A stretch of 45,113 bases of DNA from Sulfurimonas sp. (lineage in GTDB: Bacteria; Campylobacterota; Campylobacteria; Campylobacterales; Sulfurimonadaceae): NCBI GenBank assembly GCA_027013295.1, contig JALUXP010000093.1, positions 1 to 45,113 on the forward strand. Reading direction: 5' to 3'. Positions 1 to 45,113 of this stretch are shown here, in pieces. A program made the translations under genes and the position numbers. Each line of letters starts with the position of its first letter. Position 1 is the stretch's first letter. The notes below the pieces were generated by a model that worked only from the letters and a program-made list of their open reading frames with translations, was not told the DNA's origin and made no database searches.

Positions 1-1188
1 CAAACTCATCACAGCGAGTAAAAGAAGTAAATTTGCAATAAGAGCAATATTTGCGATCACTCCAGCCATACGGTAATACACCATCATAAAGAGTATAACC
101 AATACAAATCCACCAACAAGAGCGATTAATGATGCTTTTATGGAGTCAGCACCCAAGCTAGGACCTACTGAGCGTTTTTCCATCATATATACAGGTGCAA
201 GAAGTGCCCCTGAACGAAGGGCTATGGCTAAGTCTTTTGCTTCAACTACCGAGTAGTTTCCAGATATCTGTCCACTACCACCACCAATACGCTCATTGAT
301 ATTTGGAGCAGAATAGACCTTGCCATCTAAAACAATAGCGAGTCTTTTACCCACATTTCTACCAGTAAAATCACCAAATATCTCTGCACCCTCTGCATTG
401 AGTTTAAAGTTTATTTGAGGACGATTATTTTGATCAAAACCAACATACGCATCCGTCAGCATAGCACCATCTAAAACAGGGATCTCTTTAATAAGATATT
501 TCCTCTGTGGATTCGTTGCATCTTCAAGTATAACATCGCCTAAAGCTGCCGCTTCGCTTTCACTCATCACACTGACACGAGCCGCTCTCTCTTCATCTAC
601 AGCCATCATCTCAAGTTTTGCCGCACGAGAGATAAGTTCTCTTGCGCGTTGTTCTTCTTCTTGAGTTTTGATACCCGCTAACTGAACGAGAATCTTATCT
701 TTACCTTGTTTAGCAACAACAGGCTCAGTTAAACCAAACTGGTCAAGTCTATTTCGTATAGTCTCTATAGCTTGGTTGATAGCTTCTTTTTTTGTTTTTT
801 CAATCTCTTTTGGAGTAAGTGCTAACGAAAAAGATTCCCCTTTAACTACAAGTTTCAAACCTTCGAGTTTTCCAAGGTACTCTTTCACTTGTTTTACATC
901 ATCAGAATCAAGCACTTCAAAAGAGATACCCTCTGCATTAAAACTTAATGCATCAATTAAAATATCATGTTTATTTGTAAAATACTTAATGCTTGCAGCT
1001 ATAGACTTGATGCGAGATACTGTAGCTTCCTCAGTTTTAACACCAAGGAGCATATGAAGACCACCTTGCAAATCTAAACCTAAAGTAACTTTTTTTCCAT
1101 CTTGAGTATTTAGAAGTGATGGTATAGAAAAAAATATCCCAAAGACAATAGCTATTGCAAATATTACAATACGATAATTAAGCTTCAT
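1..1188 (-). CDS. secD: Protein translocase subunit SecD (3' end outside window)
   Basis: SecD is the inner-membrane Sec accessory subunit that, with SecF, uses the proton motive force to help pull exported proteins across the membrane. Reading the minus strand from the ATG at 1188 gives 396 codons without a stop, running off the left edge. An N-terminal membrane segment is followed by the family motif LGLDLQGGLHM, then the periplasmic P1 region, and near the edge the start of the C-terminal membrane bundle (GPSLGADSIKAS followed by hydrophobic segments). The start lies inside the last codons of yajC (11-nt overlap), so the two are translated from one message. secF is expected just beyond the left edge. 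The identification is secure; only the C-terminus is unseen. Confidence 0.96.
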   Translation of the reverse strand, partial: MKLNYRIVIFAIAIVFGIFFSIPSLLNTQDGKKVTLGLDLQGGLHMLLGVKTEEATVSRIKSIAASIKYFTNKHDILIDALSFNAEGISFEVLDSDDVKQVKEYLGKLEGLKLVVKGESFSLALTPKEIEKTKKEAINQAIETIRNRLDQFGLTEPVVAKQGKDKILVQLAGIKTQEEEQRARELISRAAKLEMMAVDEERAARVSVMSESEAAALGDVILEDATNPQRKYLIKEIPVLDGAMLTDAYVGFDQNNRPQINFKLNAEGAEIFGDFTGRNVGKRLAIVLDGKVYSAPNINERIGGGSGQISGNYSVVEAKDLAIALRSGALLAPVYMMEKRSVGPSLGADSIKASLIALVGGFVLVILFMMVYYRMAGVIANIALIANLLLLLAVMSL

Positions 1189-1444
1189 CCTCATACTTTC
1201 TAGCGATAGCATCTTTAACGATTTTTACAATTGTATCATCGTTTACTTTTACGCTTAAAAAACTTTCTTCGACTTTATGAACAACGACAACAAAACCACC
1301 TGTAGTAACAAGTTTATCTCCCTTTTTGAGAGCCTCTATCATCACTTTTTTCTTTTTTGCCTCTTTTTGTTGCGGGCTAATAATCACAAAATACATAATT
1401 GCTATTAAAAATATAAACGGCAACAATTGACTAATAATCTCCAT
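1178..1444 (-). CDS. yajC: Preprotein translocase subunit YajC
   Basis: YajC is a small single-span membrane protein that associates with SecDF. I start it at the ATG at 1444 (88 aa, MEIISQLLPFIFL...) because an AAGGA ribosome site lies just upstream; a longer reading from 1531 would add 29 residues without support. One membrane segment (about residues 5-25) precedes the family signature IISPQQKEAKKKK and a small soluble domain with KKGDKLVTTGG. It overlaps secD by 11 nt, so translational coupling is likely. A TATAAT-type box at 1475-1480 on the minus strand probably drives the operon. Confidence 0.94.
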   Translation of the reverse strand: MEIISQLLPFIFLIAIMYFVIISPQQKEAKKKKVMIEALKKGDKLVTTGGFVVVVHKVEESFLSVKVNDDTIVKIVKDAIARKYEDEA

Positions 1445-1474
1445 TATATGCTTCCTTAAAATAAAATTGAGTGG

Positions 1475-1480
1475 ATTATA
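1475..1480 (-). promoter_or_regulatory. Probable -10 box for yajC-secD
   Basis: The minus strand reads TATAAT here, 30 nt upstream of the yajC ATG. Campylobacterota housekeeping promoters commonly have a strong -10 and no recognisable -35, which fits. No mapped transcript supports it. Confidence 0.5.
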
Positions 1481-1587
1481 CAGAAATATTTCTAATATTA
1501 CGATAAAAGTATCTTTTAAGTAGTTATTCACAAGAGATTTGCTATTGTGTTAGACTTTAAATCAAAAAACAACAGGTAGGCTATAGT

Positions 1588-4188
1588 TTGAAAACAATCA
1601 ATCATCTTTTTTCTTCTAAAAATCAATTTGAAACTTTCCTAGTACAACAAAAATTTGATCTGGTGAAAGAGTGTTTTATTCAAGTATTTATTGGTCACAA
1701 CGACCAACAAAAACTACGCAATACACTGAGCATTATCTCTGAAGTTTTACCAAACGCTTCTATTATCGCTACCTCTACTGCTGGAGAGATTATTGATGGT
1801 GGTATGACAGAAAATACTATTGTAGTTTCCATCACTACATTTGAAGCCACCAAAGTCAAACTCAAACTCATCGAAGGTGACTCTGAAGAGGCTATGGCTA
1901 AAGAGATACTCTCTAGCATGGTTACATCAAAAACAAAACTCATTTTAATGTTCAACAATGTTTATGCAAATGATGCAGAGATTCTCATAGAGAGTCTTCA
2001 AGAGGAGCTTCTTAACATCAAAATCGCTGGTGGAAATGCTGGGGACAATGGAGAATTTTCCTTCTCATCTGTAGTTGGCATCAACAAAGAGGTCTCCACA
2101 ACAGCAGTTGCCGTCGCTACATTTGACTCTGATCTCTTGCAAGTGCACAACGAATACCTGTTCAACTGGGATACAATCGGTGAGGCAATGACTATTACTC
2201 GTGCTGATAAAAATATTGTTTACGAGATCAATCATCAAAAGGTCGTTGATATTTATAGAAAATTTTTAGGGGATGAAGTTGTTGAGAACCTACCTCTCTC
2301 TGGAGTAGAGTTTCCATTGATTTTCAATAAAGACAATATCGACATCGCCCGTGCACCAGTTGCTCTAGGTGAAGATGGCTCCCTTGTAATGGCAGGGCAT
2401 ATAGAAGAGGGAACTACTGTAAGATTTGGATTTGGTGATCTTTCTAAAAATGATGCCTGTACCATAAACAAGGTAGCATCGTTTGCCAAAAACCCTATAG
2501 AGAGTATCTTTATTTATTCTTGTTCAGCAAGAAAATATTTTTTACAAGACCATCTAAACAATGAGTTTGAGATGCTCCAGCAGATAGCACCAACTGCTGG
2601 TTTCATAACATATGGAGAGTTTTTTAAAAAGAACAGATGCAACAAACTCCTCAATGTATCTTCAACTTTCATAGGTCTTAGTGAAACAAGCAAACATAAT
2701 CATAAAGTAGAACTTAAACGAAAAGTTACATCACCTGCGACAAAAACACTCAATGCTCTTACACATCTCATCAAAGTAACCTCAAAAAATCTAGACCAAC
2801 AAAACAACCGCCTCCAGCAGTTTAAACATCTCATTAAAGAGTCCACACTCTATTCAAGTACAGATCTCAAAGGTACAATCACTAATGTCAATAAACAATT
2901 TGAAGAGCTATCTGGCTACACAAGAGATGAACTCATCGGCAAAAATCACAATATAGTGCGGCATGAGGATATGCCAGCTCAAGTATATAAAGAGATGTGG
3001 CAAACAATTCAAGATAAAAAAAGTTGGCAAGGCATCATAAAAAATAAAAGTAAAAATGGCAAAGCCTACTATGTGCGTTCCAATATTTACCCTATACTTG
3101 ATGCAGATTCCAACATTGTAGAGTATCTTTCTATTCGTGATGACATCACTAAAGAGATACAAAAGCAAGAGCAACTTGAGGGTTCTTTATATACCTTAAA
3201 AGAGAAAACTAAGGAAAAAGAGTATCTTCTTAGCCAATATGAAAAGATTATCAATCTAAGTAGTGCCTTTTTTCGTATGGATTCTGAGTATAAAATACTC
3301 TATGTTAACGATGTCTTTTGTGACATCTATTACTGTAGTAACAAAAAAATGCAAGAAAAAAAACTCTCTGAGATCTTAGACTCAGATTTTTTTACAACAC
3401 ACTTCCAATCTATTAACGATGAGATGAAATCTAATGGCACATGGCATGGGGTAGTCCCTTTTAAACGCGAAGATGGCTCCATCATCCACATGAGCACCTC
3501 AGCCAATACCATCTATGACAAAAACAATAAACTGATAGAAATTATGGTAGTCCTTCATGATATTACAGACCTTATCACTGCACAAAAAGAGATAGAAGAC
3601 ACACAAAAAGATGTTGTTTTTACTATGGGTTCCATAGGGGAAACGAGAAGCAAAGAGACAGGTAACCATGTAAAACGAGTAGCCGAATACTCTTACATCC
3701 TTGCACTTGCTTATGGACTCAGCGAAGAAGATGCTCAACTGCTTAAAATGGCAAGTCCAATGCATGACATAGGGAAGGTTGGCATCCCTGATGCTATTTT
3801 AAATAAGCCAGGCAAGCTCACAGATGATGAATGGAAAATCATGAAAACACATGCAGCACTTGGGTATCAGATGCTCAAAAATTCTAAAAGAGAGATTCTC
3901 CAAGCTGCTGCAATAGTCTCTCATACCCATCATGAACAATGGGATGGAAATGGTTACCCAAAAAAGCTCAAAGGGGAAGGTATCCATATCTATGGACGGA
4001 TTACCGCGATTGCCGATGTTTTTGATGCACTAGGAAGTGATAGATGTTACAAAAAAGCTTGGGAGGATGAAAAGATATTTGAACTTCTTAAAGATGGCTC
4101 TGGTAAACATTTTGACCCAAAACTCGTTGAGATCTTTTTTAAGCATTTAGATAGTTTTTTAGAAATTCGATCAAAATTCATAGATTAG
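1588..4188 (+). CDS. FIST-PAS-PAS-HD-GYP sensor, predicted c-di-GMP phosphodiesterase
   Basis: This 866-aa protein starts at a TTG (no ATG fits the conserved start of the FIST domain). Domains in order: FIST_N about 30-215 and FIST_C about 220-365, a proposed small-ligand sensor; a short helical linker; PAS1 about 405-525 (contains GYTRDELIGKNHNIVRHEDMP, an Aer-like PAS signature); a coiled linker; PAS2 about 545-665; and HD-GYP about 670-855. The HD-GYP motifs are intact: HDIGKVGIPD at 726-735 and GYP at 789-791, so the c-di-GMP hydrolase is probably active. There is no membrane segment, so it should be cytoplasmic. lnt starts 4 nt after its stop, suggesting co-transcription; yajC is divergent. 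The ligand is unknown. FIST domains more often accompany chemoreceptors or histidine kinases. Confidence 0.9.
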   Translation: MKTINHLFSSKNQFETFLVQQKFDLVKECFIQVFIGHNDQQKLRNTLSIISEVLPNASIIATSTAGEIIDGGMTENTIVVSITTFEATKVKLKLIEGDSEEAMAKEILSSMVTSKTKLILMFNNVYANDAEILIESLQEELLNIKIAGGNAGDNGEFSFSSVVGINKEVSTTAVAVATFDSDLLQVHNEYLFNWDTIGEAMTITRADKNIVYEINHQKVVDIYRKFLGDEVVENLPLSGVEFPLIFNKDNIDIARAPVALGEDGSLVMAGHIEEGTTVRFGFGDLSKNDACTINKVASFAKNPIESIFIYSCSARKYFLQDHLNNEFEMLQQIAPTAGFITYGEFFKKNRCNKLLNVSSTFIGLSETSKHNHKVELKRKVTSPATKTLNALTHLIKVTSKNLDQQNNRLQQFKHLIKESTLYSSTDLKGTITNVNKQFEELSGYTRDELIGKNHNIVRHEDMPAQVYKEMWQTIQDKKSWQGIIKNKSKNGKAYYVRSNIYPILDADSNIVEYLSIRDDITKEIQKQEQLEGSLYTLKEKTKEKEYLLSQYEKIINLSSAFFRMDSEYKILYVNDVFCDIYYCSNKKMQEKKLSEILDSDFFTTHFQSINDEMKSNGTWHGVVPFKREDGSIIHMSTSANTIYDKNNKLIEIMVVLHDITDLITAQKEIEDTQKDVVFTMGSIGETRSKETGNHVKRVAEYSYILALAYGLSEEDAQLLKMASPMHDIGKVGIPDAILNKPGKLTDDEWKIMKTHAALGYQMLKNSKREILQAAAIVSHTHHEQWDGNGYPKKLKGEGIHIYGRITAIADVFDALGSDRCYKKAWEDEKIFELLKDGSGKHFDPKLVEIFFKHLDSFLEIRSKFID

Positions 4189-4192
4189 TCCT

Positions 4193-5431
4193 ATGTCTGT
4201 AAGTAACATATTGCAAAATAAGCAACTTCGTAGAGATATAGTTTATGGACTCACTACTGCCCTTTTGTTTAGTGCTTTCATCTATTTTGAGCATTATTTA
4301 ACAACCATAAAATTACTCAATACTTTTTTTGCTCTTCTTGCAATAGGTGGTTTTTTATATATCCCAAAGCGTGCTGTTTTAGTAGCAGGTTTTTTTATTG
4401 GTCTCTTTTGGTTTTACTGGGTAGGCTATAGTTTTGAGTACAATGGTGTTGGCTTCATGGCACCTATCATCACCTTTTTATTCTGCATCATATGTATGCT
4501 GTTTTTTGGGATACTCGCACTTACAAACAAAGTCTATCTCCGTGCACTCTTACTCTTTGCTTTGAGCTATGTTGCACCCTTTGATTGGAACTGGTTGCAG
4601 ATAGAACTTGTATTTATTGAGAGTTATATCGGCATCATGAAATACCAACTTATCATAGTTCTCACTGCCCTCACTTTACCAAAATATATAAACAACAAAT
4701 ACAAATTCACCCCTCTCTTTCTCATCATCTTTGCTTCAAACTTGATGCCCTATGCACAAACAACACAAAAACTCGCCCCTCTTAAGATAAAGCTTGTAGC
4801 TACAGATATAAAACAAGAGCTAAAATGGAAAAGAGAAACATTTAACCCTACAGTAAATATGACATTTGTAGAGATAAAAAAAGCAATACAAGACAACTAT
4901 GATGTTATAGTTTTTCCTGAATCTGTTTATCCTATCTTTATGAATAAATATCCTATGCTGCTAGATACACTCAAAAAAGCTTCAAAAAAGATTACTATTG
5001 TGGCAGGTGCTCTTGTTGCAGAGGGCAAGAACCACTACAATGTTACCTATATCTTTAACGATGGAAAATCTCAATTTGCCAAAAAACTTGTACTTGTCCC
5101 ATTTGGAGAGTACATCCCACTTCCAAAATTTGCACAAGAGTTCATAAATAAAACTTTTTTCGGCGGTGCATCTGACTTTAAAACTGCTAGTAAACCAACT
5201 GATTTTATCATAAAAGGGATCAAGTTTCGCAACGCTATCTGCTATGAAGCTACCTGCGATGAGATATATCAGGATGCACCTGATTTTGTCATAGCATCTA
5301 GTAATAATGCTTGGTTCACTCCATCAATAGAACCAACACTGCAGAATCTTTTAATGCGTTACTATGCACGCAAATACGGTGTGAGCATCTATCATAGTGC
5401 AAATTATAGGGGCACTGGAATCGTCCAGTAA
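4193..5431 (+). CDS. lnt: Apolipoprotein N-acyltransferase
   Basis: Lnt adds the third acyl chain to the N-terminal cysteine of lipoproteins in the inner membrane. The N-terminal half has several membrane segments; the C-terminal half is a nitrilase-like domain with the expected triad: Glu243 in FPES, Lys298 in KLVLVPFGEY and Cys350 in ICYE. At 412 aa it is about 100 residues shorter than the E. coli enzyme, which is usual in this phylum. It begins 4 nt after the HD-GYP gene. The window encodes several lipoproteins it would process (13865, 16659, 29434). It is convergent with the chemoreceptor gene. Confidence 0.93.
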   Translation: MSVSNILQNKQLRRDIVYGLTTALLFSAFIYFEHYLTTIKLLNTFFALLAIGGFLYIPKRAVLVAGFFIGLFWFYWVGYSFEYNGVGFMAPIITFLFCIICMLFFGILALTNKVYLRALLLFALSYVAPFDWNWLQIELVFIESYIGIMKYQLIIVLTALTLPKYINNKYKFTPLFLIIFASNLMPYAQTTQKLAPLKIKLVATDIKQELKWKRETFNPTVNMTFVEIKKAIQDNYDVIVFPESVYPIFMNKYPMLLDTLKKASKKITIVAGALVAEGKNHYNVTYIFNDGKSQFAKKLVLVPFGEYIPLPKFAQEFINKTFFGGASDFKTASKPTDFIIKGIKFRNAICYEATCDEIYQDAPDFVIASSNNAWFTPSIEPTLQNLLMRYYARKYGVSIYHSANYRGTGIVQ

Positions 5432-5444
5432 CTCCTGTGCTTAT

Positions 5445-7502
5445 TTAAGTTTTATATGAACTCAATAAGTTGTTAAGCTCTACAGTCATTGAAGAGAGAT
5501 GATTGGATGCTGATGCTATCTCTTCAACGCTCTTAACATTTGATACTGAGAGTTCGTTTACCACTGCAACCTTATCTATCATTGATTGAATCTCTTCACC
5601 ATTTTTGATGTAGCCCACAACCATCTCATCCACTTTAATCACGGCTGTATTCATAATATCTACACTAGTAGTAATCGCTTCTTGTGCACTCACTGCATCT
5701 GTAGAGAGTTTTTCTATGGCTGTAGCATTAATAGCGATAGCCTCACTCGCCTCAGCGATGGCATGTACTATAACACTGATGGTTGCATTGATCTCGGTTA
5801 AGGATTTTTGTGTACGCTCTGCAAGCTTTCTTACCTCATCCGCAACTACAGCAAAACCTCTACCGTGTTCACCAGCACGAGCCGCTTCGATGGCTGCGTT
5901 GAGTGCAAGAAGATTTGTCTGTTCAGCGATATCTGAGATCACTTCAAGAACAACTTTTACCTCTTGTGCATCTGTACTTAAACTTTGAAGTTTATCGGCA
6001 AGTTCTGTTTCTGCTTCACTTCTTGTAATAATCTCACCCGATAAACTTACAATGATCTTATTTGTCTCTAAGAGTGTTGACTCAACAGAGTCTATCTCAT
6101 CTTTTGTCTCTTTCGCCCCAACTATAGAATCTTTTAAAACCACTTGAAGACCTTGCCCTTGTGCACTTACTTCACCTACAATACTTGATTCTTCTTCTGC
6201 CTTTCGCCCAATCTCTACAGAGGTAGAAGCAAGTTTTTCTGCAACAGTAGCATTCTCATGACTTGTTCTTTTTGCATGGACAATAGTGTCTTGCACCTTC
6301 TTGATAAAATCATTGATAGATCCACTTACAGAAGCTATCTCATTTTTTCCAACTATTTGAAGTCTTTGTGTTAAGTCTCCCTCTCCATGTGCCAAATCCT
6401 CAGCCCTATCTTCTAACTCTTTAAGTGGTTTAACCATGGCAAGATTCAGTAAAAATGATGATATAACCAAAGCAAATATAAATATTATCATTGCAGATAT
6501 AATCATCGTCTTTCTAAAATCATTAGGAGCTTTCATCACTTCATCTTCACCTATCTCACTTATCAATGCCCAAGTAATATCATCTGCAACTTTAACAGGT
6601 CTATAAGCAGATATCACAGGTCTATGTGCATAGTTCATAGTGAGTTCAATACCTGTTTTTCCTAAAAGGGCTTCCCTGCTCGCTTGTGTATCAACAGAGC
6701 CTTTAGAGGGATTGCCAAAAGATGCCTTCAAAGAGTGTTCCTTTGGGTCAAGAAAACTATCACTTCTCATCAGCTTGTCTTTTCCTACAAGATAATCTTC
6801 TTGGGATACACTATAACCCTTTCTAAATGTCATAATTTTATCAATAGCTTTATTGGATATTTGAAAAACAACAACACCTTTTAAAAAGCCTCCCATCATA
6901 ACAGGTGCACCTAAAAACATTGTAGGTTTGCCCCCGTTTGCTGCATAGGGTTCCATATCAACAAATACAGGTCGCTTCAACTTTCTCACTTTTTGCCATG
7001 TTTTTGCTAGAACAGAATCTTTTAATTTTCCAGAACTCAAGTTAGTACCAAAATCAGATTTTTTTGCTTGAGAGTACATCACATGACCATGTTGTGGACA
7101 AATCACATATATATCATCATAACCATACTCTTTAGCATAAAACTGGAAAAAACCATCATATTTATCATAGACATCATCCACATCCATCTCATCAACAGGA
7201 TATGGTTCTGTAGGCGAAACTTCTAGTTCTCTATGTAGAGATATAAGTTCTGCCAATATCTTGGACACATTGGCATTAACAGACAAAACATTAATATCGC
7301 CAATGCGTTCTTTAAAAAAAGTCTCAATCTGATTTGTCTTAATCTCTCTTGCAGATATCAACGAGTCGTAACTTTTTTTTAGAAGAACCTCTTTGCTTTG
7401 CTTGGAGACAATGACTGTCATTGCTACTGCCATAAAGACCATAGAAGCTATCAGCAAACCTATTGTTTTAGCTTTTAATGAAATATCAAATATTTTATTC
7501 AT
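5445..7502 (-). CDS. Methyl-accepting chemotaxis protein with Cache-type sensor
   Basis: This is a 685-aa transmembrane chemoreceptor. TM1 lies about residues 12-32, followed by a large periplasmic double-Cache-like region (about 35-330, including the dCache-type stretch YKFDGFF-like [11 protein letters not shown]), TM2 about 333-358, HAMP about 360-412, and the signalling domain with the conserved hairpin tip [19 protein letters not shown] and [16 protein letters not shown]. It signals to CheA/CheW. The C-terminus lacks a CheR/CheB tethering pentapeptide. The ligand cannot be deduced. It stands alone, convergent with lnt and divergent from ppk1. It could act in the same pathway as the CheZ-like phosphatase at 24979. 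Confidence 0.93.
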
Positions 7503-7609
7503 CCACTCTTCTTTATTTTAGATTAATTATTCAAAATAATTATACACCATATAGCTTTACAATTTCTTTACCGCTGATTTATAAATTTTCTCAATAACTT
7601 TAGCCTAAG

Positions 7610-7625
7610 TATAATTAGATATAAT
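7610..7625 (+). promoter_or_regulatory. Two tandem TATAAT boxes upstream of ppk1
   Basis: TATAAT occurs at 7610-7615 and again at 7620-7625, 10 nt apart, in a very AT-rich stretch 28-43 nt before the ppk1 start. Either could serve as the -10. No -35 is evident, as is common in this phylum. Confidence 0.5.
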
Positions 7626-7652
7626 ATAAAAAATATCTTTTGGAAATCAGCT

Positions 7653-9749
7653 ATGTTAAATTTTAAAAATCCTCAACTTTATAATAACCGTGAGCTATCT
7701 TGGCTACAATTCAACACGAGAGTCCTTAAGCAGGCACAAGATGAGACTCTTCCACTCCTAGAGAGGTTAAAATTTTTAGCGATTTATGGTACAAATCTTG
7801 ATGAGTTTTATATGATTCGAGTAGCAGGCTTAAAAAAACTTTTTGCTGCAGGTATTATAGTATCTGGTGCAGATAAACTAACCCCACTGCAACAACTCAA
7901 AGAGATAAGAAAATACTTACATCAAGAGCAACAAGTCCTAGAACACTGCATGAGGGGCATCTTATCTTCACTTGAAGAAGAAGGTATCTCCATAAAATCT
8001 TATGCAGAGGTCAACCAACATCAAAAAAATGCTCTCAGAAGATTTTTCAATGAACAAATATACCCTGTAATTATCCCGATTGCAGTAGATGCAACGCATC
8101 CTTTTCCACATCTTAACAACCTTAGTTTTGGAATCATTGTAAAACTTAACGATACGGATGATGAGTCTATTGAACGCTTTGGAATAGTGCGTGTACCTCG
8201 TGTCATCGATAGGTTTGTTGAGATTGAAAAAGGTCTTTTTATCCTTGTAGAAAGTGTAGTCGCTGAACATATAAAAGACCTTTTTCCTGGATATACTCTT
8301 AACAAATATGCAGCCTTTCGAGTGACAAGAAACGCTGATATGGAGATAGAAGAGGAGGAAGCTGATGACTTTATGGAGATCCTAGAAGAAGGTCTAAAAC
8401 TGCGCCGTAAAGGTGCTATGGTAAGACTTGAAGTTGGGATAAATGCTGATGAAGAGATTATCAACTTTTTCAATCGCCATACAAATGTTTACAAGGATGA
8501 CATCTACAAGTTTCACACTTTTTTAAATCTTCCATCTTTATGGCAGATTGTTGGAAATAAAGATTTCGCACATCTTTTATCTACACCATTTAAACCAAAA
8601 TCACTCCCGCCATTCCACAATAATGAAGATATATTTTGTGTCTTAGAAAAACAAGATGTCCTCATGTACCACCCTTATGAAAGTTTTGAACCCGTTGTCA
8701 AACTTATCCAAGATGCTTCCAAAGATAAAGATGTAGTCTCTATCAAGATGACACTCTATCGCTCAGGGACAAATTCACCCATAGTTCAAGCACTCATGAA
8801 TGCTTCTGAAAGTGGGAAACAAGTTACTGTTATGGTTGAACTTAAAGCAAGATTTGATGAGGAAAACAACCTTATCTGGGCAAAAGCACTCGAAAAAGCA
8901 GGAGCTCATGTTATCTACGGTATCAAAGGTTTTAAAGTTCACGCTAAAGCAGCCCTTGTTACAAGGCGTACAAATGGTCGATTAAAACAGTACGCACATC
9001 TAGGCACTGGTAACTACAACCCAGTAACAGCAAAGATATATACCGATTTTTCTTATCTGACTTCCAAAGATGAAATAACCAATGACCTCACAAGATTTTT
9101 TCACTTTTTAACTGGTTTTAGTAAAAAAGGAAAACTCAACGAACTCTATATGTCACCATCACAGATCAAGCCAAAGGTTTTATCACTCATCCAAAATGAG
9201 ATGCGAAAAGGCACAGATGGACAAATAATAGCCAAAGTAAATTCACTTGTTGATGAAGATGTTATCCGTGCACTCTACAAAGCAAGCCAAGCTGGAGTTA
9301 AAATCGACCTTATAGTACGCGGAATATGTTGCTTAAAACCTAGTATTGAAGGTGTGAGTGAAAATATCCGTGTTATCTCCATTCTTGGCAAATACCTAGA
9401 GCATCCAAGAGTTTTTTACTTTAAAAATGATGCAGTTGGTGTTTACATCTCCTCGGCAGACTGGATGCCGAGAAACTTAGTGCGTAGGATAGAGCTACTC
9501 ACAGGGATAAAAGATGAACTCTCCAGAGATAAAATCATACAGATACTTAAACTACAACTTGCAGATAATACCCTAGCTCATGAGCTACAAAGTGATGGCT
9601 CATACATCAAGATTAAAAAAGAGAACAGCAAATGGATAAACTCGCATAAACTCATAGAGGATTATGTTAACCGTATCGTTAAAGCAACAAAAAAAGAGTC
9701 TTCTAGCTCTATTGAACAACTTGCTTCTAGATTATTTTTGGAGTCCTAA
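7653..9749 (+). CDS. ppk1: Polyphosphate kinase 1
   Basis: PPK1 reversibly makes inorganic polyphosphate from ATP. The 698-aa product has the N-domain start typical of the family (YNNRELSWLQFNTRVL), the head domain, and two phospholipase-D-like catalytic domains. The autophosphorylated histidine lies in KGFKVHAKAAL at residue 430, followed by HLGTGNYNP. The second catalytic half ends with SADWMPRNLVRRIELL. Length is typical. In Campylobacter, polyphosphate influences stress survival and motility; here that is only inference. The next gene begins 1 nt after its stop, so the two are co-transcribed. Confidence 0.96.
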   Translation: MLNFKNPQLYNNRELSWLQFNTRVLKQAQDETLPLLERLKFLAIYGTNLDEFYMIRVAGLKKLFAAGIIVSGADKLTPLQQLKEIRKYLHQEQQVLEHCMRGILSSLEEEGISIKSYAEVNQHQKNALRRFFNEQIYPVIIPIAVDATHPFPHLNNLSFGIIVKLNDTDDESIERFGIVRVPRVIDRFVEIEKGLFILVESVVAEHIKDLFPGYTLNKYAAFRVTRNADMEIEEEEADDFMEILEEGLKLRRKGAMVRLEVGINADEEIINFFNRHTNVYKDDIYKFHTFLNLPSLWQIVGNKDFAHLLSTPFKPKSLPPFHNNEDIFCVLEKQDVLMYHPYESFEPVVKLIQDASKDKDVVSIKMTLYRSGTNSPIVQALMNASESGKQVTVMVELKARFDEENNLIWAKALEKAGAHVIYGIKGFKVHAKAALVTRRTNGRLKQYAHLGTGNYNPVTAKIYTDFSYLTSKDEITNDLTRFFHFLTGFSKKGKLNELYMSPSQIKPKVLSLIQNEMRKGTDGQIIAKVNSLVDEDVIRALYKASQAGVKIDLIVRGICCLKPSIEGVSENIRVISILGKYLEHPRVFYFKNDAVGVYISSADWMPRNLVRRIELLTGIKDELSRDKIIQILKLQLADNTLAHELQSDGSYIKIKKENSKWINSHKLIEDYVNRIVKATKKESSSSIEQLASRLFLES

Positions 9750-9750
9750 A

Positions 9751-10284
9751 ATGATTATTAATTTTAAAAACTATACACCTAAACTAGGAAAAAACACTTG
9801 GGTAGCTCCCTCAGCCGACATCATTGGAGATGTAGAGTGTGGGGAAGAGTGTTCCTTTTGGTTTGGAACTGTCACACGAGGCGATGTTCACTACATCAAG
9901 ATTGGAGATAGAGTGAGCATACAAGATTTGAGTATGATTCATGTCACTCATCACAAAGGCAAAGAGCGTGCTAACAATGGCGATGGAAACCCTACTATAA
10001 TTGGTGATGATGTCACTATTGGTCATAGAGTGATGCTTCATGGTTGTACGGTAGAAAACGCTTGTCTTATAGGGATGAGTGCTACCATACTTGATGGTGC
10101 TGTCATAGGCAAAGAAAGCATTGTGGGTGCAAACTCCCTCGTAACGAAAAATAAAATATTCCCACCAAGAAGTCTCATCATGGGAGCTCCTGCAAAAGTG
10201 ATCAGAGAACTTACAGAGGCAGAAGTAAAAGAACTCTATGCATCTGCTTCAAGATATGTAGAATTTAAAAATGAGTATCAGTAA
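9751..10284 (+). CDS. Gamma-carbonic-anhydrase family hexapeptide protein (YrdA-like)
   Basis: The product is 177 aa from the ATG at 9751, preceded by GGAG; a longer in-frame reading from 9664 would lie within ppk1 and is rejected. The sequence is a left-handed beta-helix hexapeptide protein with the gamma-CA histidines visible in IHVTHH and TIGHRVMLHGC, consistent with a zinc site between subunits of a trimer. Many such proteins (YrdA, PaaY, CaiE types) have uncertain or weak carbonic anhydrase activity, so the reaction is not certain. It lies 1 nt after ppk1. Confidence 0.88.
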   Translation: MIINFKNYTPKLGKNTWVAPSADIIGDVECGEECSFWFGTVTRGDVHYIKIGDRVSIQDLSMIHVTHHKGKERANNGDGNPTIIGDDVTIGHRVMLHGCTVENACLIGMSATILDGAVIGKESIVGANSLVTKNKIFPPRSLIMGAPAKVIRELTEAEVKELYASASRYVEFKNEYQ

Positions 10285-10378
10285 TCATGTTATAGCATGT
10301 AAACCAAGAGTTTTTACAGCCCTTGTCTTTATCTCTTCCTTGCTTTTTTTAAGCTCTACTTATAAAAGGTGTTTTTAA
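10271..10378 (+). other. Possible 35-codon membrane micro-ORF or gene remnant
   Basis: An ATG overlapping the end of the preceding gene opens a 35-codon frame with one hydrophobic stretch (RVFTALVFISSLLFL). Just after its stop, another frame continues with VFNQERAIIAVGIKV before stopping at about 10420. The two pieces together look like a small decayed gene, or they are chance. There is no convincing ribosome site. The rest of 10379-10448 holds only the probable leader of the next gene. Confidence 0.2.
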
Positions 10379-10448
10379 TCAAGAAAGAGCGATAATAGCT
10401 GTAGGTATTAAAGTCTAATACACTATTTTAAAGACAAAAAGGTTATTT

Positions 10449-10706
10449 ATGAGTAAACATAAAGCAAAAATAGAAAAGTTATATGAGCACCCTCTCTCAG
10501 GCAATATTGACACAACAAAATTGATACATGCACTTGAGCATTATGGAGCAGAGGTAGATATAAACAAACAACATCGCGCACTTGTGCATCTTAATGGTAA
10601 GGAGCATTCTATAACTCTCTCACATAGAAATGAACTCTCTAAAGATGCGGTAGTGAAACTTCGTCATTTTCTTGAAGAAGTTGGGTTAACACAAGATAAA
10701 CTTTAA
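10449..10706 (+). CDS. HicA-like small protein (no HicB neighbour)
   Basis: This is an 85-aa protein with the layout of the HicA/YcfA-like family found widely in Proteobacteria: a charged start (SKHKAKIEKLYEHP), a short segment ending in ALEHYGAEVD, a strand with HRALVHLNGK, a strand with HSITLSHR, and a helix ending in LRHFLEEVGL. HicA proteins have a double-stranded-RNA-binding fold and usually act as mRNA interferases. No HicB antitoxin is adjacent on either side, and the usual catalytic GSHH motif is not clear, so it may not be a toxin. It is convergent with tkt. Confidence 0.55.
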   Translation: MSKHKAKIEKLYEHPLSGNIDTTKLIHALEHYGAEVDINKQHRALVHLNGKEHSITLSHRNELSKDAVVKLRHFLEEVGLTQDKL

Positions 10707-10724
10707 GAGTAAATCTTCGTGTAA

Positions 10725-12644
10725 CTATTTGATTTTATTTAAGATTGCTTCAACAGTAAAACCAAATTTCTCAAACAGTTGCCCAGCTGGTGCTGATGCA
10801 CCAAAAGTGTCCATAGCGATCACTTCATCAGCTAGCTTGTACCATTCTAAGCCTCGTGCCGCTTCTATAGCTACTTTCTTTGTATCTTGTTTGATAATGC
10901 TCTCTATGTAGGCTTTATCTTGTTCTATAAAAAGGTCATAACAAGGTACAGACACTACATTGACAGGGACATCTTTAGCATTGAGTGCATCTTTGGTTTT
11001 AAGTGCTAGTTCCACTTCACTCCCTGAAGCCATAAGTGTGATGAGAGCATTTTCATCAGAAGCTACCAAGTAGCCACCCTGTGATGCACTACCACTCACA
11101 GCACTTGGAACTACTGCTAAGTTTTGACGAGAACATACAAATGCTGATGGAGATTTACTCATAGTAAGTGCCGTTTTCCAAGCTTCTACATTTTCTGCAC
11201 CATCTGCTGGTCGCCATACATAAAAGTTAGGAAGAGCACGAAACTGAGAAAGATGCTCTATAGGTTGATGGGTTGGTCCATCTTCACCCACACCGATACT
11301 ATCATGTGTCCAGATAAAGAACTGTTGGATGCCAGTGAGTGCTGCGATGCGAGCTGCTGGTTTGAGATAGTCTGAGAACACAAAAAATGTCGCTGAAAAA
11401 GGGAGCAGTGGACCATAAAGTGCCATCGCATTGACTATGGAAGCCATCGCATGTTCACGGATACCAAAATAGATATTACGCCCTTTTGGATAGATACCCA
11501 TATCGTTCAAGTTAGTCTTATTTGATGGTGACAAATCTGCACTCCCGCCCAAGAAAGAGGGAATACCCCTTGCAATAGCATTCATAATCTTACCATTTGT
11601 TCCACGAGTAGCTTCTGCTTTGTCAAATACAGGATACTCGATACGAGAAAAATCAGGATTTTGCAAGGCATCTAATGTCTCATTTTGCTCCATCAAAGGC
11701 ATAGTTTTAAGTGAATGGTTCCACTCTCTCTCAAGCAAGTCACCCTCTTCTATAGTGCATCTAAATCTTAACATCACATCCTCAGGGACAAAGAATTTTT
11801 TATCAGGGTCAAAACCTGCATCTTTTTTCGCTTGAGCAATAACATCTTCACCGAGTGGTGCTCCGTGAGCATGATGTGAACCCTCTAGTTTTCCAGCACC
11901 CTTCGCGATGATAGTATGTGCTATGATAATAGTTGGTTTTGTATTTGCTTTTGCACTTGTGAAGGCTTTGTCTATCGCATCATAATTATGTCCATCACAC
12001 TCTAGCACATCCCAACCTTGTGACTCAAATCTTTTTGTAATGTCTTCAGAGATAGAGAGATCAGTTGAGCCTTCGATAGTGATACGGTTAGAATCATAAA
12101 TAAGGATGAGATTATCAAGTTTGTTATGTCCAGCGATAGAACAAGCTTCATAAGAGATGCCCTCTTCTAAGTCGCCATCACCACATAGGCAGTAAACATT
12201 ATGATCTATCATCTTTGCTGTTTCACTATTTACCTGTTCACCCATAAACTTACTTGCCATAGAAAAACCAACAGCATTTGCAATACCCTGACCAAGTGGA
12301 CCAGTTGTAATCTCTATCCCCTTAGTATGACCATATTCTGGATGCCCTGGAGTGCGTGAATCTAGTTGACGGAAGTTTTTAAGATCCTCCATCTCTAAGC
12401 CATAACCCCAAAGATAATAAAGAGAGTAGATAAGCCCTGTCGCATGACCACCAGAAAAAACTAAACGATCACGATTTAAAAAGTCTGGGTTTTTAGGGTT
12501 ATGATTTAAATGTTCACTAAGAACTACTGCAATATCTGCAAGTCCCATCGGTGCACCTGGGTGTCCAGAGTTTGCCGCTTGAACCATATCTGCTGCTAAA
12601 AATCTTATAGTGTCTGCCATTTTTTGGCGAATAACATTGCTCAT
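10725..12644 (-). CDS. tkt: Transketolase
   Basis: Transketolase moves two-carbon units between sugar phosphates in the pentose phosphate and Calvin-type pathways using thiamine diphosphate. The 639-aa product has the N-terminal motif SGHPGAPMGLADIA, the TPP/Mg motif beginning GDGDLEEG, the pyrimidine domain with GIREHAM and GPTHQPIEHL, and a C-terminal domain ending near residue 635. Length is normal. It follows ispA with only 3 nt between them, so it is in the same operon (panD-ybaB-PDZ-ispA-tkt in transcription order, interrupted by a decayed antitoxin). Confidence 0.97.
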   Translation of the reverse strand: MSNVIRQKMADTIRFLAADMVQAANSGHPGAPMGLADIAVVLSEHLNHNPKNPDFLNRDRLVFSGGHATGLIYSLYYLWGYGLEMEDLKNFRQLDSRTPGHPEYGHTKGIEITTGPLGQGIANAVGFSMASKFMGEQVNSETAKMIDHNVYCLCGDGDLEEGISYEACSIAGHNKLDNLILIYDSNRITIEGSTDLSISEDITKRFESQGWDVLECDGHNYDAIDKAFTSAKANTKPTIIIAHTIIAKGAGKLEGSHHAHGAPLGEDVIAQAKKDAGFDPDKKFFVPEDVMLRFRCTIEEGDLLEREWNHSLKTMPLMEQNETLDALQNPDFSRIEYPVFDKAEATRGTNGKIMNAIARGIPSFLGGSADLSPSNKTNLNDMGIYPKGRNIYFGIREHAMASIVNAMALYGPLLPFSATFFVFSDYLKPAARIAALTGIQQFFIWTHDSIGVGEDGPTHQPIEHLSQFRALPNFYVWRPADGAENVEAWKTALTMSKSPSAFVCSRQNLAVVPSAVSGSASQGGYLVASDENALITLMASGSEVELALKTKDALNAKDVPVNVVSVPCYDLFIEQDKAYIESIIKQDTKKVAIEAARGLEWYKLADEVIAMDTFGASAPAGQLFEKFGFTVEAILNKIK

Positions 12645-12647
12645 AAA

Positions 12648-13496
12648 TTAATTCCTATGTCTGTTTATGTATTTTGTAAGTAGTGACGAAAGTTCTTTTT
12701 TCAAGTTTTCATCAAGATTGCTCAACTCATCTTCGAGTTCATCCGCTAAAGTATTTGCTTCTCTCATAGTCTCATCCAAGCCTATCAAAGTAACAAAACT
12801 ATTTTTATCTTCATCATTTCCTGTAAGTTTTCCAGCTTCCTCACAACTCTGAGTTACATCAAGTATATCATCTTGGATTTGAAACAACAACCCAAGTTTT
12901 ATACCAAACTCATAAAGTTTTTCACCTAGTTTTTCTTGACCTACAATTATCGCACCCATCTTGAGTGAAGCCGCTATAAGTTTTGCGGTTTTATTTGTAT
13001 GGAGCACTTTTACATCTTCGATGCTAAGAGGTGTATTTTCAAAGTAACAGTCTATGGCTTGACCCAATACCATACCATTTAAACCACCATTTGATGATAG
13101 TTCTTTGATAAGTTCTACACGAGTATAGTCAGAAAAAGGTGCATTTGCTAAAACTTCAAAAGAGTAGGTATTGAGAGCATCACCGACAAGTATCGCTGTT
13201 ACTTCATCATATACCACATGCAAGGTTGGTTTACCACGGCGAAGAGGTGAATCATCCATAGCTGGTAAATCATCGTGAATAAGAGAGTAAGTGTGAAGCA
13301 GTTCAACTGCATATGCAACATCTCTTGCACCATCAAGCAAGAGAGGGTTAAAAGCTTTTACAACACCTAGCAACAGTGCAGGACGAAACCTTTTTCCACC
13401 AGCGATAAGCATCTCTTGAAGAGCCTTTTCATAAGTAGGGTGGATAGAGTTTGAAATTGGTAAGTTGTCTAATAAAAAGCTCTCAAATTTATGCAT
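12648..13496 (-). CDS. ispA: Polyprenyl (farnesyl/geranyl) diphosphate synthase
   Basis: This 282-aa all-helical prenyltransferase condenses isopentenyl diphosphate with allylic diphosphates. Both aspartate-rich motifs are present: DDLPAMDD (first) followed by RRGKPT, and QIQDDILD (second). GGKRFRPALL precedes the first motif. The short length and the DDxxxxDD form with two residues inserted point to an IspA-type farnesyl or geranyl diphosphate synthase, rather than a long-chain enzyme. An unusual 8-bp direct repeat lies just upstream (13519-13537). Confidence 0.93.
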   Translation of the reverse strand: MHKFESFLLDNLPISNSIHPTYEKALQEMLIAGGKRFRPALLLGVVKAFNPLLLDGARDVAYAVELLHTYSLIHDDLPAMDDSPLRRGKPTLHVVYDEVTAILVGDALNTYSFEVLANAPFSDYTRVELIKELSSNGGLNGMVLGQAIDCYFENTPLSIEDVKVLHTNKTAKLIAASLKMGAIIVGQEKLGEKLYEFGIKLGLLFQIQDDILDVTQSCEEAGKLTGNDEDKNSFVTLIGLDETMREANTLADELEDELSNLDENLKKELSSLLTKYINRHRN

Positions 13497-13518
13497 TTGA
13501 AATTTTAGTGTTTTCTAT

Positions 13519-13537
13519 GTTAATTTGGGGTTAATTT
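13519..13537. repeat. 8-bp direct repeat upstream of ispA
   Basis: GTTAATTT occurs twice, separated by GGG, so the copies are 11 bp apart, about one helical turn. It sits 22-41 nt upstream of ispA and just downstream of the antitoxin remnant. It could be a protein-binding site, but chance in AT-rich DNA is possible. Confidence 0.35.
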
Positions 13538-13559
13538 AGAGGAATCTCTTTTAGGTAAA

Positions 13560-13823
13560 TTAAAAAGAGAGTTTCATTTTTTGTGTAACATACTGATGAA
13601 TTAAAGAAGAAAGTATCGTTTGATACGGAATGTTTAACTCCGCACTTCTTCTTTTTAACATGAGCATATCAAATTCTGGTATTCGAATATTTACATTTTT
13701 AGTTTTTTTCAAAAAATTATTTGCTGCAATTTTTGCTTCTAAAAGTTCCTCTTCAAAGTTTTCAACTCTTGAAAATTCAGATGTTGTTTCAATAGCTTCT
13801 AAAAGGTCTAACCTGGATTCACA
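13560..13823 (-). pseudogene. Truncated CopG/BrnA-like antitoxin remnant
   Basis: An open minus-strand frame of 87 codons runs from a TGA at 13824-13826 to a TAA at 13560-13562. It encodes the typical end of CopG-type antitoxins: an acidic N-terminal stretch (VENFEEELLEAK), AANNFLKKTK, then the ribbon-helix-helix VNIRIPEFDMLMLKRRS and IPYQTILSSLIHQYV. There is no ATG or GTG at the conserved beginning; the first possible starts lie deep inside (TTG in NNFLKK, ATG in FDML). No BrnT toxin is adjacent. It is either a decayed orphan antitoxin or a short DNA-binding protein made from an internal TTG. The other parts of 13497-13864 hold only the repeat and the ispA leader. Confidence 0.6.
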
Positions 13824-13864
13824 TCACTAAGGAATAACCCCAAAACAATTGACTATAAAAATAT

Positions 13865-14857
13865 CTAATATCTCAGAGGATTGATATTTACAAAAAACTG
13901 AAAGTGTTTTCTTGTAAAAAGCAAAGATGCAAAGTGTTTAAAATCATCAATAGTTTCTCTAATATCGGAAATTGAACTTACTTTCTTTCCATTTACTTGA
14001 ATAAGTCTATCTCCTATATCTAAACCATACTTTTCATATTTTTTGCCTATTCTGATGATAGTAAGATTATCGCTAAAATAAAGTCCATTTTGTTCTAAGA
14101 AAGTATCACTAACAAAACCACCACCAAAGCGCTGAGTAGTTTTTGTTGTAATAGATAACTTTTTTCCATCTCTTATGATTTTAATATCAAATTTAGTGCC
14201 GAGTTTACTAAATAAAATTGCCATCATGAAGCTCGAAGCATTTTTAACTCTTTTGCCATTTAAGTGAGTAATGCAGTCATCTTTTTTAAACTTCATATTT
14301 TTATCAAAAGGGTTTACTCTTTTGATGATGATAAGTTTACCCTCATCTATCACCCTAACACCTATGTCTGAATAATATTTGTTTTTTGAATTAATGAAGT
14401 GATCTAAGTATTCTTTTTGGATAATTCCATTTGGAGTAACTAAACCCTCTAAATTACAGCAACTTCCAAGTAGTAAACTAGGAGCAGAGACTACTTTTGT
14501 GTATGTAGCCAAAGTATTTAGACCTATCTGATTAGTTCTTAGTTTGCCTTTTATGACTCGTTTGTCATTAACACTTGCTCGACCTTTTGATATAGAGTTA
14601 TTTATACGAAATGGATATCTAACATAGTTTTTATTTTCAACAAGATAAAGGTTTAAAAATGGATCGTGTTTTATGACTTTTGCATTTGGTAGTGAAGTTG
14701 AATAAATAAGTTTTTGATGATTTTTTAGTGGTATAACTATATTTTGATTTTGAAGAACATGAAGTGAAGATGTTTTGGCTTTGCAGGCTTTGTAACCACC
14801 ATTACAAGCGAGTAGGCTAAGGATAAAAAGATTAAGAGCGAGAAACACTCTTAACAT
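13865..14857 (-). CDS. Double-PDZ predicted lipoprotein
   Basis: This 330-aa protein begins with a signal peptide and a lipobox-like LLAC, placing the lipidated cysteine at residue 18. The middle region carries a short cysteine motif (GSCCNLEGL). Two PDZ-like segments follow: one around FKKDDCITHLNGKRV and one near the C-terminus with GLDIGDRLIQVNGKKV. No protease domain is present, so it probably binds peptides or scaffolds partners in the periplasm. Homologues of similar layout sit next to ybaB-panD in Campylobacter relatives as conserved proteins of unknown function, as far as I recall. It directly abuts ybaB. Function unknown. Confidence 0.8.
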   Translation of the reverse strand: MLRVFLALNLFILSLLACNGGYKACKAKTSSLHVLQNQNIVIPLKNHQKLIYSTSLPNAKVIKHDPFLNLYLVENKNYVRYPFRINNSISKGRASVNDKRVIKGKLRTNQIGLNTLATYTKVVSAPSLLLGSCCNLEGLVTPNGIIQKEYLDHFINSKNKYYSDIGVRVIDEGKLIIIKRVNPFDKNMKFKKDDCITHLNGKRVKNASSFMMAILFSKLGTKFDIKIIRDGKKLSITTKTTQRFGGGFVSDTFLEQNGLYFSDNLTIIRIGKKYEKYGLDIGDRLIQVNGKKVSSISDIRETIDDFKHFASLLFTRKHFQFFVNINPLRY

Positions 14858-15175
14858 TTATTTTGCTCCAAACGGATTCATACCGCCCATATTTCCAAGC
14901 ATGCCCATGGCACTACTTTGTTGGTTTTGTTGCACCATCTTGTTTGCGTCGTTTATAGCGCCGATTAAAAGTATTTGAAGCATATCTTTATCTGTTAAAG
15001 TAGTCTCATCTATCATCAAGTCAACTACCTCCCCATTTCCATTTACACTTAACTCTATCAGACCGCCACCAGTTTTTACACTAAAGACTTTGGATGCTAG
15101 ATCAGATTTTAGTTTCTCTGCATTTTCTTGCATACCCTCTAACATCTTAGACATATCACCCATGTTGCCAAACAT
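14858..15175 (-). CDS. ybaB: YbaB/EbfC nucleoid-associated protein
   Basis: YbaB/EbfC is a small dimeric DNA-binding protein. The 105-aa sequence shows the family pattern: an N-terminal helix (MSKMLEGMQENAEKLKSDL), the beta segment with GGGLIELSVNGNGEVVDLMID, and the helix ILLIGAINDANKMVQQ. The end is Gly/Met-rich. It overlaps the end of panD by 1 nt, so the two are translationally coupled, and the PDZ gene follows directly. Confidence 0.92.
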   Translation of the reverse strand: MFGNMGDMSKMLEGMQENAEKLKSDLASKVFSVKTGGGLIELSVNGNGEVVDLMIDETTLTDKDMLQILLIGAINDANKMVQQNQQSSAMGMLGNMGGMNPFGAK

Positions 15176-15540
15176 TAGATTGAGTTCACAATTTCGTCTA
15201 TGTTGTTGTCTTCATTTAAGAGTACAACTTTTGGTTGGTAAGTCTCTAGGTCTTTTTCATTGTACGAGGCATAAGCCACAATGATGATTTTATCGCCCTT
15301 ATGAACTTTTCTAGCAGCAGCACCATTTAAGCAGATGTCACGCTTGCCTCTCTCACCAAGGATAGTATAAGTTGAAAATCTCTCACCATTATTGATATTA
15401 AGAATTTCTACTTTTTGACCTATTCGTAAATTTGCAGCTTCTAAAAGTTCTTCATCTATAGTGATTGAACCAACATAGTTAAGATTTGCATCTGTAACAG
15501 TTGCACGGTGAATTTTGCTATAAAGCATCTCAATATTCAT
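15175..15540 (-). CDS. panD: Aspartate 1-decarboxylase
   Basis: PanD makes beta-alanine from aspartate for pantothenate and CoA synthesis. The 121-aa proenzyme has the self-cleavage site Gly24-Ser25 (NYVGSITID), where Ser25 becomes the pyruvoyl cofactor. Lys9 in [10 protein letters not shown] and the NGAAAR motif are also present. It overlaps ybaB by 1 nt. Confidence 0.96.
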
Positions 15541-15559
15541 TATTTACCCTTGACCTTTT

Positions 15560-15943
15560 TTACATACCCATCTGTTTTTTCATATCCGTTGGAGAGATAG
15601 GCTCATCCCACAGTTGAGCATCAATGACAAACTCTTCGACTACATTTCCACCAATAATATGTTCACTTACAATTTTATCAATTTTTTCTTTAGTTAGAGC
15701 TGTATACATTGTATGACCTGGTTCAACAAGCATAACGGGACCTGAAGAACAACGATTCATACACCCAGTACGAATAGGTTGCACTGTCCCCATGATGCCC
15801 TCTTGCATAAGCTTTTGAGAAAGATATTGAAAAAGTTGTTGGGACTCTGGATTTTGTTGGCTAACACACGATGGTTTTGGCATTCCTGGAGGAGCTGACT
15901 GCTCACATTTAAACATATAAAAAGCTGGTTGTGGGATTCCCAT
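15560..15943 (-). CDS. Thioredoxin-like [2Fe-2S] ferredoxin
   Basis: This 127-aa protein is of the thioredoxin-like [2Fe-2S] ferredoxin type (related to the NuoE fold). Four cysteines, at 13, 26, 61 and 65 (the last two in TGCMNRC), are placed as cluster ligands. It is a stand-alone electron carrier, not fused to NuoE or a hydrogenase. The partner is unknown. It lies 19 nt upstream of panD. An extended -10 at 16009-16014 and an inverted repeat at 15970-15992 lie upstream. Confidence 0.85.
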   Translation of the reverse strand: MGIPQPAFYMFKCEQSAPPGMPKPSCVSQQNPESQQLFQYLSQKLMQEGIMGTVQPIRTGCMNRCSSGPVMLVEPGHTMYTALTKEKIDKIVSEHIIGGNVVEEFVIDAQLWDEPISPTDMKKQMGM

Positions 15944-15969
15944 ATTTGTTTCCTTTGTATTTTTTGCAC

Positions 15970-15992
15970 ATGACTCGTAATAAATGAGTCAT
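15970..15992. repeat. 7-bp inverted repeat in the ferredoxin leader
   Basis: ATGACTC (15970-15976) and GAGTCAT (15986-15992) form an inverted repeat with a 9-nt spacer. It falls downstream of the likely -10 of the ferredoxin gene, where a bound repressor or an RNA hairpin could affect expression. No regulator is identified. Confidence 0.4.
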
Positions 15993-16008
15993 ATCTATTT
16001 TTCGTGAA

Positions 16009-16014
16009 ATTATA
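16009..16014 (-). promoter_or_regulatory. Extended -10 for the ferredoxin-panD operon
   Basis: The minus strand reads TTTTGCTATAAT, a TGn-extended -10, 66 nt before the ferredoxin start. It probably drives ferredoxin-panD-ybaB-PDZ. Confidence 0.5.
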
Positions 16015-16056
16015 GCAAAATATAAATCCTCTTTGATTAAGAAATAACTTTTTAGA

Positions 16057-16062
16057 TATAAT
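16057..16062 (+). promoter_or_regulatory. Probable -10 for the beta-barrel gene at 16095
   Basis: TATAAT lies 32 nt before the TTG start, followed by a TAGGA-like ribosome site at about 16082-16086. Confidence 0.45.
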
Positions 16063-16094
16063 TCAACAAATATTAAGTACCTAGGAACATTTAT

Positions 16095-16649
16095 TTGAAA
16101 AAAATTATACTTTTCTTTTTATTTTGTATAAACTTATTTGCTGAGCCACAAACTTACATAGGTATGAATTATGGTGGAACATATGAAAAATTTACTACTG
16201 CCAAAGCAACAGAGTCTTCACCATTTCTAAATCTAAAAGCAGGGTATGGAGTTCGTGACGGCTATGGGGTTGAAATCTATTTTGAATATGTCCAAAACAA
16301 ATCAAAGATTTTTTCATCCGACCCAGCTACAAAATATGATGGAAATAAATATGCTATCAATATTGCACTTGTCAAATCATTTGACTTTGATATATATGTA
16401 TTACCTTTTGTTAAAGCAGGTTTTGGAGCTGGTTCTTTTAAGGTAGCTAGAACTCTGGATAAACGCCTCTCTTATGGCTCATTTAATCTTGGAACTGGTA
16501 TTTATATTCCCATCACTAAACATTACGATATAGAGTTAGGATATAGGTACAAGTCAATTTCCCACGAAGGATTGAACCTCATATCTCAAACCATAATCCA
16601 TACTGCAAATGCTTATTCAGCTTATGTTGGCTTCAACTTTAGATATTAA
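16095..16649 (+). CDS. Outer-membrane beta-barrel protein
   Basis: The product is 184 aa with a TTG start, supported by the signal peptide that begins at once (MKKIILFFLFCINLFA) and a TAGGA site upstream. After cleavage, alternating polar and aromatic strands (YIGMNYGG, GVEIYFEYVQN, IELGYRYKS) end in a terminal aromatic strand, AYVGFNFRY, the usual BAM recognition signal. This predicts an eight-strand OmpA/OmpW-like barrel. Substrate unknown. The lipoprotein gene follows after 9 nt. Confidence 0.8.
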   Translation: MKKIILFFLFCINLFAEPQTYIGMNYGGTYEKFTTAKATESSPFLNLKAGYGVRDGYGVEIYFEYVQNKSKIFSSDPATKYDGNKYAINIALVKSFDFDIYVLPFVKAGFGAGSFKVARTLDKRLSYGSFNLGTGIYIPITKHYDIELGYRYKSISHEGLNLISQTIIHTANAYSAYVGFNFRY

Positions 16650-16658
16650 GGAAGATTT

Positions 16659-17333
16659 ATGAAATATATAAAAAGTTTATCATTTATCATACTAACACTT
16701 CTTCTGAACTCATGTGGAGACAACACAACAACTCCTGTTACAAAAGATGTAAATAGTATAGGTATAGACAATGGATCACCCATTTATAAGATTTATTCAA
16801 CAGACTTCTATGCTCCTAGTGCTACGGTTTACTTTAATGACAACACGAGTGCAACTATAACTGACAAAGTTGACTGGACTCGATCAGATTCAACCATGCT
16901 TGATATTTCCACAGACTCGACTATACTACCGCTAGTCAATGAAGGAAACTCTACCTTATCTATAAGCTACAAATCTTTTAAAGGTATGGAGGATTCTGTT
17001 ACAGTAGAGATAATTGGTTTAGACTCCAATACCTCTTGGAATATTGTATCAGATATAAATACTACAGGGGAGACAGTTGTATTAAAAGCTGAAGGCAACT
17101 TTACGGATGGAAACAATAGTAAAACCATCATACAAAATATATCTTGGACATCATCAGACATAGCAATAGCTTCTATCACGAGTGAAACTATCGCAGATGT
17201 TACAAAAATTATCAATCCTACCTATACGAAATACACCCTAAAAGCACTCAAAGCAGGTGATGTCAACATCACAGCGACCCTTAAGTTTAACGATATAAAT
17301 GCAAGTCTAAGCAAACACTTTACAATCAATTAG
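16659..17333 (+). CDS. Ig-like (Big_2-type) lipoprotein
   Basis: This 224-aa lipoprotein has a signal sequence and lipobox LLNSC (lipidated Cys19). The rest consists of two repeated bacterial Ig-like units, each with TATVYFNDNTSATIT- or TEVVLK-type strands and a WTSSD/WTRSD turn (DKVDWTRSDSTMLDIS; QNISWTSSDIAIASI). Such domains are usually structural or adhesive on the cell surface. It has a GGAAG ribosome site and shares an operon with the upstream barrel protein. Its stop overlaps that of murE by 4 nt (convergent). Confidence 0.75.
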   Translation: MKYIKSLSFIILTLLLNSCGDNTTTPVTKDVNSIGIDNGSPIYKIYSTDFYAPSATVYFNDNTSATITDKVDWTRSDSTMLDISTDSTILPLVNEGNSTLSISYKSFKGMEDSVTVEIIGLDSNTSWNIVSDINTTGETVVLKAEGNFTDGNNSKTIIQNISWTSSDIAIASITSETIADVTKIINPTYTKYTLKALKAGDVNITATLKFNDINASLSKHFTIN

Positions 17334-18625
17334 AGGGTTATTAAAAACTCTCTTACAATCTCTCTATCATCAAAAGGAAACTCTTTATCATAGATGATCT
17401 GTGTAACCTCATCACCTTTACCAAGTATCACTACAACTTCATCTTCTTCTTGTGCATCAAGTGCCATCTTGATAGCTTTTTTTCTATCTAACTCCACACT
17501 AAGGATAGTTTTGTCTTCTATCCCTGCTACAATATCATCAACTATGGTTTGAGGGTCTTCGTTGCGAGGGTTGTCACTTGTCACATAGACTCTCTTGGCT
17601 AAAGAAGCTGCAACTTTTCCCATCATAGGACGCTTTTGTTTGTCTCTATCTCCACCAGCACCAAAAACAACTAAAAGCTCTTTTTCTTTAAGGGCATTAA
17701 GCACTTGAGCCATCCCATCGGGAGTATGTGCAAAGTCAACTATAACATTTGGGCTCTCACTCACCTGCTCCATCCTACCACTTACACCAGCGAAATTATC
17801 TACAACATTGGCAACATCTTCAAGTTTGCCACCAACGAGCATATGTGTTGCAGAGATTGCGGCCATGAGATTGTAAAGGTTGAAAAATCCATGTAAAGAT
17901 GCAGTAAAAGGGACTACCTCTTGAAAATGCTGGATAATCCCACTTGAAGCGTTATTGAGAGAGTAAGCGATAAGTCTATAGGTTGCAGAGTTTTCTATCC
18001 CGTAAGTCATTGTGTTTTTAAAGTTAAAAGAGGCTTTGTCCTCATCTTTATTGATAAGTTTTTTACCTTCATCTTGAAAAAAACTATTTTTTACAGCTGT
18101 GTATTCACCCATAGTTTTATGATAATCAAGATGGTCTTGAGTGATGTTAGTGAGTATCTTCAGCTCAAAGTTTAAGCCTTCTACTCTTTTTTGTACGATA
18201 GCATGGGAGCTTACTTCCATGATAAAAAATTCACACCCCGCAGAGACCGCTTGATAGATATGGATGTAAGTATTTAAAACAGATGGCGTAGTGAGGCTTT
18301 TACCCTCCACTATCTCATCATTCATAAAAAAACCACGAGTACCTTGAAGTGCTGCTTTTTTGCCTAAATCTAGTAAAAAAGAATAAATCGCACTTGCTGT
18401 AGTTGTTTTGCCATTTGTTCCCGTAAGCCCAACTATCTTTATCTTATCGATACCAAAGATAGTTGCTACCTCACAAATGTTAATAATAGAGTGTGCAGCA
18501 TTATCTTTTGCATTTTGAAGGTATTTTTCATTTTGTGAGGTGAGGACAAAAGCTGTTTTCGCATCACATTGGGTAGAATTTTCTGTAATATAGTTAAAGG
18601 CAAAACCTGGTAATTCAACCTTCAA
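17330..18625 (-). CDS. murE: UDP-MurNAc-tripeptide ligase MurE
   Basis: MurE adds meso-diaminopimelate to UDP-MurNAc-L-Ala-D-Glu in peptidoglycan synthesis. The ATP site GLTGTNGKTTTA and the DAP-specificity motif DNPRNEDP are intact, as are NITQDHLDYH and the C-terminal GKGDE. At 431 aa it is shorter than the usual 480-495, mostly through a reduced N-terminal domain, as in other Campylobacterota. Its start overlaps the end of the upstream TPR-like gene by 11 nt. Confidence 0.95.
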   Translation of the reverse strand: MKVELPGFAFNYITENSTQCDAKTAFVLTSQNEKYLQNAKDNAAHSIINICEVATIFGIDKIKIVGLTGTNGKTTTASAIYSFLLDLGKKAALQGTRGFFMNDEIVEGKSLTTPSVLNTYIHIYQAVSAGCEFFIMEVSSHAIVQKRVEGLNFELKILTNITQDHLDYHKTMGEYTAVKNSFFQDEGKKLINKDEDKASFNFKNTMTYGIENSATYRLIAYSLNNASSGIIQHFQEVVPFTASLHGFFNLYNLMAAISATHMLVGGKLEDVANVVDNFAGVSGRMEQVSESPNVIVDFAHTPDGMAQVLNALKEKELLVVFGAGGDRDKQKRPMMGKVAASLAKRVYVTSDNPRNEDPQTIVDDIVAGIEDKTILSVELDRKKAIKMALDAQEEDEVVVILGKGDEVTQIIYDKEFPFDDREIVREFLITL

Positions 18626-19208
18626 TGAGTTTGCCTTTTGAAAGTTTTTTTAGTAGTCTTCTTAGCTGTGCATCACTTGGGTAAGCAACAAGGGCACTTT
18701 CCAAATAACTGATCGCCATGGAACGAAAATCATACTCTATAAGATTTTCTAAAAAATCTATAAAATCATTTTTTGCTGTAATAATCACACGAGTAGAGAA
18801 CATTATATTTTCAAAAGTTTCGCGGAATTCTGCCCCCTCATCTAAGAGTTGTTTAAAATCTTGATAAAGAATCCCATCTTCATAATCTATCTTATCTCTC
18901 AGTGGTTGAGAAAATATCTCACCCAGTGTATCTAATGTCCCATCTATATTTTCTAATATATCACCCATAATAAGGTCAGCTTGTTCTTTATCTTCTTCTT
19001 GAAGTATTTCATAATAATCAAAAAGTGCTTCAGCTCCACCCTCCCCACTCATAGCCATCTCTGCAAGGATAACACCATTGTATGCTTCTTTTGAATTTGG
19101 ATAATTTTGTAAAACTGTAGCAAATTTTTGTAAAGCTTGTTCATACTCCGCTTTTGAGAAACTGTCTTTTGCTTGTGTTAATGTCTTATATTTACTAATT
19201 ACACCCAT
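18615..19208 (-). CDS. TPR-like protein of unknown function
   Basis: This 197-aa soluble protein has helical repeat units at both ends: AEYEQALQKFATVLQNYPNSKEAYNG near residues 20-45 and SYLESALVAYPSDAQLRRLL near 168-187, both with TPR spacing. The middle is acidic and helical. There is no signal peptide or membrane span. It lies between nfuA-like and murE and overlaps murE by 11 nt, so it is translated with it. The role is unknown; a structural or assembly partner in cell-wall synthesis would be only a guess. Confidence 0.75.
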   Translation of the reverse strand: MGVISKYKTLTQAKDSFSKAEYEQALQKFATVLQNYPNSKEAYNGVILAEMAMSGEGGAEALFDYYEILQEEDKEQADLIMGDILENIDGTLDTLGEIFSQPLRDKIDYEDGILYQDFKQLLDEGAEFRETFENIMFSTRVIITAKNDFIDFLENLIEYDFRSMAISYLESALVAYPSDAQLRRLLKKLSKGKLIEG

Positions 19209-19221
19209 AATCTACTCTTTA

Positions 19222-19497
19222 TTATAAATTTTCTATATCATTTTCCATGCCAACTGGCACATTGATAACTGTTAACTCAGGATGAATATCCATACGAAGT
19301 TGTCTTTGCACTCCATACTTCAAAGTGCTTCCACTGCTAGCACAACCCAAGCATGCTCCCTTGAGCTGAACATAGACAGTTCCATTTTTTACAGTTATAA
19401 AATCAATGTCACCACCATCTAAAGCGATAGATGGTCTTACTTTATCAATAACATTTTTAACTGGTTCAACCAGTTCTTCATCACTAAACGGAATCAT
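19222..19497 (-). CDS. NfuA/NifU C-terminal-type iron-sulfur scaffold
   Basis: This 91-aa protein matches the NifU C-terminal domain. The conserved start (VIDKVRPSIALDGGDIDF) and the cluster ligands Cys49 and Cys52 (GACLGCASSGSTL) are present. It transiently carries a [4Fe-4S] cluster for delivery to target enzymes. It lies 13 nt upstream of the TPR-like gene. Confidence 0.92.
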   Translation of the reverse strand: MIPFSDEELVEPVKNVIDKVRPSIALDGGDIDFITVKNGTVYVQLKGACLGCASSGSTLKYGVQRQLRMDIHPELTVINVPVGMENDIENL

Positions 19498-19634
19498 AAT
19501 CTTACCTTTAATATTTTTACAGTATTTATTTCAATTACATAAAATAGAGTAATATCGCTTAACAAGTGATAAAAGTAATAGGCATATCGGCAAAAGTTAG
19601 TTATATTTAATGTTTGGAGTAAAATGTTTGGGGG

Positions 19635-19658
19635 AATAGCCTCTATCTGGAGGCTATT
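19635..19658. terminator. Perfect 9-bp hairpin downstream of tsf
   Basis: AATAGCCTC (19635-19643) pairs with GAGGCTATT (19650-19658) across a 6-nt loop, 24 nt after the tsf stop. On the minus strand it is followed by a C run rather than T residues, so it may be a weak or Rho-aided terminator, or a 3' end stabiliser. Confidence 0.45.
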
Positions 19659-19681
19659 ATGACTAAAAAGTTAAAAAAGCT

Positions 19682-20734
19682 TTATTGACCCATTTGTGCA
19701 GCTACTTCTGCTGCGAAGTCATCTTCTTTTTTCTCTATTCCCTCACCAACTTCAAGGCGAATAAATTCTGTTATGGTGGCAGTACCACCGAGAGCTTTAG
19801 CGGCAGCTTCTACAGCCTGTGCTACTGTTTTTTTATCGTCTAAAACATATTGTTGATCAAGGAGTGCTTGTTCTTTATCTAGCATTGTGTTGTCTAAGAT
19901 AAAACGAGCTACTTGACCTGGTACAATTTTGTCCCAGATTTTTTCAGGTTTACCTTGCTCCTTAAGAGCAGCTTTTATATCTTCCTCAGCTTGAGCCATT
20001 ACAGCATCAGTGAGTTGCATCATAGAGATATACTTAGGTACATTTTTAAGAGGTTTTTTAAGACGAGCTAACTCTTCATTTTCTTTCTTAAGTGCCTCAA
20101 TGCGACCTTTTGTTTCACTCTCTACATAAGCAGGATCTAAATCTGTGTAAGATAATGTTGTAGGTTTCATAGCAGATGCATGCATAGCAACTTGCTTCAT
20201 AACCTCTCTCATACCCTCAACAGTTTTTACTGAATCACACTCAGCTTTAACAATAACCGCGATACGGCTGTTAGAGTGGATGTAACCATTGAGTGCTTCA
20301 GTAGCAGATGCTGTAAGTGTACCAAAACGGCGAAGTTCAATCTTTTCACCGATTTTACTTACTGCTTCAGCAAAAGTAGCACCAAATGCAGAACTATTAA
20401 AAGCTGCAACATCCGCTGGTTGGTTGTCAAAAATTTCTTTTGCAGAATCTTTTACAAGATTTTGGAAACCTTCATTTTGTGCAACAAAGTCTGTTTCCGA
20501 GTTAATCTCAATAACAGTTGCTTTAGAAAAGTCATCAGCGATAACTAGACCAGCAAGACCTTCAGCTGCAACTCTATCAGCTTTTTTAGCTGCTTTTGCG
20601 ATACCGCGTTCTTTAAGCCACTCTGTTGCTTTTGCCATGTCTCCATCGTTTTCAACAAGTGCTTTTTTACAGTCCATCATCGGAGCATCAGTTGATGCTC
20701 TTAGTTCTTTAACTTGTGCTGCTGTAACTGCCAT
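19682..20734 (-). CDS. tsf: Elongation factor Ts
   Basis: EF-Ts recharges EF-Tu with GTP. The 350-aa product has the UBA-like start [19 protein letters not shown], the core motif [11 protein letters not shown], and a second homologous core region. It is longer than the E. coli factor (about 283 aa), typical for this phylum. It follows rpsB after 2 nt, the classic rpsB-tsf operon. Confidence 0.97.
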
Positions 20735-20736
20735 GA

Positions 20737-21534
20737 TTATGCTTCCTCAGTAGTAGCAGTTTCTTCTGCCTTAACTTCTTCAACTGGAGCTTCTTCAGTA
20801 GTCTCTGCAGTTTGAGCCTCCTCTATTTGAGCTTGGGCTTCTTCAGTTTGACCATCTCTTAACGCTTTACCTTCATTAATAGCTTCAGCCATCTCTTTAC
20901 AGAAAAGTTGGATAGAACGGATAGCATCATCATTACCTGGGATTGGGTAGTCGATAATATCAGGGTTACAGTTAGTATCCAATGGAGCCACAACTTTGAT
21001 GCCAAGTCTGTTAGCTTCAAGAACTGCAGTATGCTCTTTTACAGCATCGATGACAAACATCAAGTCAGGGATAACTTTCATGTTTCTGATTCCACCAAAA
21101 TAAGACTCAAGTTTCACTTTTTTACGAGAAAGCATTAATGCTTCTTTTTTTGTAAGTAGATCAATTTGACCATTTTCTTGCATCTCAGTGATGATATCAA
21201 GTTTACGGATTGATTTTTGGATAGTTGGGAAGTTAGTAAGCATACCGCCTAACCATCTGTTATCTACATAAGGCATACCACAAGAGATGGCTGCATCTCT
21301 AACAGAGTTACGCGCTTGTTTTTTTGTACCAACGAAAAGAACAGTTTTTCCTTCGTGTGCAGCATCCATAACTATTTGGTATGTGTTACGAAAGTAACGA
21401 AGAGTTTTTTGTAAATCTATAATATAGATATTTTTACGAACACCGAAAATGTATTTTTTCATTTTTGGGTTCCAACGACGAGTTTGGTGTCCGAAGTGTA
21501 CACCACATTCTAAAAGGTCTTTCATAGTTACCAT
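20737..21534 (-). CDS. rpsB: 30S ribosomal protein S2
   Basis: S2 begins at the ATG at 21534 ([21 protein letters not shown]), with AAGGA 10 nt upstream. An in-frame extension to 21699 would cover the leader and is not credible. The 265-aa product shows [21 protein letters not shown] and the C-terminal core GNDDAIRSI. After about residue 225 comes an acidic Glu/Ala/Thr-rich tail ([19 protein letters not shown]), which is common in Campylobacterota S2. It is followed by tsf. Confidence 0.97.
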
Positions 21535-21688
21535 AGGGTAATCCTTAAATCGCATTTTTGCGAAGAATTTATTAGTTTTACTTTGAGGATGTCGGACAAT
21601 TTCCACTAAAAAGAGGAGTTGCACTAATTTTTGACATAATCTGTTTAATACTTCCTTATCTACATTTAAAGAGAAGAAAAATCGGCGA
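21535..21688 (-). promoter_or_regulatory. Long rpsB-tsf leader with hairpin and -10
   Basis: A TATAAT box on the minus strand at 21689-21694 implies a leader of about 150 nt before rpsB, longer than needed for translation. Just upstream of the ribosome site, TCGCA (21550-21554) and TGCGA (21559-21563) form a small hairpin. Long rpsB leaders bind S2 for autogenous control in several bacteria; whether this one does is inference. The remainder of 21689-21856 holds the DUF3373 promoter and otherwise nothing I recognise. Confidence 0.4.
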
Positions 21689-21818
21689 ATTATACTCAAT
21701 CTTCCTTTAATTAAAGCTTTTAGCTAAGTTTTAGAAGCATATTTAGAGATTTATAATAAATTTATCACATTTTAAAATAAGTTTTATCTTTTATCTTGTA
21801 TAGTGTTTTATTAAAAAG

Positions 21819-21824
21819 TATTAT
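21819..21824 (+). promoter_or_regulatory. Probable -10 for the DUF3373 gene
   Basis: TATTAT lies 33 nt before the ATG at 21857, followed by an AAAGG ribosome site. Confidence 0.35.
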
Positions 21825-21856
21825 AGTTGATAAAGTCAATTATAAAAAGGGAAATC

Positions 21857-23512
21857 ATGAGAACACATCTTCTACTATCTTTAATATTGGCAACAATATT
21901 ATCGACCAACCTCAATGCAAAAAACATGTATGATCGAATCCAATCTATGGAAGCACAGATGAGATCTCTGCAAAAAGAGATTACAACACTTAAAGAAGCA
22001 AATGAAAAAGTTTTAGAAGCTGCTACAAAAGTCGATGAAGAAGCTGCTGCTCAAGAGGTTCAAGAGGATACTCCTGAGAATGTCTCTTCTATCGAAGATG
22101 TTTTAGCTGAAAAAGAAGATGCTGAGGATGATGCTTCTGAGGAAGAGAATAACGATGAAGAGAGTGCAGACAACGAAGATGAAGATGAATTTGAAGATGA
22201 AACTTCCATAGCAGATTTAGAGGAGAGCATCTCTGAACTTAACCGTGCTACAGGCGGAAATCACTTAAAATTTCAAGTTGACTATAGATTTGCTGCAGAT
22301 AACATTCAGTATAAGATGGCAGATGGCTCCACAGCAAAAAACAATGCCTTGCTTACCAATAGACTTTGGCTCAACATGGGCTACAAAGCAACAAACAACC
22401 TTACTTTTAAAGGGCAATTTGCTTATTATAAAGCTTTTGGTGCCCGTACAGGTATAGCTTCAACAGCTAGGATGGAAGACTTTGACTGGATAGCAAGCGA
22501 AAATCCTTATAATGATACTTTGCGTGTCCGTCAAGCCTATTTTCTTTGGCAAAGCAGAACATTTTTAGGTGCTCAGATCCCTTGGACATTTAGTATAGGG
22601 CGTCGTCCATCTACAAACGGACATCTTATAAACTTTAGAGATGATAACCATGCTTCTTCACCATTAGCACATGGTATCAATGTTGAGTTTGATGGTTTAA
22701 GCTCTAAGTTTACTTTTATCCCAGATTGGGGAACATCTATAAAACTCTGTCTAGGGCGAGGAATGAGTAATGCACAAGCAAAATTTAGCTCTACACCTTA
22801 TGCAACAAACAAAGCGACAAATCCAGCTATAGATTTAGCTGGATTGATCTTTGTACTTTATGATGATAAACAATACTCTTTCAATACAATGTATTATTTT
22901 GCAAACAATCTTATCGATGCAAATAGTGCCAACCCTGCTAGTGTTACTGGTTTTGACACTGTTGGTGGGATGCACAGTGGAACTGCAAATATCACTATAA
23001 AAGGTATTGGTGATGAGTGGAGTGACTTCCTCGATGAGAGTATCTTTTTTATCAGTGGTGCTTTTAGTAAAACAGTTCCTAACAATAAAACAAACTCACT
23101 CGGAACGAAAGGGATGCTCGGTTCAACTGACTCCAAGGTAGGTTACTCTTACTGGATTGGTACACAGTTTCCTTCCCTTCTCACAGAAGATGGAAGATGG
23201 GGACTTGAGTATAACCATGGTAGTAAATACTGGAGAGCCATCACTTATGGTGAAGATACTTTAGCAGGGTCTAAAATAGCCGCTCGTGGTGATGCGTATG
23301 AAGCATACTTTACAGAATATCTTGTTGAAGATATTCTCTCTATGCAACTTCGCTATACATACATAGATTATAAGTATAGTGGCAGTAATGGATTTTTTGG
23401 AAACACAACGGGGACGCCGATGACAATGGCTGAAGCTAAAGCTGCAGGGTATGGATCTCAGATAGCCAACAAAGCACAAGATATCCGTTTTTACATTAGA
23501 TATAGATTTTAA
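21857..23512 (+). CDS. DUF3373 outer-membrane porin-like protein
   Basis: This 551-aa protein starts at the ATG at 21857 (AAAGGG ribosome site), not at 21827. A signal peptide ends near residue 21 (STNLNAKN), followed by a coiled-coil stretch (YDRIQSMEAQMRSLQKEITT), then an unusually acidic linker of about 70 residues rich in Glu and Asp, then the DUF3373 barrel domain starting LKFQVDYRFAADNIQY and ending with the aromatic strand IRFYIRYRF. This resembles multi-domain porins anchored to peptidoglycan by a coiled-coil N-terminus. Substrate unknown. DUF3373 proteins are typical of Campylobacterota. Confidence 0.85.
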   Translation: MRTHLLLSLILATILSTNLNAKNMYDRIQSMEAQMRSLQKEITTLKEANEKVLEAATKVDEEAAAQEVQEDTPENVSSIEDVLAEKEDAEDDASEEENNDEESADNEDEDEFEDETSIADLEESISELNRATGGNHLKFQVDYRFAADNIQYKMADGSTAKNNALLTNRLWLNMGYKATNNLTFKGQFAYYKAFGARTGIASTARMEDFDWIASENPYNDTLRVRQAYFLWQSRTFLGAQIPWTFSIGRRPSTNGHLINFRDDNHASSPLAHGINVEFDGLSSKFTFIPDWGTSIKLCLGRGMSNAQAKFSSTPYATNKATNPAIDLAGLIFVLYDDKQYSFNTMYYFANNLIDANSANPASVTGFDTVGGMHSGTANITIKGIGDEWSDFLDESIFFISGAFSKTVPNNKTNSLGTKGMLGSTDSKVGYSYWIGTQFPSLLTEDGRWGLEYNHGSKYWRAITYGEDTLAGSKIAARGDAYEAYFTEYLVEDILSMQLRYTYIDYKYSGSNGFFGNTTGTPMTMAEAKAAGYGSQIANKAQDIRFYIRYRF

Positions 23513-23573
23513 TTCCATTGGCGTAAGCGTATGGAATACTTTTCTTTACTCGTTCCCAAGTTTCACTTGGGAA
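23512..23573. repeat. Two hairpins between convergent DUF3373 and bcp genes
   Basis: ATTCCAT (23512-23518) pairs with ATGGAAT (23531-23537), and TTCCCAAG (23553-23560) pairs perfectly with CTTGGGAA (23566-23573) over a 5-nt loop. Both sit between two converging genes and probably end transcription from both sides, though no long T-run follows. Confidence 0.5.
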
Positions 23574-23585
23574 TGCATATAAAAC

Positions 23586-24053
23586 CTAAGCTTGTAAAGC
23601 CTCTAATTCAGCTTTCACCTTAGCTACATGATCTTTAACACGCACTTTAGCAAAGACAGCTTTTACCATGCCCTCAGGGTTGATGATGAAAGTGGTGCGG
23701 ACTATACCCATATACTCTTTTCCATAGTTTTTCTTCATCTGCCAAACACCATATTCCTGCATCATTGTAGTATCTTCATCACTTAAAAGTGTGATGCCTA
23801 AACTTTTCTTCTCTATAAAACTACGATGTTTTTTAGTAGTATCAGCACTTACACCCAAGATGATAGCATCTAACTCACTAAAATCAGGTGCAGCTTCTGT
23901 AAACTCACAAGCTTCAGTTGTGCATCCGGGGGTATTATCACGAGGGTAGAAGTAGAGCACTATCCACTTACCCTTTAAGTCACGCATACATATCTCAACA
24001 TCATCTTGGTTTGCTAAGCAAAACTCTGGTGCTTTATCATCTATTTTTATCAT
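23586..24053 (-). CDS. bcp: Peroxiredoxin, Bcp/PrxQ type
   Basis: Bcp reduces hydroperoxides with thioredoxin. The 155-aa product has peroxidatic Cys44 in DNTPGCTTEACEF and resolving Cys49 four residues later, both needed for the atypical 2-Cys mechanism, and the usual GVSADTTKKH segment. It stands alone between the DUF3373 gene and the PHP phosphatase. Confidence 0.95.
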   Translation of the reverse strand: MIKIDDKAPEFCLANQDDVEICMRDLKGKWIVLYFYPRDNTPGCTTEACEFTEAAPDFSELDAIILGVSADTTKKHRSFIEKKSLGITLLSDEDTTMMQEYGVWQMKKNYGKEYMGIVRTTFIINPEGMVKAVFAKVRVKDHVAKVKAELEALQA

Positions 24054-24120
24054 TTATAAATTCCTTAATTTTATTATATTTAAAATATCTCATCTTTGTT
24101 AATTTTAACCCAATTTATTA

Positions 24121-24903
24121 TTAAAAGCTGATGCACTCTCTCTTTCTTTTTCTATAAATAGCACACTGAGAGTAACCAGCATCTTTTGCCATCTCTATTA
24201 TCTCATCACTGAACATCGCAACTTGCTCTGGTTTATGTGCATCAGAGCCAAATGTGATAGGGATATCCAACTCATAAGCTTTTTGAAGCAGAGATGCACT
24301 AGGGTAAGCCTCTTTGATAGGTTTTCTAAAACCTGAAACATTAAGTTCAAGTGTCATATCTGCTTTTTTTATCGCCATGAGTGCATCGTGGGCAAGTTCA
24401 TTGATATCTTTTTTTGGCATATATTTAAAAACCTTTATGAGGTCAAAATGCCCTACTATATCAAATAAGTTTGATTTTGCCATTTTTTCTATACTATCAA
24501 AATATTTTTGCCAAATCAGATCAATATCTTCATCTTCATAATGACCGATAAACTCAGGATTATCAAAACCCCACTCATCTATGAAATGCACTGAACCGAT
24601 AAGATAATCTACATCGGCATGTAAAACACGCTCATCCATATGTCCTGCAAGATAATCAACCTCATATCCGAGTAAAATCTCTATCTTGTCTTTGTAACGC
24701 TCTTTAACTTCTAAGATCTCTCTATAGTAAGTAAGCATCTCATGAAATTTCATACGATACTTTTGGTCAAAGTCCATGGGAGCATGGTCTGAGAAACCAA
24801 AATATTTTGTACCCATAGCTATAGCTTTTTCTATGTACTGGGAAATCTCACCCTCTGCATGGTTACAAAGAGTTGTATGGTTATGTAAATCAACTATCAT
24901 CAA
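24121..24903 (-). CDS. PHP-domain histidinol-phosphatase-like hydrolase
   Basis: This 260-aa PHP-domain protein resembles HisK/HisJ-type histidinol phosphatases. Metal-binding motifs are visible: DLHNHTTLCNH at the start, SDHAPM near 40-44, EVDYL near 92, IGSVHF near 113 and FGSDAHKP near 226. It probably hydrolyses a sugar- or histidinol-phosphate with a di- or trinuclear metal site. It is not next to other his genes, so the substrate is uncertain. The start could be either of two adjacent ATGs. Confidence 0.8.
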   Translation of the reverse strand: MMIVDLHNHTTLCNHAEGEISQYIEKAIAMGTKYFGFSDHAPMDFDQKYRMKFHEMLTYYREILEVKERYKDKIEILLGYEVDYLAGHMDERVLHADVDYLIGSVHFIDEWGFDNPEFIGHYEDEDIDLIWQKYFDSIEKMAKSNLFDIVGHFDLIKVFKYMPKKDINELAHDALMAIKKADMTLELNVSGFRKPIKEAYPSASLLQKAYELDIPITFGSDAHKPEQVAMFSDEIIEMAKDAGYSQCAIYRKRKRECISF

Positions 24904-24930
24904 ATAATCTTTTGCTTAATATTTTTATGC

Positions 24931-24936
24931 TATTAT
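24931..24936 (+). promoter_or_regulatory. Extended -10 for cheZ-trhP
   Basis: TGCTATTAT, a TGn-extended -10, lies 43 nt before the cheZ-like ATG, which has a TAAGGG ribosome site at 24967-24971. Confidence 0.45.
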
Positions 24937-24978
24937 AGTGACAATAAATAAATTTAGCGAATTTGTAAGGGAATATAC

Positions 24979-25668
24979 ATGACTCAAGAAGAACTCGATG
25001 CGATGATGAATGGTGATATTAATGATATAGATGGGCTGGAGGTTGAAGAGGAATCTTCCTCTGAACCTTTAGCTTCAGGGGATACAAGCAAACACGATGA
25101 TAAACCTGAGGGTTACAGTGATGAAACATCACACCAGTGGCCACTTCCTGCGACTGATGAAAACAAGATGGTGCATCAGTTAGATGATGTTACAAAAGAG
25201 AGTGAAGAGAAAGCAAGTGAGATTTTTGACATCATTGAAGAGATCTCAAACAATCTAATGGAAAAAGAGGAGACACTTGCAAATATTACGAAAGCTCTGG
25301 ACTCAAATATAGCATTGTTTAAAACGCTCACTGCAAAATTTCCTGAGGTAGATACTTTTGCCTCACAACTCGCACAAAATGAATTTGCACTCAAAAATGC
25401 TGAGGATGCAGTAGAAACATTACAAACGAGTGGTGATTCTATCATGAGTGTGATGGACATCATGCAGTATCAAGATATACACCGCCAAAAGATAGAACGA
25501 GTTATAAATGTTATGCGTGCTCTTTCAAAGTACATGAGCACACTTTTTGAATCATCTGTAAAAGATGAAGACCGTGTAAGTTCAGCACAACATATTGCTG
25601 GTGATACACACAATGATGTTGCCTCAACAGATGATATTGAAGCACTCCTTGCTCAATTTGGAAACTAA
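24979..25668 (+). CDS. cheZ: CheZ-like CheY phosphatase (Helicobacter type)
   Basis: CheZ removes phosphate from CheY-P, ending the motor signal. This 229-aa protein has the architecture of the remote CheZ orthologue of H. pylori (HP0170): start MTQEELDAMMNG, an acidic variable region to about residue 60, then long helices. The catalytic pair is visible as Asp166 and Gln170 in MQYQDIHRQKIERV, matching the DxxxQ of E. coli CheZ (Asp143, Gln147). The C-terminus DDIEALLAQFG resembles the CheY-binding tail of E. coli CheZ. The start codon of the U32 gene overlaps its stop by 1 nt; the same pair exists in Helicobacter. Confidence 0.85.
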   Translation: MTQEELDAMMNGDINDIDGLEVEEESSSEPLASGDTSKHDDKPEGYSDETSHQWPLPATDENKMVHQLDDVTKESEEKASEIFDIIEEISNNLMEKEETLANITKALDSNIALFKTLTAKFPEVDTFASQLAQNEFALKNAEDAVETLQTSGDSIMSVMDIMQYQDIHRQKIERVINVMRALSKYMSTLFESSVKDEDRVSSAQHIAGDTHNDVASTDDIEALLAQFGN

Positions 25669-26960
25669 TGGATAGAGTTGAGTTACTCTCCCCTGCAGGG
25701 ACTTTAGAGAAGTTAAAAATTGCTTTTGATTTTGGTGCTGATGCAGTCTATGGTGGAGTGAGTCACTTTTCTCTTCGCATCCGTTCTGGAAAGGAGTTCT
25801 CTTTTGAAGATTTTGAGGAGGGCATCAGCTATGCTCATTCGCGTGGTAAAAAAATCTATGCAACCATCAATGGTTTCCCCTTTAATTCGCAACTTTCACT
25901 TTTAAAAAAACATATTTTAAAGATGGCTGCGTTAGCTCCAGATGCTTTCATCGTAGCTACCCCAGGTGTACTCAAACTTTGCCATCAACTCGCTCCGCAA
26001 ATCCCTTTGCATCTCTCAACACAAGCCAATGTTATGAATGTTCTTGATGCACAAGTTTATGTCGATATGGGTGCAACTCGTATCATCACAGCTAGAGAGA
26101 TAAGTCTTAAAGACTTAGTGGAGATAAAAAAAGAGTTACCAGATTTGGAACTTGAAGTATTTGTTCATGGCTCTATGTGTTTTGCGTACAGCGGAAGATG
26201 CCTTATCTCAACACTCCAAAGTGGACGCGTACCCAACCGCGGAAGCTGTGCAAATGACTGTAGATTTGAATACGAAATGTACGCAGCTAACCCTGAGACA
26301 GGGACACTTTTTCGACTTGAAGAGGATGAGGGTGTGGGGACATACATTATGAATGCAAAAGACTTAAACCTTGCTTCACATATGAAAGAGATACTTGATA
26401 GTGGAGTGGTTGACTCTGTGAAGATAGAGGGGCGTACAAAAACTGCTTATTATGCAGCGACAACGGCAAAAGCGTATCGCATGGCAATAGATGATTATTA
26501 TGCTGGAGAGTTTGATGAGCAAAAATACCAATACGAACTCCAGTCTCTGCAAAATCGTGGTTACACAGATGCTTACTTAGTGTCTCGACCTTTTGAGAGA
26601 AATGACACACAAAGCTTAGATTTTTCCATGCAACTAGGCACCCATCAAGTGAGTGGACAAGTCACGGAAGATGGGACACACTTTATGTGCAAGTATAAAA
26701 CCCTACCAAATGATGAACTTGAGATTGTAGCTCCTTTTGATGCAAAGATTAAGTTAGTTGACAATGATGTTGGCTCTATCTATGAGAGAGAGGGGAAAGT
26801 CTATCTCAAACTCAAACAACTTCTAGCCTTAAATGGAAAGATTTTAGAATCTGTCCATAGTGGAAATACTAATCCCATAACACTTCCAAGTTCCTTGCCC
26901 CCATATACTTTTTTAAGAGTGGCTTCAACCCAGGAAATGGGTACGAATCCAAAGAAATAG
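25668..26960 (+). CDS. trhP: U32-family protein, probable tRNA U34 hydroxylase TrhP
   Basis: The 430-aa product belongs to the U32 family and aligns most closely with TrhP (YegQ), which makes 5-hydroxyuridine at tRNA position 34, not with a true collagenase. It starts VELLSPAGTLEKLKIAFDFG and has ADAVYGG, HLSTQANVMN and the U32 signature EVFVHGSMCFAYSGRC. The cysteines of MCFAYSGRC and GSCANDC are likely Fe-S ligands. SVKIEGRTKTAYY follows. It overlaps cheZ by 1 nt, so the two are translationally coupled although functionally unrelated. Confidence 0.85.
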   Translation: MDRVELLSPAGTLEKLKIAFDFGADAVYGGVSHFSLRIRSGKEFSFEDFEEGISYAHSRGKKIYATINGFPFNSQLSLLKKHILKMAALAPDAFIVATPGVLKLCHQLAPQIPLHLSTQANVMNVLDAQVYVDMGATRIITAREISLKDLVEIKKELPDLELEVFVHGSMCFAYSGRCLISTLQSGRVPNRGSCANDCRFEYEMYAANPETGTLFRLEEDEGVGTYIMNAKDLNLASHMKEILDSGVVDSVKIEGRTKTAYYAATTAKAYRMAIDDYYAGEFDEQKYQYELQSLQNRGYTDAYLVSRPFERNDTQSLDFSMQLGTHQVSGQVTEDGTHFMCKYKTLPNDELEIVAPFDAKIKLVDNDVGSIYEREGKVYLKLKQLLALNGKILESVHSGNTNPITLPSSLPPYTFLRVASTQEMGTNPKK

Positions 26961-26969
26961 AAATTAATG

Positions 26970-26975
26970 TATAAT
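26970..26975 (+). promoter_or_regulatory. Probable -10 for purE
   Basis: TATAAT lies 29 nt before the purE ATG, with a GAAGAGG ribosome site between. Confidence 0.45.
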
Positions 26976-27003
26976 TTTGAAAATAAAATAGAGAAGAGGC
27001 AAG

Positions 27004-27504
27004 ATGAAATTTGTATCAATAATAATGGGTTCTAAGAGTGACTTTGAGGTGATGAAATCATGTTCAGACACATTTGAAGCATTTGGTGTAAACTATGAGA
27101 TGATTATCTCTTCAGCACACCGCTCTCCTGAGAGAACAGCTGAATATATAAAAACCGCCGAAGCTAAGGGTTCTCAATGTTTTATAGCAGCAGCTGGTAT
27201 GGCTGCACATTTAGCAGGTGTACTTTCATCAAAAACTGTTAAACCTATCATCGGTGTACCTATGAGTGCATCGGCACTTAGCGGCATAGATGCACTTCTC
27301 TCCACAGTACAGATGCCAGCTGGAATGCCAGTTGCTACAGTAGCCATAGGAAAAGCAGGTGCTATCAACTCAGCCTACTTAGCGATGCAGATGTTAGCAC
27401 TAAACAATGAAGAGTTGAGTGTAAAGTTAAAAGAAGATAGGATCAGTAAAGCAAAAAAGGTTGAGATGGATTCTATGGAGATTGAGACCATAATCGAACT
27501 ATAA
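27004..27504 (+). CDS. purE: N5-carboxyaminoimidazole ribonucleotide mutase PurE
   Basis: Class I PurE converts N5-CAIR to CAIR in purine synthesis. The 166-aa product has the active-site motifs [33 protein letters not shown] and [11 protein letters not shown]. No purK is adjacent. Length is normal. Confidence 0.96.
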
Positions 27505-27514
27505 GTAAGTCTTG

Positions 27515-27589
27515 ATGGTACTAGTACCATGGGCTTCCTGCCGAAGGAAACTAAGCGTTAGCGTAAACAAAGGGATTTGTTCCTTTGTT
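27515..27589. repeat. Palindrome and hairpin downstream of purE
   Basis: ATGGTACTAGTACCAT (27515-27530) is a perfect 16-bp palindrome. Farther on, AACAAAGG (27566-27573) pairs with CCTTTGTT (27582-27589) over 8 nt. Between them lies TAAGCGTTAGCGTAA. The hairpin may terminate purE transcription; the 16-bp palindrome could be a protein site. Confidence 0.5.
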
Positions 27590-27644
27590 GTACTTATAAT
27601 GAAAGAGGTTCCCTTAAATTTATGAAATAAATTAAAGGATGAGT

Positions 27645-28115
27645 ATGAAGTGGATGCGTGATGAAGAGTATATGGAGTTAACGGGTTTAGATTTGGATTC
27701 TATAGAAGATATGTGTGACCGTGGGAAACTCACTGTCAAAGTTGAAGATGGTGTGCGTTACATAGACCCCTCAAAAGGGACAAGCACAGTTGTTCCTGCA
27801 AAGCTTCAAGAACTCTCTGCGCGTAATACAAGTGAACTTGTTGTGCAACCAGAGTTCATAGAAAAAACAATAGGCACGATCATCAACTTACATGAGAAAG
27901 TATTAGACTCCAAGGATGAGACACTTGAAGCAGTACGCGCTGAAAATAGTTTTTTAAAAGAAGCACTTAACTCACTTCAAGAGTTATATGATGAAGACAG
28001 AAAAACTATAGCTACACTCACAGAGCAGTTAAAACTTTCTCAACATGAGGTCGAATTTATGAGAAGAAAATATAAAATGATGTGGAACAAGGCAATCGAC
28101 GAGCATACTAAATAG
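27645..28115 (+). CDS. DUF3972-like protein of unknown function
   Basis: The product is 156 aa from the ATG at 27645, six bases after an AAAGG site; the ATG at 27639 is too close to it. The N-terminal 45 residues look like a MerR/excisionase-type helix-turn-helix (YMELTGLDLDSIEDMCDRGKL then VRYIDPSKG). A long coiled coil follows (about 75-145). This is the layout of DUF3972 proteins of Campylobacter and Helicobacter, commonly near purE. The function is not known; DNA or membrane anchoring by the coiled coil are possibilities. Confidence 0.7.
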   Translation: MKWMRDEEYMELTGLDLDSIEDMCDRGKLTVKVEDGVRYIDPSKGTSTVVPAKLQELSARNTSELVVQPEFIEKTIGTIINLHEKVLDSKDETLEAVRAENSFLKEALNSLQELYDEDRKTIATLTEQLKLSQHEVEFMRRKYKMMWNKAIDEHTK

Positions 28116-28118
28116 ACT

Positions 28119-28184
28119 AAAATGAGCTAAGCTCATTTTGACGGCATGGACTAAAGTCCCTACAACCCCCTAAAGCTACAAAAA
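28119..28184 (+). repeat. Palindromic repeat element, copy A
   Basis: The element has three parts: a 9-bp hairpin (AAAATGAGC, loop TAA, GCTCATTTT at 28119-28139), a short hairpin GGACT-AA-AGTCC at 28148-28159, and a conserved 25-nt tail at 28159-28183 containing ACCCCCTAAAGCTAC. The tail matches copy B (36648-36672, opposite orientation) at 24 of 25 positions. The hairpin directly follows the DUF3972 stop and probably also terminates it. Confidence 0.65.
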
Positions 28185-28202
28185 TAAATTTTTGAGAATA
28201 TA

Positions 28203-29060
28203 ATGACTATAGATAAAGAGTGTATTGAGTGCATCATTAACCAAAGTGTTAAAGTTTCACAAGCGATAGCTGCTGATGAAAATCTCTCCAAAAAATTAAC
28301 CACTACTGTTCGCAATATGTCAAAAGATTTTTCTTTTAACGATACACCTCCAGAGATCGCTTCCTATGTTTACGAGAAGATGGCTCTTCTAGCAAATAAA
28401 ACTGACCTTTATGATGCAGTGAAAGCTCTCTCAACACAAAAAGCTCTCTCTTTTGTCCCTTTAGTCAAAGAGCATCTTAAAAACTCTCACGATAAACTTC
28501 TCACGGCAACCAAAACAGCAGTCGCTGGAAATGTCATAGACTTAGCTGCTGCTGTAGAATTTGACTTGGAAGAGGAATTGGAAAAGATTTATGATGTCGA
28601 TTTTACCTATGATGATTTGGAGAGTTTGAGATTAGAACTGCAAAGTGCTAAGAGTGTCTTAGTGATTGGCGATAATGTAGGGGAACATATCTTTGACTAT
28701 GTTTTTATCCAGACACTTCAAAACTTATATCCTAAGATAGAGTTCTCTTATATGGTGAGAGGTAACCCTATCATCAATGATGTTACGATGAAAGAAGCAT
28801 TAGAAGCTGGTTTTGACAAGCTTTGTAACTTAGTAGATAGTGGTGTAAATACACCAGGGTTTACTTATGAAAGAGCATCTTCACAAGCTAAAAAACTTTT
28901 TGATGAAGCAGACTTAGTGATAAGCAAGGGGATGGGAAATTATGAATGTATGAGTCCATCTCATAGAAAAGATATCTGTTTTTTACTCAAAGTAAAGTGC
29001 AATGTAGTTGCTGCATCTCTAGGTAAAAATCTTGGTGATATTGTTTGTAAAATGGTCTAA
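28203..29060 (+). CDS. DUF89 (ARMT1-like) family protein
   Basis: This 285-aa protein belongs to the DUF89 family of metal-dependent phosphatases. The N-terminal cysteine pair (ECIECIINQ) is typical of the prokaryotic subgroup. Later come VIGDNVGEHIFD, the conserved Asp-Asn metal site, VRGNPIINDVT and VISKGMGNYEC. Eukaryotic relatives remove damaged sugar phosphates or act on carboxyl groups; the bacterial substrate is not established. Its stop overlaps that of the M6-associated gene by 4 nt (convergent). Confidence 0.85.
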   Translation: MTIDKECIECIINQSVKVSQAIAADENLSKKLTTTVRNMSKDFSFNDTPPEIASYVYEKMALLANKTDLYDAVKALSTQKALSFVPLVKEHLKNSHDKLLTATKTAVAGNVIDLAAAVEFDLEEELEKIYDVDFTYDDLESLRLELQSAKSVLVIGDNVGEHIFDYVFIQTLQNLYPKIEFSYMVRGNPIINDVTMKEALEAGFDKLCNLVDSGVNTPGFTYERASSQAKKLFDEADLVISKGMGNYECMSPSHRKDICFLLKVKCNVVAASLGKNLGDIVCKMV

Positions 29061-29425
29061 TGGTGATTTACATAATCCATTTTAAGTCTATTTGCCTCTC
29101 TTTTTTTTCTCCACAACTTTAGAACAGATTTTGTTGAGAGAGAGTGTGCATTACGGCTGCTAGCTCTTTTTACTCCACTAATATATTTTTTACCAGATGG
29201 GGCTAGGCTATTGCCTCTTATCTCTGCAAGTTCATAGTTTTTTGTAACTGGGTTATACCGAAGTATCTCACCATCGGCACTCTCTATCCAATGCAAGTGT
29301 TCATCACCCCTTGGATGTCCACTAAATATCTCACCGTTTTTTTGTGTATAAACTCTTGATCCGTCTCTTGCTGGTGCACTAAAGAGTACACTTACTAAGG
29401 TAAATAAGATAAATATATATTTCAT
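29057..29425 (-). CDS. Small secreted protein resembling an M6 protease N-terminal module
   Basis: This 122-aa protein has a signal peptide (about 1-16, cleaved after LFSA). Residues 20-82 show the pattern found at the N-terminus of many M6-family proteases: DGSRVYTQKNGE, GDEHLHWIESADGEIL, RYNPVTKNYELAEI and GNSLAPSGKKY. The rest is basic and low in structure. It starts 8 nt after the stop of the M6 protease gene, so it is the second gene of that operon. I infer that it acts in trans as a pro-region, inhibitor or folding partner. It could instead be a fragment of a duplicated protease. Confidence 0.7.
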   Translation of the reverse strand: MKYIFILFTLVSVLFSAPARDGSRVYTQKNGEIFSGHPRGDEHLHWIESADGEILRYNPVTKNYELAEIRGNSLAPSGKKYISGVKRASSRNAHSLSTKSVLKLWRKKREANRLKMDYVNHH

Positions 29426-29433
29426 AATTTCTC

Positions 29434-30723
29434 CTAATTTATATCTAAAGTCATGGCAACACCTTGCGCACTTATGTTTGAGATATTTGCATCTGCTGTA
29501 TATAGTGCATCAACATTGCCACTGTAAAAAAGAGTATTCCCGTTGCCATTTTTACCACCATCTACATAACCACCCTGTTTTGCATCAACTATACTGACAC
29601 CTTTGTTGTTCTTATCTGCATTGACACTATTGTTATCAAGATATGCTTGTGTGGTTTTTGTGTCATCTATCTCCCAGATAGCAAGCCCTCCGCTAAAGTT
29701 GCCATCAAGAAAGTAGAAACCCTTATCGTAGCCACTATTGTCTCTGTTTTCAAGCAAGTAGTATTTTGAGCCATTTTGTACTTTTACTACATTGTAACTT
29801 GTGAGTGAAGTTGCATTCATCACCTTTGTCCCTTTTGTCTCATCTGGCATTACCCACTTGTTATAGACTTTAGACCAAGCACTCATATGTACAGGGGATT
29901 CTCCAGGATACTGTGTATCATTAGCATACGCCCAAATCCCTGCACCCATCAAGCCAAAAGCACCTATCCCTCCACCAAAGTAAAGGTCCGGAAGGTTAAA
30001 AGCAGAGTGACCTAACTCGTGAGCAATGATACCAATAGTTGCATCATGGGGTGCATGAATATCATGTTTTTCTCCAAAAAGTGCAAAATTACCCTGACCG
30101 CTACATTTTAGAAGGCTTACTCCATCAACAATGGGTGCTATGGAACTATCATCAATACAGCCTTTTTGTGCCCAGATGCCGTTGGTAACATGTTGTCCCT
30201 CATAAGCATCTTCATAACCAGCGATGATAAAAGTGATGAGAAGTTCATCGTAGCTAATATAGCCATCTCCATTATTGTCATAAGCACTAAAAGAGATTTT
30301 ATTTTTTAGTGCACTTAAGGCTAAGGCTAGATCTGGATAGATATTTGCTATATTTTCAGCATTTGGATGATTTTTTCCTAGATTGATAGAGGCTATTCCG
30401 TTGCACCCAGTTGCTTCAGAAAATTCAAATTGATTTTGACTTATTTCTCGATAATAATTGTTAAGTTGTCCTTGTTTTTTCCCAAAAATTTTTGAAGCCC
30501 AAGTTGTTAAATCTGAAGAAATTTGAACATTTTTGTAACTAAGAAGAACAACAAGCATCGGTCTATCTGTCGCACTACTAACAGTTGTTATCTTGGAACT
30601 AGCACACTGGCTTGAAAAAGGGATGGAAGCTGTATAGATATTTGTCACAGCACTCTGATTTGCATCATTCGAACAGCTATTGAGAAACAATAAAGAGAAA
30701 AATAATAACAATAACTGACTCAT
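29434..30723 (-). CDS. M6-family metalloprotease, predicted lipoprotein
   Basis: This 429-aa surface or periplasmic protease has a lipobox LNSC (lipidated Cys17). The M6 zinc motif HELGHSAFNLPD lies at 235-246, giving ligands His235, His239 and Asp246 with catalytic Glu236. An EF-hand-like calcium loop DNNGDGYISYDE lies at 149-160. After the catalytic domain, GLMGAGIWAY provides the Met-turn and PVHMSAWSK follows. The usual N-terminal M6 pro-module is absent and appears to be encoded by the next gene. SD AAGG precedes the ATG. The promoter shares a symmetric -10 with the divergent barrel gene. Confidence 0.88.
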   Translation of the reverse strand: MSQLLLLFFSLLFLNSCSNDANQSAVTNIYTASIPFSSQCASSKITTVSSATDRPMLVVLLSYKNVQISSDLTTWASKIFGKKQGQLNNYYREISQNQFEFSEATGCNGIASINLGKNHPNAENIANIYPDLALALSALKNKISFSAYDNNGDGYISYDELLITFIIAGYEDAYEGQHVTNGIWAQKGCIDDSSIAPIVDGVSLLKCSGQGNFALFGEKHDIHAPHDATIGIIAHELGHSAFNLPDLYFGGGIGAFGLMGAGIWAYANDTQYPGESPVHMSAWSKVYNKWVMPDETKGTKVMNATSLTSYNVVKVQNGSKYYLLENRDNSGYDKGFYFLDGNFSGGLAIWEIDDTKTTQAYLDNNSVNADKNNKGVSIVDAKQGGYVDGGKNGNGNTLFYSGNVDALYTADANISNISAQGVAMTLDIN

Positions 30724-30742
30724 TTTAAACCTTGTATTCTTT

Positions 30743-30755
30743 ATTATACTATAAT
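30743..30755. promoter_or_regulatory. Symmetric divergent -10 between protease and barrel genes
   Basis: ATTATA, a central C, and TATAAT form a 13-bp palindrome, so a perfect TATAAT reads on each strand (minus at 30743-30748, plus at 30750-30755) within the 38-nt gap between two divergent genes. One RNA polymerase could face either way, but not both at once. Confidence 0.55.
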
Positions 30756-30761
30756 CGTGTT

Positions 30762-31352
30762 ATGAAAATGTTAATCATAATTTTATCTACACTTTTAAGC
30801 CTAAGTCTTTTTGCAAATGATGACAATAATGTAAGTGCAGATGCTGGAAAAAGAGCTGGTTTTTTTGTAGGGCTTAGTGCTGGGTTCGCTTACCAGAATA
30901 TGAACTTTTTAAGTAACTCGAAGTCAGAAAGAGAAGACTTATATAGTGGTGCTAGTAGCAGTTTTAAGGCTGGTCTTTTTTTAGATGAGCATTTTGCAAT
31001 TTTTTATAGTAACTATACAACTTTTTTTAGTGCACCATATAAAAATGCTAACTCATATACAGATAAAATATATCTTGATACACTTAGCGGTATAGGGGTG
31101 AGCTATTTTTTTACCGAGAATAAGAGTTATTTTATCTCAGGAAGTGTAGGCAGTGCTATATTTAACACATTAGGTAAAAATAATTTAAACTTTGGAAGTG
31201 CCTATTTACTCTCTTTTGGATATGAATTAGATAACAATATAAATATAGAACTCGTTGTAAAAAAAGCAAGCAAGTACAACTCTCGAGAGTATGATTTTTT
31301 GTCCGTAGATGCACAAAGTACGCAAATCTTGGTTGGTTATACATTTTATTAG
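30762..31352 (+). CDS. Outer-membrane beta-barrel protein, divergent from M6 protease
   Basis: The product is 196 aa from the ATG at 30762; the signal peptide MKMLIIILSTLLSLSLFA supports this over a TTG at 30732. Strands such as AGFFVGLSAGFAYQN, SYFISGSVGSAIF and AYLLSFGYELD end in the aromatic ILVGYTFY, the typical barrel terminus. No ribosome site precedes the ATG, and the plus-strand -10 ends only 7 nt before it, so the transcript may be leaderless. Function unknown; the divergent M6 gene suggests a surface role. Confidence 0.75.
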   Translation: MKMLIIILSTLLSLSLFANDDNNVSADAGKRAGFFVGLSAGFAYQNMNFLSNSKSEREDLYSGASSSFKAGLFLDEHFAIFYSNYTTFFSAPYKNANSYTDKIYLDTLSGIGVSYFFTENKSYFISGSVGSAIFNTLGKNNLNFGSAYLLSFGYELDNNINIELVVKKASKYNSREYDFLSVDAQSTQILVGYTFY

Positions 31353-31355
31353 TGC

Positions 31356-31361
31356 TATAAT
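31356..31361 (+). promoter_or_regulatory. Extended -10 for cvfB
   Basis: TGCTATAAT, a TGn-extended -10, lies 27-35 nt before the cvfB ATG, immediately after the preceding stop. Confidence 0.5.
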
Positions 31362-31387
31362 GTCATAAATAAAAAACGGAAAAACCT

Positions 31388-32245
31388 ATGCAAAAAAAAG
31401 TACAAAATGAGCATTTAGAGCTCGGACAACTCAACATACTTCGTGTTGAGCGATACTCCCCTCACGGTCTGCATCTTCATGCACTTGATGAAAAAGATGT
31501 CTTGCTTCCAAAAGCTTATGAGACAAAAGAGATGGTTGTTGACTCTTTAGTAGATGTGTTTTTATACACAGATAGTGAGGATAGACTCATCGCTACGACA
31601 CTTAAACCAAAGGCGATGCTTGATGAGTTTGCTTTTTTTGAAGTTGTAGATGTAGCAAAATTTGGTGCTTTTGTGGACTGGGGACTTTTAAAAGACCTGC
31701 TTGTTCCAAACATGCTCCAGCGTAGTCCTTTCAAAGTGGGTGAGAAACGCTTTTTAAAAGTGATCTATGATGAAAAAACACATAGGCTTGTAGGAACTGA
31801 AAAAACACAATCATATTTTAAAGAAAAGCCAAAAGGTCTTAAACTGCATCAAGCGGTAAAGATTGTCATCATTGCCAAAACTCCACTTGGTTTTAAATGT
31901 ATAGTTGAGAATAAATACGAAGGTCTTATCTACAAAAATGAGGTATTTGAAGCACTTGATATTGCTCAAGAGCGACAAGCGTTTATAAAAGCAGTGCGTA
32001 AAGATGGTGGTATAGATATTAAGCTACAAGCAAGTGGTGCTGTGAAAAAAACTGATGATGCACAGAAGGTTTTAGAGATATTAAAACAAAACGGTGGTAA
32101 AATGCCCTACAACTATAAAAGTGATGCAGATCTCATCAAAGATGTTTTCTCTTTAAGTAAAAAAGCATATAAGCGTTCACTCACAAAACTGCAAGATGAT
32201 GAACTCATCGAAGTTAAAGATACGGGAATATATATAAAGGGCTAA
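31388..32245 (+). CDS. cvfB: CvfB/YitL-type S1-domain RNA-binding protein
   Basis: This 285-aa protein matches the CvfB family: tandem S1-like barrels (GQLNILRVERYSPHGLHL; EVVDVAKFGAFVDWGLLKDLLVP; QAVKIVIIAKTPLGFKCIVE) followed by a winged-helix C-terminus (LQDDELIEVKDTGIYIK). CvfB binds RNA and influences virulence factor expression in Staphylococcus; here the target is unknown. The PlsC-like gene begins 4 nt after its stop, so they share a message. Confidence 0.88.
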   Translation: MQKKVQNEHLELGQLNILRVERYSPHGLHLHALDEKDVLLPKAYETKEMVVDSLVDVFLYTDSEDRLIATTLKPKAMLDEFAFFEVVDVAKFGAFVDWGLLKDLLVPNMLQRSPFKVGEKRFLKVIYDEKTHRLVGTEKTQSYFKEKPKGLKLHQAVKIVIIAKTPLGFKCIVENKYEGLIYKNEVFEALDIAQERQAFIKAVRKDGGIDIKLQASGAVKKTDDAQKVLEILKQNGGKMPYNYKSDADLIKDVFSLSKKAYKRSLTKLQDDELIEVKDTGIYIKG

Positions 32246-32249
32246 GCAT

Positions 32250-32936
32250 ATGACATTCAATCAAATAAAAATGGCACTCTATTCAACCTTTCTTACAAAT
32301 TGGTATGGGTTGAAACTGAGAAAACTAAAAACTTTAAAAGAGCAAAAAACTGTGAGAGCACAATATTGTGCCTCTTTACTTGAAACTCTCAATATAGAAG
32401 TAAAAGTGATCAATGAACAAAATATTCCGCAAACTGGAAACTACCTTTTAGCATCAAACCATCGTACAATCATTGATCCACTGATAGTAGAAGTTGCTAC
32501 AAGATTCCATAATATACAGGGCTATTGGATATCAAAAAAAGAGCTTTATGACTCTTTTTTCTTTGGTTTATTTGTAAGAAATGCTGGCACTCTTTTGATA
32601 GATCGTGAAGCATCACAAATGAGTGCTTTTTTCAAAGAGATCAAGGAAAAAGTAAAAGAGGGTGATAGTATCTACATCTTCCCAGAGGGTACAAGAAACA
32701 AATCTGATGAGCCTTTAGGGGAGTTTAAATCAGGATCACAGCTTATAGCCATAAAAAATCGCCTTGATATCCTACCCATATATATTCGTAATCGTGCAGA
32801 TAAAATCTTAGAAGATGCTATTGCTGATTCTAGCGTGAGAAGAGTTGTTGAAGTTGAGTTTGGTGACTTGATAAGTTATAAGGATAGAGAATTACCACTT
32901 CAAGAGGCATATAAGAAAACATTTAATATAACTTAA
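32250..32936 (+). CDS. plsC: 1-acyl-sn-glycerol-3-phosphate acyltransferase family protein
   Basis: This 228-aa acyltransferase has the catalytic HX4D (His71 and Asp76 in NHRTIIDPL) and the glycerol-phosphate-binding FPEGTRNKS. It probably makes phosphatidic acid in the inner membrane. The N-terminal stretch is amphipathic rather than clearly transmembrane. Family assignment is secure; the exact substrate is inferred. Confidence 0.85.
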   Translation: MTFNQIKMALYSTFLTNWYGLKLRKLKTLKEQKTVRAQYCASLLETLNIEVKVINEQNIPQTGNYLLASNHRTIIDPLIVEVATRFHNIQGYWISKKELYDSFFFGLFVRNAGTLLIDREASQMSAFFKEIKEKVKEGDSIYIFPEGTRNKSDEPLGEFKSGSQLIAIKNRLDILPIYIRNRADKILEDAIADSSVRRVVEVEFGDLISYKDRELPLQEAYKKTFNIT

Positions 32937-32937
32937 C

Positions 32938-32943
32938 TATAAT
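32938..32943 (+). promoter_or_regulatory. Probable -10 for trpB
   Basis: TATAAT lies 29 nt before the trpB ATG, starting 1 nt after the preceding gene; an AAGGA ribosome site follows. Confidence 0.45.
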
Positions 32944-32971
32944 ATTTAAAATGAATATTAAGGAATGTTAG

Positions 32972-34189
32972 ATGTCAAAGTCATATTTAGAATCACACCC
33001 AGATGAAAATGGTTTTTTTGGAAAATTTGGTGGTGCTTTTCTACCACCACCATTAGAAGGTCCCTTTGCTGAGATCACCAAAGAGTATCAACGGCTTAAA
33101 AATGACCCTGAATTTATAGCTGAACTTAAATATGTTCGTAAACACTATCAAGGTCGTCCAACTCCCATCTCCTATGCTAAAAATCTCACCGAACATTGTG
33201 GGGGTGCAAAAATCTTTTTAAAGCGAGAAGATTTGAATCACTCAGGTGCACATAAACTCAACCACTGTATGGCAGAAGTTATCCTTGCTAAAAAGCTTGG
33301 TAAAACTAAGGTTATAGCCGAGACTGGTGCTGGTCAGCATGGGGTTGCTTTAGCTACTGCGGCGGCATACTTTGGTTTAGAATGTGAAATCCATATGGGA
33401 CAAGTTGACATAGAAAAGGAGCATCCAAATGTAGTGCGTATGAAGATTCTTGGTGCGAAAGTTATCCCTGCAACCCATGGGCTTCAAACACTCAAAGAAG
33501 CGGTTGACAGTGCCTTTGAAGCGTATGTACCTCAGGCAGATACAGCTCTTTTTTGTATAGGAAGTGTTGTTGGTCCACACCCTTTCCCGCTGATGGTAAG
33601 AGATTTCCAATCAGTAGTAGGGCATGAGGCGAAAGAACAGTTTTTAGAGATGGAAGATGCCTTGCCAAATCATGTAGTGGCCTGTGTAGGTGGTGGCTCA
33701 AACGCTATGGGAATCTTTGCTGGTTTCATTGATGAAGAAGAGGTGAACCTTACGGGAGTAGAGCCGATGGGGCGTGGCGATAAACTAGGTGAACATGCTG
33801 CTTCACTTACTTATGGAGAAGAAGGCATTATGCATGGTTTTAATTCTATCATGCTCAAAGATGCCAAAGGTGAACCAGCTCCTGTTTATTCTATAGGGAG
33901 CGGGATTGATTATCCATCTGTTGGACCAGAACAAGCCTATCTTTCTTCGATAGGGCGTACCACTGTCGGTCTATGCAATGATGAAGAAGCAGTTGATGCT
34001 TTTTATAAACTCTCACAACTAGAAGGCATCATCCCAGCCTTAGAGTCTGCTCACGCTGTAGCTTATGCTATGAAGTTAGCTAAAGAGATAGGACCAGAGA
34101 AAACTATACTCATCAATCTTAGTGGACGCGGAGACAAAGATATTGATTTTGTTGTAGAGCATCATCGTGTTCCAAATGCAAAGTTTTAA
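32972..34189 (+). CDS. trpB: Tryptophan synthase beta chain, stand-alone
   Basis: TrpB makes tryptophan from indole and serine using pyridoxal phosphate. The 405-aa product has the PLP lysine Lys95 in SGAHKLNH, the catalytic glutamate in AETGAGQHG, the phosphate loop GGGSNAMG and the C-terminal HEGI-like [13 protein letters not shown]. It is TrpB1-like, not the longer TrpB2 type. The usual GAHKTN/NN is changed to GAHKLNH. No trpA or other trp genes are nearby, so this may be a second copy or a salvage enzyme. It is preceded by its own -10. Confidence 0.93.
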
Positions 34190-34222
34190 TGAATTATATT
34201 GTGAAGTATCTGTTTGAGGGTT

Positions 34223-36610
34223 TTACTGCTCCACAATGCTCTTAGCATCTTTTGCTAAAGTAGCCCATGAGCTTGATGGTGCAAGTTTCATCACCTCTTG
34301 GAAAGCTTTTATGGCATCTTTATCTCGCCATAGTTTTGTATAGACACTTCCAAGTAGATACTGTTGTCTTGCTTTGTCTTTTGTTGATAATTTAACCATA
34401 TTCAAGGACTGCATAATATCTAATGCTTTATTGTAGTCCTCTTTTTCCATATATGCTTCAAATACACTAAACTCTACAAAAGGGCTTTGTGTATTTGTTT
34501 TATATTTTCTTTGTAATTTTATCACATCTGTTGCATATTTGATAACTATATTGTCATCATTCATTTTTATCCCAACATTCATCACTGCTATATATCGTTG
34601 TATATCTTTATAGTCCAATCCAAATATTTTTTGAAGATTCACCATGGCTTTGAGCATATTATTATCTTGTTCAACTCGCTGATAAGTATCAAATATAATT
34701 CTATAGATATCTAAATATTTTGAATTTTTATCATCTTGTATCAATTCTTTGAGTTCATTAGAAGCTTCTATTACATCGCTATAATTCCCTGTAGCAAAAT
34801 CTATTTTTATATACCTATAAAGCCATTTTTTTCTATGCCCTAGATTCAAAGACTTGAGATTTTTTTGTGCAGTTGCTCTAGCTAGTGCATAGTCAGCACC
34901 CTTCATAGAGCATGCATAAACACCATCATCCCATCTATCCGAAAGAGTAATATTGTACTCATTTGAAGTGGCCAACACTTGATTGCATTCATTATCTTTT
35001 AAAGATTGCTCCATAAGACCTACCGCAGCATCGTGAATCAATGCAGAAGTATCAGTGTACTTTTTCTTATCAAGAGCTAAGATTTTATTCTTAAACTTCA
35101 AGAGATCCTTGTACTTAGCATTTTGTAATAATAATTTTGCTTTTTCATATACCGCTCTATCCCCAATGGTATCACCTTGATATGTCTGTTCAAGAGAATC
35201 AAGTTTCGCAAGTTTTGCACTGACATTATCATCTGTATCTACATCAAAAAACAGAGAATCTTTTGCAACTTCAACTTCAGGCTCATAAGTCCCTCCCTCA
35301 TAGTTTTTGAGATATTTATTGAGAACATTAAGAGCTTCAAGCTTTTTATCTGTTTTTGAAAGCCATATACCCTCATCCTTTAGCAATATCTCGGCATCAT
35401 CATCTTGGTATTGATCAAGACCTACTAAAAGGACTTTTGCGATACTTGCTGCAGTGAGATAATCTCCCTCTTGGGCAAACTGCTTCATAGTTTCTCTTGA
35501 TATATCGTATTGTGATTTGAAAAAACTTGGTTTTGCTTTGAGTATTTTTGTGATGTAGGCAGCCGCTTTTATATGGTTACCATAGTTGATCTGATATCTA
35601 GCTATTTGAAATGCTGCAGTTGCTGCGACATCTAAATCATTGGTTAGCTTCAGAGCTTTTTCATAGTAACCTAAGGCTCTGTTATTATCTCCATTTGCTT
35701 CGAGCATCTCTGCCTTATATATGTATCCCCATTGAGCAAATTTACTCTCTTTATACTCACTAAATAGTCTCTCAAAAAAGTAGTCCGCATCACTTGATTG
35801 TCCTAATTTTGTATAGGCTTTTGCGATAAGAGATAAAACTTCAGCCATATTATTATTTGAAGAATAATCTTGCAGATAGGTTTTTCCTAAGTCTACTACT
35901 CCCTCATAATCTTTATTTTGAGTTTGTAGTTTTATTTTATAATAATATAACTCTGGTTTAAAAAGGGTATTGGGATACTGAGCTAATGTTTCTTCAAGAA
36001 GATCATAACACAACTCATATTTTTTATCTTTATAAAGTTTTTTGATTTCTAAGTAGTCTGTAACATCTTGGACTTGTTTCACCTTTACAGGTTTTCCATC
36101 AATATCCAAACCTCCTACATAAGGTAATAGATCTTCATTTATAGTAATTGGGAAATTAATAGCTTGTGGGGAATAGGACTCTTTTTTTTCAAAAGGCAAC
36201 TCCTTGATGTATCCTGTTATCATCCAATGCTTTGCTAATTTTATGTTTGATGTATAAGTTGTATCATCGCGTTTGAGATCAAAGACTATAGGTATTAACT
36301 TCATTTTTTGAAATGGCTTGATAATGATAAAAAAAGTTTTATTATTTACTTGTGTATCTATATCAAAAAAATTATTTTTTATCTCTTTTATTTTTTGAGA
36401 TGGTTTTTGACTAAAAGCACAAATAATTTTTGTTGTCACATCAAATTCATTTTTTTGACTTTGACATAAAAATTTATCTCTATCTTTTAGATGAAGTATT
36501 GAAAATTTCTGATGATTTTGTTTTGCACCCTCAAGAGTGATCTCTAAAGCAGAGATTTTTAGAACAAGGAGGGAAAATAAACTAAAGAAAAATAGTACCT
36601 GTTTTAGCAA
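34223..36610 (-). CDS. pflA: Flagellar motor periplasmic scaffold protein PflA
   Basis: PflA forms part of the periplasmic medial disk that supports the large stator ring of the Campylobacter flagellar motor; loss leaves paralysed flagella. This 795-aa product has a signal peptide (about 1-21), an N-terminal beta-sandwich region (about 22-165, ending KHWMITGYIKELPF), a linker, then many TPR-like helical pairs up to the C-terminus (KLYKDKKYELCYDLLEETL; RALGYYEKALKL; WRDKDAIKAFQEVMKLAP). Identification rests on size, domain order and its position directly after nuoN, as in Campylobacter and Helicobacter. A repeat element sits between it and nuoN. Confidence 0.82.
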   Translation of the reverse strand: MLKQVLFFFSLFSLLVLKISALEITLEGAKQNHQKFSILHLKDRDKFLCQSQKNEFDVTTKIICAFSQKPSQKIKEIKNNFFDIDTQVNNKTFFIIIKPFQKMKLIPIVFDLKRDDTTYTSNIKLAKHWMITGYIKELPFEKKESYSPQAINFPITINEDLLPYVGGLDIDGKPVKVKQVQDVTDYLEIKKLYKDKKYELCYDLLEETLAQYPNTLFKPELYYYKIKLQTQNKDYEGVVDLGKTYLQDYSSNNNMAEVLSLIAKAYTKLGQSSDADYFFERLFSEYKESKFAQWGYIYKAEMLEANGDNNRALGYYEKALKLTNDLDVAATAAFQIARYQINYGNHIKAAAYITKILKAKPSFFKSQYDISRETMKQFAQEGDYLTAASIAKVLLVGLDQYQDDDAEILLKDEGIWLSKTDKKLEALNVLNKYLKNYEGGTYEPEVEVAKDSLFFDVDTDDNVSAKLAKLDSLEQTYQGDTIGDRAVYEKAKLLLQNAKYKDLLKFKNKILALDKKKYTDTSALIHDAAVGLMEQSLKDNECNQVLATSNEYNITLSDRWDDGVYACSMKGADYALARATAQKNLKSLNLGHRKKWLYRYIKIDFATGNYSDVIEASNELKELIQDDKNSKYLDIYRIIFDTYQRVEQDNNMLKAMVNLQKIFGLDYKDIQRYIAVMNVGIKMNDDNIVIKYATDVIKLQRKYKTNTQSPFVEFSVFEAYMEKEDYNKALDIMQSLNMVKLSTKDKARQQYLLGSVYTKLWRDKDAIKAFQEVMKLAPSSSWATLAKDAKSIVEQ

Positions 36611-36647
36611 ATTAATTTTCCTTTTCTACTCTATTCTCAAAACGAAG

Positions 36648-36718
36648 TTTTGTAGCTTTAGGGGGTTGCAGGAAGATATTTGTCCCTGCAAATATAATGG
36701 GCTTAGCCCATTATATTT
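36648..36718 (-). repeat. Palindromic repeat element, copy B
   Basis: This is the inverted counterpart of the element at 28119-28184. The conserved 25-nt tail occupies 36648-36672; a TGCAGG/CCTGCA pair flanks the centre (36667-36672 with 36685-36690); and a perfect 13-bp hairpin with a 3-nt loop lies at 36690-36718 (core GGGC-TTA-GCCC). It begins 9 nt after the nuoN stop, so it may also end or weaken nuo transcription before pflA. Confidence 0.65.
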
Positions 36719-36727
36719 AGTAAATAA

Positions 36728-38236
36728 CTAATACCCGCTATTGTATACGAAGCTAGTTACAAATTCTAAGATTGGATTTACTGCTAAAAAAGCAAATATA
36801 GTTCCTATTGTAGCAAAACCAATGATTGTTTTAAGCGCACCTGTTGCATTTGTCACATAAACCGCACCACCTAAACTTCTTGTCTGAGGTTCTTTCATAA
36901 ACATAAACACAATAAGTTTCAAATAGTAATAACCTGCTATTGCAGAGTTAAGTGCCATGATAAGTGCTAACACTGGGTATCCACCAGTTACAGCAGAACT
37001 TATCATATACATTTTACCCCAAAACAGAGCAAAAGGTGGAACACCAGCAAGACTTAACATAAATAGAGCCATGACAGAAGCTGCCATTGGTGATGTTTTT
37101 ATCATCCCTGAAAATTTTTCAAATGAATGGTCTGAACTTTGGTGTGTTGGAAGATTTTTCTGTCTTGAAATCCAAAGCATAGAGAAAGCTCCAAGGTTAG
37201 TAAAACTAAAAAGTATCCAGTAAAGAAACAGTGCTGAATTTGACTGCGTGGTCCCTATAAGAATCGCAGCCATAACAAAACCAGCATGACTTACGGAAGA
37301 ATATGCCAACATCCTTTTCACATCTGTTTGCACTAGCGCCCAGATATTTGCAGCAGTCATAGTCACAACAACTAAGATATAAAGTACAACTTCAAGCCAA
37401 ACTACACCACTATGAATTAGAAACTCAAAGAAACGCATTGAGACTACAAATCCAGCTATCTTAGGTACGATAGACATATATCCAGCAAGTGCTGCTGAAC
37501 TTCCCTCGTATACATCTGGTGTCCAAGTATGAAAAGGAACCATAGAGAGTTTGAAACCAAATGAAGCAAGCATAAAAGCTACACCGATAAGAACAAAACC
37601 TATATCTGCATATCCGTTTGCACTGAGTACAGCGGCAATCTGATTAATCTCGATTGAACCTGTTAATGCGTAAAAAACCATAGCTCCAAAAGAGAAAAAA
37701 CCAGCGGCTAAGGCACCCATAGTAAAGTACTTAATAGCTGCTTCAAAACTTTTTTCACGGTTATGCATAGCTATAAGCGTGTAGAGGGCAAGAGAAGCTG
37801 TCTCTAAACCTACAAAGACAAGGATTAAGTTGTCTGTTGCGACCATAAACTGAAATCCAGCAATCATAAACAAAAAGAGTGCAAAAAATTCAGGGTATGA
37901 AAATTCATGGAATCTTTTATGGGTAAGTGCAAGTGGGATAAAAAGCATAGATGCACCAACAATGATAAACTGCGAAAGTATCGCTAAGCCATCGATAAGC
38001 ATCACATCAAATACACCTGACATTGTACCATTTTGATTAAAAACACCTGCAGAATTTAACAAGGCATTAAAGTCTATGAAGAGGATAAGTAAAGAAAGCA
38101 TTACATACAAACTCTTATCAAGTCCACCTTTAAACATATCTATAATTAAGATTAATAAAGCTCCAACGATAGGGATCAACATTGGTGCAAGAGTCACAAG
38201 GTTGAGTGACTCTACTGAAATATTTACTGGGCTCAT
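36728..38236 (-). CDS. nuoN: NADH-quinone oxidoreductase subunit N
   Basis: NuoN is one of the three antiporter-like proton-pumping subunits of complex I. The 502-aa product has about 14 membrane segments and the family signature [14 protein letters not shown] with the lysine-containing helices. It is the last nuo gene of the operon and ends 117 nt before pflA. Length is typical. Confidence 0.95.
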
Positions 38237-38237
38237 A

Positions 38238-39791
38238 TTAGTGACCTCCCTGTTGTGAAATTGTTATTATCTCTACACCTTCTGAAAGGTTAGGGATTCT
38301 TATTTTTGCTTCATGGCTCACAGCTTTGTCATGCATAAGTTGCACAATAGATTCCACTGAATTACTAATAGGACCGAGAAGCACTTTAGGATAGATACCT
38401 AACCAAATAGTAATCATTACTAAAGGTATTAAAGCGATAAGTTCTCTTTTGTTTACATCTGGAAGATGTTTATTTTCCTCTTTTGTAACTTTGCCAAAGA
38501 ACATTTTTTTATATGCCGTTAACATGTAGATAGCACCTACGATGATAGCTACCCCTGCAAGTAATGTTAAGATGTGTGACTGCTGATAAAAACCTAGTAA
38601 TGATAAAAACTCACCTACGAAGTTAATAGTAAGTGGAAGACCCACTGAAGCCATCATCATAATACCAAATATAGTTGCATATTTCGGCATGACAGAAGCG
38701 AGTCCACCAAATTCACTCATAAGTTTTGTATGGCGTCTATCATAGATAACACCAACAAGTAAAAATAATGCACCTGCAACTACCCCATGCCCAATCATTA
38801 AAAATACACTACCAGAGATACCCTCTACATTTAAAGCAAATGTACCTAGTATGATAACACCCATATGTGATATGGATGAGTATGCCACAACTTGTTTCAC
38901 ATCTTTTTGGGCATATGCGACCATTGCTGTATATATAATCATGATGATGGCAAGAACAGCAATCGGGATCATGAAAAATGTTGATGCATCTGGAAACAAT
39001 GGTAATGAAAAACGGATAAAGGCATATGTACCCATTTTAAGGAGTATTGCGGCTAGTATCACCGAACCAATAGTTGGTGCTTGTCCATGTGCATAAGGTA
39101 ACCAAGTGTGGAATGGAAACATAGGCACTTTGATAGCAAAACCTAAGAAAAATGCTGCAAAAAGCCATAATTGAAAGCTCTCTGGTAAGATAAGTCTATA
39201 CCAATCAAGTATAGCAAATGACCATTGACCTGTTGCTTGATAATAAAAATATGCCATAAAAAGCACACCCACAAGCATTACTAATGAACCTGCAAATGTA
39301 TATAAGAAGAATTTAATAGATGCATAGATTCTTTTTTCTCCACCCCATGCACCGATTATATAAAGCATAGGGACAAGAGAAAGTTCCCAAAATACATAAA
39401 AAACCATTGCATCAAGTGCTGCAAATACACCCACCATTGTCATTTGTAAAAATAACAATGTAACTATCATATTTTTTACATCTTTTGTATCTGTAAGCGA
39501 AGCGATACCTATCATAGTAAAAAATGCAGCTAAAATGATAATAAACAATGAGATGCCATCTACACCTAAGATATAGTTAACACCAAATGCTGGGATTAAT
39601 GGTAACTGTTCCATAAATTGCATACCAGACACACCATTGTCAAATGCAAACCAAAGCCATAACGAGAGTGCAAATTCAATGATTGATACTGCAATACCAT
39701 AAGCTCGCATACTATCTTTATGCACTACAAATCCAAGCACACCTGCGAGTGCTGGAAAGAAAATTAAAATTGATAAGATATGATCTAACAT
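38238..39791 (-). CDS. nuoM: NADH-quinone oxidoreductase subunit M
   Basis: NuoM is an antiporter-like membrane subunit of complex I. The 517-aa product shows [15 protein letters not shown] with its glutamate, [16 protein letters not shown] and [13 protein letters not shown], conserved through the family. It is followed by nuoN after 1 nt. Confidence 0.96.
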
Positions 39792-39794
39792 CTA

Positions 39795-41720
39795 TTAAAC
39801 TCCTAAACCAGATAGCATAATCACTATACTATCAGAATGTCTAGCTGCAAGTCCGAAAACCACAGCTAATGATAGTAGTCCGATTAAACCTGCTACCATC
39901 CATTTAAGCATAGTAGATAAGTTTCCACTTTGCATCCCTCTTGTTTGTTCAGCAGTCGTGTAAAATGCGTTTGCGATTCCATCAACTGTTGCATCTACAA
40001 CCTTCATATCTATTTTTTCCCAGAATATGGTAGAAAGTTCTCTATATGGTTTTACTAAATACTCTGCATAAAAATGAGGAATATAGTATTGGTTAATAAG
40101 AAGTTTATATTTAAAACTTTGCTCCATTGCACTTGTACCATCTGGAACTTTTATATCTGGCGACATATATTTTTTATATGCATAGAAGATTGAAGCAATT
40201 ACAAATACTTGTGTACCAATAGTCATAATCCAATATGTTAAATGATCGTGTATATGATACTCTGTAGCTGGCAATAGAGTAGTTACCATCTCAAAGAATC
40301 CACCTTTAAAAAGAAATCCAGAGATGATCGCCAATAAAAGTAATGGACTCATCGCAATAAGCATAAACTTGTACGCTTCGTGAGGATGAAAACCAAGTGC
40401 AGTATGTCTATCTTTACCATGAAAGATGAGGGCAATGATTCTAAAACTATAAAAAGCTGTTAAACCAGCAGTAAGGAGTAAGACTCCATAGATAATGAGG
40501 TGATGATCAACAAAAGCAGCCTCAAGAATAAGATCTTTTGAAAAGAAACCAGCTAATGGGAAGATTCCAGCTAATGCAACAGAAGCAAGAGTCATCATAA
40601 TCATAGTCCATTTCATCCCCTTGCCAAGTCCACCCATTTTAAATGGGTCTAACTCACTATCCATAGCGTGCATAACATTACCAGCACCTAAGAAAAGAAG
40701 TGCTTTGAAAAATGCGTGAGCCATAAGGTGAAAGAGTGCTACCCAGTAAGCGCCTAAGCCCGCAGCAGCAAACATATATCCAAGTTGAGACAATGTTGAG
40801 TAAGCGATAACTCTTTTAATGTCACGATTTACCAATGCCATAGTAGCTGCAAAGATAGCAACAAAAGCACCAAGACTCGCGATAAATAAACCAACATTGG
40901 GGATAAGTGCATAAAGTTCGTTTGAGCGAACTACTAAGTAAACCCCAGCAGTTACCATTGTCGCTGCGTGAATAAGTGCAGAAACAGGAGTTGGACCTTC
41001 CATTGCATCTGCAAGCCAAGTATGAAGTGGAAACTGTGCTGATTTACCCATAGCTCCAATAAATAAGAAAATTCCTATCCAAACTAAGGTAGTCGTATCA
41101 AGTGTAGCCATTGCAGGGAATACAATATCATACTGCAAAGAACCAGTGTTCCAATAGATTAGGAATATACCGATAAGCATACCCAGGTCAGCAATACGGT
41201 TCATAATAAATGCTTCGTTTGCTGCCCATGTAGCACTCTCTTTTTGATACCAAAAGCCAATGAGACCCCATGAACAAAGACCAACACCTTCCCAACCTAT
41301 GAAAAGACCAGCGAAATTATCACTCATAACGAGAATCATCATAGAAAAAACAAATGCTGAAAGCCATGCAAAGAAACGGTTAAAACCTTTATCGTGATCC
41401 ATGTAACCAATGGCATAGACATGCACAACAGTTGAAACTAGAGTAACAACCATCATCATTGTAACACTCACTTGATCAACAACAAAACCAAATGGGATAT
41501 ACAATCCCCCAGTTTCCATCCAAGTCATCATCTCAACATGAAGTGTTGAATTTGTACCGAGTACAAAAAATAAAAGAATCGTTGAACTTGTCAGTGAAAC
41601 ACCAAGTAAGATACTTGGAACTATGCCAGCCCACTTTGTCTTAGCAGACATACTAAAAAGTGCAGCAAACAAAGAGCCAACCAATGGTGAGAACAGTGCT
41701 GTATATAAAAATAATTCCAT
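39795..41720 (-). CDS. nuoL: NADH-quinone oxidoreductase subunit L
   Basis: NuoL is the distal antiporter-like subunit carrying the long lateral helix of complex I. The 641-aa product has GWEGVGLCSWGLIGFWY, FPLHTWLADAMEGPTPVSAL and HAATMVTAGVYL, and a C-terminal extension with a final membrane anchor (about 605-630). Three nt separate it from nuoM. Confidence 0.96.
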   Translation of the reverse strand: MELFLYTALFSPLVGSLFAALFSMSAKTKWAGIVPSILLGVSLTSSTILLFFVLGTNSTLHVEMMTWMETGGLYIPFGFVVDQVSVTMMMVVTLVSTVVHVYAIGYMDHDKGFNRFFAWLSAFVFSMMILVMSDNFAGLFIGWEGVGLCSWGLIGFWYQKESATWAANEAFIMNRIADLGMLIGIFLIYWNTGSLQYDIVFPAMATLDTTTLVWIGIFLFIGAMGKSAQFPLHTWLADAMEGPTPVSALIHAATMVTAGVYLVVRSNELYALIPNVGLFIASLGAFVAIFAATMALVNRDIKRVIAYSTLSQLGYMFAAAGLGAYWVALFHLMAHAFFKALLFLGAGNVMHAMDSELDPFKMGGLGKGMKWTMIMMTLASVALAGIFPLAGFFSKDLILEAAFVDHHLIIYGVLLLTAGLTAFYSFRIIALIFHGKDRHTALGFHPHEAYKFMLIAMSPLLLLAIISGFLFKGGFFEMVTTLLPATEYHIHDHLTYWIMTIGTQVFVIASIFYAYKKYMSPDIKVPDGTSAMEQSFKYKLLINQYYIPHFYAEYLVKPYRELSTIFWEKIDMKVVDATVDGIANAFYTTAEQTRGMQSGNLSTMLKWMVAGLIGLLSLAVVFGLAARHSDSIVIMLSGLGV

Positions 41721-41724
41721 CGCT

Positions 41725-42033
41725 CTATCCTTTCATCGTATTGAGATAATCAAGATCAATGTTGTTGTAGCGTTTATGCCATACAATCAAAAGACCAAGT
41801 CCGACAGCAACTTCTGATGCGGCGATTGCAATAACAAAAAATGCAAACATCTGACCAGTCAAATCACCATAATAATGTGAAATCGCCGCAAAAGCGATAT
41901 TTACAGAGTTGAGTAAAATCTCTGTTGCAAAGAAGAGCATCAAAAGATTTTTTCTTCTCATCACACCAACTAAACCGATACTAAAAAGAATCGTCGATAA
42001 AACAAGATAATGATTTAGTCCAATTTCCATCAT
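41725..42033 (-). CDS. nuoK: NADH-quinone oxidoreductase subunit K
   Basis: NuoK is a three-helix membrane subunit of complex I. The 102-aa product includes the conserved glutamates in LLMLFFATEILLNSVNIAF and AASEVAVGLGLLI. Its start overlaps the end of nuoJ by 4 nt. Confidence 0.96.
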   Translation of the reverse strand: MMEIGLNHYLVLSTILFSIGLVGVMRRKNLLMLFFATEILLNSVNIAFAAISHYYGDLTGQMFAFFVIAIAASEVAVGLGLLIVWHKRYNNIDLDYLNTMKG

Positions 42034-42605
42034 AGAAGAGCCTTTTTACTTTTTTTCTCTTTACGCATATCTTGTATCTCTTTCTCAGTCATTAAAGTTA
42101 AAGATGCATCCATCTTCTTACCAGCGAGAACAATACCAGATATCATAGCGACAAGTAACATTATAGCTGCTACTTCAAAAGGTACAAGGTATTTTGTAAA
42201 CAATACAACTCCCACTTCTTGCGTATTTCCAGCTTCACCGATAGGGTAAAGAGCTATAATATTATCACTAAGAATTGGAGCTGAGAAAATAAGCACTACT
42301 AAAACAGCAGCTACAGTCGCTAAACCTACTACAATATACTTATTTCCTTGTTTCTCTTTTACCTCTCTTGTTGTGTCAAAGAACATCATACCAAATGAGT
42401 AAAGAGCCATAACAGCACCAGAATAAACAACTATCTGAACTGCACCTAAGAAATCAGCACCCAATATAAAGAAAAATGCCGATATAAAAATCATCCCTGC
42501 TGCTAACGCTGTTAGAGCGTATAACGCCTGTGATGTTGTTACAGTTATGTAAAACATCGCGATCGTTAAAAAAGCAAACAGATAAAAAGCAATAGCTTCA
42601 AACAT
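42030..42605 (-). CDS. nuoJ: NADH-quinone oxidoreductase subunit J
   Basis: NuoJ is a five-helix membrane subunit of complex I. The 191-aa product shows GADFLGAVQIVVYSGAVMAL, the pi-bulge helix motif, and then a hydrophilic, lysine-rich tail (EIQDMRKEKKSKKALL). It overlaps nuoK by 4 nt. Confidence 0.94.
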   Translation of the reverse strand: MFEAIAFYLFAFLTIAMFYITVTTSQALYALTALAAGMIFISAFFFILGADFLGAVQIVVYSGAVMALYSFGMMFFDTTREVKEKQGNKYIVVGLATVAAVLVVLIFSAPILSDNIIALYPIGEAGNTQEVGVVLFTKYLVPFEVAAIMLLVAMISGIVLAGKKMDASLTLMTEKEIQDMRKEKKSKKALL

Positions 42606-42616
42606 ACCTAAACTCC

Positions 42617-43240
42617 TTAATATGCGAGAGGTGTTTTTTTAACACGCTCATCTTCATGTGGTGTAATAGCACCAAAACCTTCAAACTCAAGTTGTTTGCC
42701 CTCTTTCATCACATCGATCGGTGTAAGCATAGACTCAAAGTCTACAAAATGCTCCCTCTGATCACTTGCATTTTCATACTCACCACCATGCACTATCGCT
42801 AACTCTGGACAAACTTCTGCACAGTAACCACAATAGATACAACGACCTAAGTTAATAGTATATTCTGAAACCTCTTTACGAGAGTTCTCATCGATCTTTG
42901 TATCCATCTTGATACAGTTAGAGATACAGATCTTCTCGCAAAGACCACAACCAATACATCGCTCAGTATCACTCTCCCATAACCTCTGCATCTTATGCAC
43001 AGCACGGTAGCGAGGACCAATAGGCATCTTCTCTTCTGGATATTTTATTGTATGGGTGTCAAAACGAATCATCTCTCTCATAACTACCCATAAACCTACA
43101 AAAAGCTCTAGCTTAAAAGTTCTATCTATAACACGCTTAAATCTACCCCAGTTTGTAGTGGGATAATCAGCGATATCTACTTGAAAATAACCATTTTCTG
43201 ATACATTTCTATCATTCAATTGTTCTTGATTCATCATCAC
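42617..43240 (-). CDS. nuoI: NADH-quinone oxidoreductase subunit I
   Basis: NuoI carries clusters N6a and N6b of complex I on the cytoplasmic arm. The 207-aa product has two ferredoxin motifs, CIGCGLCEKIC and CIYCGYCAEVCP, spaced as in the family. Residue 1 could be any of three adjacent Met codons (MMMNQ). The N-terminal 35 residues are an extension typical of this phylum. Three nt separate it from nuoH. Confidence 0.96.
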   Translation of the reverse strand: MMMNQEQLNDRNVSENGYFQVDIADYPTTNWGRFKRVIDRTFKLELFVGLWVVMREMIRFDTHTIKYPEEKMPIGPRYRAVHKMQRLWESDTERCIGCGLCEKICISNCIKMDTKIDENSRKEVSEYTINLGRCIYCGYCAEVCPELAIVHGGEYENASDQREHFVDFESMLTPIDVMKEGKQLEFEGFGAITPHEDERVKKTPLAY

Positions 43241-43243
43241 CCC

Positions 43244-44224
43244 TTACATCATCACAAAGCCAGTGATTACTACATTAATCACGGCTATTGGCATGAGAAT
43301 TTTCCAACACAACATCATAAGTTGATCTGGTCTTACATCTGGCCATGCAGCTCTTGTCCACAAGAAAAAGAAGAAGAAAAATGCCATCTTACCTAAAAGT
43401 GCAAATGCACCCAACACTGAACCATCTCCAAAACCACCTAAAAAGATAAGTGGAATCACAAAAGAGATAAAGAACATATTTGCGTACTCTCCAATAAAGA
43501 AAAGTCCCCATCTCATACCCGAATACTCAGTACCAAAACCATCAATAATCTCATGATCATTTGCTACTAAGTGAAATGGTGTACGACCAGTTTCAGCAAA
43601 TGCAGCGATCCAAAAAAGGATGAATGCTACTGGCTGAGAAAAGACTAACCAACCATTTACTGCTTGATAGTTATTAAAATCCACAAGTGAAAGTGAACCA
43701 ACTATCATAATTGGAGCAAGTATAGAAAGTCCTGTAACTACCTCATAAGAGATAAATACAGCAGCACCACGAGCAGCAGAAAGTAGTGAAAACTTATTTG
43801 CTGAGGCCATACCACCAAGAAGTGGACCATAAAGACCAACCCCCATAATCCCAAGGATATATAATATACCGATGTTAATATCAGCGACAATAGGATGAAC
43901 CTCATATCCACCTATGCTAAATGATGGTAAAAATGGAATAGCTGCCGCTGCCATAAATGCAGTAGCTGCTGTGATAACTGGAGCTATCTTAAAGATACGC
44001 CCAACTACATTTGTTGGGATAATATCCTCTTTTGTAAAGAGTTTCACACCATCAGCTGCAACTTGAAGTAAACCGTATGGTCCAACATAGGTTGGTCCAA
44101 GACGGCGTTGCATAAATGCAAGTATCTTTCTTTCAAAGTAAGTACCAATACCAGCTAAAGCTGAAAATACGAGTAAAATGACAACGATTTTTATAACCGT
44201 TTCAATTAAATATGCTGTTTCCAT
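43244..44224 (-). CDS. nuoH: NADH-quinone oxidoreductase subunit H
   Basis: NuoH links the quinone site to the membrane arm. The 326-aa product has eight or so membrane helices and the conserved loop YFERKILAFMQRRLGPTYVG, FAETGRTPFHL and the C-terminal FLWTRAAWPDVRPDQLM. Length is normal. Confidence 0.96.
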   Translation of the reverse strand: METAYLIETVIKIVVILLVFSALAGIGTYFERKILAFMQRRLGPTYVGPYGLLQVAADGVKLFTKEDIIPTNVVGRIFKIAPVITAATAFMAAAAIPFLPSFSIGGYEVHPIVADINIGILYILGIMGVGLYGPLLGGMASANKFSLLSAARGAAVFISYEVVTGLSILAPIMIVGSLSLVDFNNYQAVNGWLVFSQPVAFILFWIAAFAETGRTPFHLVANDHEIIDGFGTEYSGMRWGLFFIGEYANMFFISFVIPLIFLGGFGDGSVLGAFALLGKMAFFFFFFLWTRAAWPDVRPDQLMMLCWKILMPIAVINVVITGFVMM

Positions 44225-44227
44225 ATA

Positions 44228-45113
44228 TTACACCTTTTCTATCGAAGCTGTACTAAAGCGATAACCACTAAAGAGAGCCTCTGAGTTTAATTTTGAATCA
44301 AATGTTGGCAATATCACTATATCACCACCAATTTTATTATCACTTACCACATTTGCAACAAGTTCACCAGACGCAGTCTTCACTTTTACTATGTCACCTT
44401 CATTGAAATCACTTGCACTGAGATAATCAGCACTCATATAAACACCGCTCACTTCATCTAAGTTGGTTGTTTTATTTGTGAAATCACTAAATTGTCTTAC
44501 AGGGTTTGCTTTATAGATAAGCATACCCTCAAGTTTTTCTTCCTGAATTGGCTCTACTGTTTGCTTAGGAGATCTTCTTACTTTCATATTCTCAAGAACA
44601 TAGCCACGATGCTCTGTACCATCGTTATCATAATGATTTGGAAGTGCATCAAACTCCACAGCTTTAAACCCATTTGCAGTTGGAAGTTGCACTGTATAAT
44701 CAACTGTTAACTCTGCATTGAAGCCAAGCTTATTTGCAATATCATTAAGCACATAACCATTATAACCAAGTGCTGCATTGGTTGGGTTGACTCTTTTATT
44801 GATAGAAGTTAAAGTCCCCTCTTGTTGATTGAGTGCTGGCATATCTAAGTCACCATCACCTAGAGCAGACAAGGTAAAGTCCCCTTTTGTGTTATAACCA
44901 ACTGTATATGACCCCACCTCATCATCTAACTCACAAATCAAACTCACGCCAAGTGTATTTGTAAGATTTGGGATCATCGTAAGTTCAAACTCTGAGTATC
45001 TCTCAATGAGTCCAAGTAAACGAGCCAAGTTTTTAGAGTTTGGATGTGTATAAAGGTCAGGTCCAGCAATAAGAGCAAAAGTATCTTTCTTCTTAAGATT
45101 TTTCTCTAAAGTA
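44228..45113 (-). CDS. nuoG: NADH-quinone oxidoreductase subunit G (5' end outside window)
   Basis: This is the C-terminal part of NuoG, the large Fe-S subunit of complex I. The frame is open to the right edge (TLEKNLKKKDTFALIAGPDLY...), so an internal TTG at 45028 is not the true start. About 294 residues are visible. The NuoG-type FALIAGPDLYTHPNSKNLARL and the terminal beta-domain (GVYMSADYLSASDFNEGDIVKV) fit the molybdopterin-like C-terminal region. The N-terminal Fe-S motifs lie outside. nuoH starts 3 nt after its stop. Confidence 0.9.
   Translation of the reverse strand, partial: TLEKNLKKKDTFALIAGPDLYTHPNSKNLARLLGLIERYSEFELTMIPNLTNTLGVSLICELDDEVGSYTVGYNTKGDFTLSALGDGDLDMPALNQQEGTLTSINKRVNPTNAALGYNGYVLNDIANKLGFNAELTVDYTVQLPTANGFKAVEFDALPNHYDNDGTEHRGYVLENMKVRRSPKQTVEPIQEEKLEGMLIYKANPVRQFSDFTNKTTNLDEVSGVYMSADYLSASDFNEGDIVKVKTASGELVANVVSDNKIGGDIVILPTFDSKLNSEALFSGYRFSTASIEKV

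Follow-up and report, generated by a model that had tools for sequence, protein, structure and literature searches.

In the FIST proteins characterised so far, heme or NO has been the reported signal (PMC12570481, PMC8846402). NosP proteins detect NO through FIST-bound heme, and the c-di-GMP enzymes that they act on include an HD-GYP response regulator (PMC12570481). In CdpA of Vibrio cholerae, which carries FIST together with EAL, the phosphodiesterase is inhibited by heme (PMC8846402). The human FIST protein FBXO22 has a reactive C326 with an adjacent E362 (PMC13316043), and is related in fold to cyclic-amide hydrolases and chorismatases (PMC11185555). On the output side, the eight metal ligands of the HD-GYP site were defined in PmGH, the GAF-HD-GYP protein of Persephonella marina (4mcw; PMC4159591). 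Its D183 alanine mutant has lost activity; the D183/K225 pair is required in PmGH (PMC4159591), and is not family-defining for HD-GYP in general.

The window, a stretch of 45,113 nucleotides from a Sulfurimonas sp. genome, carries a gene for a protein with FIST, two PAS and HD-GYP domains, located between yajC and lnt. Like CdpA, this FIST protein joins a FIST-FIST_C sensor and a c-di-GMP phosphodiesterase domain in a single chain, but its output is an HD-GYP behind two PAS domains instead of an EAL. In the NosP-NosK-NosR system of Burkholderia pseudomallei (PMC12570481) the FIST signal also ends on an HD-GYP protein. There, the lone FIST protein NosP signals via a histidine kinase and the HD-GYP of NosR is degenerate, whereas here sensor and intact HD-GYP share one chain. 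With a probability of roughly three in four, we read the gene as encoding an accessory cytosolic c-di-GMP phosphodiesterase of a Sulfurimonas-group bacterium, gated by FIST and by a flavin/redox PAS, and belonging to a roaming lineage that was inserted before lnt. The features of the locus are:

1178 to 1444, minus strand: yajC, host gene flanking the insertion (TIGR00739)
1445 to 1587, no strand: remaining yajC-side intergenic region, with the yajC Shine-Dalgarno and -10 block (CTTCCTT...GATTATAC...TAATA) shared with relatives
1527 to 1556, plus strand: sigma-70-like promoter TTCACA, 18 nt, TG-TAGACT, 5' of the FIST gene (9/12 match, weak)
1574 to 1580, plus strand: Shine-Dalgarno-like AGGTAGG (direct sequence reading)
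1588 to 4188, plus strand: FIST-PAS-PAS-HD-GYP protein, 866 aa, TTG start (ORF, Pfam, start shared with homologues)
1675 to 2238, plus strand: FIST_N domain, aa 30-217 (Pfam PF08495)
2248 to 2625, plus strand: FIST_C domain, aa 221-346 (Pfam PF10442)
2857 to 3150, plus strand: PAS 1, aa 424-521, aerotaxis-receptor (Aer) type, candidate for FAD binding (Pfam; 8dik, 5.9e-29)
3256 to 3570, plus strand: PAS 2, aa about 557-661 (Pfam)
3649 to 4125, plus strand: HD-GYP domain, aa 688-846, E-T-G subtype, eight metal ligands kept (Pfam, PmGH alignment)
4193 to 5431, plus strand: lnt for apolipoprotein N-acyltransferase, host gene flanking the insertion (NF008934, 480 bits)

The gene is real and its product is soluble. 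The ORF has 866 codons, of which TTG is the first. The TTG start is supported by AGGTAGG 7 nt upstream and by homologues that begin at the matching residue (MQTFNHLFSS, MKTFNYFYSN). Only 4 nt separate the stop codon from the start of lnt (ATG at 4193), on the same strand. Both the start and this spacing had been predicted originally, and were confirmed. On the other side, yajC and secD lie on the minus strand. The NCBIfam profiles identified yajC with 88.8 bits and lnt with a score above the cut-off. No foreign base composition was seen, the G + C content of the FIST gene (0.35-0.38) being similar to that of its neighbours.

The Pfam search of the full protein returned the predicted order FIST_N-FIST_C-PAS-PAS-HD-GYP, with all domains well over their cut-offs. 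FIST_N had an E-value of 3e-34 (119 bits, cut-off 23.2), FIST_C of 3.1e-22 (79.6 bits, cut-off 28.5) and the HD_5 match at aa 688-846 of 8.5e-31. The protein is thus a clean, intact example of the FIST-PAS-PAS-HD-GYP type.

The fold of the FIST module (model of window positions 1588-2730) was predicted confidently, with a pLDDT of 94.6. The fold search ranked the FIST domain of FBXO22 first; cyclic-amide hydrolases and chorismatases came next, with low TM-scores. FBXO22 was retrieved by the fold search only; by sequence search against the PDB there was no FIST match up to an E-value of 10. Three residues, C312, R315 and E344, were invariant across 33 FIST domains, and C312 and E344 may be the counterparts of C326 and E362 in FBXO22.

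Amino acids had been proposed as an example of the small molecules sensed by this module; amino acid sensing found no support, the reported FIST signals being NO or heme (PMC12570481, PMC8846402). The protein could be an NO/heme sensor proper, a one-piece NosP-NosR used in nitrate respiration, in which NO controls the phosphodiesterase through a heme-binding FIST. This would agree with the heme/NO binding of NosP and its action on c-di-GMP enzymes, an HD-GYP response regulator among them (PMC12570481), with the heme response of CdpA (PMC8846402), with the presence of NapA in the same genome, and with one orthologue that lies on the napA strand, 325 bp upstream of that gene. However, the NosP profile (NCBIfam NF041558) scored 46.3 bits with the whole protein and 49.5 with FIST alone, far below the cut-off of 450, and membership in the NosP family was rejected. 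Further, Leu355 occupies the position at which standalone FIST proteins carry a C-terminal histidine (in HNQTMT), a residue that may or may not be the heme ligand, and leucine is found there in 66/84 FIST domains of the set. NapA was a neighbour at only one of five loci. We therefore consider a dedicated NO/heme sensor unlikely, though the most serious of the alternatives weighed here.

The standalone FIST proteins (~380 aa; L158, L159, L161, L164, L166 and others) made up a separate clade and carry HNQTMT close to the C-terminus. Two of them, scored against the NosP profile, reached 53-77 bits, below the cut-off. From these scores, they may be divergent NO/heme sensors.

The first PAS domain resembled the PAS of the Aer aerotaxis receptor (8dik). 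The HNxVRHxDMP region was kept as HNIVRHEDMP, and MW was also aligned. By analogy with Aer, PAS1 is likely a flavin-based sensor of redox or oxygen. Aer is a chemoreceptor, whereas the FIST protein has HD-GYP as its output. PAS2 had no close relative among solved structures.

The HD-GYP part aligned to PmGH without internal gaps, and all eight metal ligands were kept (E690, H694, H726, D727, H755, H781, H782 and D810). The equivalents of PmGH K225 (K730), D308, R314 and K317 (roles from PMC4159591) and the GYP residues were also present. PmGH, an active phosphodiesterase of the same E-T carboxylate subtype, was the best solved relative (1.5e-63). The two proteins differ in their sensors, GAF in PmGH, and in the D183 position, which is Ser688 in the FIST protein and serine also in the related HD-GYP sequences that were listed. 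The intact metal site makes a working enzyme likely, and in agreement with the original prediction of an intact c-di-GMP hydrolase the protein is probably an active c-di-GMP phosphodiesterase. Alternatively, the domain could be a degenerate HD-GYP working by protein contact, as a regulatory pseudo-enzyme, or could prefer another cyclic dinucleotide, e.g., cGAMP. Such a role would fit the replacement of a residue essential in PmGH, and the second-best solved relative was a 3'3'-cGAMP phosphodiesterase. The latter scored far below PmGH, and the complete set of eight metal ligands, the residues matching K225 and D308, the GYP residues and the E-T-G subtype all speak against this alternative, which appears improbable.

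To see how common such proteins are, we surveyed 159 non-identical FIST proteins, from the relatives and from named genome matches. Their outputs were histidine kinase (51), EAL (51), GGDEF (15) and HD-GYP (13), with FIST alone in 15 and other or cut proteins making up the remaining 14. FIST was hence linked to a c-di-GMP turnover domain in 79 of them. In the 60 genomes described below there were eight FIST-HD-GYP proteins, distributed over seven genomes, including the one studied here. In a quick maximum-likelihood tree of FIST, with many open forks, 12 of the 13 HD-GYP-linked domains grouped in a single clade (SH-aLRT 98), which also contained one kinase-linked row and whose sister clade was linked mostly to GGDEF. 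The remaining HD-GYP-linked domain (G058), which has no PAS, arose separately within a kinase group; this placement and the HD-GYP clade are on supported branches. The counts and the tree pattern show that FIST-HD-GYP is a recurrent minority type. A rare pairing, as it was first described, was therefore rejected, all the more because FIST with HD-GYP had been noted in a 2022 review (PMC8846402). Proteins of the FIST-PAS-PAS-HD-GYP type are already known and recur in related species.

The closest FIST sequences came from four Sulfurimonas MAGs (L169, which is the same locus as L107/G019, L170, L171 and L172), with 50-62% FIST identity and the same architecture. The L170 orthologue had an early end within HD-GYP. 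More distant proteins with equal domain order (~34-36% FIST identity) were found in further Campylobacterota (L202, L233, G002, G030, G052). All of these genes lie elsewhere than between yajC and lnt. Other than NapA, the neighbours of the orthologues were named by reading the sequences. They were glnS and napA at L107/L169, a D-alanyl-D-alanine carboxypeptidase and a response regulator at another locus, truD and a restriction-enzyme-like gene at a third, and a histidine kinase/leuA region and glnA at the fourth. In L107 (8471-11227 and 5312-8146), the FIST-PAS-PAS-HD-GYP gene and napA share a strand, with 325 bp between them and the FIST gene upstream. At 80/80 named FIST loci, yajC, lnt and secD were absent within up to 6 kb. 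The four mutually different loci point toward an accessory gene with no fixed place in the genome, and toward one roaming clade of FIST-PAS-PAS-HD-GYP proteins in Campylobacterota. By this comparison the lnt neighbourhood looks accidental, and the position beside lnt says little about function.

For the junction itself we compared 60 genomes: the one carrying the window, 36 of the same genus, and 23 of the same order from 21 further families. Excluding the genome under study, one without a match and one with a weak partial match, lnt was present in 57 relatives. In 45 of these, from many families of the order, the site was empty, yajC and lnt being divergent neighbours roughly 5-200 bp apart. 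Among the other 12, lnt was cut by the contig end in four (G014, G016, G033, G054), was without yajC in the DNA read in seven (G008, G036, G037, G040, G043, G049, G059), and was separated from yajC by a different 3.3-kb insertion in one (G026). A FIST gene upstream of lnt was found in 0/53 relatives with readable DNA there, so that within the set the predicted insertion is unique to this genome.

The different insertion belongs to another species of the genus (L090, 4183-7519). Besides a histidine kinase-receiver protein it contains two small ORFs, for which there were no Pfam matches, and a TACAAT close to the lnt start is retained.

An arrangement seen in no other genome, in an assembly of 134 contigs, could be an artefact, with the FIST gene misjoined to yajC-lnt. 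The continuity of the yajC-side intergenic block with that of the relatives, the gapless 4 nt between the stop and the lnt start, and a G + C content like that of the surroundings make this very unlikely. We give equally little credence to a functional module with lnt, in which the protein would report the envelope or lipoprotein state and co-regulate lipoprotein maturation. The same strand, the 4-nt gap and the weakness of the relatives' lnt-proximal promoter box at this site would be in line with it. Against it, the orthologues are located away from lnt, no relative has the arrangement, and the Pfam search found no known envelope-sensing domain in the protein. A conserved lnt link was thus rejected, and the proposed tie of the FIST protein to lipoprotein maturation is not supported.

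The other part of that proposal, co-expression with lnt, is plausible. In many relatives (e.g., L042, L055, L060, L094) the divergent promoters are conserved and TA[TC]AAT precedes the lnt ATG by 5-7 nt, suggesting that the lnt transcript is leaderless. In the window, what is left at this place is a weak TAGATT that overlaps the stop codon of the FIST gene and lies 6 nt from the lnt start. Its presence speaks against a joint transcript; its weakness makes joint transcription of the FIST gene and lnt plausible, in this species only. The promoter 5' of the FIST gene (1527-1556) is possibly the former lnt promoter, as by eye it resembles the lnt promoter block of the relatives; it is weak, sigma-70-like sites in the region being no more numerous than in shuffles. 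We regard it as a long shot that the insertion has captured lnt expression, such that in this species the capacity for lipoprotein acylation is transcribed with a redox/ligand-sensing c-di-GMP phosphodiesterase.

In the mechanism that we propose for the accessory phosphodiesterase, a small ligand or cofactor would bind the N-terminal FIST, heme/NO being the reported kind (PMC12570481, PMC8846402). The Aer-like PAS1 would hold a flavin and sense the redox or oxygen state. The signal would be relayed by PAS2 and helical linkers to an HD-GYP dimer, whose cleavage of c-di-GMP would move cells between surface-attached and motile life. As the insertion would have placed the FIST gene downstream of the lnt promoter region and ahead of lnt, lnt is probably on the shared transcript. 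Having sensor and enzyme in one chain, FIST-HD-GYP proteins could serve as a compact test system for the ligands of output-fused FIST domains.

FIST was found once in this genome, and HD-GYP paralogues were many. The closest were eight further HD-GYP domains, 58-69% identical to that of the FIST gene, which points to an expansion of a single HD-GYP type in this genome. Examples of the paralogues are G000:C6:4085-4693, C123:3488-4120, C61:10663-11304 and C89:1632-2246.
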